Positions 1 through 64,000 of a DNA stretch of 64,000 nt are shown here, piece by piece (the first letter of the stretch is position 1; the number at the start of each line of letters is the position of its first letter). Source of the stretch: Corynebacterium sp. (GTDB lineage: Bacteria; Actinomycetota; Actinomycetes; Mycobacteriales; Mycobacteriaceae). The position numbers and the translations under genes were made by a program. The stretch covers positions 1 through 64,000 of the forward strand of contig NZ_JAUNLS010000008.1 of NCBI RefSeq assembly GCF_030532325.1. The letters are read 5' to 3'. Below the pieces are notes generated by a model. It saw nothing but the letters and a program-made list of their open reading frames with translations. It was not told the origin of the DNA and searched no databases.

Positions 1-433
1 ACCGACATGAGCACAACCCCGGGTCACAGATACACCACGCTAACGGACGCAACCGGTCCACCACGGTCCCGCCGGCCGCGACGATGTCGAGGGCGCGGAT
101 GAACTCGTCGACGTCGGCCACGCGCTCCTTGAGCAGGTAGCCAAAGCCGCCGTGCTCGATGAGGGAATCCAGGTAGCTCGCCGCCACGTACTGGCTCAAC
201 ACCACCACCGGCTGCTGGGGGCGCGTGCTGCGGATCTCGTGGACGGCGCGGAGGCCGTCGTCAGCCATCTGCGGGGGCATGCGCACGTCCGTGACGATCA
301 CGTCGAAGCCCGCCGGCGCCGCGCGCAGCTCGTCGGCGTCGCTCACGGTGGAGACCTCGTGCCCCAGCGAGAGCAAGAGCTGCTCGATGGCCGCGCGCAG
401 CAGCGCGGAATCCTCAGCCAGCAGAATCTTCAT
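1..433 (-). CDS. Two-component response regulator, receiver domain (partial)
   Basis: The first 125 or so residues are a CheY-like receiver: acidic pair in LLAEDS (residues 7-8), phospho-acceptor Asp49 in VIVTDVRMPP, and the conserved Lys in YLLKERV. Proteins of this type normally continue into a LuxR-type helix-turn-helix output domain and regulate target promoters after phosphorylation by the partner kinase. Its ATG overlaps the stop of the kinase gene (ATGA), so the two are translationally coupled. After GGTVVD the last 18 codons to the window edge no longer resemble the usual continuation of NarL/LuxR regulators. The output domain is therefore either outside the window or interrupted. Frame stays open to position 1. 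Confidence 0.85.
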   Translation of the reverse strand, partial: MKILLAEDSALLRAAIEQLLLSLGHEVSTVSDADELRAAPAGFDVIVTDVRMPPQMADDGLRAVHEIRSTRPQQPVVVLSQYVAASYLDSLIEHGGFGYLLKERVADVDEFIRALDIVAAGGTVVDRLRPLAWCICDPGLCSCR

Positions 434-1470
434 GGCAACTCCAATCTCAGGCACGCACCCTGGCCGGCGGCCTCCAGAGTGACGGTTCCTCCCAGCGCAG
501 CCGCCCGCTCGCTGAGGCCGGCGAGTCCGGTGCCGGAGCCGGACTGCGGCCCGCGGCCGTCATCGGTGACGCTCACCTTCACCCCGGAACGCAGGTCGAC
601 GTCCACTTCCACCCGCGTGGCCTGGCCGTGCTTGACAGCGTTGGTCAACCCCTCGGCCACGCAGTGATAGGCCAGCAGCGCCGGGGTTTCGTCGAGGGCG
701 CGGGCCCCGTGGCAGCGCAGGGTGGTCTTCAGGCCGGAGTGCACCAGCAGCTCCTCCAAGGCTGCCACCAGACCTCGGTCAAAGAGGACCTGCGGGGCAA
801 TGCCGCGCACGGTGTCGCGCAGGGAGGCGAGGGCGAGGCTGGCGTTGTGATCCGCCGCGTCGAGCGCCTCCTCGTTGCCCCGGCGCGCCGCGGCAAGGTT
901 GAGTTTGAGTGCGGTGAGGTACTGCTGGGGGCCGTCGTGAAGCTCGCGTTCGATGCGGCGGCGCTCGCCAGAGAAGGAGTCGATGAGCACGGCGCGGGAC
1001 TCCTCCGCGTTGGGGCTCAAGGCCAGGCGGGCCGTGGACACCGAGAGGAAGGACAAGAGCCTGCCTAGGCCATAGAGCAGGCCGAGGCCGAGGAAGGCCA
1101 GCGTCCACGTGGAGCCCAGGATGATCCAGAAATCGCTGGTCACGTAGCTTCCCAGGCGCAGCTCGCCGCCGGCGAAGGGCGAGACGAACAGCACCACGAT
1201 GATAAAGCCCAGAAAGAGCCACACCGCGAAGGCGGCGCAGCCGATGAGCAGTTGCAGAATCAGGTGGTAGAACTGCTGCCAATCGAACCAGCGGTGAGGC
1301 CGCCGCGGCGCAATGGGGGTGCCCAGCCAGCGCGCGCCGAAGCGGGCGACGTGGTCCGCGCCCGCCGCCACCAGGGGAATCCACGGCAGCATGACTACGG
1401 AGATCAGTAGCGCGGGCAGGAAGAGCACGCCCAACGCCAGACTCCACAGCACCGATTTCATAAGGCTCAA
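430..1470 (-). CDS. Sensor histidine kinase (HisKA_3 type)
   Basis: A 346-residue membrane sensor kinase. Hydrophobic segments fill about residues 1-30 and 75-150, with no large extracellular domain, as in kinases that sense envelope stress or a partner transporter. The dimerisation and phosphoacceptor box is RRRIERELHDGPQQ (His near residue 180), typical of NarL/LuxR-partner kinases, and is followed by a HATPase domain with TDDGRG and GTGLAGL. The TTG at 1470 has GGAGGGG nine bases upstream; the in-frame ATG at 1461 is less well placed. It sits directly upstream of its regulator and divergent from an ABC exporter, the usual arrangement of antimicrobial-peptide detection and resistance modules. 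Confidence 0.9.
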   Translation of the reverse strand: MSLMKSVLWSLALGVLFLPALLISVVMLPWIPLVAAGADHVARFGARWLGTPIAPRRPHRWFDWQQFYHLILQLLIGCAAFAVWLFLGFIIVVLFVSPFAGGELRLGSYVTSDFWIILGSTWTLAFLGLGLLYGLGRLLSFLSVSTARLALSPNAEESRAVLIDSFSGERRRIERELHDGPQQYLTALKLNLAAARRGNEEALDAADHNASLALASLRDTVRGIAPQVLFDRGLVAALEELLVHSGLKTTLRCHGARALDETPALLAYHCVAEGLTNAVKHGQATRVEVDVDLRSGVKVSVTDDGRGPQSGSGTGLAGLSERAAALGGTVTLEAAGQGACLRLELP

Positions 1471-1572
1471 CTGTATCGTCCCCTCCTGGCCGGCACAGTG
1501 GAGGCAGCTCCCCTAAATTCCGGCCAGCGGGCTCCATGGTGGGAAGACCTCACCCGGCGTGTACTGAGAGCC

Positions 1573-2190
1573 ATGACAGACACCATGACGTTGACAACGT
1601 TGACAGCGGAAAAGCTCAGCAAGAAGTACGGCAGGAACACCGTGTTCAAGGACCTCTCCCTGGAGATTGAGCCCGGGGAGTTCGTGGCCATCATGGGGCC
1701 CTCGGGAAGCGGAAAGTCCACGCTCCTGGGCATCCTCTCCGGGCTGGATAAGCCCACCTCTGGCCGGGTGAACGCGCCGACGCGCACCCAGCGGGCCTTC
1801 GTGTTCCAGGACTACAACCTGTTGGAATCCCTCAGCGCGCGGCGCAACGCGGAGCTCACCGCCACGTTCTCGCGCCGGCCGTGCACCCGCCGGCAGGTCA
1901 GCGAGGTCTTCGACTCCCTCGGGCTAGCCGGCCTTGACAACCGCCTGCCCGCCCAGCTCTCCGGCGGGCAGCAGCAGCGCGTGGCGGTGGCCAGGGCCCT
2001 GCTCGCCCGCGCGCCCTTCGTCTTCGCCGACGAGCCCACGGGCGCCCTCGACGAGTCCACGGCCGCGCTGGTCATGGAGCACCTGCGGCGCATCCCGGGC
2101 ACGGTGGTCATGGTGACGCACTCGATGGCCGCGGCTCAGCAGGCTGACCGCATCATCACCCTGGAGGCCCAGCGTGTCCGTGTGGCTTAG
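1573..2190 (+). CDS. ABC transporter ATP-binding protein
   Basis: A single nucleotide-binding domain of 205 residues from ATG 1573 (1585 is also possible). It shows Walker [10 protein letters not shown], the signature LSGGQQQR, Walker [13 protein letters not shown] and the switch His in VVMVTHS. This matches the MacB/LolD/BceA class that powers FtsX-like permeases. The permease gene begins inside its 3' end (17-nt overlap). The two-component system diverges from the same 100-bp intergenic region, so the likely role is efflux of, or resistance to, an envelope-active compound. The substrate cannot be read from the sequence. Confidence 0.93.
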
Positions 2191-3373
2191 TGATCTCGCA
2201 GAGAACTGGCTGTCCTGGCTCGCGCTGGGGCTGACCTGCGTTGTCTCCGCTGCTGGCTTCGCCGAGGCACTCGTGTTGCTCACCAGCACTAGCGACGCCG
2301 GGGCGGTGGGCGGCACCATCCTGGGCATGGCCATCTTCGCGGTGGTGCTGGTGACGTGGAGCCAGATGCGCTTAGTGGTGGAGGAGCACAGCGAGGTCTA
2401 CCGCAGCTGGCGGATGGTGGGCATGCCCGGCTGGCTGGTCGTGGCCCTCGTGCTGGGGCAGGCGGCAGTGGTCTCGGCAGCCGGCAGCGCCGCCGGCGCC
2501 TGGGTGTCCCACTTCTCCTTTGACTGGGTGGGCCGCACGCTGGGCGCGGAGCGCATCCCCACCGGGGAGCTCACGCTGAGCACCGGGGTGTGGCTGAGTG
2601 CTGTGCTGGTGTGCGTGTGCTCCTCGCTGCTCGGCACGCTCTTTGCCCTGCGTCGGGTCTTTACGCAGTCCAGCCCGCGGTGGGTGGCCCTCAAGGCCCT
2701 GCTGGGGGTGGCGGCCATCGGCGGCACGGTCTTCGGTGTGGCGCAGATCCCGGATCCCGATGACCGCCTCGGCGGCTGCATGGGGCTGGTGCTGGTGGTG
2801 GCGCTGATGACGCCTTGGGTGCTCCCGCTGCTCGATCAGTGGACCCGCGTGCTGGGGATCGCCGGCGCCAACGTCCGCGTGCGCAGGCGTTTTAGCTCCC
2901 CGCAGATCCTGCCCTGGGTGCTCGGCGGCGGGCTCATCGTCGCCGTGGGCTCCGGGCTGCGCGCCCTCCTGGCCGCCGAGGAGGGCCAGACCGTCTCCTC
3001 CTGGCAGATGTTCGTGGTGGTGCTCTCCCCCACCCTGGCGCCCTGCCTGGCCCTTGCCTTGACGACGTCCCTTCTCATGCGCCGCCGCATCTCCTCCGAT
3101 AGCCACGGGTTGAAGCTGGCGGGTGCGGTGCCCACGATGATCGCCCGGGTGCAGCTGCGGGAGGCCTGCGCGCTGACGCTGACCGCCACGGGGATCATCG
3201 CAGCGATGAGCCTGGCGGTGACGTGGCTGATCAATCAGTCCTGGTCCACCACGGGATTCTGGGGGTCCGCGCTGGCGATCACCGCGGCGGGCATCCTCTC
3301 CGGGCTGGCGCTGGTCAAGCTCGCGGTACTTAGAAACTCGAGGAGCCGCCCGCTCCAGAGAATCCCGAGCTAA
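2174..3373 (+). CDS. ABC transporter permease
   Basis: A 399-residue integral membrane protein that starts at GTG 2174, overlapping the ATPase gene by 17 nt. Hydrophobic stretches lie at about residues 15-35, 45-65, 85-110, 135-160, 175-190, 200-220, 245-265, 275-300, 330-350 and 365-385. That is consistent with an FtsX-like (bacitracin or macrolide exporter) permease of the duplicated type. No soluble catalytic domain is visible. Its last 44 nt overlap the 3' end of the convergent gene that follows. Function is inferred from pairing with the ATPase and the adjacent sensor kinase. Confidence 0.88.
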   Translation: MSVWLSDLAENWLSWLALGLTCVVSAAGFAEALVLLTSTSDAGAVGGTILGMAIFAVVLVTWSQMRLVVEEHSEVYRSWRMVGMPGWLVVALVLGQAAVVSAAGSAAGAWVSHFSFDWVGRTLGAERIPTGELTLSTGVWLSAVLVCVCSSLLGTLFALRRVFTQSSPRWVALKALLGVAAIGGTVFGVAQIPDPDDRLGGCMGLVLVVALMTPWVLPLLDQWTRVLGIAGANVRVRRRFSSPQILPWVLGGGLIVAVGSGLRALLAAEEGQTVSSWQMFVVVLSPTLAPCLALALTTSLLMRRRISSDSHGLKLAGAVPTMIARVQLREACALTLTATGIIAAMSLAVTWLINQSWSTTGFWGSALAITAAGILSGLALVKLAVLRNSRSRPLQRIPS

Positions 3374-4793
3374 AGCCGCTGTTGACGCTGCCCGCGCTGG
3401 CGGAGGCCTGCATGGCGGAGGAATTCCAGCTGCTCACCACGGCGTAGGGCACAAAGCCGTGGTAGCCCACGCCGGTGTAGAAGGCGGGATCGTCGATACG
3501 CGGGCGGGCGGGGCGATCGGTGGCCTTGTTCTGCCCGGCCAGCTTCGCCTGCACCTGATCGAAGAGGAAGGAGCTGCGATCGAGCAGCTCCAGGTACTGC
3601 TCCATGAAGTCGGGGGCCTGCACGTCGAGGCGCCTGGTACGCTCCGCGAGGGCCTCGGCGTCGGGGCGGATGAAGGGGTGCTCTTGGGCGGCGTCGAGAA
3701 GATCCTTGCGCAGCCGGTAGAGCTCGTAGTCGCGGGCCTTGGGGTCGGCGTGCTCCACGCCGAAAAGCTTGTCGATGTTGCCTTCCGCCGTCACCACCCG
3801 CTGGCAGGTGGACTTCGACGTGGCGAGCAGATCCGCCTGCTGCAGGAACTCTGCGTCGGGGGAATCCGCCTTCAGCCGCAGCGCCGGGCTCAGCGTGCTA
3901 TCCAGGGCGAGGAACTCATCGCGCAGGCTCTCCCATTCGTGGCGCAGGTGACTGTCCACGAGCTCCGATTCCAGCGAATGCGCGCGGACGTCAATGGCCT
4001 GCAGGCGCTGGGCGACGTCCGTGTACTTCTGCGTGACGTAATCCCAATCCTTCCGGGCGGTGAGGATCTTCTTCTGCCGGCTGCGGCGCGCGCCGCCGAT
4101 GCCACCGGCCACGCCGCCTGCCGCCACGCCCAGGCCGATGCCGCCGCCGACCATCGCGCCCACCCGGTCCCCCTGGGCGGCGTTGAAGCGTGCTTCCTGC
4201 GCCTTGTCGACGTCCAACGCCTCCCGCGCCCCGGCAAAGAGACCGCCCGGGATGTTGTTATCCCGCACGCCGGGCTTGATGGCCTCGATGGCCTCGCTCA
4301 GGTGCGCGTCGCCCTTGCGAAGTTGCAGGGCATCCGCGACGTCCTCACCAGCGAAGACGAAGGCCTGGCGGGGGTCGAGGCCCACGCCCACGAAGGCCTG
4401 GCCGTCGGCGAAAGTATCGTCACCGATGGTCTCGGGCAGGTGGTCGCGCAGGTAGTTCTCCACGGTGTCGTTGACGTTGTCGTCGTTGCGGGCAAAGACC
4501 ATGTAGTGCAGTTCGGTGACGACGGCCGGGGCGGTGATGCGGGGGGCGTCGCGAAGCATGCGCGCCTCGTCCTCGGGGCTGAGCACATCGTCCGGGTCGA
4601 TGATGTCCACCGCCACCGTGCTCTCCGCGGCCTCGATGGCAAAGTCTGCTTTCTCGGGGGTGTCAATCATCGCCCCAATGCCGAAGAAAGAACCGACGCC
4701 CACGAGCACGGCCGAGGCGCCAATGAGGGCGACGAGCTTGTCCGCGGACATCACCTGCGGTCCACGGCTGGCGGCGTAGGGGGCAATCTCCAT
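3330..4793 (-). CDS. DUF5129/TPM-like membrane-anchored protein
   Basis: 487 residues. A hydrophobic N-terminal segment (about 18-45) is followed by an extracytoplasmic domain (about 60-200). Then comes a Gly-rich hydrophobic stretch (about 212-235, GGGIGLGVAAGGVAGGIGG), a long helical charged region (240-430) and a Ser/Gly tail ending FSGAGGSSSF. The N-terminal domain with Asn/Asp-rich loops and the Gly/Ser tail recall TPM (YgcG) proteins; among actinobacteria this architecture is annotated as DUF5129. Function is unknown, and the envelope location is inferred. GGAG is suitably spaced before the ATG at 4793. It converges on the upstream permease gene and diverges from the next gene. Confidence 0.78.
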   Translation of the reverse strand: MEIAPYAASRGPQVMSADKLVALIGASAVLVGVGSFFGIGAMIDTPEKADFAIEAAESTVAVDIIDPDDVLSPEDEARMLRDAPRITAPAVVTELHYMVFARNDDNVNDTVENYLRDHLPETIGDDTFADGQAFVGVGLDPRQAFVFAGEDVADALQLRKGDAHLSEAIEAIKPGVRDNNIPGGLFAGAREALDVDKAQEARFNAAQGDRVGAMVGGGIGLGVAAGGVAGGIGGARRSRQKKILTARKDWDYVTQKYTDVAQRLQAIDVRAHSLESELVDSHLRHEWESLRDEFLALDSTLSPALRLKADSPDAEFLQQADLLATSKSTCQRVVTAEGNIDKLFGVEHADPKARDYELYRLRKDLLDAAQEHPFIRPDAEALAERTRRLDVQAPDFMEQYLELLDRSSFLFDQVQAKLAGQNKATDRPARPRIDDPAFYTGVGYHGFVPYAVVSSWNSSAMQASASAGSVNSGFSSGFSGAGGSSSF

Positions 4794-4878
4794 GGGATTC
4801 TCCGTTCGGGGGTTGAGCTGGAGCTTCTCTGCTCTACTTTAGAGATTTGGTAAGCGTTCTTGCCTACAATCGCCAGAC

Positions 4879-5466
4879 ATGGACCGTTACACATGGCACA
4901 GTCTCATCGATAACGACCAGAGCGACGAGGCCACCATCACCTTCTATGACCAGGGCCTCACAGCGACGGGAGTGCAGACAACCAGATCCTACCGCCTGCA
5001 CTGGAGCCTCAAAGCTCCTGAGGCGTGGACGACGCGCCGCTTTAGCGCCACGGTCGAGGGCGATGGATGGGCCCGCCGTCTGGACCTTGAACGCTCAGAA
5101 TCCGGGCGGTGGCACTGCGATACGGCGCTGTCCGGTACCCAACCCCAGGAGCTTGCCCAGCCGGGCTTCGACGATGCACGGGAGCTACTCGATGCTCGCG
5201 ATATTGATCTTGGCCGCTGCCCAATGACCAACACGATGCCCATTCGCCGGCTGGGACTGCTGGAGAAAGAAGTACCACGGACCAAGCTCATCATGGCGTG
5301 GATCGACGTGCCCTCACTGCATGTCATTGCCAGCGATCAGTACTATGCCTCGCACGATACCCACTCCGTTCGCTACGAATCCTGCACCAGAGGAGTCAAC
5401 GTGCTTCTGACGGTGAATTCCGCGGGCGTGGTCACTCACTACCCTGATTTGGCAGAATGCGTGTAA
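4879..5466 (+). CDS. Putative glycolipid-binding protein
   Basis: 195 residues, no signal peptide or membrane segment. The layout matches the putative glycolipid-binding family (PF06475-like): an aromatic-rich N-terminus (MDRYTWHSL), alternating beta strands with YRLHWSL and RFSATVEGDG, a central SGRWHCDTA, and the late strands MPIRRLGL, MAWIDVPSLHV and VLLTVNSAGVVTHYPDL. The ligand is unproven. It is a stand-alone gene between a divergent DUF5129-like gene and an acetyltransferase. Family assignment is from overall pattern and length, hence moderate confidence. Confidence 0.7.
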   Translation: MDRYTWHSLIDNDQSDEATITFYDQGLTATGVQTTRSYRLHWSLKAPEAWTTRRFSATVEGDGWARRLDLERSESGRWHCDTALSGTQPQELAQPGFDDARELLDARDIDLGRCPMTNTMPIRRLGLLEKEVPRTKLIMAWIDVPSLHVIASDQYYASHDTHSVRYESCTRGVNVLLTVNSAGVVTHYPDLAECV

Positions 5467-5546
5467 GGCTGCAGAGACAATAGTTAGCACTTGAAAAGCC
5501 TTCGCCTACTGCAATATAAGATCCGAAACATGGTAAGGGGTCGATC

Positions 5547-6140
5547 ATTAATTCTGGCTACACCACTCCTGTACATCTATCTGGCGATCACGTCACATTA
5601 GAACCGCTCTCCCTTAACCATGCCGATGGCTTGGCAGAAGCCGTCCGTGATGGAGAGCTTTACTCATTGTGGTACACGTCGATACCTCGGCCAGAAGAAA
5701 TGCAGAGGGAAATCCGTACGCGTTTACAGAAGCAAGAGGACGGACTCATTGCCGCTTATACAGTGCTCACTGTATCGACGGCGACACCTATCGGAATGAC
5801 CACGTTTCTCAACCCCGACACAGCTAATCAGCACATCGAAATCGGTTCCACCTGGATATCCGCAGCAGCACAAGGCACGAAAGTCAACAAGGAAATGAAA
5901 TTCCTCATGCTCCGTCACGCATTTGAGACTTTGCAGTGCGAACGCGTCGAACTCCGCACGCACCATATGAATAGGAAATCCAGAGCAGCAATCGAAAGTC
6001 TCGGCGCTCATCTTGATGGAATTCTTCGCCGTCACCGCTTACTCGATAATGGGACATGGCGTGACACGTGTGTTTACTCAATTTTGCGACATGAGTGGCC
6101 GACGGTGAAAGCAGGACTAGCAGCGACTCTAGCTCAATAA
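5547..6140 (+). CDS. GNAT N-acetyltransferase (RimJ/RimL type), start unclear
   Basis: An acetyl-CoA-dependent transferase of the RimJ/RimL group. It shows the N-terminal family strand HVTLEPLSLNHADGLAEA, the central PIGMTTFLN and IEIGSTWISAAAQGTKVNKEMK acceptor region, and the ending RVELRTHHMNRKSRAAIESLGA with DTCVYSILRHEW. The family N-terminus lies upstream of the first usual start codon in frame (TTG 5631). Between the in-frame TAA at 5517 and TTG 5631 there is no ATG, GTG or TTG. An ATT at 5547 follows AAGGGG by six bases and is shown here as the start. The alternatives are a mutated start or an N-terminally damaged gene. Confidence 0.65.
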   Translation: MNSGYTTPVHLSGDHVTLEPLSLNHADGLAEAVRDGELYSLWYTSIPRPEEMQREIRTRLQKQEDGLIAAYTVLTVSTATPIGMTTFLNPDTANQHIEIGSTWISAAAQGTKVNKEMKFLMLRHAFETLQCERVELRTHHMNRKSRAAIESLGAHLDGILRRHRLLDNGTWRDTCVYSILRHEWPTVKAGLAATLAQ

Positions 6141-6161
6141 TGTTATGTCCATGAACATATT

Positions 6162-6186
6162 GGACTCGGAGTCCAGTGACTTTTTG
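6162..6186 (+). terminator. Short palindrome with T-run after the acetyltransferase gene
   Basis: GGACTC-G-GAGTCC at 6162-6174 is followed by AGTGACTTTTT. It lies 20 bases after the stop of the acetyltransferase gene. The stem is short, so the call is tentative. Confidence 0.4.
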
Positions 6187-6208
6187 GACTGTTTCTAGTG
6201 CTGTTGGG

Positions 6209-6496
6209 TTAGCCTCGCTTTTTGCGTGATGGGCGTGGCCGGGAAAGCTCGGGTTTGATCTGCGGTGGCTGGCGGTGCCAGTGGCCTTGCACATAGCCGA
6301 TGTTGATTTGGCCTCCTGCGGGCCGGTGGGTCAGGGTGATTGGTAAAGGAAATGAAAAAAGCAATTCACCGTCGTGTGCGGTGAAGAATTCCGCGCGGTT
6401 ATTACTGTTGACTGTGCTGATGATGGTGCCTTGGGTGGTGGGGTTAAACCCGGCACTGGCTTTAACACCTTGTGAGGCTAACCATAATTCGGTTAC
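6209..6496 (-). pseudogene. C-terminal remnant of a transposase-like gene
   Basis: Reading the minus strand from 6496 gives about 95 open codons with a stop immediately before them. The peptide contains TELWLASQGVKASAG, GELLFSFPLPITLT and a basic ending RPRPSRKKRG. An open C-terminal piece with no start is what remains of a decayed gene. The late beta-rich extension resembles C-termini of IS481-type transposases in corynebacteria; this is a pattern judgement and uncertain. The piece neighbours other IS debris at 7.7 kb. Confidence 0.5.
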
Positions 6497-6607
6497 CTAT
6501 AGCTGCCCACGTGCTGGAGACAGAAGCCCTCTATTTAACGTGTTAAGTCTGATAAAAATCCGGTTCGTCAACTTGGATGAGTGACGAACCGGAGCGAATG
6601 TACTATT

Positions 6608-6742
6608 CTACTTTTTTGCAAACAAAACTCGAAGGCCTTTGCCTTGGAGCTTTGGATTATTTTCCATTCGCTTTTTTAGACCAAGGGCATAGCCAATGCT
6701 GCCCCCAGCAAAAACTACAATTGCGATGATCCACAGTGGCAT
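6608..6742 (-). CDS. Small membrane protein, possible immunity partner
   Basis: 44 residues: one hydrophobic segment (residues 3-21, LWIIAIVVFAGGSIGYALG) followed by a strongly basic cytoplasmic tail (KKRMENNPK, ending LFAKK). AGGAG sits six bases before the ATG at 6742. The gene begins 12 nt after the stop of the secreted protein gene upstream, so the two are almost certainly co-transcribed. A tiny basic single-span protein directly after a putative bacteriocin gene fits an immunity protein. That role is inference; no family is recognised. Confidence 0.6.
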   Translation of the reverse strand: MPLWIIAIVVFAGGSIGYALGLKKRMENNPKLQGKGLRVLFAKK

Positions 6743-6754
6743 GAGGTTCTCCTT

Positions 6755-7297
6755 TTAGCAGTGGGTAGATACCCATGTCCAGAATACGGTTTCGCCTGCA
6801 AGTGCTAGGCCAGCAATCACGGGGTTGACACCTGCTAGAGCTAGTACTTTGCCCCAAGCTGCAGCATGTCCTGCACCGACTAGGCCAACAACGTAAGGGC
6901 ATACCTGTTCTTTGGAGATGCGCTCTTCCATGGAAGCCTGTAGGCCGGCGATCTGTTCTGGGCTTGCTTCATTAAGACGAGCTCGAAGTGCTTGTGCGCT
7001 TTCCTCTGCGGTGATTGTTTTGGTTGAACCGTCAGGGTAAGTAGTAGTCACTTCTCCAGTGTCATTATTGATGGTTGCGGTAACTTCACCGTATTCATCA
7101 ACTGACAGTGTTTGAGTTGTGAGTCCATGAAGCTCGCCGCCGAGGAAAGCGGGAGTTTCGGCAGGATTTTGACTTACTGCACGTGTTTCTGTGAACGTTT
7201 GTGATGGTGGGGCTTGGACTGCCATCGCTGGTGTTTGAGCTGTCGACATAGATACAGCAATAAAAGCTGCAGCTAGGCCTTTCGCTACTTTATGCAT
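6755..7297 (-). CDS. Secreted bacteriocin-like precursor protein
   Basis: 180 residues from the ATG at 7297, chosen because AAGGAG lies just upstream and a clean signal peptide follows (MHKVAKGLAAAFIAVSM, AxA near residue 26). The middle (about 30-128) is hydrophilic. The last 48 residues are Gly/Ala-rich and hydrophobic, bounded by Cys133 and the C-terminal residue Cys180 (CPYVVGLVGAG, then ending FWTWVSTHC). A hydrophilic pro-region releasing a hydrophobic, cysteine-closed C-terminal peptide is the layout of halocin C8-like and class II-like bacteriocins. No established family could be named. The next gene, 12 nt on, encodes a 44-residue basic membrane protein. Base composition is lower in GC than the core genes. 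Confidence 0.6.
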   Translation of the reverse strand: MHKVAKGLAAAFIAVSMSTAQTPAMAVQAPPSQTFTETRAVSQNPAETPAFLGGELHGLTTQTLSVDEYGEVTATINNDTGEVTTTYPDGSTKTITAEESAQALRARLNEASPEQIAGLQASMEERISKEQVCPYVVGLVGAGHAAAWGKVLALAGVNPVIAGLALAGETVFWTWVSTHC

Positions 7298-7355
7298 TTT
7301 GCACTCCTTGGGGAACGATGATGTCGCTGTTTCCAGCACTTTTAGGGTAGCGCGC

Positions 7356-7510
7356 TTTACACCTGGATACATAGGTTAATTCCTATGTTAAATATCATAG
7401 TTTTGAAATTAACGAGGCAGACTTGTGAAAAACGTTACACCCTATTGTTACGTGTATTTATGTCAGTAAGTTACACGTGAAATAAGTCATTTTCTGCCAT
7501 TGTTTTACAC
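7356..7510. promoter_or_regulatory. Repeated TTACAC motifs upstream of the bacteriocin-like gene
   Basis: The AT-rich region upstream of the secreted-protein gene contains TTTACAC (7356-7362), GTTACAC (7434-7440), GTTACGT (7447-7453), GTTACAC (7470-7476) and TTTACAC (7504-7510). The third and fourth form the inverted pair ACGTGTA...TACACGT. This could be a regulator-binding array; function is not shown. Confidence 0.35.
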
Positions 7511-7679
7511 ATGGATAGTGGGATTTAGGCCTTATCTATACAGAAAGTGGTGGGCGTGGTGTTGCCGTCGGATGGTTTCCATATTGAAAGTCATATTGAC
7601 TCTGTGCCCGCGTTGGCGTGGGTGAAAAATTGACATGATGGATTGTCGTCGGGACAGCAGGCATTGGGCAAGATTGTAC

Positions 7680-7775
7680 AAGCCTTGCTTGCTGACGCGG
7701 ACGGTCTCGACGGTGTTCATAAAGGGCCACGGCATCGCGTTGAAACTCTTCGGAGTACTTGGAAATGGTGGTAGA
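7680..7775 (-). pseudogene. IS3-type OrfA remnant
   Basis: On the minus strand, TISKYSEEFQRDAVALYE is readable from about 7770 to 7720. This is the conserved beginning of OrfA proteins of IS3-family elements, before the helix-turn-helix. The frame then degrades (a shift near 7715), and no complete OrfA or OrfB follows. From 7532 to 8640 I see no intact gene. Confidence 0.5.
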
Positions 7776-8257
7776 TTACCTTTCTTCCCAGCCCAACTGG
7801 GCTGGATATCAGGCATCCACCAAATGGGGGTCAGGTCCCATAATCACTTCCTAGGCGCGATCCGGCCGCAACTACTTGCATGCAATATGACTCTTGACCT
7901 TTAGACGCTGCCAAACATTCAATACAACCATCGAGCCTGGATTGACCGCCTACACAGAAAGCCGCAGACACAAAACAAGGACGAAAAATCACGGCACCAA
8001 GCAAGGAGATTGGCCGAACCCTTCGAAAACAAAATTCAAAAGACGTGCCGAGCGGCGAAAACGGGATTTAGGATGTAAATCTCCACACTTGCAATCCTGG
8101 GTTAAGGGTCAGAAAGTGTGTCTGGGATCAGGGATTTCCAGGGTCTAACCTGGGCTTCCTGTAGAAATACATGCTCGCCAGGCATATATCGAGCAACTTT
8201 GCAGGAAATACCGGCAGAAGTGCTTTGTTGTGCTAGCGCTGCTTTTGCGAGGTGTAA

Positions 8258-8455
8258 GACGCAAGAGCAGTTGACAATGTCGCTTTCCTGACTCGACCAG
8301 GCGCGGGGAACCTACTAGCTAAGCCGCAGTTCAACGCTGGTGTTTGGGCGAATAAGTGGGCCCTCTCCTATGGAGACCGCCTCCAGGAAGCAGTATTAGA
8401 CGCCCTTGCCGCCTGGTGCCCCAGGGAAGGACTGCAGCAGCTCAGCAGTCTCTAA
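8258..8455 (+). pseudogene. Unidentified coding remnant
   Basis: An open frame of 65 codons follows a TAA and has no credible start. It contains AGVWANKWALSYGDRL and ALAAWCPREGLQQL before its stop at 8453. Codon use looks protein-like (GC-rich third positions), unlike the surrounding degraded sequence. It may be the C-terminal piece of a gene lost by rearrangement. I do not recognise the family, and it could be chance. Confidence 0.3.
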
Positions 8456-8571
8456 TCACAGTGAATACCGGGATCCACGACACGCCGAGCCAGACACACT
8501 TTTGACCCTTAACCCTCGACTGCCTACACATCAAGCCGAAGACTCTAAACAAGGCTGCCAGATCAGGACTA

Positions 8572-8626
8572 CGGAAAAAGAAAGAAACCGGAGGTCACAA
8601 CCCCTTTCGAGTTTGTTACCTCCGGT
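8572..8626 (-). terminator. Rho-independent terminator of tRNA-Leu
   Basis: Perfect nine-base arms ACCGGAGGT (8587-8595) and ACCTCCGGT (8618-8626). On the minus strand a T-rich run (CTTTCTTTTTCC) follows. It lies 27 bases after the tRNA 3' end. Confidence 0.75.
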
Positions 8627-8652
8627 GTCGCAGTTTGTTCAACTGCTCTTTG

Positions 8653-8737
8653 TGCCCGGGGCGGGACTTGAACCCGCACGTCCGTGAAGGACACTGGCAC
8701 CTGAAGCCAGCGCGTCTGCCAATTCCGCCACCCGGGC
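8653..8737 (-). tRNA. tRNA-Leu (CAG)
   Basis: The minus strand folds as a class II tRNA with acceptor GCCCGGG/CCCGGGC and discriminator A. It has the D-arm GTGGCGGAATTGGCAGAC, an anticodon loop centred on CAG, a long variable arm and T-arm GGGTTCAAGTCCC. The length of 85 bases and the long variable arm are typical of leucine tRNAs. CCA is not encoded. Confidence 0.95.
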
Positions 8738-8890
8738 AGGGTATCGATGTCTTTGGCGACTTGCTAACAGTAGCACGAGATCTACCTCCAACGGCAAATC
8801 CGCAGGCAAACACAAATTTTTGCAAAGAATCACGTTACGAATACCGGGAACTTGAGCGAGCGCGTCTACGTTTAAAAGGGGTAGGCACCC

Positions 8891-8896
8891 TATAAT
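8891..8896 (+). promoter_or_regulatory. -10 box of the fhaA operon
   Basis: A perfect TATAAT at 8891-8896 lies 74 bases before the fhaA start. No good -35 box is visible at the right distance, which is common in corynebacterial promoters. Confidence 0.55.
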
Positions 8897-8969
8897 TAGC
8901 GCTGCTATCCCAGAATCGCCCACGTATGGAAAGCACGTATGGAAAGACTGCACGGAAGGAGGACAGCTC

Positions 8970-9797
8970 GTGGCTCTGTTGGACAAGCTTGCGAAGCTGG
9001 ATTCCGCCATGCAGCGCGGACTGGACAACGGAATGGCGTTTGTCTTTGGAGGCAAAGTCGTCCCCGCCGAGATTGAAGAGCTTCTCAAGCAGGAGGCCCA
9101 CGACAATCTCGCCCGCGGGGAGGATGGGCTCCTCTACTGCCCGAACGTCTTTACCGTTGGCGTGTCCTCCAAGGACATTGAGAATTTGTCCCAGGACCGC
9201 GATGTTCCCACGGACTTCGCCGATCAACTCACCCGATTCATGCGCAACCATGGGTGGTCCCTCGCCGGGCCGGTCATCGTGCGCATCGCAGAGGAATCGG
9301 GCCTGCGTACCGGCCAGCTTCGCGTCTCGTCCTTCATTGACCACGAGCCCGAAGAAGAAACCGGCTTTGATGCGATTTTCCACGATGATGACGGTCAGGA
9401 GGACCAGATGACTCACCCCCATAACGCCGATGAAGCGGCAACCACCGCGTTCATTGCCCAGACCCCGCAGCAGCCGGAGACCACCCAGGGCCCCGCGGTG
9501 AACCTCATGCTGCAGGACGGCTCGTCCCGTGTGTACCACGTGCACGAGGGCTCGAACATCATCGGCCGCAGCAACGACGCCGATCTGCGCCTGCCCGATA
9601 CCGGCGTTTCCCGCCAGCACGCCGAGATCACCTGGGACGGTCGCGACGCCGTGCTCGTCGATCTGCAGTCCACCAACGGCACCACGGTCAACGACAGCCC
9701 GATTGAGAACTGGCTGCTTGCCGACGGCGACGTGATCACCATGGGCCATTCCCACATCGAGGTCCGCATCACGGGCGTCGATAAGCAGAGCTACTAA
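8970..9797 (+). CDS. fhaA: FHA-domain protein FhaA (DUF3662 + FHA)
   Basis: A phosphothreonine-binding adaptor of the cell-wall kinase system. In mycobacteria the orthologue binds phosphorylated envelope proteins and tunes peptidoglycan synthesis. Here it is 275 residues: an N-terminal DUF3662 domain (about 1-125, LDKLAKLDSAMQ) and a short acidic linker. The C-terminal FHA domain (about 180-270) has the signature residues GRSNDADLRL, SRQHAEI and STNGTTVND. The linker is much shorter than in mycobacterial FhaA. The GTG start at 8970 follows GGAGGAC. It is first in the operon fhaA-fhaB-pstP-rodA-pbpA-pknA-pknB. Confidence 0.95.
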   Translation: MALLDKLAKLDSAMQRGLDNGMAFVFGGKVVPAEIEELLKQEAHDNLARGEDGLLYCPNVFTVGVSSKDIENLSQDRDVPTDFADQLTRFMRNHGWSLAGPVIVRIAEESGLRTGQLRVSSFIDHEPEEETGFDAIFHDDDGQEDQMTHPHNADEAATTAFIAQTPQQPETTQGPAVNLMLQDGSSRVYHVHEGSNIIGRSNDADLRLPDTGVSRQHAEITWDGRDAVLVDLQSTNGTTVNDSPIENWLLADGDVITMGHSHIEVRITGVDKQSY

Positions 9798-9825
9798 GCA
9801 CAGATAAAGAGGAAGGGAGGTCGCT

Positions 9826-10278
9826 GTGGATTCTATTGTGCTGCTATCGCTGCGCATCGGCCTGTTGGCGCTGTTGTGGCTGTTCATCCTGGTGGCCTTG
9901 AACGCCATGCGCCGCGATGCCAACAAGGCGGCGGGCGTGTACCAGACCTCGACGCACACGAAGTCCTCACCGCGGCGTCGTGAAGCACCGCGGGAAATTG
10001 CCATTGTGGATGGCCCGCTGCGCGGTTCCCACATGCAGCTCGGCACGCTCGAGGAATGCACCATGGGCCGCGCGCAGGACTGCGATTTTGTCACTGGGGA
10101 CGATTTTTCTTCTGGCCATCACGCCCGGCTGTTCCGGCGCGGAAGCGAATGGTTCGTGGAAGACCTTGAATCGCGCAACGGCACCTTCGTGGGTGGCGCG
10201 CGCATTGACCAGCCTGAGCGGGTCGGAGTGGGCTCCGACATCAAGCTCGGCCGCACGACCGTGAGGTTGATGGCATAA
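9826..10278 (+). CDS. fhaB: FHA-domain membrane protein FhaB
   Basis: 150 residues: one N-terminal membrane span (about 4-25, VLLSLRIGLLALLWLFILVA), a basic linker, and a C-terminal FHA domain (about 60-150) with MGRAQDCDF, SGHHARLF and SRNGTFVGG. In mycobacteria FhaB (FipA) binds threonine-phosphorylated partners and connects kinase signalling to division. The GTG start at 9826 follows GGAAGGGAGG. It lies 28 nt after fhaA and 2 nt before pstP, inside one operon. Confidence 0.93.
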   Translation: MDSIVLLSLRIGLLALLWLFILVALNAMRRDANKAAGVYQTSTHTKSSPRRREAPREIAIVDGPLRGSHMQLGTLEECTMGRAQDCDFVTGDDFSSGHHARLFRRGSEWFVEDLESRNGTFVGGARIDQPERVGVGSDIKLGRTTVRLMA

Positions 10279-10280
10279 CC

Positions 10281-11657
10281 ATGACCAAGACACTGAGCAT
10301 TAAATTTACCGCGCTGACGGACCGAGGTTTGGTCCGCGGCAACAACGAGGACTCCGCCTTTGCCGGGCCCCACCTGCTGGCGCTGGCCGACGGCATGGGT
10401 GGCCACGCCGCCGGCGAGGTGGCCTCCACCCTAATGATCGAACACCTGCAAACGCTGGAGCGCGATCCGGAGGACAACGACATGCTGGCGCTGCTCGGCG
10501 CCGCGGCCGAGGACGCCAACGCCGCCATTCAGCACCATGTGGAGGCCAACCCCGAGACCGAGGGCATGGGCACCACGCTGACCGCCCTGCTCTTCAACGG
10601 CGAGGAGTTCGGCGTGTGCCACGTGGGCGACTCCCGCGGCTACCGCTTGCGCGACGGCAAGCTCGAGCAGATCACCAAGGATGACACCTACGTGCAGTCC
10701 CTGGTGGATCAGGGGCAGCTGGACCCGGAGGATGTCTCCTCCCACCCGCAGAAGTCCCTGATTCTCAAGGCCTACACGGGCCGCCCCGTGGAGCCCACGC
10801 TCTTCATGCTGGACGTGCAGGTCGGCGACCGCATCCTGCTGTGCTCCGACGGCTTGTCCGATCCCGTCACCGCCTCCACCATCGAGCTGGCGCTGGCCCA
10901 CGAGTCCCTGGAGGAGGCAGCGACCGCGCTGCGCGATCTCGCCCTGCGCTCCGGCGGGCCGGATAACGTCACCATCGTGCTGGCGGAGATCGTCGAGGGC
11001 GAGGCCGCGGAGGAGGCAGCACCACTGTCCGTCGGCGCGGTGCAGGGCGTTGTACCTGAGCCCACCCATCCGGATTCGGCGGCCAGCCGCGCCGCGAAGT
11101 TGGTGGCCAACCCAAAAGACCAGGCCGCTGAGGCTGAAGCCGAGCCTGAGGCTGAACCCGCGGCCACCGACAAGCCCCGCCGCCGCGGCGGTGGGTGGAA
11201 GGTCATCGCGGCGCTCGTCGTGGTGCTCGTGCTCGTCCTCGGCGGGCGCCTGTGGGCCAAGAATTACCTGGCTGAGACGTACTACGTGGCCACCGACGCC
11301 GAGGGCGTGATGACCATCCAGCAGGGCGCGGACTTTGAGCTCTTTGGCCGGCCGCTGCACTCCACGTACCAGCAGGCCTGCCTCAACAAGGACAACGCCC
11401 TGCGCCTGAGCACCGGCGAATGCGAGGGTGATTACGCGCCCTTCACGGTGGAGGACCTGCCCGATTCGGAGCGCTCCGCGGTGGCCAACCTGCCCACCGG
11501 CAGCTACGACGAGGTGCAAACGCAGCTCTCCGGGCTCTCGGACAAGGCCCTGAAGGCGTGCCCCACCAAGGACGGCGGCAAGGACAGCGACAAGGACGCT
11601 GAAAAGGGTACTGACAAGAGCACGAAACTAGGAGTCAACTGCCGGGAGGTGCGCTAA
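10281..11657 (+). CDS. pstP: PP2C-type Ser/Thr protein phosphatase
   Basis: Removes phosphates placed by PknA and PknB and resets the pathway. The cytosolic catalytic domain (about 1-240) has the PP2C metal and catalytic motifs RGNNEDS, LADGMGGHAAGE, GMGTTLTAL, HVGDSRGYRLR, LLCSDGLSD and PDNVTIVL. An acidic linker leads to a single membrane span (about 303-325) and an extracellular domain with two cysteines. The ending is a Lys/Asp-rich stretch and NCREVR. It directly abuts rodA, whose ATG follows the stop codon without a gap. Length and architecture match actinobacterial PstP. Confidence 0.95.
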   Translation: MTKTLSIKFTALTDRGLVRGNNEDSAFAGPHLLALADGMGGHAAGEVASTLMIEHLQTLERDPEDNDMLALLGAAAEDANAAIQHHVEANPETEGMGTTLTALLFNGEEFGVCHVGDSRGYRLRDGKLEQITKDDTYVQSLVDQGQLDPEDVSSHPQKSLILKAYTGRPVEPTLFMLDVQVGDRILLCSDGLSDPVTASTIELALAHESLEEAATALRDLALRSGGPDNVTIVLAEIVEGEAAEEAAPLSVGAVQGVVPEPTHPDSAASRAAKLVANPKDQAAEAEAEPEAEPAATDKPRRRGGGWKVIAALVVVLVLVLGGRLWAKNYLAETYYVATDAEGVMTIQQGADFELFGRPLHSTYQQACLNKDNALRLSTGECEGDYAPFTVEDLPDSERSAVANLPTGSYDEVQTQLSGLSDKALKACPTKDGGKDSDKDAEKGTDKSTKLGVNCREVR

Positions 11658-13010
11658 ATGAGGAGCTTTGTTTTCCGCGGCGTCGAGCTCGGCCTGCTCT
11701 TGCTCGCCACGGTGGTCTTTGCCATCACGCTCATCAGCCTGGAGCTTTCGCAGGGCAACGTGCTCACCATGGACGTGCTCTACCTCATCGGTGGGTTCAT
11801 CGGCGTCTTTGCCGTGGCGCACCTCGTGCTGTGCTTCCTGGCGCCCTACTCGGATCAGTTCATGCTGCCCATCGTCGCCGTGCTCAACGGCACGGGCCTC
11901 ATCATGCTGCAGCGCCTTGACCTCGCCAACGATGGCGGCCTGGCCGTGCGCCAGATTCTGTGGACCATCGTCGGTCTCATCCTCTTTGCCCTGGTGCTCG
12001 TGGTGCTGCGGGATCACCGCTCGCTGACGCGCTACTCCTACATCCTGGGCGCGCTGGGGCTTATCCTGCTCGCGCTTCCTCTGGTGTGGCCGCAGCCGCC
12101 GGGAGTGGACGCGCGCATCTGGCTGTGGCTGGGTCCGTTCTCGGTGCAGCCGGGTGAGTTCTCCAAGATCCTGCTCATCCTGTTCTTTGCCATGCTGCTC
12201 TCCCAGAAGCGCGCGCTGTTTACCGTGGCCGGCTACCGCTTCTTGGGGCTCTCCCTGCCGCGCCTGCGCGATCTCGCGCCGATTCTGGTGATTTGGGGCA
12301 TCGCGATTGTCATCATGGGCATCTCCAACGACTTCGGCCCCGCGCTGCTGCTGTTTAGCACCGTGCTGGGCATGCTCTTCATGGCCACCAACCGGGTGAG
12401 CTGGCTGTTCATCGGCGTGCTGCTGGTGGGCATCGGCGGCTACGGCATCTGGCAGATCTCCGAGAAGATCCAGACCCGCTTCTCCAACTTCCTGGACCCG
12501 GTGGGCAACATCGATAGCGGCGGCTACCAGCTCTCCCAGGCGCTGTTTGGCATGTCCTACGGCGGCATCACCGGCACCGGCCTGGGCCAGGGCTACCCGG
12601 AGGTCGTGCCGGTGGCGCACTCCGACTTCATCCTGGCTGGCATCGGCGAGGAGTTTGGCCTCATCGGCCTGGCGGCGGTGCTCATCCTCTTTGCCATGCT
12701 GGCGGCCCGCGGCTTCAACGCCGCGCTGAAGTGCCGCGATTCCTACGGCAAGCTGGTGGCCTCCGGGTTGGCGCTGACCCTGGCCGTTCAGGTCTTCGTG
12801 GTCACCGGCGGCATTTCCGCATTGCTGCCGATGACCGGCCTGACCACCCCGTTCATGTCCGCGGGCGGTTCCTCGCTCATGGCTAACTACATGCTGCTGG
12901 CCATCATGCTGCGCATCTCGAACTCTGCGCGCCGCCCGGCGCGCGAGACCACCTCGAATGCGCCGAGCGATACCTCCCTGTTCCCGGTTGTGCAGGAGGC
13001 CACCCGATGA
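11658..13010 (+). CDS. rodA: SEDS peptidoglycan glycosyltransferase RodA/FtsW
   Basis: A 450-residue polytopic membrane enzyme of the SEDS family, which polymerises lipid II glycan strands together with a class B penicillin-binding protein. About ten hydrophobic spans are visible. The conserved core includes ARIWLWLGPFSVQPGEFSK, NDFGPALLLF, GGYQLSQALFGMS with GTGLGQG, HSDFILAGIGEEFGL and the late PFMSAGGSS. Its stop overlaps the pbpA start (ATGA), so the two synthase partners are translationally coupled. Corynebacteria grow at the poles without MreB, and this RodA is the expected elongation synthase. Confidence 0.95.
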   Translation: MRSFVFRGVELGLLLLATVVFAITLISLELSQGNVLTMDVLYLIGGFIGVFAVAHLVLCFLAPYSDQFMLPIVAVLNGTGLIMLQRLDLANDGGLAVRQILWTIVGLILFALVLVVLRDHRSLTRYSYILGALGLILLALPLVWPQPPGVDARIWLWLGPFSVQPGEFSKILLILFFAMLLSQKRALFTVAGYRFLGLSLPRLRDLAPILVIWGIAIVIMGISNDFGPALLLFSTVLGMLFMATNRVSWLFIGVLLVGIGGYGIWQISEKIQTRFSNFLDPVGNIDSGGYQLSQALFGMSYGGITGTGLGQGYPEVVPVAHSDFILAGIGEEFGLIGLAAVLILFAMLAARGFNAALKCRDSYGKLVASGLALTLAVQVFVVTGGISALLPMTGLTTPFMSAGGSSLMANYMLLAIMLRISNSARRPARETTSNAPSDTSLFPVVQEATR

Positions 13011-14437
13011 ATAAGTCGATCCGCCTCGTCGCGCTGTTCTCCCTGCTCATGACCGCGGTGCTGCTGATCAACCTCACCGTGGTGCAGGCCTTTTCTGAGG
13101 ATAAGTACGCCCAGAATCCGCGGAACATGCGCAGCTTCTACGATGTGCAGACCACCCCGCGCGGGCAGATTTACGCCGGCGGCACGGTGCTGGCGCAGTC
13201 CACCGCCGACGCCGAAGGCAACTACTCGCGCTCCTACCCCACCAACTCGCCGGCCTTTGCCAACGTCACCGGTTATCTTTCCACTCAGTTTGGCGCCTCG
13301 CAGCTGGAGGCCTCGCAGAATGACATCCTCAACGGCAAGGATGCCTCACTGCTGACCCAGAACTGGCTGGACACCTTGGCCGGCAAGCCTAAGAACGGCG
13401 CCAACGTGGAGGTGACCATCGATCCGGCTCTGCAGCAGGCAGCCTACGATCAGCTGGCCGGGCCGGGCTACAACGGCGCGGCGGTGGCCATCCAGCCCTC
13501 CTCGGGCAAAATTCTGGCCATGGCGTCCTCGCCCAGCTACAACGTCTCGGATCTCATGGGGGATTCCGCCGAGGAGACGTGGGCCGGCCTGCAGGAGCAG
13601 CCCGGCACGCCGCTCATCAACCACGCCACTCAGGACACGCTGCCGCCCGGGTCGATCTTCAAGATCATCACCACGGCGGCGGGCCTGAACAACGGCTTTA
13701 ACCCGGATTCCACCCTCACCGGCGCGAACTCCATCACCTTGCCGGATGCCACCACGGAGCTGACCAACTACGGCAACCAGAAGTGCGGCGGCTCCGACTC
13801 GGTGACCCTGCGCACGGCCTTCGCACTGTCCTGCAACACCGCCTTCGTGCAGATGTCCGAGGGCATCGGCGCCGAGGAGCTGCGCAAGTACGCGGAGGCC
13901 TTCGGCGTGGGCCAGGGCTATGACCTCGGCGTGAACACCTCGCCCGGTAACGTGGGCGAGCTTGGCGACGGCGCCCAGGTCGCCCAATCCGCCATCGGCC
14001 AGCGCGACGTCACCATGTCCGCCCTGCAGGCCGCGGTGATGGCCGGCACCATCGCCAACGACGGCAAGCGCATGCGCCCCTACCTGGTGGATCGCATCAC
14101 CGACGCCCAGATGAAGGAGCTGCGCTCCACCAAGCCGCACCAGGAGGCCGAGGCGGTAACGGAGGAGACCGCGGCGACGATCAAAGATTTGATGTTTGCC
14201 TCGGAGCGCTCGACCTTTGGCTACGACGGCAACGGTTTCGCCTCCAAGACGGGCACCGCCGAGCACGGCGATGGCCTGCCGCCGCACGTGTGGTACGTGG
14301 CCTTCGATCCTGATCGCGATATCGCAGTGGCGGTGGTGGTCAAGGACGGCGGGCACCTCGGGGAGGGTGCCACCGGCGGCCAGGTCTCTGGCCCCATTGG
14401 CCGAGCAATCTTGCGCGCGTACGGAGGTGAGCAGTAA
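13007..14437 (+). CDS. pbpA: Class B penicillin-binding protein (transpeptidase)
   Basis: 476 residues: an N-terminal anchor (about 8-28), a dimerisation domain, then the transpeptidase domain. The active-site motifs are all present: SxxK in PPGSIFK, SxN in SCNTAF, and KTG in ASKTGTAEHG. It cross-links peptidoglycan and is the transpeptidase partner of the adjacent RodA. The start overlaps the rodA stop by four bases, and the last base of its TAA is the first base of the pknA ATG. Length is typical of actinobacterial PbpA. Confidence 0.95.
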   Translation: MNKSIRLVALFSLLMTAVLLINLTVVQAFSEDKYAQNPRNMRSFYDVQTTPRGQIYAGGTVLAQSTADAEGNYSRSYPTNSPAFANVTGYLSTQFGASQLEASQNDILNGKDASLLTQNWLDTLAGKPKNGANVEVTIDPALQQAAYDQLAGPGYNGAAVAIQPSSGKILAMASSPSYNVSDLMGDSAEETWAGLQEQPGTPLINHATQDTLPPGSIFKIITTAAGLNNGFNPDSTLTGANSITLPDATTELTNYGNQKCGGSDSVTLRTAFALSCNTAFVQMSEGIGAEELRKYAEAFGVGQGYDLGVNTSPGNVGELGDGAQVAQSAIGQRDVTMSALQAAVMAGTIANDGKRMRPYLVDRITDAQMKELRSTKPHQEAEAVTEETAATIKDLMFASERSTFGYDGNGFASKTGTAEHGDGLPPHVWYVAFDPDRDIAVAVVVKDGGHLGEGATGGQVSGPIGRAILRAYGGEQ

Positions 14438-15855
14438 TGAGCAGTGCAGATAACAAGGATCACCTGCAGGCCCTCATCGGGGAGGACTACCAGCTGCAGT
14501 GGATCATCGGCCATGGTGGCATGTCCACCGTGTGGCTGGCCGATGACGTTCGCAATGACCGCGAAGTGGCCATCAAGGTGCTGCGCCCGGAGTTCTCCGA
14601 TAACAACGAGTTCCTCAGCCGCTTCCGCAACGAGGCGGAGTCCGCCGAGTCGATTCACTCCGAGAACGTCGTGGCCACCTACGATTACCGCGAGCTCGAG
14701 GATAACGGCCGGATGTTCTGCTTCATGGCCTTGGAGTACGTCCGCGGCGAGTCCCTGGCGGATCTGCTGGCGCGCGAGAACTCGCTGCCGGAAACGCTGG
14801 CCCTCGACGTCATGGAGCAGGCCGCGCACGGCCTCTCCGCCATCCACCACATGGGTCTGGTGCACCGCGATATCAAGCCGGGCAACCTCATGATCACCCA
14901 GAACGGGCAGGTCAAAATCACCGACTTCGGCATCGCCAAGGCTGCCGCCGCGGTGCCGCTGACCCGCACCGGCATGGTAGTGGGCACCGCGCAGTACGTC
15001 TCCCCGGAGCAGGCGCAGGGCATGGAGGTCACGCCGGCCTCCGACGTCTATTCCCTCGGCGTCGTCGGCTACGAGATGCTGGCCGGCCGCCGCCCCTTCA
15101 GCGGCGATTCCTCGGTGTCCGTGGCGCTGGCGCACATCAGCCAGGCCCCGGAGGCGCTCTCGACGTCGATCAGCGCGCAGACCCGCGAGCTCATCGGCAT
15201 CACCCTGCGCAAGGATCCGCAGACCCGTTTCGCCGACGGCAACGAGCTGACCAACGCCGTCTCCGCCGTGCGCGCAGGCAAGCGCCCGCCGCAGCCGAAG
15301 TCCGCGGCACTCGCGCCCCTGGCCCAGGAGCCCTCGCCCTCGGCGTCGACGGAGATGCTGGCCAACATGGCCCAGCCCACGACCACCACCCCGGCGGTTG
15401 CCCCGGAGGAAAAGAGCCGCGGCTTCGGCACCGGGCTCATCATCGCGGGGGCTCTCGCTGCGCTGGTCGTCGTGGGTCTGGTATCCTACAAACTCTTCAA
15501 CGACGGCGAGGAGAAACCCGCCCAGCCGTCGGAGGTCATTGTCACCGAATACCGGGATCCCACCACCACAACGCAGGCGCCCGTCACCACGCACACGCCC
15601 ACGCAGGAGGAGGAAGAGGACACGCCCGAATCTCCCTCGGAGGTTACGGTGACGACGACGCGCTCTGTTCACCCGTCGCCCGTGCCCAGCGAGCCGGTGA
15701 CCTCGGATAACCAGGCGCCAACTCAGGAGGAGCAGCCCACGCAGGCCACCCCGGAGCCACCCGCTGTGGAGACACCGGCCCCGGAGACCGACGTAGACTC
15801 GCAACCCGCCACCTTCGATCCCCTCGATGAACTCTTAAACCAGGGAGGGCAGTAA
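14437..15855 (+). CDS. pknA: Ser/Thr protein kinase PknA
   Basis: 472 residues. An N-terminal Hanks-type kinase domain (about 12-275) shows the Gly loop GHGGMSTVW, VAIKVLRPEF with the ATP-binding Lys, the catalytic loop HRDIKPGNLM, the DFGIAK metal motif, and SPEQAQG in place of APE. A Pro/Ala linker leads to one membrane span (about 327-350) and a Thr/Glu/Pro-rich extracellular tail without PASTA repeats. In actinobacteria PknA controls elongation and division through Wag31/DivIVA, FtsZ and peptidoglycan enzymes. It lies 5 nt before pknB. Confidence 0.95.
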   Translation: MSSADNKDHLQALIGEDYQLQWIIGHGGMSTVWLADDVRNDREVAIKVLRPEFSDNNEFLSRFRNEAESAESIHSENVVATYDYRELEDNGRMFCFMALEYVRGESLADLLARENSLPETLALDVMEQAAHGLSAIHHMGLVHRDIKPGNLMITQNGQVKITDFGIAKAAAAVPLTRTGMVVGTAQYVSPEQAQGMEVTPASDVYSLGVVGYEMLAGRRPFSGDSSVSVALAHISQAPEALSTSISAQTRELIGITLRKDPQTRFADGNELTNAVSAVRAGKRPPQPKSAALAPLAQEPSPSASTEMLANMAQPTTTTPAVAPEEKSRGFGTGLIIAGALAALVVVGLVSYKLFNDGEEKPAQPSEVIVTEYRDPTTTTQAPVTTHTPTQEEEEDTPESPSEVTVTTTRSVHPSPVPSEPVTSDNQAPTQEEQPTQATPEPPAVETPAPETDVDSQPATFDPLDELLNQGGQ

Positions 15856-15860
15856 GCACC

Positions 15861-17807
15861 ATGGTCAGTGACCGCTACCATCTTCGCCAGGAAATTGGAG
15901 CTGGCGGCATGTCTGAGGTTTTTGATGCCGAAGACACCGTCTTGGGGCGCACTGTTGCCATCAAGATGCTGCGCCCTGACATGGCGCGGGACGTGAACTT
16001 CCGCGAGCGCTTCCGCCGCGAGGCCCAGAACGCCGGCAAGCTCAACCACCCCAACATCGTCGCGGTCTTCGACACCGGTGAGAAGGACGTCGACGGGCTC
16101 ATGCTGCCCTACATCGTCATGGAGCGCGTACACGGGCGCACGCTGCGCGACATCGTCCGCGAGGAGGGCCCGCTGCCCGTGGCGGAGGCCGCGCAGATCC
16201 TCACCCCGGTGGCCGACGCCCTCCAGGCCTCCCACGAGGCCGGCATCATCCACCGAGACATCAAGCCGGCCAACATCATGCTCACCAACACCGGCCAGGT
16301 GAAGGTGATGGACTTCGGCATCGCCCGCGCGCTGGATGATTCCACCTCGGCGATGACCCAGACCTCCGCGGTGATCGGCACCGCCCAGTACCTCTCCCCG
16401 GAGCAGGCCCGGGGCAAGCCTGCCGACGCCCGCTCCGACGTCTACGCCCTGGGCTGCGTCATGTACGAGGCCGTCACCGGGCGCACCCCGTTTGAGGGCG
16501 AGACCCCCTTCGCGGTGGCCTACCAGCATGTCCAGGAGGATCCGGTTCCGCCCTCCGAGTATGTCCCCGGGGATCTCTCGGAGAACGAGCGCCTCAACCT
16601 GGATGCCGTCGTGCTCACCGCGATGGCCAAGCACCCAGCGGATCGTTACCAGTCCGCATGGGAGTTCGGCGAGGATCTCAAGCGCCTGGGCGCCGGCCAG
16701 CTCACCGAGGCCGCCCGCGCCCACGTCAACGAGGACGAGCACCCCACGGCCATGGTGCCGCAGCACCGCGCGCCGATTGCCTCCACCCGCCCGGGCACGG
16801 CCACAGGCACAGGTACAGAAGAGGAAGGCAAGGGCCTGAAGTGGGTGGCCATCGGCCTGTCCGCGGCGCTGGTGCTCATCATCGGCTACTTCGGCTGGGA
16901 CTTCTGGAATGGCTATCGCGAGGACGAGCGCCAGCAGCAACAGGAGCAGCAGGAGCGCGCCCGCAAGGCCAACATGGTGGTGGTGCCCAAGGTGGCCAAC
17001 CGCCCGCGCGGGGAGGTCGTGGCCGAGCTGGAGGATCTGGGCCTCATGGTTACGGTCAACGAGGAGCCCAGCCCTACGGTGCCGCGCGACAAGGTCATCC
17101 GCATCAACCCGGCGGAGGGCTCCGAGCTGCAGAAGAATTCTTCGGTCACGCTCACGGTCTCCTCCGGCAAGGAGATCACCGAGGTGCCGGATCTCAGCGG
17201 TATGAAGCTAGAGGACGCCACCAAGGCGCTCAAGGACGCAGGCCTGGAGCTCAACAACGACGTCGAGGAGAGCAACGATAAGGCCCCGGCCGGCGAGATC
17301 ATCTCCCAGAACCCGTCGGGCGGCACCCAGGTGTCCAAGGGCACCAAGGTGCGCGTCACCGTGTCCAAGGGCGCCGAGGAGGCCGAGGTCCCCAACGTCA
17401 GTGGCCTGGAGCGCGACCGCGCCATCGACATGCTCGAGGCCATCGGCTTCAAGGTCAACGTGCGCGTGGTGGATTCCAACCAACCCGAAAACCGCGTGGT
17501 GGGTGTCTCCAACGAGGGCTCCCGCGTGGCCAAGGGTGAGACCCTCACCCTGGAGGTCTCCAACGGCCTGCTCATTGAGGTCCCCGCGCTGGTGCACTCC
17601 ACCCAGGCTGAGGCCACGCGTGCGCTTCGCGATGCCGGCTGGTCCGGCTCCCTCAACACCGGTGACCCGATCCCCACTGGCGCGCTCATCGATAACGGGC
17701 GTATCGGCTGGGCCTCGGCTAACCAGGGCGATCTCATCCGCAAGGATCAGACGATCGACGTCCGGTACTGGGAGTTCACCACCTCAGCTCTTCTGCCCCC
17801 GCAGTAG
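15861..17807 (+). CDS. pknB: Ser/Thr protein kinase PknB with PASTA repeats
   Basis: 648 residues. The kinase domain (about 5-280) has GAGGMSEVFDAED, VAIKMLRPDM, HRDIKPANIM, MDFGIARA and LSPEQARG. A single membrane span lies near 328-348. The extracellular part carries four PASTA-like units of about 65 residues each, opening with VVVPKVANRPRG, ITEVPDLSGMKL, AEVPNVSGLERD and IEVPALVHSTQA. PASTA repeats bind muropeptides and lipid II and connect wall status to phosphorylation. The fourth unit is the most divergent. It is last in the growth operon, and a short gap with crgA follows. Confidence 0.96.
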   Translation: MVSDRYHLRQEIGAGGMSEVFDAEDTVLGRTVAIKMLRPDMARDVNFRERFRREAQNAGKLNHPNIVAVFDTGEKDVDGLMLPYIVMERVHGRTLRDIVREEGPLPVAEAAQILTPVADALQASHEAGIIHRDIKPANIMLTNTGQVKVMDFGIARALDDSTSAMTQTSAVIGTAQYLSPEQARGKPADARSDVYALGCVMYEAVTGRTPFEGETPFAVAYQHVQEDPVPPSEYVPGDLSENERLNLDAVVLTAMAKHPADRYQSAWEFGEDLKRLGAGQLTEAARAHVNEDEHPTAMVPQHRAPIASTRPGTATGTGTEEEGKGLKWVAIGLSAALVLIIGYFGWDFWNGYREDERQQQQEQQERARKANMVVVPKVANRPRGEVVAELEDLGLMVTVNEEPSPTVPRDKVIRINPAEGSELQKNSSVTLTVSSGKEITEVPDLSGMKLEDATKALKDAGLELNNDVEESNDKAPAGEIISQNPSGGTQVSKGTKVRVTVSKGAEEAEVPNVSGLERDRAIDMLEAIGFKVNVRVVDSNQPENRVVGVSNEGSRVAKGETLTLEVSNGLLIEVPALVHSTQAEATRALRDAGWSGSLNTGDPIPTGALIDNGRIGWASANQGDLIRKDQTIDVRYWEFTTSALLPPQ

Positions 17808-17870
17808 CGCCTGCTAAGGTAACCACTGATAAATCACCCTGTAACCCCCACAACCACGAAGGTACATCTC

Positions 17871-18143
17871 ATGCCAAAGTCCAAGATCACGCCGAGTTCC
17901 TCCCTTCCGCAGTCCTCGAGCTCTGCGAATAACCGCACTCCGGTCAAGATCAATTCTGAGGGCACCCCGAAGTGGTACGTCGCCATCATGCTGGGCCTCA
18001 TGGTCATCGGCCTGCTGTGGCTCGTGGTGAACTACCTGGCCGGCGACTCCATCGGTTTCATGCGTGAGCTCGGCCCGTGGAACTACGGCATTGGCTTCGG
18101 CCTGGCCATCATCGGCCTGCTCATGACCATGGGCTGGCGCTAA
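17871..18143 (+). CDS. crgA: Cell division protein CrgA
   Basis: 90 residues. A polar N-terminus of about 38 residues ([10 protein letters not shown]) precedes two membrane spans (about 40-62 and 70-88), and the protein ends MTMGWR. This is the usual size and topology of actinobacterial CrgA, a divisome scaffold that recruits FtsI and regulates wall synthesis at the septum. It sits after pknB, as in most corynebacteria and mycobacteria. The next gene, a sensor kinase, starts 10 nt on. Confidence 0.93.
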
Positions 18144-18153
18144 GACGCTGCTT

Positions 18154-19230
18154 ATGGAGTCCTCGAGGTTTTACCGCTTCGCGGGCGTCGCCTGCATCAT
18201 CTTGGTGATGCTCACCGGCGCCATGGATAGGTCTTTCCTCACCACCGGCGCGCTGGTCCTCGCGGCCTGCGCGCTGGCCATCACCCCGTTGGCTCTGACT
18301 CGCCCCCTGTGGGCAGCTGGCATCTACGGGGTGTTTTTTGCTATCACCGCCTGGCACCCCGACTGGCGCTCCTTCCTCATGTTGGCCTGGAGCGCGCTCA
18401 TCGTGGGCATGGTGGCTTTTCGACGCCGCTGGGAGTACGCAGCGCTGTTCAGTGCACTCTATGTTTTGCTCGCACTAGTAGATCCCAATTCCCACTTTTT
18501 CCTCGCTGCAGATTTCTTCAGCACTCTCCTCTCATCAATCCTGTATGTAGCCGCAATTGCCATCGGAATCAATCTCAAGCGCTCGCGCGAGAAACAGCTC
18601 GCCGCTAAACAGCGCGCGGCCGAGGAGCGCGAGGCGCTCATGACCACGCTGCACGATTCCGTCTCCGCCACCCTGACCTCCGTGGTCATGCGCTCGGAGA
18701 CCCTCGCGCTGGTGCAGAAGGATCCGGCGCTTGTGGAAGCTGCCACGGCGATCGCCGATGACGCACGCCAAGCCATGGGTGAAGTGCGGGATCTCCTGCG
18801 CGTCATGAAGTCCGATAACCTGCCCAAGCCAGGGCGCAGCGTGTGCTCGGAGGTATCGGCCCTGGAAGACCTCTTGCGCAGCCACAACTTCGACTGCGAC
18901 ATGGACGTGAACCTGGGCAAGTGCGGCGAGCTCGGGCTGCCGAAGAACCTGCACCTCATCTTCTCTGAGCTTGGCGCCAACATCCTCAAGTATGCGCCGC
19001 GCAATTCCACCGTTACCATCTCGGCTGAGTCCATCAACAACGGCTTCAAACTGCGCATCGAGTCTGAGATCGCGGAGCAGCAATCCCCGGCCCACATGAC
19101 CACCAAGTTGGGGCTGGATGACATCACCAAGCGCGTCAACTCCGTGGGCGGCACGTTTCATAGCGGCAAGCACGGTGATCTGTGGATCACACGACTCTCC
19201 CTACCAAAAGACGCACTCATGAAGGTGTAG
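18154..19230 (+). CDS. Sensor histidine kinase (HisKA_3 type)
   Basis: 358 residues. About six hydrophobic spans fill residues 8-150 with short loops, so there is no large sensor domain. A coiled segment (KRSREKQLAAKQRAAEER) leads to the phosphoacceptor box TTLHDSVSATL and a HATPase-like C-terminus with FSELGANILKYAP, which serves as the N-box. It begins 10 nt after crgA, so it probably shares that transcript. Its likely partner is the response regulator at 19559, separated only by a small secreted-peptide gene. The signal sensed is unknown. Confidence 0.88.
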   Translation: MESSRFYRFAGVACIILVMLTGAMDRSFLTTGALVLAACALAITPLALTRPLWAAGIYGVFFAITAWHPDWRSFLMLAWSALIVGMVAFRRRWEYAALFSALYVLLALVDPNSHFFLAADFFSTLLSSILYVAAIAIGINLKRSREKQLAAKQRAAEEREALMTTLHDSVSATLTSVVMRSETLALVQKDPALVEAATAIADDARQAMGEVRDLLRVMKSDNLPKPGRSVCSEVSALEDLLRSHNFDCDMDVNLGKCGELGLPKNLHLIFSELGANILKYAPRNSTVTISAESINNGFKLRIESEIAEQQSPAHMTTKLGLDDITKRVNSVGGTFHSGKHGDLWITRLSLPKDALMKV

Positions 19231-19282
19231 TAGGCTGTCCTGCAGTAACAACTCTCACCTAACAACCTAAAAGGGCTTTATT

Positions 19283-19549
19283 ATGCGTTCTACTCTCGCC
19301 GCAGCAACCGCTGCCCTGTGCTTGGTCCTTGCACCCACCGCGTCTGCGTCGGAGATCACCTCTGTGGAGTACACCGAATACACGGAGTACTCCGAGGATA
19401 TCGCTATCGACGTTGAACTGGCCGGGGAAGAAGAGGACACCGAAGAGGCCGAACCTGTCTTCGGCTTCTACTCCTCGATTGCTCAGGACTTCGCTGATAA
19501 TTTCCGTTGCTCCACCAGCCCCCAGCGCTGGTGGTGTGGCGGGCGCTAA
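19283..19549 (+). CDS. Small secreted two-cysteine peptide
   Basis: 88 residues. A clear signal peptide (MRSTLAAATAALCLVLAP, ASA cleavage near 21) precedes an acidic stretch with the repeated units EYTEYTEYSED and GEEEDTEE. The C-terminus is aromatic and basic: FRCSTSPQRWWCGGR, with Cys75 and Cys84 able to close an eight-residue loop. It lies between the sensor kinase (52 nt upstream) and the response regulator (9 nt downstream), in the same direction. A propeptide-like acidic region before a basic cyclisable end suggests a secreted ligand or pheromone for the flanking kinase. That role is inference; no family is recognised. Confidence 0.7.
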   Translation: MRSTLAAATAALCLVLAPTASASEITSVEYTEYTEYSEDIAIDVELAGEEEDTEEAEPVFGFYSSIAQDFADNFRCSTSPQRWWCGGR

Positions 19550-19558
19550 GCCGCTGCC

Positions 19559-20209
19559 ATGAGCATTCGTGTCTTTATCGTTGATGATGATCCCCTAGTC
19601 CGTTCCTCTTTCCGCCTCTACTTCGGCATGACTGAGGACATCAACGTCGTCGCCGAGGCCGAGAACGGCTCCCAGTGCCTGCGCATGGTGAATTCGGTCA
19701 AGCCTGACATCGTGCTCGCCGATATCCACATGCCGCACATGGACGGCATCACGCTGCTCAAAGAGCTGAAGAAGTCCGCCACCCCGCCGGTCTTTCTGGC
19801 CATCACGTCCTTCGATTCCGACGACACCATGCTCAAAATCCTGCGCGCGGGCGGCGCGGGCTACATCCTGAAGAATCAGCGCCCGCAATCCGTCATCGAC
19901 GCAGTCCGCGAAGCCGTCCACGGCGGCACCGTCGTGGCCCCGGTGGCCATGCACCGGCTGGTGGACTACATCGACGGTCAGCCGCGACGCGATCCGGTTG
20001 CGGAGGCCATCGCCTCCCGGGATCTCAGTGATAATCAAACCAACGTGCTCAAGCTGCTACTGCAGGGCAACTCCAACGCGGAGATCGCCGCGGCCTTGGG
20101 CATCTCCGAATCTGGTGTGAAGAAGATCGTCTCGCGTCTCATCGTCATCTATGACGCCTCCTCCCGCCTCAACCTGGTGACCAAGATCCTGGGCGGAGCG
20201 GGCAGCTAG
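19559..20209 (+). CDS. NarL/LuxR-type response regulator
   Basis: 216 residues: receiver domain (about 1-120) with FIVDDDPLVRSSF, phospho-acceptor Asp in VLADIHMPHMDG and Lys in YILKNQRP. A C-terminal LuxR-type helix-turn-helix (about 150-210) follows, with LSDNQTNVLKLLLQGNSNAEI and LGISESGVKKIVSRL. It should bind DNA when phosphorylated by the kinase encoded two genes upstream. The start ATG is 9 nt after the small secreted-peptide gene. A strong terminator follows at 20242. Confidence 0.93.
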   Translation: MSIRVFIVDDDPLVRSSFRLYFGMTEDINVVAEAENGSQCLRMVNSVKPDIVLADIHMPHMDGITLLKELKKSATPPVFLAITSFDSDDTMLKILRAGGAGYILKNQRPQSVIDAVREAVHGGTVVAPVAMHRLVDYIDGQPRRDPVAEAIASRDLSDNQTNVLKLLLQGNSNAEIAAALGISESGVKKIVSRLIVIYDASSRLNLVTKILGGAGS

Positions 20210-20241
20210 ATCCTCCGCATTCCCGCAGTTTCGCATTCTTA

Positions 20242-20271
20242 ACGGGTACCGAGCTTCTCGGTGCCCGTTTT
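20242..20271 (+). terminator. Rho-independent terminator after the response regulator
   Basis: Arms ACGGGTACCGAG (20242-20253) and CTCGGTGCCCGT (20257-20268) pair with one G-T mismatch position, have a tight CTT loop, and are followed by TTTTT. It closes the two-component operon. Confidence 0.85.
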
Positions 20272-20330
20272 TCGGTTTTTGTTTTCCGTTTTCACGCCTG
20301 CCCACAGTTGTGAACACCCTGGGAAGAAAG

Positions 20331-20585
20331 TTATCCACAGGGTGGGGATAACTCTGTGAAAATCGAATTTCACAACCTTTGTCCACAGCCTGTGGATAAG
20401 TGTTTTCACCCGTGTCCACAGTAGGTTTTAGATCAGAATCGAACGGCGATACCCTGCATGATCAGGCAAAACTTGAATCATGCGTTCGGTAAATTACAAA
20501 AATGTAGTTATCCACAATGTGGATAACTACTGTGAAATCTTTTCGCACAAGCGTTTTGGTGGATAACACGCCCAAGTTATCCCCA
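20331..20585. promoter_or_regulatory. Cluster of DnaA boxes away from dnaA
   Basis: Four perfect DnaA boxes are present: TTATCCACA at 20331-20339 (+) and 20508-20516 (+), and TGTGGATAA at 20391-20399 (-) and 20518-20526 (-). The 20508 and 20518 boxes face each other across one base. Near-matches are TTGTCCACA (20379), GTGTCCACA (20412), GGTGGATAA (20558) and TTATCCCCA (20577). No gene occupies 20272-20576. Such a cluster outside the dnaA region would bind DnaA and could titrate it or regulate initiation, like datA- or DARS-type loci. Confidence 0.7.
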
Positions 20586-21225
20586 AAGCCCAGCTCGTAG
20601 GCTTAGCAACACACCCGCGATCACCGCCACCACGGCAATTCCTACCCAGCGCACAGACTTCCGCCGGGCAAAGAGGAAGGGCAGCAAGATGAGCCCTGTG
20701 CACAACCCGCCGAGGTGTCCCCACAGGGAGACGTGACTGGCCAGAAAGGTATAAGCCACGTTGGCCAAGACAAAGAAGATCGGTGCGCGCAGACTTAAGC
20801 CCCGGCTGCGGTACACGCCCAGCAAGAGGGCCATGAGCGCGAAGAGCGCGCCGGAGGCACCCACCCACCGTGGGCGTGTTGTAATCCATCCACAGGATCG
20901 AGGCCGAGGCCCCCAGCAGGGACACCACATAGGCCGCCGTATACAGCGCCGTGCCCAGGGCGCGTTCGATCTCAGCGCCGACGAAGAGCAGCATCACCAT
21001 GTTCACCACGAGGTGGCCGGCGTCGAGGTGCATGAACCCGGCGCTGAGCACACTGAGCGGGTGTTCAGAGAACTCTGGGCCCCACAGCGTCCACCGCTGT
21101 GCCAGGCTCGAGCCGTAGTAGGAACTGCTCAATGAGCGGGACTGTACGGCCGTCACCAACCACGCGGCGGTGCACAGGATGGCTATCCACAGCGTGGCCG
21201 GGGCCTGCTTCAGAAAAGAGGGCAT
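20577..21225 (-). pseudogene. Rhomboid-family intramembrane protease, frameshifted
   Basis: From ATG 21225 the frame encodes a rhomboid N-terminus with several spans and the conserved HLDAGHLVVNMVMLLFVGAEIE. It loses frame at 20858-20869. The rest continues in another frame with the catalytic serine motif GASGALFALMALLLGVY and the catalytic His in SLWGHLGGL. Normal reading resumes if one four-base unit is removed from the three tandem CACC copies (GGTG on the coding strand). Rhomboids cleave membrane proteins within the bilayer. As written, the gene makes a product lacking the active site. The end lies within the DnaA-box cluster. Confidence 0.85.
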
Positions 21226-21249
21226 GTTCTTCTCCCCAAAACGTCAAAG

Positions 21250-21281
21250 GAGCCCGCAACCACACAATGTGGCCGCGGGCT
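21250..21281 (-). terminator. Terminator after ppiA
   Basis: Arms GAGCCCGC (21250-21257) and GCGGGCTC (21274-21281) lie just after the ppiA stop. On the minus strand a T-rich stretch (CTTTGACGTTTTGG) follows. Confidence 0.65.
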
Positions 21282-21297
21282 CAGGCAGCGAGTGCTC

Positions 21298-21819
21298 TTA
21301 GGCGATCTCGATGGACTCGATGACGACGTCCTCGTGCGGACGGTCCATGCGGTCCGTGGACACCTTGGCAATCTTGGACACGACTTCCTGGGAAGCCGGG
21401 TCGGTGACCTCACCGAAGATGGTGTGGTGGTTGTTCAGGTGCGGGGTCGGCGCCACGGTGATGAAGAACTGGGAGCCGTTGGTGCCCGGGCCGGCGTTAG
21501 CCATGGCCAGCAGGAACGGGCGGTCAAACTGCAGCTCCGGGTGGAACTCATCCTGGAACTGGTAGCCGGGGCCGCCACGGCCGGTGCCGGTGGGGTCACC
21601 GCCCTGGATCATGAACTGATCGATGACGCGGTGGAAGATAGCGCCATCGTAGAACGGGCCGGACTGCTCGCCCTTAGCATTCTGAGTGGAGTACTCCTTC
21701 TCGCCCTTTGCCAGGCCAATGAAGTTTTCCACGGTTACCGGTGCGTGGTTACCGAAGAGATCGATAACAATGTCACCGTAGTTGGTGTGCATCGTTGCAG
21801 TAGCGGTCTTTTGAGTCAT
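21298..21819 (-). CDS. ppiA: Cyclophilin-type peptidyl-prolyl isomerase
   Basis: 173 residues from the ATG at 21819, because the protein aligns with cyclophilins only from [17 protein letters not shown]. It catalyses cis-trans isomerisation of X-Pro bonds during folding. The active-site motifs are intact: [39 protein letters not shown] and HHTIFGEV. It has no signal peptide, so it is cytosolic. The position next to a rhomboid gene and close to the kinase locus is the same as in other actinobacteria. Confidence 0.95.
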
Positions 21820-21907
21820 GCCGACTATTGTATGGAATTTTCCCGGCCTGCGCTGGGATGGGGACACGCCCTGAGCGATCGGGGGCGGCTGCCGTAGTGT
21901 GTAACGA

Positions 21908-22567
21908 GTGATACGCGCAGTTCTTTTTGATCTCGATGACACCCTCATGGACCACCACGCCGCCATGGCCGCGGGTCTGGATGAGTGGTGCCGCGAGCTT
22001 GGTGTGGCGCAAGGCCAGCACGAGCGATTCGCGGAGATTGAGCGCACGTGGTTCCGCGCCTACGAGCGCGGGGAGGTCACCTACCACGGCCAGCGCGCAC
22101 AGCGCTGCCGGGAATTCTTGGGCCGCGCGGAGCTGGACGAGGCCCACGCGCTCGCGCTCTACGACGGCTACCTGGCCGCCTACCAGTGCAACTGGGTGGC
22201 TTTTGCCGATGCCCTTCCCGCCCTGCGCCGCGCATTATCCTCGGGCCTCAAGGTGGGGGTGCTCACCAACGGCTCCCGCGAACTTCAAAGCGGAAAGCTG
22301 CGGGCGGGCAAGCTCGATCTGCCGGGAGTACACCTCTTCCCCACTGCGGATCTCAGCGCACCCAAACCGGATAAGCGCGCCTACCTCGAGGCCTGCGCGA
22401 GCCTGGGCAGCGATCCCGCCGAGACCCTCATGGTGGGCGACTCACTGCCTAACGACGTCCACGGCGCCCGCGCTGCCGGACTCCACGCACTTCATCTGGA
22501 CCGCGGTGGCGCCGGGGATATCAGCTCACTCGACGAGCTGCTGTTTCCTTATGGTCAGCCCTCCTAG
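21908..22567 (+). CDS. HAD-family hydrolase
   Basis: 219 residues from a GTG start. HAD motifs are all visible: [12 protein letters not shown] with nucleophile and acid Asp; II, VLTNGS; III, the Lys in [22 protein letters not shown]. The cap between motifs I and II is helical (class C1), like the YjjG and phosphoglycolate phosphatase-like group. Substrate is unknown. It converges with the dihydroxyacetone kinase gene; the stop codons overlap by four bases. Confidence 0.92.
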
Positions 22568-24198
22568 TTGGCCCTGAAGAGCCAGCTCACCACCAGCGCA
22601 CCAGGATCAATCACGCCCTTGCTGCGCTCGCCCAGGTAGGAGGCGCGGCCCTTCTTGGCATCGAGCTCGGCGGTGGACTCGGCGCCGGCGCGGGCGGCCT
22701 CGTACAGAGCGGCGAGGTGTGCTTCGTCAGTATCGATGGTGGTGCCAATCTCGGTGGCCTTCTCGGCGGCGGGAATGAGGGCATCCAGCATCGTGCGATC
22801 CCCCAGCGTGGCGCCGCCCAGCTCAGAGATGACGCACACGGCGTTGTTCAGGCCAGCGGCCAGGGACTCGGCGCGGGCGAGCTCAGTAAAGAGCGTGCCG
22901 AAGACCGCCCCGGAGGTGCCGCCCGCGCGCACCAGCAGGCGCTTGGCCAAGCCGCGGAGGATGGCGGACTGCTCGCCGCGCAAGGGCAGCTCGATATCAC
23001 CGAAGGCCGCCTCCATGTTCTGACCAAAGTCGCCGTCGCCGGCCTGGCGGTCGAGCTCGGTGAGCTCGTCGAAGGAGGACTGCAGGCGGGCCACGAAGGC
23101 GCTGAGCCAGGGATTCTCCTCGCCCTCGGCGGGCAGCTCGTCCTCAAAGGTGATGTCGGCGCTGGCCACAGCCTTCTCGGTGCCGAGGACGCGGGGCCAG
23201 GCAGGGGCGGAGGTGGGGGCGTCGAGAAGCTCGAGCGTTTCAGCGTCCGCCTTGAGCAGGGTAATGGACGCGCCGTGCATGTTCACGGAGGTGACAAAGG
23301 AACCCACCAGGGAGCGCACCACGCGGATGCCCTGGGCGGCCAGCTGGGTGGAGGCCTCACCAAAGAGCAGGCTAAGCTCCAGCGGAGTGGCCCCGCCCAG
23401 GCCGTTGACCAGGCACACCACCTCATCGCCGCGCTCGAGCGCAAGGGCAGAGACGATCTTGGACAGCAGGTGCTCAACGATGTCTGCCGCGGACTCGACG
23501 GAGGCGGAATGGGTGCCGGGCTCGCCGTGAATACCCACGCCCACTTCCATGGAGCCGGCGTCGAGGTCGAAGGTCTCGCGGCCAGTGGTGGGCATGAAGC
23601 CAGGGTGCAGGGCCACGGACATGCTGCGGGAATTCTCCGCGGCCCGGCGCGCCAGGCGGGTCACGGTGTCGAGGTCGTCGCCGCGGTAGGCGGAGGCCCC
23701 GGCGATCTTTTCCACCAGGATGGTCGCGCCGGTGCCGCGGCGGCCGGGGCCGTCCTCGTTGCCGTCGGTAGCCACGTCATCGGCCACGAGGACCTCGCGG
23801 GTATCCACCCCGGGCGCGGAGTTGCGGGCGACGGAGAAGTTCATGACGTCGCCGGTGTAATTCTTCACAATGTGCACCACGCCGCGGCCCTGATCCGCCC
23901 ACTTCGTGGCCTCGGTGATCTGCACGGCGTTGGGGGAAGTAAAGAGCAGGCCCGGGCACACCGCGGCGAGCATGCCCGCGCCCAGGAAACCCGCGTGCAT
24001 GGGCTCGTGGCCGGAGCCGCCGCCGGAGATGAGCGCGACGGCGGGCTCGCCCTCGGCGGTGCGGAGGGGACTATCCTGCCCGATGAAGCCGGCCTCGTGC
24101 CACCGGGCGTCCGGGTGGCTGGCGATGAAGCCGGCGAGCGCATCCGGCAGAAAGCGCTCCTCGGCGTTGCGGAACGACGTGTGCGTGGTGTTACTCAT
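22564..24198 (-). CDS. dhaK: ATP-dependent dihydroxyacetone kinase (DhaK-DhaL fusion)
   Basis: 544 residues in two parts. The DhaK domain (about 1-330) has VALISGGGSGHEPMHAGFLG, and GTHSASVES, in which a His binds the substrate covalently as hemiaminal. The DhaL ATP-binding domain (about 345-544) has the metal-binding Asp cluster DRQAGDGDFG and RAGGTSGAVFG. Such single-chain enzymes phosphorylate dihydroxyacetone with ATP rather than with the PTS. Nothing in the neighbourhood points to a glycerol operon, so it is probably a stand-alone metabolic gene. Length is typical. Confidence 0.93.
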   Translation of the reverse strand: MSNTTHTSFRNAEERFLPDALAGFIASHPDARWHEAGFIGQDSPLRTAEGEPAVALISGGGSGHEPMHAGFLGAGMLAAVCPGLLFTSPNAVQITEATKWADQGRGVVHIVKNYTGDVMNFSVARNSAPGVDTREVLVADDVATDGNEDGPGRRGTGATILVEKIAGASAYRGDDLDTVTRLARRAAENSRSMSVALHPGFMPTTGRETFDLDAGSMEVGVGIHGEPGTHSASVESAADIVEHLLSKIVSALALERGDEVVCLVNGLGGATPLELSLLFGEASTQLAAQGIRVVRSLVGSFVTSVNMHGASITLLKADAETLELLDAPTSAPAWPRVLGTEKAVASADITFEDELPAEGEENPWLSAFVARLQSSFDELTELDRQAGDGDFGQNMEAAFGDIELPLRGEQSAILRGLAKRLLVRAGGTSGAVFGTLFTELARAESLAAGLNNAVCVISELGGATLGDRTMLDALIPAAEKATEIGTTIDTDEAHLAALYEAARAGAESTAELDAKKGRASYLGERSKGVIDPGALVVSWLFRAN

Positions 24199-24235
24199 GG
24201 CACCACACTAGTCACGTCGCTGGCTTTCCTTCAGA

Positions 24236-26521
24236 TCACTGCAGGGAGGCCAGCACCTCGTCGCGGGCGAGCACCATGTTGCGCAGGGAGGCCTCGGTCT
24301 CGGCGTAACCGCGGGTCTTGAGGCCACAGTCCGGGTTGACCCACAGGCGCTCCACCGGCACGTTCTTCAGCGCGGCGCGGATGAGTTCGGCGATTTCCGC
24401 CACCGAAGGCACGCGCGGGGAGTGAATATCGTAGATGCCCGGGCCAATCTCAGAGTGGAACTTCTCATCGATGTCCGCGAGCAGCTCCATGCGGGAGCGC
24501 GCAGCCTCGATGGAGGTTACGTCTGCGTCGAGCGCGGCCACGGCGTCGATGATCTGGCCGAACTCCGAGTAACACAGGTGCGTGTGGATCTGGGTGGCCG
24601 GCTTGGCGCCCAGGGAGACCAGGCGGAAGGAGCGCACCGCCCACTGCAGATAGGCTTCGCGGTCCTCGGCGCGCAGCGGGAGCAGCTCGCGCAGCGCGGG
24701 CTCGTCGATCTGGATGATGTCGATGCCCGCCTCCTCGAGGTCGCGGACTTCATCGGCCAGCGCGATGCCCAGCTGATCCGCAGAGACGGACTGGTGCACG
24801 TCATCGCGCACGAAGGACCAGGCCAGGATGGTCACCGGGCCGGTGAGCATGCCCTTAACGTGCTTCTTCGACAGCGACTGCGCGTACGCGGCCCACTCCA
24901 CGGTCATGGCCGTGGGGCGCGAGATGTCGCCGACGACGATCGGCGGGCGGGTGCAGCGGGAGCCATAGGACTGTACCCAGCCGTTTTCGGTGACCACGAA
25001 GCCCTCGAGAAGCTCGGCGAAGTACTGCACCATGTCGTTGCGCTCCGGTTCGCCGTGCACGAGGACGTCGATGCCCAGGCGTTCCTGCAGCTCGATAACG
25101 TGGGCGATTTCGCGGCGCAGGGCCTCGGTGTAGGAGGCATCGTCAAGCTCGCCGGCGCGGTGGGCGGCACGGGCGGCGCGGATGTCCTTGGTCTGCGGGA
25201 AGGATCCGATGGTGGTGGTGGGAAGCTGCGGCAGGCCCAGCTCCTTCTGGGCGGCGGAGCGCTCGGCAAAGGCGGGCTCGCGTTGCACGGTGCCGGTGGG
25301 CAGCTGCGCGGTGCGCTCCTGCACGGCGGCGTCGTGGGTGCGGGAGGACTCAGCGCGGGTGCGCACGGCGCGATCCGCCTGGGCGTAGGCCTCCGGGGCG
25401 TCGAGCGGGCCGGCGCTGAGGGCCACGACCTCGGCCACCTTCTCATCGGCGAAGGCGAACCACGTGGCCACGTCCACCGGCAGGGAGGTCTCCGCGGCCA
25501 CGGTGTGCGGCACGTGCTGCAGGGAGACCGAGGTGGTCACGGAGGTGCCGGCGGGCAGGGACTCGAGCTTCTCGCGCAGATCCCGCAGGTTGGCAGCCCA
25601 CACGTTGCGGCCGTCGATGAGGCCCGCGGCCAAGTGGATGCCGGCCTCGCCCAGGGCGCGCACGCGCTCGAGGTAGCCGGGATCCAGCGCGAGGGTGCCC
25701 ACGGAGAGATCCACCTGGGCAGCCTCGGGGCGCAGCGAGGCGAGTGCCTCGAGCCCGGCGCGCAGGGAGCCATACGGGGTGGTCAGGTAGATCTGCGGGC
25801 GCTTTTCCGCGGCGAGGATGCGAGTGTAGGCGCGGGTGAGAGCTCTGGCCAGTGTGGCGTCGTCAGCCGCGGCAAGATCGGCCACCAGCGCGGGCTCGCT
25901 GAGCTGGATCCACTCCGCGCCCGCCTCGTGCACGGCCTCGAGAACACTGAGGTAGGAGTCCACGGCGGCGTCGAGGTGATCGAGCGGCGCGGAGCTGGCG
26001 CCATCAGCCGGCTTGGACAGCGCCAGCAGGGTCACCGGGCCCACGAGGACCGGACGGATGGCGTGGCCGGCGGCGCGGGCTTCCTCGATGAGCTTGAGCA
26101 CGCGTTGCGGGTGGGGCGTGAACGCCTGGTCATCGGCGATTTCCGGGACGATGTAGTGGTAGTTGGTGTCAAACCACTTGGTCATTTCCAGCGGGGCGGT
26201 GTCCTGATTGCCGCGGGCGAGGTGGAACTCGTCATCGAGGGTCTCACCCTCCACCGCGCCCACGGTCAGGGCGGTTTCGAGGACGTGATCGTAATAGGCC
26301 ACGTCGGCGGGGATGGCGTAATCCTCGCTCAGGCCCAGCTCTTTCAGGCGGGCGTAGGTATCCAGGCGCAGGGAATGCGCTGCTGACTCGAAGGTCTCGG
26401 CGTCGATGGCGCCGGACCAATAGGATTCCAGGGCCTTCTTCAGCTCGCGGTGGGCGCCAACGCGCGGGTAGCCCTCGATGGTGGTGGTGGGAAACTGTGC
26501 TCTGTTCGTTGTTGTGCTCAT
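24236..26521 (-). CDS. metE: Cobalamin-independent methionine synthase
   Basis: 761 residues from the ATG at 26521 (frame open further up, but homology begins at TTIEGYPRVGAHRELKKALE). It transfers the methyl group of 5-methyltetrahydrofolate to homocysteine. The catalytic domain holds the Zn-binding residues in HTHLCYSEF and NPDCGLKTRGY, and the homocysteine-binding LPTTTIGSFPQT. The start overlaps the metF stop (ATGA), so MetF delivers its product to MetE from one transcript. Two McbR-like operators lie upstream of metF. Confidence 0.97.
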   Translation of the reverse strand: MSTTTNRAQFPTTTIEGYPRVGAHRELKKALESYWSGAIDAETFESAAHSLRLDTYARLKELGLSEDYAIPADVAYYDHVLETALTVGAVEGETLDDEFHLARGNQDTAPLEMTKWFDTNYHYIVPEIADDQAFTPHPQRVLKLIEEARAAGHAIRPVLVGPVTLLALSKPADGASSAPLDHLDAAVDSYLSVLEAVHEAGAEWIQLSEPALVADLAAADDATLARALTRAYTRILAAEKRPQIYLTTPYGSLRAGLEALASLRPEAAQVDLSVGTLALDPGYLERVRALGEAGIHLAAGLIDGRNVWAANLRDLREKLESLPAGTSVTTSVSLQHVPHTVAAETSLPVDVATWFAFADEKVAEVVALSAGPLDAPEAYAQADRAVRTRAESSRTHDAAVQERTAQLPTGTVQREPAFAERSAAQKELGLPQLPTTTIGSFPQTKDIRAARAAHRAGELDDASYTEALRREIAHVIELQERLGIDVLVHGEPERNDMVQYFAELLEGFVVTENGWVQSYGSRCTRPPIVVGDISRPTAMTVEWAAYAQSLSKKHVKGMLTGPVTILAWSFVRDDVHQSVSADQLGIALADEVRDLEEAGIDIIQIDEPALRELLPLRAEDREAYLQWAVRSFRLVSLGAKPATQIHTHLCYSEFGQIIDAVAALDADVTSIEAARSRMELLADIDEKFHSEIGPGIYDIHSPRVPSVAEIAELIRAALKNVPVERLWVNPDCGLKTRGYAETEASLRNMVLARDEVLASLQ

Positions 26522-27456
26522 TGTTCTTCTCCGTTTCTGGTGATGCCGACCCTGCTGAGAAGGTCCTGGGTGGTGGTGGCGTTGTTGTGTGTATAGATAT
26601 GGAGGCCATCGGCGCCGGCCCGCAGCACCGCGGCGGCCAGCTCGGCGGTGAGCTGCATCCCGATCTCGTGTTCCTCGGCCGGTGAGCGTGCTGCCGCAAG
26701 CTGGTCCAGCACCCGGGTGGGCGCCTCCAGCCCCGACAGCTGGCACATTCGCTCTACCCGGGCCTGGCTGGTCATCGGCATGATGCCCGGGATGAGCGGG
26801 ATGCGGACCCCGGCCAGCCGGGCCCGCTGCAGGAAGCGGCCGTAGTCCTCGGCCTCAAAGAAGAGCTGGGTGATGGCGAAGTCCGCCCCAAGGCGCTGCT
26901 TGGCCAGCAGGACGTCGAAGTCCTCGTCGGAGTTGTGGGACTCGGCATGCCCGTTGGGATAGCAGGCCACGCCCACCGCCAGCCGGCCCGCGGCCAGGCG
27001 TGCCACCTGCTGGGATTCGCGTGCGCGGATGAGCTTGACCAGCGCGTCGGCGTGCTGCAGGTGGCCAGGGGGCATGCCCGCCTCCGGCAGATCGCCGCGC
27101 AGGGCGAGCAGGCCGCGCACGCCGGCATCGACAAGCCTGTCTATCCACACCGCTAGCTCGGCCTCGGTGCCGGCGGTGCAGGCCAGGTGCGCCAGGGGGC
27201 GCATGCTCGTGTCCCGGGAGATGCGGTTGATGAACTGGGCGGTGCCCTCCAGCCAGCCGGAGCGCTGGGAGCTGGTCACGGCAATGTAATCGGGGTGGTA
27301 GGCCTCGAGGGTAGCCAGCAGGCCGTCGATCTTGGCGGCGTCGGCGTCGTGGCGCGGCGGGATCACCTCGAAGGACAACGCCGTGCGGCGCGGGGCGTTT
27401 GGCCGCGCCTCCTCGTAGGTATCGAGGGGTGCGGAGGCGGAGAGTCGCGGTGACAT
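26518..27456 (-). CDS. metF: 5,10-methylenetetrahydrofolate reductase
   Basis: 312 residues from ATG 27456, which follows GGAGGAAGG by six bases or so. It reduces methylene-THF to methyl-THF, the methyl donor for the coupled metE gene. TIM-barrel landmarks are LSFEVIPPRHDAD, YIAVTSSQRSG, LLALRGDLPEAG, DFAITQLFFEAEDYGRF and IPLIPGIMPM. The gene overlaps metE by four bases. The upstream leader (27457-27744) contains two TAGAC-type repressor sites. Confidence 0.95.
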   Translation of the reverse strand: MSPRLSASAPLDTYEEARPNAPRRTALSFEVIPPRHDADAAKIDGLLATLEAYHPDYIAVTSSQRSGWLEGTAQFINRISRDTSMRPLAHLACTAGTEAELAVWIDRLVDAGVRGLLALRGDLPEAGMPPGHLQHADALVKLIRARESQQVARLAAGRLAVGVACYPNGHAESHNSDEDFDVLLAKQRLGADFAITQLFFEAEDYGRFLQRARLAGVRIPLIPGIMPMTSQARVERMCQLSGLEAPTRVLDQLAAARSPAEEHEIGMQLTAELAAAVLRAGADGLHIYTHNNATTTQDLLSRVGITRNGEEQ

Positions 27457-27499
27457 GGTGGCCTTCCTCCCTGGTTGAGTGCTTTTCTTAGCTGGGAAA

Positions 27500-27515
27500 T
27501 GTACCAAGCGGTCTA
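27500..27515 (-). promoter_or_regulatory. McbR-like operator 1 (metF leader)
   Basis: On the minus strand TAGAC-CGCTTG-GTACA, close to the McbR consensus TAGAC-N6-GTCTA known from C. glutamicum sulfur-metabolism genes. It lies 44 bases before the metF start. Confidence 0.55.
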
Positions 27516-27609
27516 GTAGCGAGGAAGCAAAAATCCAATGGTGATACCAATAAAGGGCTGGCAACTGCGGGGTTGCAGGGAATTGACGTGAATAAAAATC
27601 CCCCATTTA

Positions 27610-27625
27610 CATACCAAGCTGTCTA
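27610..27625 (-). promoter_or_regulatory. McbR-like operator 2 (metF promoter)
   Basis: On the minus strand TAGAC-AGCTTG-GTATG, nearly the same as the site at 27500. Both share TAGACNGCTTGGTA. The spacing between the sites is 110 bases, about ten helical turns. Confidence 0.55.
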
Positions 27626-27744
27626 GTGGGTGGAGGATCCGCCGCGGACCTGCGCGAAGTGGTGGCGGTGACCGCAGCACCCCACTACGCTGGGCGGGAG
27701 AGAATCCGATAAAGACAAGCCCACACACGCCAAAGGAGCGTTCT

Positions 27745-28467
27745 ATGAACCCCGCCCTACTGAGCACCTCCGCCTCCCTCGCCTCCTCCCTGTGGACCAA
27801 GTTCAAGGACTTCCGCGATGAGAAGGCCCGCGAGGCTTATGACGCCCTCGAGGCCGCCGCCGCGCGCGTGGAGGATCGCGTCGACGACTTCGAAAGCGAC
27901 GTCCTCCCGGAGGCCCGCCGCGAGGCCGGTGCCGTCACCAAGGCCGCACACGACCGCCTGGAGCGCGCGCTCAAGGAGATCAAGAACTACGGCGAGGAGG
28001 CCAAGGACGAGGCCACCAAGCGCTCCAAGGCCGCGCGCAAGAAGGCCCGCAAGGAGTCCAAGAAGATCAACAAGCGCGTGGAGAAGAAGCTGGCCAAGGC
28101 CACCGGCAAGAAGAAGTCCCGTAAGTTCTGGCCCATCGCCGCCATCGTGGCCCTCGTGGCCACCGTGGGTACCGCGGTGTACTACTTCTTCTTCCGCAAG
28201 GAGGAGCCTTCCGAGGTCCCGCCGCGCGTGGAGGACTTTGGCGCCAACTCCGCCACCGAGGGCTCCACGCTGGTCTACACCTCCACCACCGAGGATGACC
28301 TCAAGGAATCCGACCTCGCCGAGGAAGGCGTGGTGGAGCGCGACGAGGAACTGCTCAACTCCATCGACGAGCAGCTGGCCCAGCACCGCGCCGAGGACAC
28401 CTCCCGCATCACCGATGATCGTGAGGACGAGGGCAAGCACCGCCTGCACACTGAGGAAGAAAAATAG
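27745..28467 (+). CDS. Charged helical membrane-anchored protein
   Basis: 240 residues with no recognised family. Residues 1-130 are a long, highly charged helix, probably coiled coil, first acidic/basic mixed and then very basic (KKARKESKKINKRVEKKLAK). One membrane span follows (about 131-152, FWPIAAIVALVATVGTAVYYFFF). An acidic tail (about 155-240) ends HRLHTEEEK. The topology suggests a basic cytoplasmic helical domain and an acidic tail across the membrane. Similar unnamed proteins are common in corynebacteria. It diverges from metF and stands alone. Confidence 0.75.
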   Translation: MNPALLSTSASLASSLWTKFKDFRDEKAREAYDALEAAAARVEDRVDDFESDVLPEARREAGAVTKAAHDRLERALKEIKNYGEEAKDEATKRSKAARKKARKESKKINKRVEKKLAKATGKKKSRKFWPIAAIVALVATVGTAVYYFFFRKEEPSEVPPRVEDFGANSATEGSTLVYTSTTEDDLKESDLAEEGVVERDEELLNSIDEQLAQHRAEDTSRITDDREDEGKHRLHTEEEK

Positions 28468-28561
28468 AAAAAGCACGCAGAAGCCACTACCAACGCTGGC
28501 CAGGCTCCCCTTGCGGGGGTAAGGCTAACGTTGCCTAGATCTCAATGCTTTGATCTTTGGT

Positions 28562-28603
28562 CGCTGCAGCTGTTTGAATCAGCTGAGAACTATAGCTGCA
28601 GCG
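28562..28603 (+). promoter_or_regulatory. Inverted repeat upstream of a small gene
   Basis: CGCTGCAGCT (28562-28571) and AGCTGCAGCG (28594-28603) are perfect ten-base arms separated by 22 AT-richer bases, just before the ribosome binding site of the 67-residue gene. It could be an operator or a leader hairpin. Confidence 0.45.
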
Positions 28604-28619
28604 AACAAGGAGAATGTGA

Positions 28620-28823
28620 GTGAGCTTCGAGTCCCTCATTGTCAAGCTCAAGGATGGGAACACTTTCTATTTCCCGGCGGGCGCAGTGGCTGGCGATCCT
28701 TCTTCCCGCGTTGACAACCTGCGTTTTGCCATTGAGAACGGCACCACCTTCCGCTCCGTCGACGATGCCGGCGTCGAGCGCACCTTCAACGGCTACGAGG
28801 TTGCGAACTACCACCTGGCCTAA
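28620..28823 (+). CDS. Small conserved-type cytosolic protein
   Basis: 67 residues from GTG 28620, preceded by AAGGAGAAT. The sequence is compact and beta-rich: FESLIVKLKDGNTFYFPAGAV, a central NLRFAIENGTTF and an ending GYEVANYHLA. There is no signal peptide or membrane span. I do not recognise the family. Normal composition and a good ribosome binding site make it a likely real gene. A ten-base inverted repeat lies immediately upstream. Confidence 0.7.
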   Translation: MSFESLIVKLKDGNTFYFPAGAVAGDPSSRVDNLRFAIENGTTFRSVDDAGVERTFNGYEVANYHLA

Positions 28824-28873
28824 ACCCCCAAAACCACTGCACTCATAAGTGCCCGCAGATAACATAATCTGCC

Positions 28874-30448
28874 ATGGCACACCCCTCCCGCATGAGAACG
28901 TGGGCGTGGTATCTCCCCGATTCCCCTCCGCACGGCGAGACCTCGCTCATCAGCACCACCGACTGGTCGCGGCCCCGCGCGGCCACCGGCCGCCTGCTGG
29001 GGGCGCAGCGCACCGGCGTGGCGGGAGTCATTATCTCCAGCGTGATCAACGCGCCGCTCAGCGCGCTGCTCTCCGTGATCATCGGTCAGGCCACCCAGCA
29101 CGCCTTTGCCACCCCCTCGTGGGCCACACTGGGGCTGCCCATCGCGCTCAGCGCGCTAATTCTCTACATCCTCTACGTCACCGAGGCCTCCGCTGATGCC
29201 TTCACGGATCTCAGCCAGGCCCGCACCACCCACACCTTGCGGCTAGGCTTGCTCGGCAGGCTGGTGGATTCCACTCCCGGCCGCCTCAGCCCGGGCCGCG
29301 TGCTCAACACCATGGACTCGGACTCCGACTACGTGGGCCAGCTCAAGCAGATCCTCAACTTCCCCGTCATGATGCTGGGCTACCTGGCCGGGGCCGTCAT
29401 CAGCCTGGCCCCCATCTCCTGGGTGGTCTCCGTAGGCCTGCTCGTGGGCGCGCTTTCCACCGCGGCAGTCTCCTGGCTCACCGCCGGGCCGTTGACCCGC
29501 GCCGCCGCCGTGCGCCGCGCCAAGGATAACGTGGCGCTCTCGCTGGCCACCGACTACGCACAGGGCGCGCGGGTGCTCAAGGGCCTCGGTGCCCACTCCG
29601 TGGTGGCGCAGCGCTTCGGGGCCGCCGCCGAGGAGGCCCTCGAGGCCTCACTGCGCGAGCTCAAGCGCGTGAACGTGCTGGCCTGGCTACGCCAGATGGT
29701 GCCCGCCGTATTTTGCATCGTCATCCTCAGCTGGTCTGTGTGGCGCACCTACTCCGGGCAGATGGAACCCGGCGAGCTCATGGCCATCACCATGCTGGTT
29801 CCCCCGGCGCTGACGGTGCTGGGGCATTCCCTGGGCTTCCTCACCGAATATTGGGCGCGCGGGCGGGCCTCGGTGGAACGCATTGCTCAGCTGCTCGCCG
29901 AGCTCGCGGACACCACCCAGGCCAGCTGCGAAGCACCGCCGGCGCTGGGCCCAGGCCTGCACGTGTGGATGCCGGACACCGCCGCCTCCCGCGCCCGCGC
30001 GGAGGCCTGGACGCGCTACCTCTCTGCACACGGTGCGCTGTGCCCGCCCCACCGGGTCTCCGTGCTGGAGGGAACGTTGGCGGACAACATCAACCCAGAA
30101 GGCACTGCTAGCCCCGAGGCCGTGCGCGCCGCGCTGCAGGCCGCCTGCTGCGAGGACATCGTCACCCGCCTGGGCGGCTTCGGCCCCGAGGGCGAGCTAC
30201 CCGCAGCACCCATCGGGGAGGCGGGCCTCAACCTCTCCGGCGGTCAGCGCCAGCGCGTGGCGCTCGCCCGCGCCCTGGCCGCGGATCCGGAGGTCCTCGT
30301 CCTCGATGAGCCCACCACGGGCCTGGATGCGTTGACCCTGGTGGAGGTGGCCACGCACGTCAGCGCGCTGCGCGCCGAGCGCGTCACCGTGGTGATCACC
30401 TCGGCGGCCACGTGGGCCGCCCACGCCAGGGAGGTGGTGGTGCCGTGA
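28874..30448 (+). CDS. ABC exporter half-transporter, ATP site lacking Walker A
   Basis: 524 residues: about six membrane spans (residues 45-320, ABC exporter type 1 fold) and a nucleotide-binding domain. The domain has a canonical signature [16 protein letters not shown] and Walker [13 protein letters not shown]. Where the Walker A loop should be (about residues 352-375) the sequence reads [14 protein letters not shown], with no GxxGxGKST. The switch His is also replaced (VVITSAAT). Alone this half cannot bind ATP normally. Its stop overlaps the GTG of the next ABC gene (GTGA), so the two form a heterodimer. Substrate unknown. Confidence 0.9.
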
Positions 30449-32220
30449 GCTCGCGAGCCGATGCACTAGCCCCCGCCTCGCCGCGGGAATCCTGGCGCTT
30501 TGTGTCCACTCTGCCCTCCGCGCCCCGCCGCGGGCAGCTCTGGCTCATCACCGGGGTCTTTGCGGTCACCATCGTCATGATGAATCTTGCCTCCCAGGTG
30601 CTGGGCCGCGTGGTGGACATCATCCACGGCATTGAGCTTCCGGTGCTGGGCACGGGCCGCGAGGCCATCATCGGCGCCGTGGCGATCATCGCGGCCTCCA
30701 TGCTGGTGGAGGTCACCGGCCAGGTGCTGGGCGGCTATCTCATCAACGCCCACACCCGCCGCCTGGCGGTGGATCTGCGCCGCGCGGCACTCGACGCCGT
30801 GCTCACCGCCCCGGTGCCCTCCATCATGAAGCTGGGTACGGGCAACGTGATCACCCGCCTGTCCAAGGACATCGACACCGTCACCACCACCGTGTCCATG
30901 ATTGGCCAACGCCTGGCCATCACCGTGTTCATCTTGCCCATCACCATGGTGACGGTGCTGTTTATCCACCCGGCCTACGCGCTGATCTTCCTGCTGGTGG
31001 GCGCGCTGATGTACCCCTTCATCAGGGTCACACTGCGCGATATCCCCACGGTGACCAACGAGGTCTCCTCCGCGGAGGCGCGGCGCAACTCCGTGCTGCT
31101 CGATACCATCCGCGCCCTGGATACGCTGCGGGTGTTTGCCCTGGACGGCTGGGCGCGCCGCCGCATGGAGCGTTTCTCCTGGGACACCGTGCAGGCCTGG
31201 GGTGACAAGATTCCGGTGATCAACCGCATTATCGGTCAGGGCTCGCTGGCCTTCGGCACGCTGCTGCTGGGCACCCTGGCGATGTCCGTGCCCATGGTCT
31301 CCTGGGGCTGGGTCACCCAGGGCCAGGCCGCCGCGGCGGTGCTGCTCATCATGCGCCTGGAGGTGCACGTGTTCAACGTCCTCTTCTTCGCCGGGGAGAT
31401 CCAGCACGCAGCCACCGCCCTGGGCCGCGCCGTGGCGCTCGCGCTCATCGATGACAGCGAGAAGGCCGCCGCACCTCGGGCACTGCACCACGCACCCGCC
31501 GTGCGCGTTGAGGATCTCAGCTTCCACTACCCCGGCGGGGCGGAGGTGCTCTCCGAAGTCTCCCTCACCCTGGCCCCGGGCACCACCACCGCCCTGGTGG
31601 GCACCTCGGGAGCCGGCAAGTCCACGCTGGCCGCGCTGGTGGCGGGCCTGCAGTACCCCACCGCGGGACGCATTCTGCTTGACGATGTCCCCACCGCCGA
31701 AGTTCCCAACACCTGGCTCACCGCGCACGTCGCGCTCATCACCCAAGAGGTGCACCTGTTTTCCGGAACCCTGCGCGAGGATCTCCTGCTGGCCGCCCCG
31801 GGGGCGAGCGACGCGCAGCTGTGGTCCGCGCTCAGCACCGTGGGCCTGGACGAGTCCTCCCGCTGGCTGCCCGAGGGTCTGGACACGAAGATCGGCGCCG
31901 GTCACGAGGAGATCGGTGCCGAGGCGGCCCAGCAGATCTCGCTGGCGCGGATGATTCTGCGGGATCCGCCGGTGCTCATCATGGACGAGGCCACCTCGGA
32001 GGCCGGTTCCGAGCACGCCGCGGCCCTGGAGGCCGCCGCCCGCGCCGTAACCCAGGGCCGTACCAGCCTGGTGGTGGCCCACCGCCTGGACCAAGCGCGG
32101 GAGGCGGATCGCATCATCGTCATGGAGCACGGGCGCATTGTGGAGGACGGCACGCATGCCAGCCTCATGGAACTGGGCGGGCGCTACGCCGCTGCCTACG
32201 CGCAGTGGGCCCGCGGGTAG
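30445..32220 (+). CDS. ABC exporter half-transporter, partner with degenerate signature
   Basis: 591 residues from the GTG at 30445, which overlaps the partner's stop. Six membrane spans (about 30-310) precede the nucleotide-binding domain. Walker A is canonical ([10 protein letters not shown]), Walker B reads [10 protein letters not shown], and the switch His is in VVAHRLD. The signature, however, reads [13 protein letters not shown] instead of LSGGQ. The consensus ATP site of the pair is therefore built from this Walker A and the LSGGQ of the upstream partner. This is typical of asymmetric type IV exporters, though the loss in the partner is extreme. Substrate unknown. Confidence 0.92.
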
Positions 32221-32252
32221 CAGCGGAGCCTGGCGGTCTTATCCTAGAGGGC

Positions 32253-32756
32253 ATGCATCTTTCTCCCTTGTCTGAAGCAGACCGCACCTATCTCGCGCGC
32301 ATCAACTTCCTCACCGATACTTTCGGTGACGAGCACGCGGAGCTCACCGAGCAGTTTGAGATCGACTTCGAGTACTACCTCGGGGACTGGGAGCCCGCGC
32401 GCGGCGGTTTCATCGCCTGGGAGGGCCACATCCCGGCCGGCGGCGTGTGGCTGAACTGGGGCACGGAGGACAGCCACGGCTACGGTCACGTGGCCGAGGG
32501 CATCCCGGAGCTGGCCATCGCGGTGGAGCCGCGCTTCCGCGGCCAGGGCGTGGGCACCATGCTTATCGACGCCGCCACCGAGCTCGCCCGCGAGATGGGC
32601 GCGCCCGGCATCTCACTGTCCGTGGCCCTGGCCAACGAGCGCGCCCACCGCCTCTACGTGCACATGGGCTTCGTCGCCGTGGGCGAGAGCCAGGGCCACG
32701 TGGTGTTGGTCAAGCGCTTTGACTCTGACGCTGACGAGGACGGGAACGAGGCTTAA
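32253..32756 (+). CDS. GNAT-family N-acetyltransferase
   Basis: 167 residues from ATG 32253. The acetyl-CoA binding region is clear: LAIAVEPRFRGQGVGTMLIDAA (motif A with R/Q-x-x-G-x-G), followed by GISLSVALANERAHRLYVHMGF (motif B). The N-terminus is acidic (DEHAELTEQFEIDFEYYLGD). Substrate cannot be inferred. It follows the ABC pair by 32 nt and may be on the same transcript. Confidence 0.9.
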   Translation: MHLSPLSEADRTYLARINFLTDTFGDEHAELTEQFEIDFEYYLGDWEPARGGFIAWEGHIPAGGVWLNWGTEDSHGYGHVAEGIPELAIAVEPRFRGQGVGTMLIDAATELAREMGAPGISLSVALANERAHRLYVHMGFVAVGESQGHVVLVKRFDSDADEDGNEA

Positions 32757-32793
32757 TCCCACAGAGTCGAACCCCCAGAGTCGGATCCAAAAA

Positions 32794-32899
32794 GCTGAAC
32801 CTGGATAGCTGAACCTGCTGGTGGCTTTCTTCGCATCGGAACTCGCCGCGCTTGGCGACGTCGAGGTTCAGCTATCCAGGTTCAGCTATCCAGGTTCAG
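32794..32899. repeat. Dispersed palindromic repeat, copy 1
   Basis: GCTGAACCTGGATAGCTGAACC at the left (32794 onward) pairs with AGGTTCAGCTATCCAGG and TTCAGCTATCCAGGTTCAG at the right (32864-32899). A 45-base central segment separates them. The right arm has the unit AGGTTCAGCTATCC twice in tandem. A related element occurs at 58883-58979 with the same arms and a different centre. Confidence 0.75.
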
Positions 32900-32976
32900 T
32901 CTTCTAGGACTTCCCAATCGGAGCGAAGACACGCGCACGGCACAGCCACCAGACGCGCATGTATCACTTAAGCCAC

Positions 32977-33014
32977 AACCTCCCTTTACCTGTTTAAACG
33001 GGTAAAGGGAGGTT
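32977..33014 (-). terminator. Hairpin after tRNA-Ala (CGC)
   Basis: Perfect 14-base arms AACCTCCCTTTACC (32977-32990) and GGTAAAGGGAGGTT (33001-33014), with a ten-base loop, begin eight bases beyond the tRNA 3' end on the minus strand. The T-run is weak, but position and stem strength fit transcription termination. Confidence 0.65.
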
Positions 33015-33022
33015 CTAAGTTG

Positions 33023-33095
33023 TGGAGCATAGGGGAATCGAACCCCTGACCTTTGCATTGCGAACGCAACGCTCTACCAACTGAGCTAATGCCCC
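33023..33095 (-). tRNA. tRNA-Ala (CGC)
   Basis: 73 bases on the minus strand: acceptor GGGGCAT paired with ATGCTCC, discriminator A, D-arm TAGCTCAGTTGGTAGAGC, anticodon loop TTCGCAA (anticodon CGC), T-arm AGGGGTTCGATTCCCCT. CCA is not encoded. Confidence 0.95.
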
Positions 33096-33326
33096 AAGAG
33101 CTCATCGCTCAACAGATAGTAAGCGTACTCCTGCCGGTGGAGGGGAGAAAAATCAGCCTCCTTTTGGGTGGCGGTGGGAGCGTGGGGTGACGGCACGGGG
33201 CGAGGATTTATGTCATCTTGTTCACATTGATTAACAATTTTCACTGCTGTTGCGTGTCACGTGGGCTTTTCTTCCGGCGGGCGGGCCACAATGAGTGGTC
33301 CGTCAAAGTTTCTCCGGAAGGTTGTC

Positions 33327-34214
33327 ATGCGCAGAATTCTTGCCACCGCACTCGCCTTTGCCGCCGCAGCCGCACTCCCGGCTACAGCCACCGCCCAACC
33401 ACTGCCCGCCCTGCCGGCGCCGAAGCTGCCCAACGTGCAGCAGGACCTGCAGGAAGGCTTCGACCGCGCCCAGCAGGATTTCTACAACGCGCTGCCCAAG
33501 GAGCTACAGAACAGCCCCGTGTTTGCGGGTTCCTCGCGCACGCCTGCCTCGCCCAAGCCACAGCAGCCCCGCAACGCTCAGACCGCAGGGCCGAATAAGC
33601 AGTCCGTGGCGGATGAGACCTGCTCCAACTGCGTGGCCATCACCTACGACGACGGCCCGAGCGACCTCACCCACCAGCTGCTCGATACGTTGAAGGCAAA
33701 GCAGGCCCACGCCAGCTTCATGGTGCTGGCCCCCAACGCCAACTCCCACCCAGACCTTCTGCGCCGCATGAAGGCCGAGGGCCACACCGTGGGCAACCAC
33801 ACCGCCAACCACCAAGAGCTCACCAAGATCTCCCCCGGCGAGGTGGATACCGAGATCAAGGCGGGTACCGCCGCCATCAAGGCCGCGACCGGCAATAACC
33901 CGCGCTGGATGCGCCCGCCCTACGGGGCCACCAGCGGCACCGTGAAGGCCGCAGCCAAGGCCAACGGCCAAGCGCAGGCCCTGTGGTCCGTGGACACCGT
34001 GGACTGGCAGGACCGCAACTCCCAGCACGTGTGCGCTGCTGCCGTCGAGGGCGCGCAACCGGGCGCCATCATCCTCATGCACGATATCCACCCCACCACC
34101 GTGGAGGCAGCGGACTGCGTCATCGACGGGCTGCGCGCCAAGGGGCTGGAGCCGGTAAACCTTGATACCCTCGTGCCCAACCCGGTGCCCGGCACCGAGT
34201 ACTACCGCCGCTAG
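33327..34214 (+). CDS. Secreted polysaccharide deacetylase (NodB family)
   Basis: 295 residues from ATG 33327, chosen for GGAAGG upstream and for the signal peptide that follows (ATALAFAAAAALPATATA). A Pro/Gln-rich linker (about 25-100) precedes a carbohydrate esterase 4 domain. Its motifs are AITYDDGPS (catalytic and metal Asp), TVGNHTANH (His metal ligands) and RWMRPPYGATS. The protein is exported and probably removes acetyl groups from peptidoglycan or another surface glycan. It stands alone after a tRNA gene. Confidence 0.93.
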   Translation: MRRILATALAFAAAAALPATATAQPLPALPAPKLPNVQQDLQEGFDRAQQDFYNALPKELQNSPVFAGSSRTPASPKPQQPRNAQTAGPNKQSVADETCSNCVAITYDDGPSDLTHQLLDTLKAKQAHASFMVLAPNANSHPDLLRRMKAEGHTVGNHTANHQELTKISPGEVDTEIKAGTAAIKAATGNNPRWMRPPYGATSGTVKAAAKANGQAQALWSVDTVDWQDRNSQHVCAAAVEGAQPGAIILMHDIHPTTVEAADCVIDGLRAKGLEPVNLDTLVPNPVPGTEYYRR

Positions 34215-34231
34215 AGTCACCCTCGTTGCCC

Positions 34232-34777
34232 ATGATTGATTTCTCCGCGCCCGCTGACGTCGTCGCCCCGCAGCTGCTCGGGGCGGTAATCCACCACAAA
34301 GGTGTCAGCGTGCGCATCACGGAAGTGGAGGCCTACCTGGGTAAAGCCGACGAGGCCTCCCACACCTTCCGGGGCCAGACCCCGCGCAACGCAGCGATGT
34401 TTGGCCCGCCAGGCAGGCTCTACGTCTATGCCTCGTACGGGATCCACCGCAACGGCAATATCGTGTGCGCGCCCGAGGGCACGGGCCAAGGATGCCTGCT
34501 GCGCGGCGGCGAGGTGATTGACGGCGTGGAGGCCGCCCGTGCGCGGCGCGGAGACACGGACTTTTTCAACCTCGCGCGCGGGCCGGGAAACCTGGGCAAA
34601 GCCCTCGGGCTGACCCTGGAGGATAACGGCACGCCGGTGCAGCTCACGGAAAGGGATGAGGAGCCGGAGTGGGTGCGCGGGCCGCGCATCGGGATCTCCA
34701 AGAACACCGAGGCCGCCCTGCGCTTCTGGATCCCCTTTGATAAGAGCGTGTCTGCCCGCCGGGGCCTGCCGCGCTAG
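34232..34777 (+). CDS. DNA-3-methyladenine glycosylase (AAG type)
   Basis: 181 residues. Family landmarks are VITEVEAYLGKADEASHTFRG (with the catalytic Glu), NAAMFGPPGRLYVYASYGIH, the base-pocket region GCLLRGGEVIDGVE, LARGPGNLGKALG and RGPRIGIS. It excises alkylated adenine from DNA, starting base-excision repair. ATG 34232 is preferred; a TTG lies six bases upstream. The 3' end overlaps the convergent marR-type gene by four bases. Confidence 0.93.
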   Translation: MIDFSAPADVVAPQLLGAVIHHKGVSVRITEVEAYLGKADEASHTFRGQTPRNAAMFGPPGRLYVYASYGIHRNGNIVCAPEGTGQGCLLRGGEVIDGVEAARARRGDTDFFNLARGPGNLGKALGLTLEDNGTPVQLTERDEEPEWVRGPRIGISKNTEAALRFWIPFDKSVSARRGLPR

Positions 34778-35259
34778 TAGCGCCCGCCGTAGCGCTCGTC
34801 GTTCTCGATGGCCTCAATGATCCGCCGGTTGATCTCGTGCAGCTGGCAGATCTGCTCGTGGCTCAGGTTATCCACCACGCTGCGGCGTGCCTGCGCCGCG
34901 TGGCCGGGGGCGGTAGCGAGGACCTTCTGCCAGCCGGCGTCGCTAAGCTGCGCAATCGTGGTGCGGCCATCGTGCGGATCGGGGTGGCGGCTCACCCAGC
35001 CTTGTTTTTCCAGGCGGCTGACCACCTGGCTCAGCCGGGAGAGCGAGCCGTTGGCGGTCAGGGCGAGATCCCGCATGCGCATCTCGCGGTTCTCGGCCTC
35101 GGAGAGCCGGGAGAGAACCGTGTACTCGAAGAAGCTGAGGCCGGCGTCATCACGCAGCTGGGCGTCAAGGACGTTGGTCAGGCGGATGCTCACGCTCATG
35201 AGGGAGACAAACGCGGAAAGTTCATCCTCGTCGAGCCACGGTTCTTGCTTCTCGGACAT
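34774..35259 (-). CDS. MarR-family transcriptional regulator
   Basis: 161 residues from the ATG at 35259 (an in-frame TTG at 35277 is less likely). The winged helix is visible: YTVLSRLSEAENREMRMRDLA, LTANGSLSRLSQVVSRLEKQG as recognition helix, and the wing VSRHPDPHDGRTTIAQLSDAG. The Asp-Arg pair in the wing is conserved. It likely represses its own or a nearby gene in response to a small aromatic ligand. The target is not evident, since both neighbours are housekeeping genes. Confidence 0.92.
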   Translation of the reverse strand: MSEKQEPWLDEDELSAFVSLMSVSIRLTNVLDAQLRDDAGLSFFEYTVLSRLSEAENREMRMRDLALTANGSLSRLSQVVSRLEKQGWVSRHPDPHDGRTTIAQLSDAGWQKVLATAPGHAAQARRSVVDNLSHEQICQLHEINRRIIEAIENDERYGGRY

Positions 35260-35325
35260 GGTCGTTGATTCTAGCAATGAACGGTTCAGCCCTAAAGCAT
35301 TCAGGCGGCTGGGAACCCAACAGGC

Positions 35326-36204
35326 CTAAGCGAGGGCCTCCCGCACCAACTGCGCTGCCTGCGACGGCGTCTTGCCCACCTTGACCCCGGCGGCCTCCAG
35401 CGCTGCCTTCTTGCCCTCGGCCGTGCCCGAGCCGCCGGAGACAATCGCCCCGGCATGGCCCATGGTCTTGCCCTCCGGGGCAGTAAAGCCCGCGATGTAG
35501 GCGATCACCGGCTTGGTCACGTGCTCCTTGATGTACGTCGCAGCGTGCTCCTCGGCGTCGCCGCCGATCTCGCCGATCATGATGATGGCCTTGGTCTCCG
35601 GATCATTCTGGAAGGCCTCGATGGCAGAAATGTGCGTGGTGCCAATGATGGGATCACCGCCGATGCCCACGCAGGTGCTAAAGCCGATGTCAGACAGCTC
35701 GTACATCATCTGATAGGTCAACGTGCCGGACTTGGACACCAGGCCGATGGGCCCGGGATTCGGCGCGGTATCGGCCGGGATGATCCCGGCATTAGACTGG
35801 CCCGGGGTGTACAGGCCCGGGCAGTTGGGGCCGATGATCCGGGTGGAGGATTCACGCGCTAGGGCGTAGAGCTCCGCGGTGTCCTTGACCGGCACGCCCT
35901 CGGTGATGATGACGGCCAGCTCGATGCCCGCGCGGATGGCCTCCTCGGCGGCGTCCTTGGTGAATTTTGCCGGCACGAAGATGACGCTGACGTTGGCGCT
36001 GGTGGCCTGCATGGCCTCGCGCACGCTGCCGAAGACGGGGATCTGCTGGCCCTCGATCTCCACGCGCTCGCCGGCCTTGCGGGGGTTGACCCCGCCGACG
36101 ATGGTGGAGCCCGCGGCCAGCATGCGGCGGGTGTGTTTCATGCCCTCGGAGCCGGTCATGCCCTGGACGATGATGCGGGAATCCTGGTTAAGAAAAATTG
36201 ACAT
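35326..36204 (-). CDS. sucD: Succinyl-CoA synthetase alpha subunit
   Basis: 292 residues with the CoA-binding Rossmann domain ([26 protein letters not shown]), [14 protein letters not shown], and the phosphohistidine loop in [20 protein letters not shown] (the His of GHAGA). It makes ATP or GTP from succinyl-CoA in the citric acid cycle with SucC. It lies two bases after sucC on the minus strand. Length is typical. Confidence 0.96.
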
Positions 36205-36206
36205 GT

Positions 36207-37385
36207 TTACTCCTCATTCGCCAGCTCAGCGGCTTTACGGGCCGCGGCGTCCATGGTGGGTACTTGCTCCAGCTTGGGCAGGTGGGCGCGCTCAAGAATG
36301 CTCCGGCCCAGCTCCGCGTTGTTGCCGTCGAGGCGCACCACCAGCGGCTTGGGCTCCACTCCCTCTGCAGCGAGGATCTTGTAGGCCTGCACGATGCCCT
36401 TGGCCACCTCGTCGCAGGCGGTGATCCCACCGAAGACGTTGACAAAGACGGACTTCACCTGCGGATCTCCCAGGATCACCTCGAGCCCGTTGGCCATGAC
36501 CTCCGCGTTGGCGCCGCCTCCGATGTCCAGGAAGTTCGCCGGCTTGGGCTGGTTGGGCAGATCCTCTCCGGCGTAGGCCACGACGTCCAGGGTGGACATC
36601 ACCAGCCCCGCGCCGTTGCCAATGACCCCCACGGAGCCATCGAGCTTGACGTAATTGAGCCCCATCTTCTGGGCCTTGAGCTCCAGCGGGTCCGTGGCGC
36701 TGTGATCCTGGAGCTCAGCGTGCTCGCTGTGGCGGAAGGCGGCGTTGTCATCGAGGCTCACCTTGCCGTCGAGCGCGATCATCTCCCCTTGCGCGGTCTT
36801 GACCAGCGGGTTGACCTCCACCAGGGTGGCGTCCTCTGCGGTATAGACCTGGTAGAGCTTCTTGAACACGGGCACCAGCGCGGCCACGTCTGCCTCATCG
36901 AACCCGGCCTCGTAGGCCATATCGCGGGCCAGCGTATCGGTCATCCCATCCAGCGGGGAGAAGCTGCGCTTGATGAGTGCCTCGGGGCGCTCGGCGGCGA
37001 GCTTCTCAATCTCCACGCCGCCTTCTTTGGAGAGCATCGCCAGGTAGCGGCGCTTGGTGCGGTCCAACAGGATGGAAAAGTAATACTCCTCGGCGATCTC
37101 CGCTCCCTCAGCCACCATCACCTTGCGCACGGTGTGGTCCTTGATCTTCAGCCCCAGAATCTCATCGGCCTTCTTAGCGGCCTCGGCCGGGCTGTGCGCC
37201 AGCTTGACTCCTCCGGCCTTGCCGCGCCCGCCGGTTTTCACCTGCGCCTTGACGACGACCACCGGGGTCCCCAGCTTCGCCGCCGCCTCCTGCGCCTGCG
37301 TGGCTGAGGTGGCAACGATGCCGCGCAGCGTGGGCACGCCGTGTTGTTCGAAGAGGTCTCGAGCTTGGTACTCGTAGAGATCCAC
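36207..37385 (-). CDS. sucC: Succinyl-CoA synthetase beta subunit
   Basis: 392 residues. The ATP-grasp domain and family landmarks begin at [22 protein letters not shown]. They continue with [42 protein letters not shown] and [22 protein letters not shown] 37385 is chosen because GGGAGGG lies just before it and the protein then starts as in other SucC. The ATG at 37397 would place the ribosome binding site inside the gene. Operon sucC-sucD. Confidence 0.95.
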
Positions 37386-37599
37386 TGTCCCTCCCATTGT
37401 TGCAGTACGTGGTGCTCCCAAGAATTGCGAAAAGGCGACAGCGATGCAAAATACTTCGCACCAATCCTGCAAAGAATATTCACAGGCAAAGCAACGGGGC
37501 ACAATCCGCCCCCAAGCAGGCACTTTGCACGGGCTCGGCGGAAAGCATTTCTTCACCACATTCGCGGTTGGGGGCACCCGCTGTCATCTAAGAAGCCGT

Positions 37600-39315
37600 T
37601 TAGCGGATCAAGGGCGGAGCTTTTTCTTGTGGACCGCAGTAGCGAACTTCGCCATCGTCCAGCATCACGATCCAATCGCATTTTTGGGCAGTATCCATCG
37701 AATGCGTCACGATTATCCGGATTTCCTTCTCCCCACAGGGCGTAGTGAGAAGCCACCTCCGAAGCTCGGAGAGTCCCTGAGTATCCAACTCGGACTCGGG
37801 TTCGTCGACCACAATGACGTCACTATCGCTATGATGCGTTTCCCGCGCTAAAGCAACTCGTTTCCATTGCCCTCCGGACAAATCCGAAAACTCGTCCTGT
37901 TCGGAGGCATTGTTTGGCCGAAGATTCTTTTTCACAGTCAGATCCTGCATCGACCTGCTAGCCATGAGAGCCAAAGCATCTTTGCTCACTACTGGAGGGT
38001 TATCCAGTTCGATATTCTCAGAAAGAGTTCCTGTAAAGAACTTTGGGTCTTGGGGAACATAACGGATATCGCGTCCGGTAGCCACGTGAACGGCACCAGA
38101 CTGTGGCACGCGAACCCCTGCAATAATCTGCGCTAATGTACTTTTTCCAGAGCCATTTGGCCCCACGATTGCAGCCGTTGTACCCGCTGGGATTTGGATG
38201 CTGACGTGCCTCAAAGCCGTCTTCACAGCATGCTCGTGCCCATTCGCGAATGCGTAGCACACATCGTCTATGAGAACGTCATACCGATCACCAGCGGCGA
38301 GTTCACAGCCCTTTCCACTCGATTCTTGTGGCAACTCCGCCTCCATGGCGTGGGGCGTCACTAGCGAATCTACCCAACGACGAACTGCCATATCAGTCGA
38401 ATGCAACGACGCTGCTGTATAGAACGCCATGTCTGCACCGCCGATGATTCGAGGCGTAAGGAACAACAGTGCGGCAATCTCAGGCACACCGTAGGCGCCA
38501 TAGTGGAGCATCATGAATCCGGCTAAGCCCAGGCCGGCGAGCACTAGAACGAGCCCTGAACAGCTCAACATGAAGCTTTGAACGAGAGCTCTGCGTTGCG
38601 GATTCACCCACTCCCGGGCATGTTTCACAATGTGCTTGCTATACAGCTGCTGTGCTCCGAGTAGTCGAAGTTCATCGGCGCCCCTCCCCATTGTTAGACA
38701 ATCTATTAACTGATGAGCTCTAGCCAACTTAGATGCTTCGGAATCGGCACTTCGCTCAATCCGCGATTGTGCAACAAACCCAATTGCCGCCTGCCCCAGG
38801 CTCAACACCACTGGGATGAGCAACCACGGGCTAATAACCCATGCAGCGACAACAATTGACGCGAAGCTTGCCAGATTAGAAAGCGCCACAAACCAGCTGT
38901 TCAAACCCCTCCCAACGTCACCACGCCGCTGATTGACAAGTGCAAGACTTTTCTGTCGAGCGGAATTCTCAAAGTCCTCTAGAGATGTGGCACCTGCCAT
39001 GGAATCTAAAGTCGCTGCATCACTGTGATTATTAAAAACGTCAACCACGTACAGGCGTGCATTTGTTCCCGCGGCCGCGAGAGTAGTAGACATCCCGGTC
39101 AATACGGCCAATACCACGCCAGCAGTTAATGCCTGAATAGGGCTTCTCTCTAGGATTTCCCTGGTAATCCACTCAATCAGCCACACCTGAACGACCAAGA
39201 GAAAACTAAAAACGATTTCAGCAGCAGAAATCGCCATGTGCTTCGGCGCTAACTTCCACCCCTGCACAAAGAGAAAGCCCATTCGTTGCAGCGGCGTATC
39301 AGGATACTTGCGCAT
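37600..39315 (-). CDS. ABC exporter (membrane + ATPase), peptide-island transporter 2
   Basis: 571 residues from ATG 39315, which is preceded by GGGAGGCAGG; it overlaps the preceding ABC gene by 17 nt. About six membrane spans (residues 20-320) and one ATPase domain with Walker A GPNGSGKST, signature LSGGQWKRVALARE, Walker B VIVVDEPESELD and switch His IVTHSMD. It is AT-richer than the core genes around it. As the last gene of an operon that begins with a 26-residue peptide, it is most simply an exporter or self-protection pump, probably a heterodimer with the upstream ABC protein. Confidence 0.88.
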   Translation of the reverse strand: MRKYPDTPLQRMGFLFVQGWKLAPKHMAISAAEIVFSFLLVVQVWLIEWITREILERSPIQALTAGVVLAVLTGMSTTLAAAGTNARLYVVDVFNNHSDAATLDSMAGATSLEDFENSARQKSLALVNQRRGDVGRGLNSWFVALSNLASFASIVVAAWVISPWLLIPVVLSLGQAAIGFVAQSRIERSADSEASKLARAHQLIDCLTMGRGADELRLLGAQQLYSKHIVKHAREWVNPQRRALVQSFMLSCSGLVLVLAGLGLAGFMMLHYGAYGVPEIAALLFLTPRIIGGADMAFYTAASLHSTDMAVRRWVDSLVTPHAMEAELPQESSGKGCELAAGDRYDVLIDDVCYAFANGHEHAVKTALRHVSIQIPAGTTAAIVGPNGSGKSTLAQIIAGVRVPQSGAVHVATGRDIRYVPQDPKFFTGTLSENIELDNPPVVSKDALALMASRSMQDLTVKKNLRPNNASEQDEFSDLSGGQWKRVALARETHHSDSDVIVVDEPESELDTQGLSELRRWLLTTPCGEKEIRIIVTHSMDTAQKCDWIVMLDDGEVRYCGPQEKAPPLIR

Positions 39316-40894
39316 GGAACCTGCCTCCCGAAATCTCCACCACTCGATCCGCGTACCGCGTTTCTTGCGCATCGTGAGTACTGAAGACGACAATGAGCGA
39401 CGGGTTTTGCTGCCTAATCGCGTTCAAATGCTCGAAGAAATCACGCGTCGCCGCAGTGTCCAAGGACCGGCACGGCTCATCTAAGAGAACAGCACCGTCG
39501 TGCTCTGCGGCATGGAGAAGAGTACGCACCAAGTGCAGACGTTGCCATTGCCCACCAGACAAGCCCTTGCGGGGATCAGCATCAAAGTTCACCAGCTCGC
39601 AGAGTGGGAATGCTCGTGGCGGTGTTTCGCTCTTCAAAAAGCTGTCTCTCAAAGGCAATGGAAAGCGTGGGGGATCCTGAAATGCCATTACCGGCGTTCC
39701 GGCCACACAAACTTCACCACTGTCCGGAACAAGCAAACCAGCACAAAGAGATAAGGCTGTTGACTTTCCCGCCCCGTTCGCACCAGTCAGGGCAACTAAC
39801 TCGCCCGGCAGAACTTCCAATGAAGCATTGACAAGAATAGGCTCAGACTGCCGACTGTAAGTCACGTTTTTCATTGTCAATCCGACGGGCTCAGCTATCG
39901 GCGAGTTAGCTTCTCGGTGATCCTCTCGGACAAACGACAATCCACTGGAGATCTCCCGCAACACTCGCGTGGACTTTGCAAGAGCAACTCCGGAATCACC
40001 GGTTGGCCCCAACCCCTCAAGAGCGAGCATCAGCGGAATAGTGCTCGCTACCAATCCCAGTGAAACTGTGCCTGATAAAGACTGGGAGATAACAACAGAG
40101 CAACTAATCGCAAGTGCAACTACCTCAGCTACGTTGCTGAAGATGAGCGGTATCAACGCTTTCTGACGTACCTGAAGTGACATCGCGGAAACCTCGCGCG
40201 CTCGCTTTCTAAACAGAGACGAAAGAAAGCCAAATGCACGCAGATGGACAAAGTCAACTCTTCCGGCATGAGCTTGGGATACTAGATCTTGGGCGTAGCT
40301 ATTCTTTGCCGATATGTCCTCTGGCTCTACTTCAAGCCAACGCTGGAAATAATGTCCATTCACAATGAATGCCATTGCGAGCAACATCGCACAAACAATA
40401 TTCCACTGGATCAAAAAGAATAACGCAACCAATGAAGTAAGCCGCATCTTGAATACTTCGCCAGCCAGCGCAATGCATTCACGAAACCACCATTGCTGGG
40501 TATCGCTAACGAAAGCACGAGGTGTGTAGTCAGGCCTGCCCACAAGCATTGGCACGTGTTCCAACGCCTTCACTTGAAGATCTAGCTGAAGCCCTTGAAC
40601 TACATAATCAATAAGAAGCGGGCCAACAACGGCACATACGACGATCCCCCCAACAAGAGCTGCATCAAGAGCGGAAACTTCTCCCGTGGCTACGAAGATG
40701 TCAATCACTCTTCCAGCGACCGGAAAGAAGGCGATCGAAACAACTGCCACGGCACTAGTCAGGACAACAAACAGACTTCCTCGGAAGGGATAAAGCCGTA
40801 TCAGCTGAAAAGCCCATGCGAGACCTGAGTTGGTTTCAAGGACGCGAGTTCGAACCTCGATAACTGATGTTTTTAATTTTTCAATCGTACCCAA
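39299..40894 (-). CDS. ABC exporter (membrane + ATPase), peptide-island transporter 1
   Basis: 531 residues from TTG 40894 with GAGGTG six bases upstream. Membrane spans occupy about residues 38-300. The ATPase domain has Walker A GANGAGKST, signature LSGGQWQRLHLVRTLL, Walker B AVLLDEPCRSLD and switch His in FSTHDAQ. It shares the LSGGQW signature with its partner, which suggests a paralogous pair. The start lies 17 nt after the ancestral end (40911) of the helical-repeat gene, so all were one operon. Composition is low-GC and foreign-looking. Confidence 0.88.
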   Translation of the reverse strand: MGTIEKLKTSVIEVRTRVLETNSGLAWAFQLIRLYPFRGSLFVVLTSAVAVVSIAFFPVAGRVIDIFVATGEVSALDAALVGGIVVCAVVGPLLIDYVVQGLQLDLQVKALEHVPMLVGRPDYTPRAFVSDTQQWWFRECIALAGEVFKMRLTSLVALFFLIQWNIVCAMLLAMAFIVNGHYFQRWLEVEPEDISAKNSYAQDLVSQAHAGRVDFVHLRAFGFLSSLFRKRAREVSAMSLQVRQKALIPLIFSNVAEVVALAISCSVVISQSLSGTVSLGLVASTIPLMLALEGLGPTGDSGVALAKSTRVLREISSGLSFVREDHREANSPIAEPVGLTMKNVTYSRQSEPILVNASLEVLPGELVALTGANGAGKSTALSLCAGLLVPDSGEVCVAGTPVMAFQDPPRFPLPLRDSFLKSETPPRAFPLCELVNFDADPRKGLSGGQWQRLHLVRTLLHAAEHDGAVLLDEPCRSLDTAATRDFFEHLNAIRQQNPSLIVVFSTHDAQETRYADRVVEISGGRFHAQVS

Positions 40895-41059
40895 CTATTG
40901 CACCTCACCACTAGTGAAATGGATAAGGGGGTAGAGTCTTAGCTCTTGCTAATAGTTCCAATCCACGAGAATGACTGCCATTTTTCCTAGACAGCTCCTC
41001 AAATAAACTAGAAAAACCACGGACACCGAAAAACGTCGGGATTAGAACCTTTGCACAGT

Positions 41060-41117
41060 TGAACGCTTCATCAAATTGCCCATTCAACTGAACGCTTCAT
41101 CAAATTGCCCATTCAAC
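41060..41117. repeat. 29-bp tandem duplication in the helical-repeat gene
   Basis: A 29-base unit occurs twice head to tail at 41060-41088 and 41089-41117, identical in both copies. It begins TGAACGCTTCATCAAATTGC. Because 29 is not a multiple of three, the second copy shifts the reading frame of the gene that crosses it and creates the present stop at 41084. Confidence 0.95.
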
Positions 41118-42307
41118 CCGTACAAACGCATACCGTCGTAAACAACTTTTTCGTCTATTTGACAACGTAGCTTCGCTTGTTCAAAAGTTTCCAAAGCTTT
41201 TTCATACTGGCCTGTTTTAATAAAACAATCTATAACAAGCTTATGGGCACCATAGAAGTCAGACTCACATCTAGCCGACTGCAATGCATAGTCAACTGAG
41301 CCCTCAAAATCTCCAGAACGGAATAATAATCGAGCCATATTTAGCAAGGCGACAGATTCGAGATGCACCAAGTGATGGGACCGCTCTTGTCCGCCCTTTG
41401 CTTGTGCAATTGATTCCAATGCTAAGCGCTTCGCCAACATCCCGTCTTTAACCTTCATCGCCGCTAGCGCAGCAGCATTGAGCAAAAAGGTTCTGTCCTC
41501 CAACCCAAGTTCCTTCTGCTGTTCTTGCGACATCCACGGCAATAGAATGTCAAGAGCCTTCTTTGAATTCTGCAAGTTGGTCGGAAAATATCGGGAATAA
41601 AACGTAGAGACAAGTACGTCCAATTCCAACCGATCTGAAATAGATAGAGCCTCCCTATCTATAGATTGCAGGGTATCCCACCCTTCCACAGTCCTTGAAT
41701 TGATCTGTAGTAAAGATGCTTTTAGGAGCAACAGCTCAGGAGACAGCGCGGTTCCGCGCTGTTCATGAAACAGCAATAAAGCCAAAGGATTAACAGGATC
41801 ACCAGCAACCGATAGTTTTAGCAACTGATGCATATCGAGCCCGGTTTTAGAAGTGGCACTAAATCGCACAATTCTTGAGGGCGACTTGGACAGATCCTCT
41901 ACCACTTCAAAGTCCGCGGTTGCATTCAGGAAGGGGCGTTCAACTCCAATTTGTTTTGGAATCGGTTTACTATTCACAAATAATGAAGCCGCAGCAACCC
42001 ATGCCGCAACTGCACTTTTTTGTATTTCCAACTGGTCATTTTTACAAAGCTCGAAGCGACTAAATGCGTACTCAATTTCCTCCGGTTCAGAGGCCAAAAC
42101 CACAGCAGCAACGCGTGAATAGATCGCTTGCGGAGGAAATATCCTACCCCCAGTCCGCTTCTGGTGATTCAATCCCACTCTTTTAGTGCGCAATACCGCT
42201 CCACAGGATAGATTTTGCTTCTCTTGACCCGCGTGCCGTGCGTTTCCTTCTTCAGGCCATATTCGACTAGGCGATAGATATTTTAAGACAGGATTAAATT
42301 CAACCAT
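41084..42307 (-). CDS. Large helical-repeat protein of the peptide island, truncated
   Basis: 407 residues from ATG 42307 (GGGGC upstream; ATG 42322 is possible). No family is recognised. The C-terminal half is built of paired helices like TPR units (EDRTFLLNAAALAAMKVKDG, SVALLNMARLLFRSGDFEG, KLVIDCFIKTGQYEKALETF). The N-terminal 80 residues are basic and less ordered. It may bind the small peptide or activate its maturation; no catalytic motif is visible. Removing one copy of the 29-bp duplication restores 49 further codons (NCAKVLIPTFFGVRGF to PPYPFH) with a stop at 40911, 17 nt before the ABC gene. The present form is therefore probably damaged. Confidence 0.7.
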   Translation of the reverse strand: MVEFNPVLKYLSPSRIWPEEGNARHAGQEKQNLSCGAVLRTKRVGLNHQKRTGGRIFPPQAIYSRVAAVVLASEPEEIEYAFSRFELCKNDQLEIQKSAVAAWVAAASLFVNSKPIPKQIGVERPFLNATADFEVVEDLSKSPSRIVRFSATSKTGLDMHQLLKLSVAGDPVNPLALLLFHEQRGTALSPELLLLKASLLQINSRTVEGWDTLQSIDREALSISDRLELDVLVSTFYSRYFPTNLQNSKKALDILLPWMSQEQQKELGLEDRTFLLNAAALAAMKVKDGMLAKRLALESIAQAKGGQERSHHLVHLESVALLNMARLLFRSGDFEGSVDYALQSARCESDFYGAHKLVIDCFIKTGQYEKALETFEQAKLRCQIDEKVVYDGMRLYGLNGQFDEAFS

Positions 42308-42327
42308 GGCTGCCCCAATCATAAAGG

Positions 42328-42351
42328 GAGCGCCGGCGATTCCCGGCGCTC
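42328..42351 (-). terminator. Intergenic stem-loop after the small peptide gene
   Basis: Arms GAGCGCCGG (42328-42336) and CCGGCGCTC (42343-42351) with a six-base loop lie seven bases after the peptide stop and just before the next start. The sequence CCCTTTATG follows on the minus strand. Such attenuators after precursor genes let the peptide be made in excess of the downstream proteins. Confidence 0.65.
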
Positions 42352-42358
42352 GAGTTAG

Positions 42359-42439
42359 TTACTTGCAGTGACGGTATGCGGGCGCGCAGCCCATAAAGGC
42401 TTCGTCCAGCAGCAGCTCTTCGAGAGTTGCGTGTCTCAT
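42359..42439 (-). CDS. 26-residue two-cysteine peptide (possible bacteriocin or signal precursor)
   Basis: A very short gene with an ideal ribosome binding site (AAAGGAGGG, four bases before ATG 42439) and a strong promoter. The first half is acidic and helical (LEELLLDEAF), like a leader recognised by processing or export proteins. The C-terminal part is GCAPAYRHCK, with Cys18 and Cys25 seven residues apart. It is first in the operon, followed by a stem-loop, a helical-repeat protein and two ABC exporters. It could be a ribosomally made modified peptide, a disulfide-closed peptide, or a pheromone. No known modification enzyme is next to it, so the class is open. Confidence 0.65.
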   Translation of the reverse strand: MRHATLEELLLDEAFMGCAPAYRHCK

Positions 42440-42468
42440 AGTCCCTCCTTTCTTTGCTGTATATCATA

Positions 42469-42497
42469 GTTATACTCTCACGTGTTTTATAACACAA
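42469..42497 (-). promoter_or_regulatory. Promoter of the peptide operon
   Basis: On the minus strand TTGTGT (42497-42492), a 17-base spacer and TATAAC (42474-42469), 30 bases before the peptide ATG. A palindrome GTGTTATAAAACAC (42482-42495) overlaps the -35 box and may be an operator. Confidence 0.6.
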
Positions 42498-42676
42498 TAG
42501 CCTACGGGCATATAAAACTCGATGAGCTCATTGATGGCCCGAGCTTGCCAAGTAAATGCGCTTCGGGTTTAACCGTGGGTAGTACCGGCTCAATACTGAA
42601 AGCGTTAGCAGCATGAAGTTCGGCACGTTCACATATACGCAACTGGCGAATCTTCCCAAGTTTGTTTATCCAATGA

Positions 42677-43270
42677 CTCTTTGGACTCGGAGCCGAGACA
42701 CTTGCCGAAGTTGCCACAACTGTCCACCACACCCGAATCACGTTCAATGACTGGCTCAAACAACGCACCTACCGCAGCTGCCTTACCCCAGAACAAGTAC
42801 CCACATGGGTAAACACCAACCAAAAATGGTGGTACACCCACCGCAATGCCCGCAGAGCACTACGACGACTAGAAAAGCTGCTCAAAGCAGGCGAACTCTT
42901 CGTCTTCCTTACCCCACCCCAAGGCACCACCACTGACCTCAAGTCCACCACAAACCTCCTAGAAGGAGGAATCAACAAACAGCTCAAAGACCTCGCCGGC
43001 AAACACCGCGGCATGTTCGACGAACACCAACGCATCACCATGGACTGGTGGCTCTACCACCACACCCCATCACCAAGACCACCACTCGAGCTAGCCAAAG
43101 AACAAGACTTCGGCCGCCTAGGAGAACAAGCCGCACACCAAGCCTGGCAACAAGAACAACAGCAACGCTACGGCAGCCCCGACGGACGCCCAGCAACCTA
43201 CGACACCGGCATCGACCAAGAATGGAACCCCAGCATAGGCATCAGAAAGGGCTGGGCCGGCAAAGGCTAA
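42677..43270 (+). pseudogene. IS1249-type transposase, C-terminal remnant
   Basis: An open stretch of 197 codons follows an in-frame TGA at 42674 and has no start. It includes FNDWLKQRTYRSC and DLKSTTNLLEGGINKQLKDL, followed by FDEHQRITMDWWLYHH. The LEGGIN and EHQR...WWLYHH blocks resemble the C-terminal part of IS1249-group transposases of corynebacteria. The catalytic N-terminal half is missing. It marks the right border of the peptide island, next to two tRNA genes. Confidence 0.7.
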
Positions 43271-43361
43271 ATCCACACAAAATGTCCCTTAAGATGACAC
43301 GCCGCAAATCCACACAAAAGGCCTCTTAACCCGGAGACGCTGGGACAATTCGGCACACACG

Positions 43362-43398
43362 AACACCCTCCAGCCAGAATGACTGGAGGGTGTTTTCC
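43362..43398. terminator. Hairpin next to tRNA-Ala (TGC)
   Basis: Perfect 12-base arms AACACCCTCCAG (43362-43373) and CTGGAGGGTGTT (43383-43394) lie six bases from the tRNA 3' end. A TTTTCC run is on the plus side and a weaker TTCGTG on the minus side, so it may work in both directions. Confidence 0.7.
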
Positions 43399-43400
43399 TG

Positions 43401-43473
43401 TGGAGCATAGGAGAATCGAACTCCTGACCTTCTGCTTGCAAAGCAGATGCTCTACCAATTGAGCTAATGCCCC
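43401..43473 (-). tRNA. tRNA-Ala (TGC)
   Basis: 73 bases on the minus strand: acceptor GGGGCAT/ATGCTCC, D-arm TAGCTCAATTGGTAGAGC, anticodon stem TCTGC/GCAGA with loop TTTGCAA (anticodon TGC), T-arm AGGAGTTCGATTCTCCT, discriminator A. Confidence 0.96.
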
Positions 43474-43484
43474 ATTGTTCCTGG

Positions 43485-43558
43485 TGGGCCTAGCTGGAAT
43501 CGAACCAGCGACCTCATCGTTATCAGCGATGCGCTCTAACCGACTGAGCTATAGGCCC
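43485..43558 (-). tRNA. tRNA-Ile (GAT)
   Basis: 74 bases on the minus strand: acceptor GGGCCTA/TAGGCCC, discriminator A, D-arm TAGCTCAGTCGGTTAGAGC, anticodon stem CATCG/CGATG with loop CTGATAA (anticodon GAT), T-arm GCTGGTTCGATTCCAGC. It is transcribed towards the tRNA-Ala gene 11 bases away. Confidence 0.96.
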
Positions 43559-43745
43559 CTAGCGGAACGAGTAGTAACTCTACATAGAACCCTCCACAGA
43601 ACACAAATCGCATGGTCAACCATGGTTTTAATACGGTTTGCACGGGCGGCAGGCGCACGCCTATCCGCCCGGCGATTCACGCGCGTGATGTGATGATAGG
43701 CACTATATTGATACAGCATTAGCCACAACACATAGGAGGCGTTCT

Positions 43746-44678
43746 ATGACGACTTTTCTGCCGCATGCGGTGAACCTCTCAGAGTGGAGAGACTTCCTGG
43801 CGCAGAACTTCGCCTCCTTGCGTACCGCCGAAGCACCCAACGCCCAAGACTTCAGCGCCGCCTTTGAGCGCAGACTCGTGGGCAACATCGAAATCTATGA
43901 CATCGCCACCGAGGCACACACCCTGGAGCGCTCCCCGCAGCTCATTAGCCGCGATGCGCCGCGTGACGTCAAGATCTACCTGCAGCTCACCGGGACGAGC
44001 ATCGTGGAGCAGGGACCGCGCTCCTGTTCCTTGCGGCCGGGAGAGCTCACCATTTTTGTTACCCACCAGCCCTACGTCGTGCGCTTCCCCCAATCGCAGA
44101 CGGGGCTGCTGATCAAGTTCCCGGCCTCCCTCGTCACCGCCACGGTGGAGCTGATGGAAAGGATTTCCACCACGGTTATCAAGGATTCCGAGGGTATGGG
44201 CGCCGTGCTCATCCCGGCGCTGCGCGCTTTGGGTAGCGCGCCTGAGCTGTCTGCCGACGCCCTCTCCGCGCAGGCCCTGGAGCATCTCCTGGAGGGGGTC
44301 GTGCTGGCCGTCGCCCAGCAGCAGCTCTCCCAGCACGAGCGCATCGGGGACCAGCTCTTTGTCAAGGCCACCGAGCACATCGACCTCAACCTGGGCGATC
44401 CGGAACTCAGCCCCAAAACCGTGGCCGACGCCCTATTTGTCTCACTGCGCAACCTGCAAAAGCACTTCGCGGATCATAATCTCACCGTGACCAGATTTAT
44501 CCGCTCCCGCCGCTTACACATGATTCGGCGCGACCTAGCCAACCCGAGCTTTCAGCACCTTTCCATCATGGACATCGCGGAATCACACGGGGTGACCGAC
44601 GCCAGCTACATGTCGCGCTCCTTCAAGTCCGAGTTCGGGCTCAGCCCGCGGGCGTACCGGCTGCGCGCGGCCGGATGA
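43746..44678 (+). CDS. AraC-family regulator (cupin-like N-terminus)
   Basis: 310 residues. The N-terminal half (about 1-180) resembles the AraC-like ligand-binding domain (PF14525 type), with VKIYLQLTGTSIVEQGPRSC and LRPGELTIFVTHQPYVV. The C-terminal half (about 205-310) carries two helix-turn-helix units: SPKTVADALFVSLRNLQKHF and IMDIAESHGVTDASYMSRSF, followed by KSEFGLSPRAYR. Regulators with this N-terminus often control catabolic genes such as amine oxidases. A flavin amine oxidase lies 2 kb downstream on the other strand, so a link is possible but not shown. GGAGG precedes the ATG. Confidence 0.92.
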   Translation: MTTFLPHAVNLSEWRDFLAQNFASLRTAEAPNAQDFSAAFERRLVGNIEIYDIATEAHTLERSPQLISRDAPRDVKIYLQLTGTSIVEQGPRSCSLRPGELTIFVTHQPYVVRFPQSQTGLLIKFPASLVTATVELMERISTTVIKDSEGMGAVLIPALRALGSAPELSADALSAQALEHLLEGVVLAVAQQQLSQHERIGDQLFVKATEHIDLNLGDPELSPKTVADALFVSLRNLQKHFADHNLTVTRFIRSRRLHMIRRDLANPSFQHLSIMDIAESHGVTDASYMSRSFKSEFGLSPRAYRLRAAG

Positions 44679-44743
44679 TTGTCCACCACCAGTTGCTTCA
44701 CCACACCGGCACACAGCTCGCTCTACGGTTCAGCACAGGCCTT

Positions 44744-44762
44744 TATACCCCATAGGGGTATA
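44744..44762 (+). promoter_or_regulatory. CsoR-like copper operator
   Basis: A perfect palindrome TATACCCCATAGGGGTATA, the form of CsoR operators (inverted ACCCC/GGGGT pairs around a short centre). It lies about 100 bases before the DUF1541 lipoprotein start. Confidence 0.7.
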
Positions 44763-44864
44763 GTCGGACTCGCGCGGCGGTCTCCCGATCGCCCACGACT
44801 ATGTCCGATACAAATTCAGCGAAGCCAAAACAACGAGTATTCAACAACGTTTAAGGAGTGAGCA

Positions 44865-45290
44865 ATGACCAAGCCTTTCGTCGCCACCGCAGCCGCAGCC
44901 GTCCTCGCCGCAGGCCTTAGCGCCTGCACCCCGCCCAACGAGAACCCCTCCCCCGGCACCTCTGCCCAGGAGACCGCCGCCAGTGAGGGGAGCACGAGTA
45001 CTGCGGCCGAGGGCCATGACCAGGGCTCCAGCCACTCCGGACACGAGGGAATGGAGCACCCCACCGACGGCGGCCCCGTCCCCGCCGGGATGCAGCCGGC
45101 GGCTGACCCCGCCTTCCCGGTTGGCTCCACCGTTACCCTCAACACCGACCACATGCCGGGCATGGAGGGGGCCACGGCCACCATTGATTCCTCCACCGAC
45201 CAAACTGTGTACGTGGTTGACTACGAGGCCGACGGCACGCAGTGGAAGAACCACAAGTGGGTCGTGGAGGATGAAATCCAGCCTGCCTAA
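44865..45290 (+). CDS. DUF1541 (YdhK-like) copper-linked lipoprotein
   Basis: 141 residues. Lipoprotein signal with lipobox LSAC (Cys near 22), then an acidic Ser/Thr/His-rich linker with several HS and HE pairs. A single DUF1541 unit (about 82-138) follows, with GSTVTLNTDHMPGMEGATAT, QTVYVVDYEADGT and HKWVVEDEI. Bacillus YdhK carries two such units; here there is one. The Met/His residues in DHMPGM could bind copper. A CsoR-type operator upstream supports a copper-responsive envelope role. The ATG follows AAGGAG. Confidence 0.85.
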   Translation: MTKPFVATAAAAVLAAGLSACTPPNENPSPGTSAQETAASEGSTSTAAEGHDQGSSHSGHEGMEHPTDGGPVPAGMQPAADPAFPVGSTVTLNTDHMPGMEGATATIDSSTDQTVYVVDYEADGTQWKNHKWVVEDEIQPA

Positions 45291-45300
45291 TTAGCCCTAA

Positions 45301-46293
45301 TTAACGCGGCAGGAAGCGCGACAGAAGGCCAGACAGGTCGAGCGCACCGATCTGATTAGCCAGGCCGACCAGCGCGATGATCGCCGAGATGACCCCCAGG
45401 GCGATGTTGATGCCCTTGACGGCCTCCGGGTTGTCGCTGCTCAGGCCGATGCTGATGCCGCCCTTGCCGTAACCCAGGTCCGGCTTGCCGGCAAGCGGCT
45501 CGCTCTCACCCGGCTTCGGCTCCAGCAGGCCGGTGGCGCGCTCGCCATCCTTCGGGGCGCGGTAGAGGGTCTGCTTGTACCAGAGGTTCTTGGTGGAACC
45601 CTGGGTGACAAGTTCCGAGCCATTCACGGCCGCGAAGAAGTGCTCATAGCCCTTGCCCGGGGTGTGCACGCCACCAAAACCCCAGACCGTGTGCCTCGGA
45701 TGCAGAAGGTGGACGAGGTGGCCGTTCGCAGTCGACCACTCACCGTTGGCCTGCTGCAGCGCCTTGAGCTCGCCCTTGCCCCAGCTATCCATGATGGCGG
45801 TGCGCATGGTGAGCGTATTGCCCATAGCCAGAGACTCCACCTCCGGAGCGCGATCGCCGCGGGTGGCGCTTGCCGTCTCGGAGCCGTCCGGGCGGACGTG
45901 GCCCCACACCCCGGTGATCTCCACCGCACGCTGCACTGCGATCCAGTTGAGATCTTGGTCGATCTTGATGTCCTGGTACTGCTCCTTGGTGGTGATGCCT
46001 TCCTGGCGGGCGGCATCCTGCAGCGTGCCGTTGTAGGGGTCAAAACTGTAGCCCTTGAACGGCGGGTTGACGTCCCACATGTAGCCGCGCAGCTCCTTGA
46101 GGGCCTTCGCGCCCTCAATCGTGCCGTTGGAGGGGTTGTAGATGTAGGTGCCGCCCACGAACTGATCGCTCTCAACGTTGAGCTCAACGCCGGTGGTGGG
46201 ATCCGGGGCCGCCTGGGCAATGGCCGGCATGCCGGCCACGATCAGTGCCGAGGCGGCGACGGGGGCGAGGAAGCGGCGCGCAAAGGAAGACAT
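45301..46293 (-). CDS. Secreted CAP-like protein with C-terminal anchor
   Basis: 330 residues. Signal peptide (ALIVAGMPAIAQA, cleaved near residue 28), then a domain of about 200 residues with NWIAVQRAVEITGVWGHVRP, GHLVHLLHPRHTVWGFGGV and YEHFFAAVNGSEL. That pattern is reminiscent of CAP/SCP cysteine-rich secretory proteins. A hydrophobic segment near 298-318 and the ending RFLPR suggest membrane anchoring. Function is unknown; CAP proteins can bind lipids or wall components. It converges on the DUF1541 gene and is on the same strand as the amine oxidase. Confidence 0.72.
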   Translation of the reverse strand: MSSFARRFLAPVAASALIVAGMPAIAQAAPDPTTGVELNVESDQFVGGTYIYNPSNGTIEGAKALKELRGYMWDVNPPFKGYSFDPYNGTLQDAARQEGITTKEQYQDIKIDQDLNWIAVQRAVEITGVWGHVRPDGSETASATRGDRAPEVESLAMGNTLTMRTAIMDSWGKGELKALQQANGEWSTANGHLVHLLHPRHTVWGFGGVHTPGKGYEHFFAAVNGSELVTQGSTKNLWYKQTLYRAPKDGERATGLLEPKPGESEPLAGKPDLGYGKGGISIGLSSDNPEAVKGINIALGVISAIIALVGLANQIGALDLSGLLSRFLPR

Positions 46294-46468
46294 GGATTCT
46301 CCTGGGAAAGAGTGAGGGAGCGAGACAGAAAATGATGAAACACAGGGCTAGCTTGGTGAAGTACAGCGTTAACCTGTAGTTTCACAGCAAATCTTAACTC
46401 TGCTTCGCGGGAATATCAGGAAAAGAGCATCGATCTTCACTCCCTACTCCCCCAGGTAGAGTGTGAGA

Positions 46469-47836
46469 TTAGGCCGCCTTCGGCAGGGCCTTGGCTGCAC
46501 GCAGCCGGTTGATGACGCGGCGGGCAGTCATGATGCCGGATTGCAGTGCGCCGTCGACCACCACGCCGCGCCAGCCCGGGGCAAAGTCCGCGCCGGCGAA
46601 GTGCAGGGCGGAATCGGAGTTGATGAAGTGGCTCCACCCGTCAATGAACTGGCCCTTGCGCAGGGTGGCCCAGGCTTGCTGGGTCCACTTATCCTTCACC
46701 CAGTCGTGGCCGGTGCAGTCCACTGCCTCAACATCCAGGTCCCAGGTGTCCATGATGCGCTGGGCATCGGCAACGTCATTGATGTCCACGTTGTTGTGGT
46801 TGGCACCGAAGCCCACCAGCACGGTGGTCTTTTCCCCGTTGTCATCCTCCAGGAAGTACTCGGAGCGGATGAGGGACATGGGCTTATCGGAGCCGGCGTA
46901 GCCGATGATGCGGTGGTGGCCCTTGATCTTGATCCAGATCTTGGCGCCCTCCGAGTTCCAGCGGGCGTCGATAACGCGCTGCTGCTCCTCCGGCAGGGCC
47001 GGGTCGAACTCGATGTTGCCCAGCGCGCCCAGCGGCACCGTACAGATCACCGCGCTGGCTTCCTTGACCTCCCCGGATTCGAGGGTCACGCGCACGCCCG
47101 AGTCACCGTGCTCGACCTTGGTCACGGGGGTCTCCAGGTGGACGGGGCAGCGTAGATCCTCGCGGATGGCCTCGTAGATGCCGCGCATACCGTTGTCCAG
47201 CTTGTAGCGCAGGTTGATTTCGTCGACCAGCTTGTGGCTGTGATCCGAGAGTGCAGCCCACTGCTTGGCCATGAGCGAGGAGCCCGCGCGCGGCTCGCCA
47301 ATGTAGGCCGCCGCCCAGAAGCCCTCCACCATGTCCTGCAGCTCCTGCTCCACGCCGGCCTCCTCCAGAATGTCCATGACGGACTTGTGGTCGAAGGCCT
47401 TGAACTCCTCCACCTGGGCGGGATCCGCGCCGAACTCCTCGCGCAGGATGGCCAGCGGATCGTGCGGGTTGGGGAAGAACTCATCGGAGTGCTTGTAGAT
47501 GATGTCCAGCGCCGGCATCATCTTCTCATCGGCCTCGGCTTCCGGCGCCGTGTGCACCTCGCCCTGGGTCACCCAATAGGCCTGGTTATCCGCCGGGCTG
47601 GTGTGAATGCCCTGGTTGTAGCGCGTGACCTCGCTCCAGATGTAGGGCTGGAACCAGTGCACCCACGTCGCACCCATTTCCAGCGGCAGGCCCATGCGGT
47701 CATCGGTCCACGCGCGCCCTCCAATGCGGTCGCGCGCCTCGACGATTTCGCAGCTGATCCCGGCGGTCTGTAGCTCACGGGCGGCAACCAGCCCGGAGAA
47801 TCCGGCTCCAATGACAATGACGTGGGGAGAATTCAT
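46469..47836 (-). CDS. Flavin-containing monoamine oxidase
   Basis: 455 residues from ATG 47836 (a GTG three bases upstream is possible). FAD-binding Rossmann fold at the N-terminus: VIVIGAGFSGLVAARELQ, EIVEARDRIGGRAWTDD. Substrate-domain landmarks LEMGATWVHWFQPYIW and TPVTKVEHG, and the C-terminal FAD motif HFAGADFAPGWRGVVVDGAL. It oxidises a primary or secondary amine to aldehyde with release of ammonia and peroxide. There is no signal peptide, so it is cytosolic. The AraC-type regulator at 43.7 kb may control it. Confidence 0.93.
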   Translation of the reverse strand: MNSPHVIVIGAGFSGLVAARELQTAGISCEIVEARDRIGGRAWTDDRMGLPLEMGATWVHWFQPYIWSEVTRYNQGIHTSPADNQAYWVTQGEVHTAPEAEADEKMMPALDIIYKHSDEFFPNPHDPLAILREEFGADPAQVEEFKAFDHKSVMDILEEAGVEQELQDMVEGFWAAAYIGEPRAGSSLMAKQWAALSDHSHKLVDEINLRYKLDNGMRGIYEAIREDLRCPVHLETPVTKVEHGDSGVRVTLESGEVKEASAVICTVPLGALGNIEFDPALPEEQQRVIDARWNSEGAKIWIKIKGHHRIIGYAGSDKPMSLIRSEYFLEDDNGEKTTVLVGFGANHNNVDINDVADAQRIMDTWDLDVEAVDCTGHDWVKDKWTQQAWATLRKGQFIDGWSHFINSDSALHFAGADFAPGWRGVVVDGALQSGIMTARRVINRLRAAKALPKAA

Positions 47837-47954
47837 CACTCTTCAGTCCTCTCTCGCAGAATATGAGTTGTATCTCTTCTGACTCCTTATTGTGAACTGG
47901 ATTGCGCGACGCGAGTTGTCCTGAGACGGCCAGAACTTGGCCAAAAACGCCAAA

Positions 47955-47977
47955 CGCGCCCGGGGTCACCGGGCGCG
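47955..47977 (-). terminator. Terminator of the gyrA-DUF3566 operon
   Basis: Arms CGCGCCCGG (47955-47963) and CCGGGCGCG (47969-47977), followed on the minus strand by GTTTGGCGTTTTTGG. It lies 32 bases after the DUF3566 stop. Confidence 0.75.
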
Positions 47978-48008
47978 CTGGGTTGAGGTACGAGCCTTCG
48001 CGTGCGAG

Positions 48009-48350
48009 CTACTGGGCGTCGCTCAGGCGAATCTTGAAGCCGCCGAAGAGCTCCACGATGGCGTTGTAGATCACCGCCAGCAGCGGCGAGAGCAGCGTCA
48101 TGAGCACCGCCATGATGGCGCCGATGAGCGCCGCCATGGACAGCACCACACCGAAGGTGACCTGGAAGCCACCGCCAACCCCGCCGACCAGGCTATTGAG
48201 AGAATCCCAAATGCCCACCTGGTCCAAGCCGACGTACAGCAAGCACACCGCCAGGATCCACGCAACGAGGCCGACGAGGGACATCGCCAAGCCCACGCGG
48301 AAGGCCGACATCGGCGAAATCCGCGCGAGGGTTAGTTCTCGTCCGACCAT
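48009..48350 (-). CDS. DUF3566 membrane protein
   Basis: 113 residues with two membrane spans (about 17-42 and 62-92) separated by a Gly-rich loop (LVGGVGGGFQ). The N-terminus begins LARISPMSAFRVG, and the ending is FGGFKIRLSDA. This is the DUF3566 family found immediately downstream of gyrA throughout actinobacteria (Rv0007 position). It starts three bases after the gyrA stop, so it belongs to the gyrA transcript. Function is not known. Confidence 0.88.
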   Translation of the reverse strand: MVGRELTLARISPMSAFRVGLAMSLVGLVAWILAVCLLYVGLDQVGIWDSLNSLVGGVGGGFQVTFGVVLSMAALIGAIMAVLMTLLSPLLAVIYNAIVELFGGFKIRLSDAQ

Positions 48351-48353
48351 GAA

Positions 48354-50939
<2,586 letters not shown>

Positions 50940-50992
50940 AGGGCCGAATTCTACCTTCTGTGGCCCTCTGCGGCCGGATCCCCCGCGCAGAC

Positions 50993-51009
50993 GGTATCAC
51001 GGTGATACC
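50993..51009. promoter_or_regulatory. Operator-like palindrome before the toxin-antitoxin pair
   Basis: GGTATCAC-G-GTGATACC, perfect eight-base arms around one base, ten bases before the start of the ribbon-helix-helix gene and between it and gyrA. It is well placed for autorepression by the antitoxin. Confidence 0.65.
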
Positions 51010-51018
51010 ATTTCCGGC

Positions 51019-51231
51019 ATGGCCATGACCTTGAGACTCAGCCCGGAACAGGATCACGCGCTCACCCTGCTCGCCGCCGCGCAGGGCACCTCCAAGCACG
51101 AGGCGGCGGTGCGCGCGATTGTCGCCGCGGCCGCGCGCCGGCTTAGCGACGCCACCGTGCAGGACACCGCGCGCCACCTCCTACCCGGCCGCGCCCAGCT
51201 GGAGGCAGAAATCCGCAGGTCACGGCAGTGA
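51019..51231 (+). CDS. Ribbon-helix-helix antitoxin-like protein
   Basis: 70 residues from ATG 51019. The N-terminus MAMTLRLSPEQDHALTLLAA followed by GTSKHEAAVRAIVAAA is a typical ribbon-helix-helix (CopG/Arc) fold, a DNA-binding antitoxin type. The C-terminal part (TARHLLPGRAQLEAEIRRS) would bind and neutralise the toxin. It is coupled by a GTGA overlap to the Doc-like gene. A palindromic operator lies just upstream. Confidence 0.8.
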   Translation: MAMTLRLSPEQDHALTLLAAAQGTSKHEAAVRAIVAAAARRLSDATVQDTARHLLPGRAQLEAEIRRSRQ

Positions 51232-51488
51232 CCGCGGAGCAGCTTCTCCTCATCGCCCGTGAGTTCTGCGCGCGCTACCAGGTGCGCGTCACCAATTTCT
51301 CCGCACTCGCCGCGGCGGCCGCCGCCAGCACCGCGAGCTTTGAGGGCATCCCGGTACATGACTCCCCGCGCCAGGCCGCCCGCGCGCTGGCCCAGGTGCT
51401 GCGCGGCGTGAAAGCATTGAGCGCAAGAAATGAGGAATTCGCGGTATTCTGCGCCCGGGTCTACCTCTCCGTAACGGAAGTTATGTAA
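51228..51488 (+). CDS. Doc-like toxin remnant lacking the Fic motif
   Basis: 86 residues from a GTG that overlaps the antitoxin stop. The layout follows the Doc family: LLLIAREFCARYQVRVTNFSAL, the AAAAAASTASFEG helix and AARALAQVLRGV. In the position of the catalytic motif HPFxDGNKR it reads KALSARNEEFAVFCARVYL. The catalytic His, the acidic residue, GN and Arg/Lys are gone, and only the surrounding helix is kept. Doc phosphorylates EF-Tu; this protein should be inactive in that reaction. It may be a fossil, or a binding partner repurposed for regulation. The family call rests on alignment by eye. Confidence 0.55.
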   Translation: MTAEQLLLIAREFCARYQVRVTNFSALAAAAAASTASFEGIPVHDSPRQAARALAQVLRGVKALSARNEEFAVFCARVYLSVTEVM

Positions 51489-51539
51489 GTTAAAGCTGTT
51501 AAGATTCCCTAGAACTCCCTGAGCGAAAGGAACCCCTCC

Positions 51540-52010
51540 ATGTCCCTCAAGAAGCTGCTCGCCGCTGGCCTGGTGGCCACCACCCTGAGCACCGCCGCCG
51601 TCCCCGCAGCCAGCGCCGCCTCCTCCGACCCCTCCTCCGGCCCCACCGCACCCGAAGGCTGGGAGCCGGATAAGACCAACCCCGACTTCGAGCAGGGGGA
51701 GGCCGGCTCCACCGGCACCGGCTCCTCCCCGTTGGACACCGGCTTGGTCATCTCCGCCTCCGTACTGGGCTCGCTGGCCCTGCTCAAGCTCATCACCGAT
51801 AACGTCCCCGCCCTGCGCGCGCAGGTGGATCAGCTCGCCGCCCAGTTGGGCCTGCAGGACGTCTCCGGCTCCTCCGAGGCCAACCGCCTCTACGGCGGCG
51901 GGCTAGACTTCGACCTCGAGCGCCTGGCCCGCACCAACGGCTTCCCGGAGATCGCCGATCAGCTCGCCGCGCTCAAGGCCGGCTCAAGCGCACCTGCCCC
52001 GGCGCAGTAA
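51540..52010 (+). CDS. Small exported protein with membrane segment
   Basis: 156 residues. Signal peptide (LLAAGLVATTLSTAAVPAAS, AxA near 27), then a Pro/Gly/Ser-rich linker, a hydrophobic segment (about 62-80, TGLVISASVLGSLALLKLI), and a helical C-terminus (VDQLAAQLGLQ, GLDFDLERLAR). It would be anchored in the envelope. I do not recognise the family. It shares the signal-linker-single-span layout of the CAP-like gene at 45.3 kb. AAAGGAAC precedes the ATG. Confidence 0.72.
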   Translation: MSLKKLLAAGLVATTLSTAAVPAASAASSDPSSGPTAPEGWEPDKTNPDFEQGEAGSTGTGSSPLDTGLVISASVLGSLALLKLITDNVPALRAQVDQLAAQLGLQDVSGSSEANRLYGGGLDFDLERLARTNGFPEIADQLAALKAGSSAPAPAQ

Positions 52011-52047
52011 CACGCCCGGACTGTGAGGGGAAAGTACACTAACGAGC

Positions 52048-52485
52048 ATGTCTAGTCTTTCCCAACTCCTGGAACCCACTCGCCGCCCGGCCGTCGTCGC
52101 AGATCTGCGCGTCGCGGCCGAGCAGGCCGTCAGCTCCCAGTCCGGCATCACCGGAATGGCGCTCAAGGGCGCCGTTGCCGCCGCCACCAAGATCGACGCC
52201 GAGATCATCGCCAAAGCCCTCCACCGCATGCTGCCGGAGATCCTCAACGAGCTCGAGAGCTACTGGCAGGAGTTCGAAGCCACCGAACCCACCGACTTCG
52301 GCGCTTTCCTTGCCGGCCGCGGCACCGAGGTGACCGAGTCCCTCATGAAGGTCGCCGACCGCAACGCCGAGCAGGTGAACAACGCCGCGCTGTCCAAGAC
52401 CTACAGCACCTTGCGCGGCAAGGCATCCAAGGTTGTGGAACCACAGATTCCTAAATTGGGCCGTATCCTGCAGAAACACATGTAG
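52048..52485 (+). CDS. DUF6918-like conserved cytosolic protein
   Basis: 145 residues, alpha-helical, without signal or membrane segment. Landmarks: LLEPTRRPAVVADLRVAAEQ, GITGMALKGAVAAATKI, a central EILNELESYWQEFE, and an ending PKLGRILQKHM. Proteins of this form are widespread single-copy actinobacterial genes assigned to DUF6918; I recall the family by pattern and cannot verify it. Function unknown. Confidence 0.75.
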   Translation: MSSLSQLLEPTRRPAVVADLRVAAEQAVSSQSGITGMALKGAVAAATKIDAEIIAKALHRMLPEILNELESYWQEFEATEPTDFGAFLAGRGTEVTESLMKVADRNAEQVNNAALSKTYSTLRGKASKVVEPQIPKLGRILQKHM

Positions 52486-52522
52486 TTCGCAGCATTAACA
52501 TCACGGGTGTATGGTGGCGCCC

Positions 52523-53215
52523 ATGCTTTCATCTGCAAACTATTCCGAATTTATCCGCAAGCGCCACTCCCCTCGTGCCTTCCTTCCGGAGGAAATCCCG
52601 GCGGATGTGCTCAAGCAGGTGCTTATCGACGCCCAATCGGCCCCCTCGAACTCCAACACCCAGCCGTGGAACGTCCACCTCATCGGCGGCGAGAAGCTGC
52701 GTGAGCTGGGCGAGGTACTGGTCAACGAGTTCAACACCAACGGCATCAACCCGGACTTCACCGTGGACTACGGCGAGGGCATCTACACCAAGCGCTCCCA
52801 GCAGCTGGGCGCCAAGATGTACGGCCTGCTGGGCATCGCCCGCGAGGACAAGGAGGCGCGCGTGGAGTTCATCCGCGAGAACCTCCGCTTCTTCGGCGCT
52901 GCCTACTCCGCGCTGATGTTCATCCCGAACATCGGTGACCGCTACCGCGCAGCTTTTGACCAGGGTACTTACGCGGAAAACTTCCTGCTCTCCCTCGAGG
53001 CGCACGGCTACCACGGCGTTCCGCAGGGCATGATCTCCCTTCTGGCCCCGACCGTGCGCGAGTTCCTCGGCATCGACGAGGATCAGAAGCTCATCACCGC
53101 CATCACCTTTGGCCGCGCCGACGAGTCCAGCCCGGTGTACAAAACGGAACCAGGCCGCGCACCGCTTTCGGAAACCGTCACGCTGCACGGCCTGGAGGGC
53201 CTCGACCTCGACTAG
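52523..53215 (+). CDS. Nitroreductase-family FMN oxidoreductase
   Basis: 230 residues. FMN-binding N-terminus RKRHSPRAFLPEEIP and DAQSAPSNSNTQPWNVHLI are the standard nitroreductase motifs; SLEAHGYHGVPQGMISL is the later FMN region. These enzymes reduce nitroaromatics or quinones with NAD(P)H. ATG 52523 is chosen because TATGGT (52510-52515) looks like a -10 box placing the transcript start at or near this codon (leaderless). ATG 52511 is the alternative. It converges on gyrB. Confidence 0.9.
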   Translation: MLSSANYSEFIRKRHSPRAFLPEEIPADVLKQVLIDAQSAPSNSNTQPWNVHLIGGEKLRELGEVLVNEFNTNGINPDFTVDYGEGIYTKRSQQLGAKMYGLLGIAREDKEARVEFIRENLRFFGAAYSALMFIPNIGDRYRAAFDQGTYAENFLLSLEAHGYHGVPQGMISLLAPTVREFLGIDEDQKLITAITFGRADESSPVYKTEPGRAPLSETVTLHGLEGLDLD

Positions 53216-53224
53216 GACACCCTG

Positions 53225-55276
<2,052 letters not shown>

Positions 55277-55380
55277 CTAGAGCTAAATCTAAGACTTTAG
55301 CCATTTTACACGGTGTCCCCCTACCTGAGAGCACCGCACACCCGTGAGAGCCCGGAATTTGCCCGATTTCCGGGGTCTGG

Positions 55381-55950
55381 CTATCCGTAGGTGTCTTGAG
55401 AACCCTGCGGCTTGACCCACTGGCGGCCGTCGTAATTGCGGCGCTGCGTGGGTCCCTGGATGTGCAACTTCACGATCACGTCTGGACCGAGGCGCTCAGC
55501 AATCTTCTGCAGGATGGATCGTTGCAGGTAGCGCAGCTGCGTGGTCCAACTGGAGGAATCGCAGTCCACGTAGACCACGCCATCCTTGATCGTGCGCGGC
55601 GTGGCGTGCGCGGCCACCCGCTCGCCCACGAGGTTCTCCCAGTTGCCCATGACCCAGCCGTTGGCCAGCTCGTGCTCCCAGCCGCGGCGGCCGATCTCCT
55701 TGTGGATCTGCTCGCCCAGGCTGGGCACGTCCAGCGGCCGACGGCGCCGCCGCCCGTCCGGGCCGCTGGGTTTTCCCACCTGGTACTTCTTCGGTTCCGC
55801 CGGGCCCTGCGGGTTGAGGTTCATCTTGGGCACAGGCTTGTTGAGCGCCGGGGCGTTGGGCGAGGAGGTGCGCAGCCGCTCGAAGAGGGCCTGCACCGGA
55901 TCGTGTGCTGTGTCCTTCCCCGTGTCTTTCCCCGTGTCTTTGTCAGTCAT
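55381..55950 (-). CDS. dciA: DUF721 protein (DciA-type helicase loader)
   Basis: 189 residues from ATG 55950, inside the end of recF (8-nt overlap). A charged N-terminal segment ([10 protein letters not shown]) and low-complexity linker precede the DUF721 domain (about 75-165), with [36 protein letters not shown] and [21 protein letters not shown]721/DciA proteins load or activate the replicative helicase DnaB where DnaC is absent. Its place between recF and gyrB is constant in actinobacteria. Confidence 0.9.
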
Positions 55951-57118
55951 CGCTGGCGCCCCCTTCCGCGCGTTCAATGAGAGAAATCCGCCCCTGCTCG
56001 GTATCGCGCACGCTGACGTCAAAGCGCACGCTGGGCTGCAGGTTGCCCGGCAGATCCTCATCCACCGCGGCGGTGATGAGCACCTGCTCGGCCTCGGCGG
56101 CCAAGTGGACGAGCTTCTCGCGGCGCTTGGCGTCGAGCTCCGCAAACACGTCATCGAGCACGAGCACCGGATCAGTTCCGTCCTGGCGCAGCAGATTGAA
56201 CTCCGCCAGCCGCAGGGCGATGGCATAAGACCAGGTCTCACCGTGGCTGGCAAATCCCTTGGCCGGCTGGGTACCCAGGTGCAGCAGGAGATCGTCGCGG
56301 TGGGGACCCACCAGGGTGATCCCGCGCTCGATCTCGCGCTGGCGCACGGCGGCGAGCTCGGTGAGCATCACCGCCTCGAGTACCTCCCGATCAGTGACGT
56401 CAATGGTGGACTTGTACTCGATGTGCGCCGGGCGTGACTCCGGAGCCAACCCGGCATAAGCGCTGGGGATGAGCTGAGAGAGGGCGTCGACAAGCTCCAA
56501 GCGCCCCACCGTGACCTGCGCGCCCAGCCGGGCCAGCTGCGCGTCCCACACGTCCAACGTGGCCAGCGCCGAGGCTCCGTCCGCGTCCCCGTAGCCGCGG
56601 CGCAAGCTTGCCGACGCCGACTTCAACAACGCATTGCGCTGCTTGAGCACCTTGTCATAGTCGGCCTTCACCCCGGCCAGACGCGGGGTGCGCGAGGCGA
56701 TGATCGCATCGAGATAGGCGCGGCGCTCTGCCGGCTCCCCGCGCACCAGCGCCAAATCCTCCGGCGAGAAGAGCACGGACTTCACCACGCCGAGCACCTC
56801 CCGCGGGCTCTTGAGGCGGGTGCGGTTGATCTGGGCCTGGTTCGCGGCGTGGGGTTTGATAAGCAGGTGGGCCGTCAGCTCGCGGCCCTGGTTAACCGCG
56901 GTGATGGATACCCTGGCGTTCTCCGCTCCCTGGCGCACGAGGGGGGCGTCGTGAGACACGCGGTGCGAGGACAAGTGGGCGAGGTAGCCGATGGCCTCGA
57001 CGATGTTGGTCTTGCCAAAACCGTTGCGTCCCACGAACAGGGTGATCCCCGGCCCCAGCTCCACGGAGAGCTCAGGCCACGAACGAAAGTCCCTGAGAGC
57101 AAGATCGCGTACGTACAT
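55943..57118 (-). CDS. recF: Recombination protein RecF
   Basis: 391 residues from the ATG at 57118 ([20 protein letters not shown]). SMC-like ATPase: Walker [20 protein letters not shown], signature-like region near [14 protein letters not shown], Walker [14 protein letters not shown]. It acts at stalled forks and gaps with RecO and RecR. It follows dnaN by 16 nt and overlaps the DUF721 gene, in the normal origin operon. Confidence 0.96.
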
Positions 57119-57134
57119 ACAGGATGCGCTGGGA

Positions 57135-58322
57135 TTAGCCCGGCAGGCGAACCGGCATGAGCAGGTAGGTGAAGTTAGTCTCCGGGGTGGGGAACACACC
57201 GTCTTCGTCGGCCAGCGGCATTTCCTCCGGCTCCGGAATCATGATCGCCGGGCGCGAGGGCTCGGTAAAGCCAAAGACCACGCGCTCGGTGTGCACCACC
57301 GCCAGGCCGTCCTTGAGGTAGCTGGGGTTGAAGGCGATGACAAACTCATCGCGCCCGGAGAACGCACAGGGCAGAGTCTCGGTGGCGCGGCCGGAATCGG
57401 CACCAGCGGCGAGCACCACCTGGCCTTCGGAGAACTCCATGCGAATCTGCGCGTTGCGGTCCGTAAGCAAGGAGACGCGGCGGATGGCCTCCTGCAGCGG
57501 TGCCACCGCGATGCTGGCCATGGCGGTGTGGGTCTTGGGCAGAAGCGGTGCGACGTTGGGGAAGTCGGCGTCGAGCATGCGCGTGGTGGTCTCGCGGTTA
57601 TCGGCATGCAGGCCAAAGAGGCCATCGGCGCCGATGTTCTCGCCGGTGCCCACGGCGATCTCCACCGGGGTGCCCAGGTGGGTATCGAGGGAGCGGCCGG
57701 TGTCCTGCAAGGTCTTGGCGGGAACCAGCAGCTTGGCCTCGACGTCCGGGGAGACCGGATCCCACTCGAGGGTGCGCATGGCCAGACGGAAGCGGTCGGT
57801 GGCGGTCATCTCCACGTGCGAGCCGTGAATCTCAATGTGCACGCCGGTGAGCATGGGCAGGGTGTCATCCTTGCCGGCGGCGGCGCCGACCTGGCTGATG
57901 GCCTCAACAAAGAGCTGGGGGTTGATGGTGCCGGTGACCTCCGGCAGGACCGGCAGTTGCGGGTAATCATCGAGCGGGATGATGGGCAGCTCGAAGCGGG
58001 TGGAACCACAAGAGAGCAGGACCTTGGAATCCTGCTGGGTCATCTCGATTTCCTTGTTGGGCAAGGAAGCAACGATGTCTGCGAGCAGCTTGCCGGCCAC
58101 GGCGATGCGGCCGGGCTCGTCCACCATGGCGCCGATGCGCACGCGGGTGGATACCTCGTAGTCGAAGCCGGTGAGCTCCAAGCCGTTGTCATCCGCGGTG
58201 ATCAGCATGGCGCGCAGGACGGGCTGGGTGACCTTTGAGGGAAGGCTGCGTGCTACCCATGCGACGGCGTTGGATAGGTCGTCCTTGGCAACACGGAATG
58301 ACACAGACTGGTCCATCGTCAC
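57135..58322 (-). CDS. dnaN: DNA polymerase III sliding clamp
   Basis: 395 residues. Family landmarks: [74 protein letters not shown], and the ending [11 protein letters not shown], which forms the partner-binding cleft. GTG 58322 is chosen because GAGGAG precedes it by six bases. ATG 58316 lies two codons further in, and ATG 58343 would have no ribosome binding site. Confidence 0.95.
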
Positions 58323-58343
58323 AAAAGGCTCCTCTACGAACAT

Positions 58344-59030
58344 CGGATCAATAAACGCGGGAGATTTGTCATTTCCCGCACGCTGAATTCCAACTTACCG
58401 CATGGGTGGGCCCGCACAGGATTTTGTAATTCCATCTGTGCGCGCTCGTTCAGGGCGCCGGCCGCAGCCGGGCCTCGGCGAATCACACACATCCCTTTTC
58501 TACTTGATAAGGGGAGAGATCTAGATAGTAGTAGTAATAAGCGCTGTGGGATCTGTGGATAGAGGCCTAAATGACAAGTTCGCGGCGCTGATCCGCGGTG
58601 TGGGTGGGGCTGTGGGATCTCTGTGATCAAATGACAAAAAATGTGAGTAACTCAAAACCGGCCAAAGTTATCCACAATCCATCCCCAGGATCATCGCCGC
58701 TGATCACAGCGTTGATCACAGCGCGTTGAGGGCCGCTGATCTGCTGTGAGATCTAAAACTGTGACCAAGATCTACGAATTACAACAATGAAATTACACAA
58801 CTGTGAATAACGGTGTGGATAACTTTTCTACGCGGTGAGGGCGTGGGAAAGGGGACGGCACGGTGCCCCACAAAACCTAAAAGGCTGAACCTGGATGGCT
58901 GAACCCGCAGGTGGGCTTCCGCGCTGTTCACGGAGGAGCAGCACGTGAGCGTGAGGTTCAGCTTTCTAGGTTCAGCCTTGTGGGAGTGGGCTTGTCCCCG
59001 TAAAGCCGGAGTGGCCGCGCTTAGTGGCGC
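58344..59030. other. dnaN-dnaA intergenic region, presumptive oriC
   Basis: 687 bases without a gene. Perfect DnaA boxes: TTATCCACA 58668-58676 and TGTGGATAA 58814-58822. Weaker ones: TGTGGATAG 58553-58561 and TGTGAATAA 58802-58810. An AT-rich stretch (58750-58812) beside the boxes could unwind. GCTGTGGGATCT occurs at 58543-58554 and 58609-58620, and TGATCACAGCG at 58701-58711 and 58713-58723. In mycobacteria oriC is in this interval. The region 58823-59030 also holds the second palindromic repeat. Confidence 0.7.
58883..58979. repeat. Dispersed palindromic repeat, copy 2
   Basis: GGCTGAACCTGGATGGCTGAACC at the left and AGGTTCAGC, TTTCTAGG, TTCAGCCTTG at the right (58954-58980). A 45-base centre differs from that of copy 1 at 32794-32899. 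Left and right arms match copy 1 at most positions. It lies between oriC boxes and the dnaA stop, and may also act as a dnaA terminator. Confidence 0.7.
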
Positions 59031-60698
59031 TTAGTGGCGGTTGTGGGACTTGATGCGCTGGGTCAGCGCCTGGATCTCGTCGTAGGTGTTGCGGTTTTCT
59101 GTCATTTCCTTGCGGATCTTGCGGTCGGCATAGATCACGGTGGTGTGGTCCTTGCCGCCGAACTGATCGCCGATCTTGGGCAGGGAAAGCTCGGTGAGCT
59201 CGCGGCACAGGTACATCGCCAGCTGGCGGGCGTGCGCCACCGCGCGCTTCTTGCCGGCGCCGCGCAGCGTGTCGACGTCAATGTTGAAGAAGTCCGCGGT
59301 GACCTCCATGATGGTGGTCGCCGTGATCTGGCGGTCTGCGGAATCGGGGGCGAGATCATGCAGTGCGATCTCCGCCATCTCCAGGCTGATCGGCTCATTG
59401 ACCAGCGAAGAGTAGGCGGAGACACGGATCAAGGCGCCCTCCAGCTCGCGGATGGAGGACTCAAAGCGCGAGGCGATGAGCTCCAGTACGGAGCGGTCCA
59501 CGTCGGTGCCGTCGGCAGCGGCCTTCTTCATGAGAATCGCAATGCGCGTTTCCAGATCCGGCGGCTGAATGTCCGTGATGAGACCACCCTCAAAGCGGGT
59601 GCGCAGGCGATCCTCCAGCGTGGTCAGCTGCTTCGGCGGGCGGTCAGAGGACAAAATGATCTGCTTGTTGGCCTGGTGCAGCGCGTTGAAGGTGTGGAAG
59701 AACTCCTCCTGCGTGGACTCCTTGCCCTCTAGGAACTGGATGTCATCGACCATGAGGATGTCCAGGTTGCGGTAGCGCCGCTTGAAGGATTCCTGGCGGT
59801 CATCGCGCAGGGAGTTGATGTAATCGTTGGTGAACTCTTCCGAGGACACGTACTTCACTCGCAGGCCCGGGTGCAGCACCTGGGCGTAGTTACCCGCGGC
59901 GTGCAGCAGGTGCGTCTTGCCCAGGCCGGAGCCGCCCCAAATAAACAGTGGGTTGTAGGCGCGGGCGGGATTTTCCGCCACGGCCACTGCGGCGCCGTTG
60001 GCAAAACGGTTGGAGGAACCGATGACGAAGTTTTCAAAGGTGTGCTTCGGGTTGAGGGATTCCTCGCGGTTGGGGTTGTGCGCGGGCTCCTCGCGCGGGA
60101 TGCGCGCGGCGTGGCCCTCGGCCTGTTGCTGCTGGTTGTAGTGCTGCGCGAGCTCATCCAGGCTGGCCGGCGCGTGGGTGGTGCGCCACTCCGAGCCGTG
60201 GGAGGGCGCTTGCATCTGCTGCGGGCGCTGGGCCGGCGGCTGCTGGAATTGCGCCTGCGGCTGGTGCTGCTGGTTGGGGGCCTGCTGGCCAAAGGGATCG
60301 CGGTAGCCATGCTCGGAGAACCCAGCACCCGGAAAGCCCGATTCCCTGTAAGTCGGCTCAGGCTGGGGAGAGCTTTTCGGCGTGGGCTCGGGCTCCGGTT
60401 CCGGCTCGGGCTCATTGGCAATGGTGACAGCCAAGGTGCAGGGACGGCCCAGCTGCTTGGTCAGCTGCGCGGTGATATACGGGCTGAGCTCGGTCTCCAC
60501 CACGTGCTTGGAGGTCTCGTCGGGTGCGGCGATGAGCACGTAGCCGTCCATCATCATGATGGGCTGGGTCAGTTGAAGGTAGAGGCGCTGGCTGTGGTTG
60601 AAGTTGGGGACGTCTGAGTTGGGTTGCTCAGCTTGGGCTAGGAGATCAGCAACCACTGATTTCCAGCCGGCTTTGAGTGCCGCTTGTGGGTCAGTCAA
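59031..60698 (-). CDS. dnaA: Chromosomal replication initiator DnaA
   Basis: 555 residues from TTG 60698, which has AAGGAAGG four bases upstream and gives the usual DnaA N-terminus. ATG 60761 would add 21 residues and lacks a ribosome binding site. Domain I is at about 1-80, and a Pro/Gln-rich linker ([10 protein letters not shown]) follows. The AAA+ domain III has Walker [21 protein letters not shown] and Walker [14 protein letters not shown]. Domain IV has the DnaA box-binding [28 protein letters not shown]. It opens oriC and loads the helicase. Confidence 0.97.
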
Positions 60699-60868
60699 GA
60701 CGCCTTCCTTCTTGTCTGCAACGGGTGAGTGACCGCGCAGAAAGCGGCCAAAAATATTCATTGGCTGCGCTCAACGCGGGCTCGTCGCAGTGAATTGACT
60801 TGGACGAGGGACAGTTAAGAGACGAAATTCCTGTGGGAATTACATTTTTCACTTGTGTTTCCACCGAG

Positions 60869-61045
60869 CTATCCACACGGGTTTTCCGCGGGTTACCTCG
60901 TAGTCCACAGAGTTATCCACAGGTGTGGAAGAAATCGTTATCCACAGCCTAGCGTATGCCTGTGGATAACTGCACACTGGGTGCTTAAACCCTCTGAGCT
61001 GCTAAAATTGCGAAAGTTTAAAGCAGTGCTTGAGAGTTATTCACA
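60869..61045. promoter_or_regulatory. DnaA-box cluster upstream of dnaA
   Basis: Perfect boxes: TTATCCACA 60913-60921 and 60938-60946, and TGTGGATAA 60961-60969. Variants: CTATCCACA 60869-60877, TAGTCCACA 60901-60909 and TTATTCACA 61037-61045. The interval 60762-61431 holds no gene. It could regulate dnaA transcription or form part of a bipartite origin with 58.3-59.0 kb. TTGTTT (61247) and TAATCT (61271) are a possible rpmH promoter. Confidence 0.75.
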
Positions 61046-61431
61046 GCCTGTGGGCGTCTGTGGAATTTGACTACTACGTTTTACCCCCCTTCGCCGGTGG
61101 GTGTCTAACAGGGATTTTGGGCTAGCTACCGGGCGCCGGCAATTGCTCCGGGCGCGGCTCGAGCTCTCCCAGTAAGAGGGCGGAAAGTGGGCTCTAAGCT
61201 GCGGATAAAAACATCTTTGTAATTTCGGGGACACCCGTGTGTCGATTTGTTTCGCCGGTGGCAAATCGCGTAATCTGTCATGGTCTATCGCAACATGAAC
61301 CGTTGCGCGTGAGGGGTGGCGCCGCCTTATTGGTACGCGGCTGCCGTCAATACTCACGATTTCCATTAATTCAAGTGGATGTCCAGCCTGCTGTTCAGGT
61401 GGGGTCCGCGTACAACTTCAAGGAGATAATC

Positions 61432-61575
61432 GTGGCAAAGGGTAAGCGTACCTTCCAGCCCAACAACCGTCGTCGCGCTCGCAAGCACGGCTTCCGCACC
61501 CGCATGAGCACCCGTGCAGGCCGCGCCATCGTTGCAGCACGTCGCAAGAAGGGCCGCGCAAAGCTCACCGCTTAA
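61432..61575 (+). CDS. rpmH: Ribosomal protein L34
   Basis: 47 residues from GTG 61432 after AAGGAG. The sequence [20 protein letters not shown] with [15 protein letters not shown] and the ending KKGRAKLTA is unmistakable L34. It is a component of the 50S subunit and starts the rpmH-rnpA-yidD-yidC-rsmG run, transcribed away from dnaA. Confidence 0.97.
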
Positions 61576-61578
61576 TCA

Positions 61579-61929
61579 ATGCTTCCAGCCCAGCACAAGC
61601 TCACATCGCCTGCGGAGTTCCGGAGGACGATCAAGGGTGGTCGCCGGGCGGGCACGCGCACCGTTGTTGTGCACATGCGCAACAACACCGACCAAGACGC
61701 CATCGCTGCTTCTGGGCCGCGATTCGGCTTGGTAGTTTCGAAAGCCGTCGGGAATGCCGTGGTTCGCCACCGCACCTCCCGGCGGCTTCGTCATGTGTGC
61801 ATGCAGCTCTTCGAGCAGCTGCCACCGACGGCGGACATCGTCATCCGGGCCCTGCCGGCTAGCGCAGAGGCCACAAGTGAGCAGCTCTTACGCGATATTC
61901 GGAAGGCTCTGCGCAAGTGGGATACATAA
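61579..61929 (+). CDS. rnpA: Ribonuclease P protein component
   Basis: 116 residues. RnpA landmarks: [53 protein letters not shown] (the RNR-like basic motif), and [22 protein letters not shown]. It assists the RNase P RNA in tRNA 5' processing. It starts four bases after rpmH. Confidence 0.95.
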
Positions 61930-62192
61930 ACTCCCAAGGTGAAGAAATACCGGAGGCTCGAGGGGCCGCCAAAGCGCTCGTCGCAGCGGTGCGCTTCTAC
62001 CAAAAGCACCTCTCAGCCCTTAAGATGGTGTCCACCTGTCGTTTTGAACCGACATGCAGCGCCTACGCTCTGGAGGCCATCTCCGTCCATGGAGCTTTTA
62101 AAGGCGTTGTGCTGGCCATCGCGAGGGTGTGCAAGTGCGGGCCCTGGCACCCGGGCGGATTCGATCCGGTTCCGGCAAAACACAACAACTGA
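61917..62192 (+). CDS. yidD: Membrane protein insertion efficiency factor YidD
   Basis: 91 residues from GTG 61917, overlapping the rnpA end by 13 bases. The family pattern is clear: [37 protein letters not shown] with its conserved Cys pair, and [17 protein letters not shown]. It helps YidC-dependent insertion. The neighbours on both sides are the standard ones. Confidence 0.93.
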
Positions 62193-62206
62193 GGTAGAAA
62201 ACACTC

Positions 62207-63190
62207 GTGCTTAATTTCATCTATTGGCCGATTTCGGCCGTTCTATGGTTCTGGCACTGGCTGCTGAGCTTCGTGCTGGATCCGGCGTGGGGTGGCACCT
62301 GGATTCTCGCCATCGTGCTGCTCACGTGGACCCTGAAGGCGGTGATGGTCAAGCCCACCATCACTCAGCTGCGCTCCTCGCGCAAGATGCAGGAGATCCA
62401 GCCGCAGATCCAGGAGATACGCAAGAAGTACGCCAATGACCAGACCAAGGCTGCCCAGGAGATGCAGCGCATCTACAAGGAAGCCGGCGTGCGTCCGGTG
62501 GCCGGCTGCCTGCCCATGCTGGCCCAGATTCCGATGTTCATCGGTCTGTTTCACGTGCTGCGCTCATTCGACCGCACCGTGGCCGTCGCCGGCGGCGTGG
62601 GCCACCCGGCCGGCGAGCCGCTGTCTGAGGAGGCCAACGCGCAGATTGCGAACTACATCTTCTCCCCGGAGCTGGTGCAGCAGTTCGTTGACGCGAAGAT
62701 CTTCGGCATCCCGCTGGTGGCTAACCTCCGCCTGAACTCTGGCCTGAAGATCATTCAGGAGACCTCCACGGCGCAGGCGGCCATGATCATTGTGCCGCTC
62801 ATCGCCATCATTGCCACGCTGACGCACTTCAACGCGCGCATGTCGCTCAACCGCCAGGAGGCGCGCCGCGCCGCCGGCAAGACGGCCGCGCCGCAGGGCG
62901 AGAACGCCGAGATGATGCAGCAGCAGATGGCCATGATGAACAAGATGATGCTGTGGCTCATGCCCGGTATGCTCATCTTCTCCGGCTTCATTTGGCCCGT
63001 CGGCCTGCTGTTCTACATGCTGGCCAACACCGTGTGGACCTTCGTGCAGACCCGCGTGGTCTTTGCCAAGATGGACCGCGAGGAAGAAGAAGAACTGGCC
63101 GCCAAGGCCGAGCTCAAGCGCACCTCCGCCCCGAAGCCGGGCGCGCGCAAGCGCGATAACCGCTCCAAGAAGCAGCGCAAAAACAACTAA
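62207..63190 (+). CDS. yidC: Membrane protein insertase YidC
   Basis: 327 residues with about five spans, no large periplasmic domain, as in Gram-positive YidC/Oxa1 proteins. Landmarks: WGGTWILAIVLLTWTLKAVMV, the hydrophilic-groove Lys/Arg in STAQAAM and QIPMFIGLFHVLRS, and a long basic C-terminus (KPGARKRDNRSKKQRKNN) that binds the ribosome. It inserts proteins alone or with SecYEG. GTG start 62207. Confidence 0.95.
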   Translation: MLNFIYWPISAVLWFWHWLLSFVLDPAWGGTWILAIVLLTWTLKAVMVKPTITQLRSSRKMQEIQPQIQEIRKKYANDQTKAAQEMQRIYKEAGVRPVAGCLPMLAQIPMFIGLFHVLRSFDRTVAVAGGVGHPAGEPLSEEANAQIANYIFSPELVQQFVDAKIFGIPLVANLRLNSGLKIIQETSTAQAAMIIVPLIAIIATLTHFNARMSLNRQEARRAAGKTAAPQGENAEMMQQQMAMMNKMMLWLMPGMLIFSGFIWPVGLLFYMLANTVWTFVQTRVVFAKMDREEEEELAAKAELKRTSAPKPGARKRDNRSKKQRKNN

Positions 63191-63235
63191 ATACCACCCA
63201 ATCCATTCGTTGTCCCCTTTCTGAGGAGAAACATC

Positions 63236-63844
63236 GTGTCCGAAGTGGACCCGTCTGACGTATTTGGCTCCCGTCTGCCCCTAGCGCAGGCCTACCATGA
63301 TTCACTCGCTACAGACGGGTCCATTCGTGGTTTTATCGGCCCGCGCGAGGTACCGCGCCTGTGGGAGCGCCACATCATCAACTGCGCCGTGGTGGCAGAG
63401 GTGATGCCGGAGGGCGCCACGGTTATTGACGTCGGCAGTGGCGCAGGCCTACCCGGCATCCCGCTGGCTATCGCCCGGCCGGATCTGCAGATCACCCTCA
63501 TCGAGCCGCTGCTCAAGCGCTCGAACTACCTCTCCGAGGTCAAGGAGCAGCTGGGCCTGGATAACGTCACCGTCATCCGCGGCCGCGCCGAGGAGGGCCC
63601 AGTGAAGAAGGCGGTCAAGGGCGCGGACATCGTGACCTCCCGCGCCGTCGCCCCGCTGGGCAAGCTGGCCACGTGGTCCCTGCCGCTGGTGCGCAAGGGC
63701 GGCGAGATGATTGCGCTCAAGGGTTCCTCGGTACATGAGGAGCTGGAGCGCGACGCCGCCGCTATCAAGCGTGCTGGAGGCGGGAAGGCCGAGGTCATGA
63801 CCATCAAGGGCACCACGATTATTCGTGTCCCACGGGTGAACTAG
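63236..63844 (+). CDS. rsmG: 16S rRNA (guanine527-N7)-methyltransferase
   Basis: 202 residues from GTG 63236 after GAGGAG. SAM-binding Rossmann fold with [18 protein letters not shown] and [15 protein letters not shown], the N-terminal [16 protein letters not shown], and the late [19 protein letters not shown]. It modifies G527 of 16S rRNA; loss gives low-level streptomycin resistance in many bacteria. It is between yidC and parA, as usual. Confidence 0.95.
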
Positions 63845-63854
63845 AGTAGACGGC

Positions 63855-64000
63855 ATGACACAACCTCGCCTTATCACCATCGCGAACCAAAAGGGCGGCG
63901 TGGGCAAGACCACCTCCGCCGTGAACCTGGCAGCCGCTCTGGCGGAGGCCGGGAAGAAGGTCTTGGTGATTGATCTGGACCCCCAGGGCAACGCGTCCAC
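63855..64000 (+). CDS. parA: Chromosome partitioning ATPase ParA (partial)
   Basis: The first 48 residues before the window ends: [20 protein letters not shown], the deviant Walker A motif of ParA/MinD ATPases, then [14 protein letters not shown] with the conserved Asp pair. It moves the origin region towards the cell poles with ParB bound to parS. It starts 11 bases after rsmG; the rest is outside. Confidence 0.93.

What the first reader, a model, noticed from the sequence alone, without database searches (positions are those of the whole stretch)
37600..42497. Candidate undescribed peptide operon: promoter, 26-residue Cys peptide, stem-loop, helical-repeat protein and two ABC exporters
On one strand the order is a good promoter with a palindrome over the -35 box, an ideally initiated 26-codon gene with two cysteines near its C-terminus (GCAPAYRHCK), an attenuator hairpin, a large TPR-like protein of no recognised family, and two ABC exporters with overlapping ends. 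Composition differs from flanking core genes. A transposase remnant and tRNA genes border it. The arrangement fits production and export of a small peptide, but no known RiPP enzyme, peptidase domain or regulator is present.
Basis: partly seen in the sequence, partly recalled or inferred. Interest (0 to 1): 0.8.

Follow-up and report, generated by a model that had tools for sequence, protein, structure and literature searches.

The report
Orphan peptide-and-exporter operon, partly broken
A small foreign-looking operon in one bacterium seems to make a 26-residue two-cysteine peptide and pump something out of the cell, but the relatives checked do not share the peptide and its middle gene carries a frame-shifting duplication, so its product is unproven.

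Summary
The anatomy reported is there. On the minus strand lie a 26-codon ORF (42439-42359) with an 8-nt Shine-Dalgarno match, a 9-bp GC hairpin, a gene for a TPR-type protein and two ABC exporter half-genes. Their GC (45-53%) is well below adjacent sucC (65%), and an IS1249-type transposase remnant and two tRNA genes lie beside them. The promoter is weak, and the palindrome's geometry occurs 93 times in the window.

It shifts the frame of the TPR gene: the protein stops after 407 residues and its continuation lies in another frame.

Comparison goes against conservation. The ABC1 profile matches 3 other genomes of 242 in the genus, each beside a second ABC gene. None of the three has the 26-codon ORF or the TPR gene; one has an unrelated 38-aa hydrophobic ORF there. 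I found no credible homologue of the peptide in the genus genomes, plasmids or phages searched.

Best reading (0.42): a horizontally acquired, species-restricted peptide-export operon, possibly decaying. Rivals: a regulatory leader peptide, or an ordinary exporter with a chance ORF.

The parts
42469..42497 (-). promoter-like TTGTGT-17-TATAAC, weak; the palindrome 42482-42495 overlaps it
   Evidence: 8 of 12 consensus positions; 93 palindromes of the same geometry in the window; not listed by the scan
42444..42451 (-). Shine-Dalgarno AAAGGAGG, 4 nt before ATG
   Evidence: longest contiguous match of any ATG in the window
42359..42439 (-). 26-codon ORF, candidate two-Cys peptide (Cys 18 and 25)
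   Evidence: no Pfam or NCBIfam match
42328..42351 (-). hairpin, 9 bp, 7 nt after the ORF stop; followed by CCTTTATGAT, no long T run
41084..42307 (-). TPR-type orphan protein, 407 codons (412 from ATG 42322), ended by a frame shift
41060..41117 (-). exact 29-bp tandem duplication, two copies, that shifts the frame of the TPR gene
40911..41087 (-). continuation of the TPR coding sequence in another frame (58 codons counted from TTG 41087)
   Evidence: no Pfam match on its own
39299..40894 (-). ABC1, exporter half-transporter, 531 aa, TTG start
   Evidence: PF00005 2.2e-15
37600..39315 (-). ABC2, exporter half-transporter; ORF listed from TTG 39393, likelier start ATG 39315
   Evidence: PF00005 3e-21; start context
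42695..43270 (+). C-terminal part of an IS1249-type transposase, no start
   Evidence: NF033544 3e-44 over positions 213-380 of 382; 77% nt identity to L032 over 591 nt
43400..43558 (-). tRNA-Ala(tgc) and tRNA-Ile(gat)

Best explanation
A horizontally acquired, species-restricted operon for a small secreted peptide. The 26-codon gene is translated strongly (inferred from its SD). The stem-loop after it keeps the downstream genes at lower expression or protects the peptide message (inferred). The TPR-type protein holds or matures the peptide (inferred; nothing shows an enzyme). ABC1-ABC2 form a heterodimeric exporter (family shown; pairing and substrate inferred). The exported part would be the C-terminal GCAPAYRHCK, perhaps closed by a disulfide outside the cell, since no RiPP enzyme was recognised (inferred). 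In this assembly the TPR gene is frame-shifted by a 29-bp tandem duplication (shown), so the operon may be impaired, may vary in repeat number between cells, or may tolerate a shortened protein.
For: Longest SD of any ATG in the window; 110 of 20000 shuffles of the leader gave a closed ORF of at least 20 codons with an SD of at least 7 nt (test designed after seeing the ORF). Stable hairpin right after the ORF. Downstream start sites look weaker. Exporter half-genes with conventional ATPase motifs (motif names recalled). GC 45-53% against 65% in sucC, IS1249 remnant beside it, TPR gene and peptide absent from the other genus genomes searched (200 and 241). In G118 the related pair also follows a small ORF.
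Against: No homologue of the peptide; the three genomes with related pairs lack peptide and TPR gene, and two of them (G196, G182) have no SD-led small ORF before ABC1. No recognised tailoring enzyme, peptidase or regulator in the operon. Weak promoter. Short SD gap. The TPR gene is frame-shifted.
Confidence: 0.42

Rival explanations
1. The 26-codon ORF is a regulatory leader peptide. Ribosomes translating it or stalling on it (for example at the Cys codons 18 and 25) govern the hairpin that starts 7 nt after its stop codon, and so control the exporter genes; nothing is secreted from the ORF itself.
For: Short ORF directly before a strong terminator-like hairpin and the exporter genes; no conservation of the peptide sequence; CydC/CydD models among the best NCBIfam matches of both ABC proteins.
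Against: Only two Cys codons, seven apart, no run of one regulatory codon; no long T run after the stem; no competing antiterminator evident in the minimum-energy fold; no Rfam leader match.
Confidence: 0.25
2. The 26-codon ORF is a chance or decaying frame. ABC1-ABC2 are an ordinary exporter of some small molecule, carried on an acquired segment that is being lost, and the TPR gene is an unrelated orphan.
For: The ABC pair occurs without peptide and TPR gene in three other genomes of the genus; TPR gene frame-shifted; foreign composition and IS remnant.
Against: An 8-nt SD before an ATG is 1 of 1723 in the window; both ABC frames are intact over full length.
Confidence: 0.23
3. The TPR protein is an intracellular receptor of the peptide, a signalling pair of the Rap/RRNPP kind, with the ABC genes as its exporter.
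For: C-terminal TPR-type helices encoded next to a small peptide gene.
Against: No HTH or phosphatase family match; no importer or regulator in the operon; orphan protein, model of low confidence outside roughly residues 256-394; frame-shifted gene.
Confidence: 0.06

Closest known systems
RiPP operons with precursor gene, maturation protein and two ABC half-transporters, such as ramCSAB/amf of Streptomyces (recalled, no call)
   Same: Small precursor-like ORF, one protein gene and two tandem half-transporters.
   Different: No kinase-cyclase or other RiPP enzyme recognised; a TPR-type orphan stands in that place; precursor has one Thr and no Ser, so no lanthionine ring is likely.
Leaderless bacteriocins of the aureocin A53 type (PMC11580447, passages seen)
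   Same: Small peptide gene and ABC-type export without an obvious protease.
   Different: Aureocin A53 is 51 residues, highly cationic, five Trp; this ORF is 26 residues, no Trp, 4 acidic against 3 Arg/Lys.
CydDC thiol exporter
   Same: Two adjacent half-transporters; CydC and CydD models among the best NCBIfam matches.
   Different: Scores of 88-127 bits against cut-offs of 329 and 435; no cydAB recognised among the ORFs next to the pair (my reading).
RRNPP/Rap peptide receptors (recalled)
   Same: TPR-type C-terminus beside a small peptide gene.
   Different: No HTH or phosphatase domain matched; two exporters in the same operon.

Membership tests
RiPP/bacteriocin biosynthetic operon | small precursor ORF with its own initiation signal | tested here: met
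   26 codons, 8-nt SD
RiPP/bacteriocin biosynthetic operon | dedicated ABC exporter | tested here: inconclusive
   two exporter half-genes; substrate unknown, and related pairs live without the peptide
RiPP/bacteriocin biosynthetic operon | recognised tailoring enzyme or leader peptidase | tested here: not met
   none in Pfam or NCBIfam scans of the operon's proteins
RiPP/bacteriocin biosynthetic operon | precursor conserved in relatives | tested here: not met
   no credible homologue in the other 241 genus genomes; 7 of 23 weak hits inspected
RiPP/bacteriocin biosynthetic operon | peptide is made and exported | not testable with these tools
   needs RNA, ribosome profiling or mass spectrometry
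Leaderless bacteriocin (aureocin A53 type) | cationic, Trp-containing peptide of about 50 residues | tested here: not met
   26 residues, 0 Trp, net acidic; criteria from passages
Attenuation leader peptide | short ORF before a terminator hairpin | tested here: met
   hairpin 7 nt after the stop, but without a long T run
Attenuation leader peptide | run of codons for the regulating amino acid | tested here: not met
   Cys at 18 and 25 only
Attenuation leader peptide | alternative antiterminator fold | tested here: inconclusive
   one single-sequence fold; no relatives to test covariation
CydDC exporter | NCBIfam CydC/CydD curated score | tested here: not met
   88.8/88.2 bits for ABC1 and 126.9/104.4 for ABC2 against 329.05/435
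RRNPP receptor | TPR peptide-binding region | tested here: inconclusive
   TPR-type repeats, most below curated cut-offs
RRNPP receptor | N-terminal HTH or phosphatase-type domain | tested here: not met
   no match at E up to 1

The most novel reading that the evidence does not exclude
A peptide class not yet described, in which an orphan TPR-type protein alone, without a known tailoring enzyme, matures or chaperones a 26-residue two-Cys precursor for a heterodimeric peptidase-less exporter, with output switched by the copy number of a 29-bp tandem repeat inside the maturation gene.
Probability: 0.08. Interest if true: 0.75.

Novelty: new variant of a known kind. Interest (0 to 1): 0.33.

Why it matters
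If the peptide is made, it would be a species-specific signal or antibacterial peptide from an operon that enzyme-based mining would overlook, because no known RiPP enzyme was recognised in it. As it stands it is one unconserved short ORF next to a rare ABC pair and a frame-shifted orphan gene, so it is a lead for a bench test rather than an established system.

Tried and rejected
Conservation of the peptide: tblastn in plasmids and phages gave nothing at E up to 10. In 242 genus genomes there were 23 weak hits besides its own (E 0.19-1.0). I looked at the 7 of these 23 that came as loci: none is a comparable small gene with the same features, and in three the same DNA carries a recognisable gene in another frame (OppF-type ATPase in L014 and L015, Rho in L016; my reading of the DNA, no family search). 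The other 16 were not fetched. A degenerate DNA pattern for the C-terminal part found 0 in viral contigs.

TPR protein as a known family: Pfam matches all below their cut-offs; one NCBIfam PPR repeat match just above its cut-off (20.6 against 20 bits); PADLOC none; PDB 25 sequences at E up to 1, nearly all TPR/PPR-type repeat proteins, many of them designed; genome contigs one match, 35% over residues 318-377, in the TPR part; viral contigs none. These last two scans find close relatives only. A structure from one sequence was poor (mean pLDDT 44.5), so no fold search was made. Defence-system matches of the ABC proteins look like generic ATPase hits.

ABC pair outside the genus: none at E 1e-35 in the 297 other order and 344 other class genomes with the single sequence, none at 1e-45 in the 235 other phylum genomes with the two-sequence profile, no plasmid at 1e-20 for ABC1, no viral contig. 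The genome samples share members and a divergent pair could be missed. ABC2 alone matches 4112 plasmid records at 1e-10, all under 60% identity, so it was not used for tracing.

Insertion boundary: of the direct repeats found in 37350-43480, none flanks the operon as a clean target duplication. The upstream sides of sucC in G011, G014 and G017 (about 6-8 kb each) lack the operon by blastn, but their neighbouring genes differ too, so no clean empty site was shown.

Papers: four searches listed 0, 0, 12 and 4 papers; titles and abstract beginnings were seen, and passages of PMC11580447 and PMC13361665. Nothing seen there describes this peptide or arrangement; subscription papers are not held.
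Full report
What is there. On the minus strand the order is: a 26-codon ORF at 42439-42359 (MRHATLEELLLDEAFMGCAPAYRHCK), a hairpin at 42351-42328, an ORF of 407 codons from 42307 (412 from 42322), ABC1 at 40894-39299 and ABC2 ending at 37600. ABC2 is listed from TTG 39393, but ATG 39315, preceded by GGGAGG, is the more likely start and overlaps the end of ABC1 by 17 nt. GC (and GC3) are 0.454 (0.424), 0.514 (0.496) and 0.527 (0.537) for the three large genes, against 0.648 (0.854) for the next gene; the 26-codon ORF has GC 0.568. That next gene is sucC (NCBIfam PRK00696, 521.8 bits against a cut-off of 370).

Translation signals. Of 1723 ATGs on both strands of the window, one, this ORF's, has an 8-nt contiguous match to AAAGGAGGTG at 4-12 nt; 6 have 7 nt and 22 have 6. 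With GTG and TTG counted, 3 of 6005 have 8 nt. Of 20000 dinucleotide shuffles of the 383-nt leader, 110 gave a closed ORF of at least 20 codons with an SD of at least 7 nt, and 620 with at least 6. The test was designed after the ORF was seen, so it overstates surprise. The SD-ATG gap is only 4 nt. The hairpin folds at -20.6 kcal/mol in a 43-nt stretch (z -4.29, 0 of 200 shuffles) and less remarkably in a 67-nt stretch (z -1.40); it heads the list of terminator-like sites in the region (14 found, 6.8 expected). The whole 171-nt leader is not unusual (z -0.76). No Rfam family besides the tRNAs reached its gathering score in 37300-43600.

Promoter. The claimed promoter matches 8 of 12 consensus positions; the scan tool, which asks for 9, listed one site in the region, elsewhere, against 4.9 expected. 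The palindrome over it has 5-bp arms and a 4-bp gap, a geometry found 93 times in the window. Neither is evidence.

Positions 41060-41088 and 41089-41117 are identical. Twenty-nine is not a multiple of three, so the TPR frame stops inside the repeat, and the rest of the protein, 58 codons counted from TTG 41087, lies in another frame ending at 40911, 16 nt before the ABC1 start. The exact identity suggests a recent event, an active repeat or an assembly error; no reads were available. I did not read the gene through.

The TPR protein. Its C-terminal part resembles TPR/PPR repeats: best Pfam E 3.3e-5, below the gathering score; one NCBIfam PPR repeat model just above its cut-off, 20.6 against 20 bits; in the PDB mostly TPR/PPR-type repeat proteins, many designed. 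A model from the single sequence is fairly confident only around residues 321-380 (block means 69-82; mean pLDDT 44.5). It matches none of the 200 other genus genomes searched, no plasmid and no viral contig, and its N-terminal 309 residues match none of 235 other phylum genomes. One MAG contig matched over residues 318-377. Within these searches it is an orphan.

The ABC pair. Both have the ABC_tran domain; no Pfam transmembrane or C39 peptidase domain is among the matches. Best NCBIfam matches are generic transporters including CydC and CydD, well below cut-off. Walker A, signature, Walker B and H-loop residues look conventional in both (sequences; motif names recalled). With a two-sequence profile, 4 of 242 genus genomes match ABC1 at E 1e-50 or better, own genome included; the three others carry a second ABC gene next to it, and the window's proteins are 29-35% identical to them. 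With the single sequence nothing was found at 1e-35 in 297 other order and 344 other class genomes, and with the profile nothing at 1e-45 in 235 other phylum genomes.

What the relatives show. In G118 (a genome 53% complete) the pair follows a 38-aa hydrophobic ORF, MGLMEILISLLGIGIWLIIPGLLIAILAIVLKILKKNS, with a 5-nt SD. In G196 no ORF of 12-120 codons with an SD of 5 nt or more stands in the roughly 800 nt before ABC1. In G182 the only one in the roughly 1100 nt before ABC1 is the 3' end of the preceding gene. G118, G196 and G182 gave no match for the TPR protein or for the 26-residue peptide at E up to 1. So the pair is an exporter type that can live without these genes.

Setting. The frame 42695-43270 on the plus strand is the C-terminal part of an IS1249-type transposase (NF033544, E 3e-44, profile positions 213-380 of 382), 77% identical over 591 nt to an intact-looking 403-codon gene of G011. 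tRNA-Ala and tRNA-Ile follow. The sucC of G011, G014 and G017 has no such operon in the 6-8 kb upstream. Low GC, the IS remnant and the absence of peptide and TPR gene from relatives point to horizontal acquisition. The genus is unnamed in the tools; Corynebacterium is my inference.

How it most likely works. A short ORF with a strong SD, a stem-loop, then more weakly initiated genes and an exporter pair is a usual way to make much precursor and little machinery (recalled from bacteriocin and RiPP operons). I therefore put 0.42 on a secreted peptide. Translation, modification, export and disulfide closure are inferred. The leader-peptide reading (0.25) and the ordinary-exporter reading (0.23) remain open, and the lack of conservation weighs for them. 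The shifted TPR gene suggests that the operon may be decaying or variable.

Novelty. Four paper searches showed nothing that describes it; subscription papers are not held. If real it is a new variant of peptide-export operon. Interest is modest because nothing beyond one genome supports it.

Noticed in passing
L005 6313-6429 (G118), before the related ABC pair: A 38-aa hydrophobic ORF with a basic C-terminus and a 5-nt SD directly before ABC1; it could be a small membrane or leaderless-type peptide. Its only Pfam match is a sub-threshold cell-wall anchor motif.
   Followed up: partly
L005 467-4608 and 10016-11431 (G118): By my reading, an oligopeptide-type importer with its binding protein lies before, and MFS-like frames after, the related ABC pair; no family search was made.
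   Followed up: no
window 5001-9000: A second low-GC stretch (47-55%) in the window, reaching tRNA-Leu at 8652.
   Followed up: no
window 43746-44678 (+) and 44865-45290 (+): An AraC-type regulator and a DUF1541 protein lie beyond the tRNA genes; no link to the operon is shown.
   Followed up: no
L032 3189-5803 (G011): Two adjacent related transposase genes stand upstream of sucC in a relative, the nearer one split into two overlapping frames; a tRNA-Lys lies beside them.
   Followed up: partly
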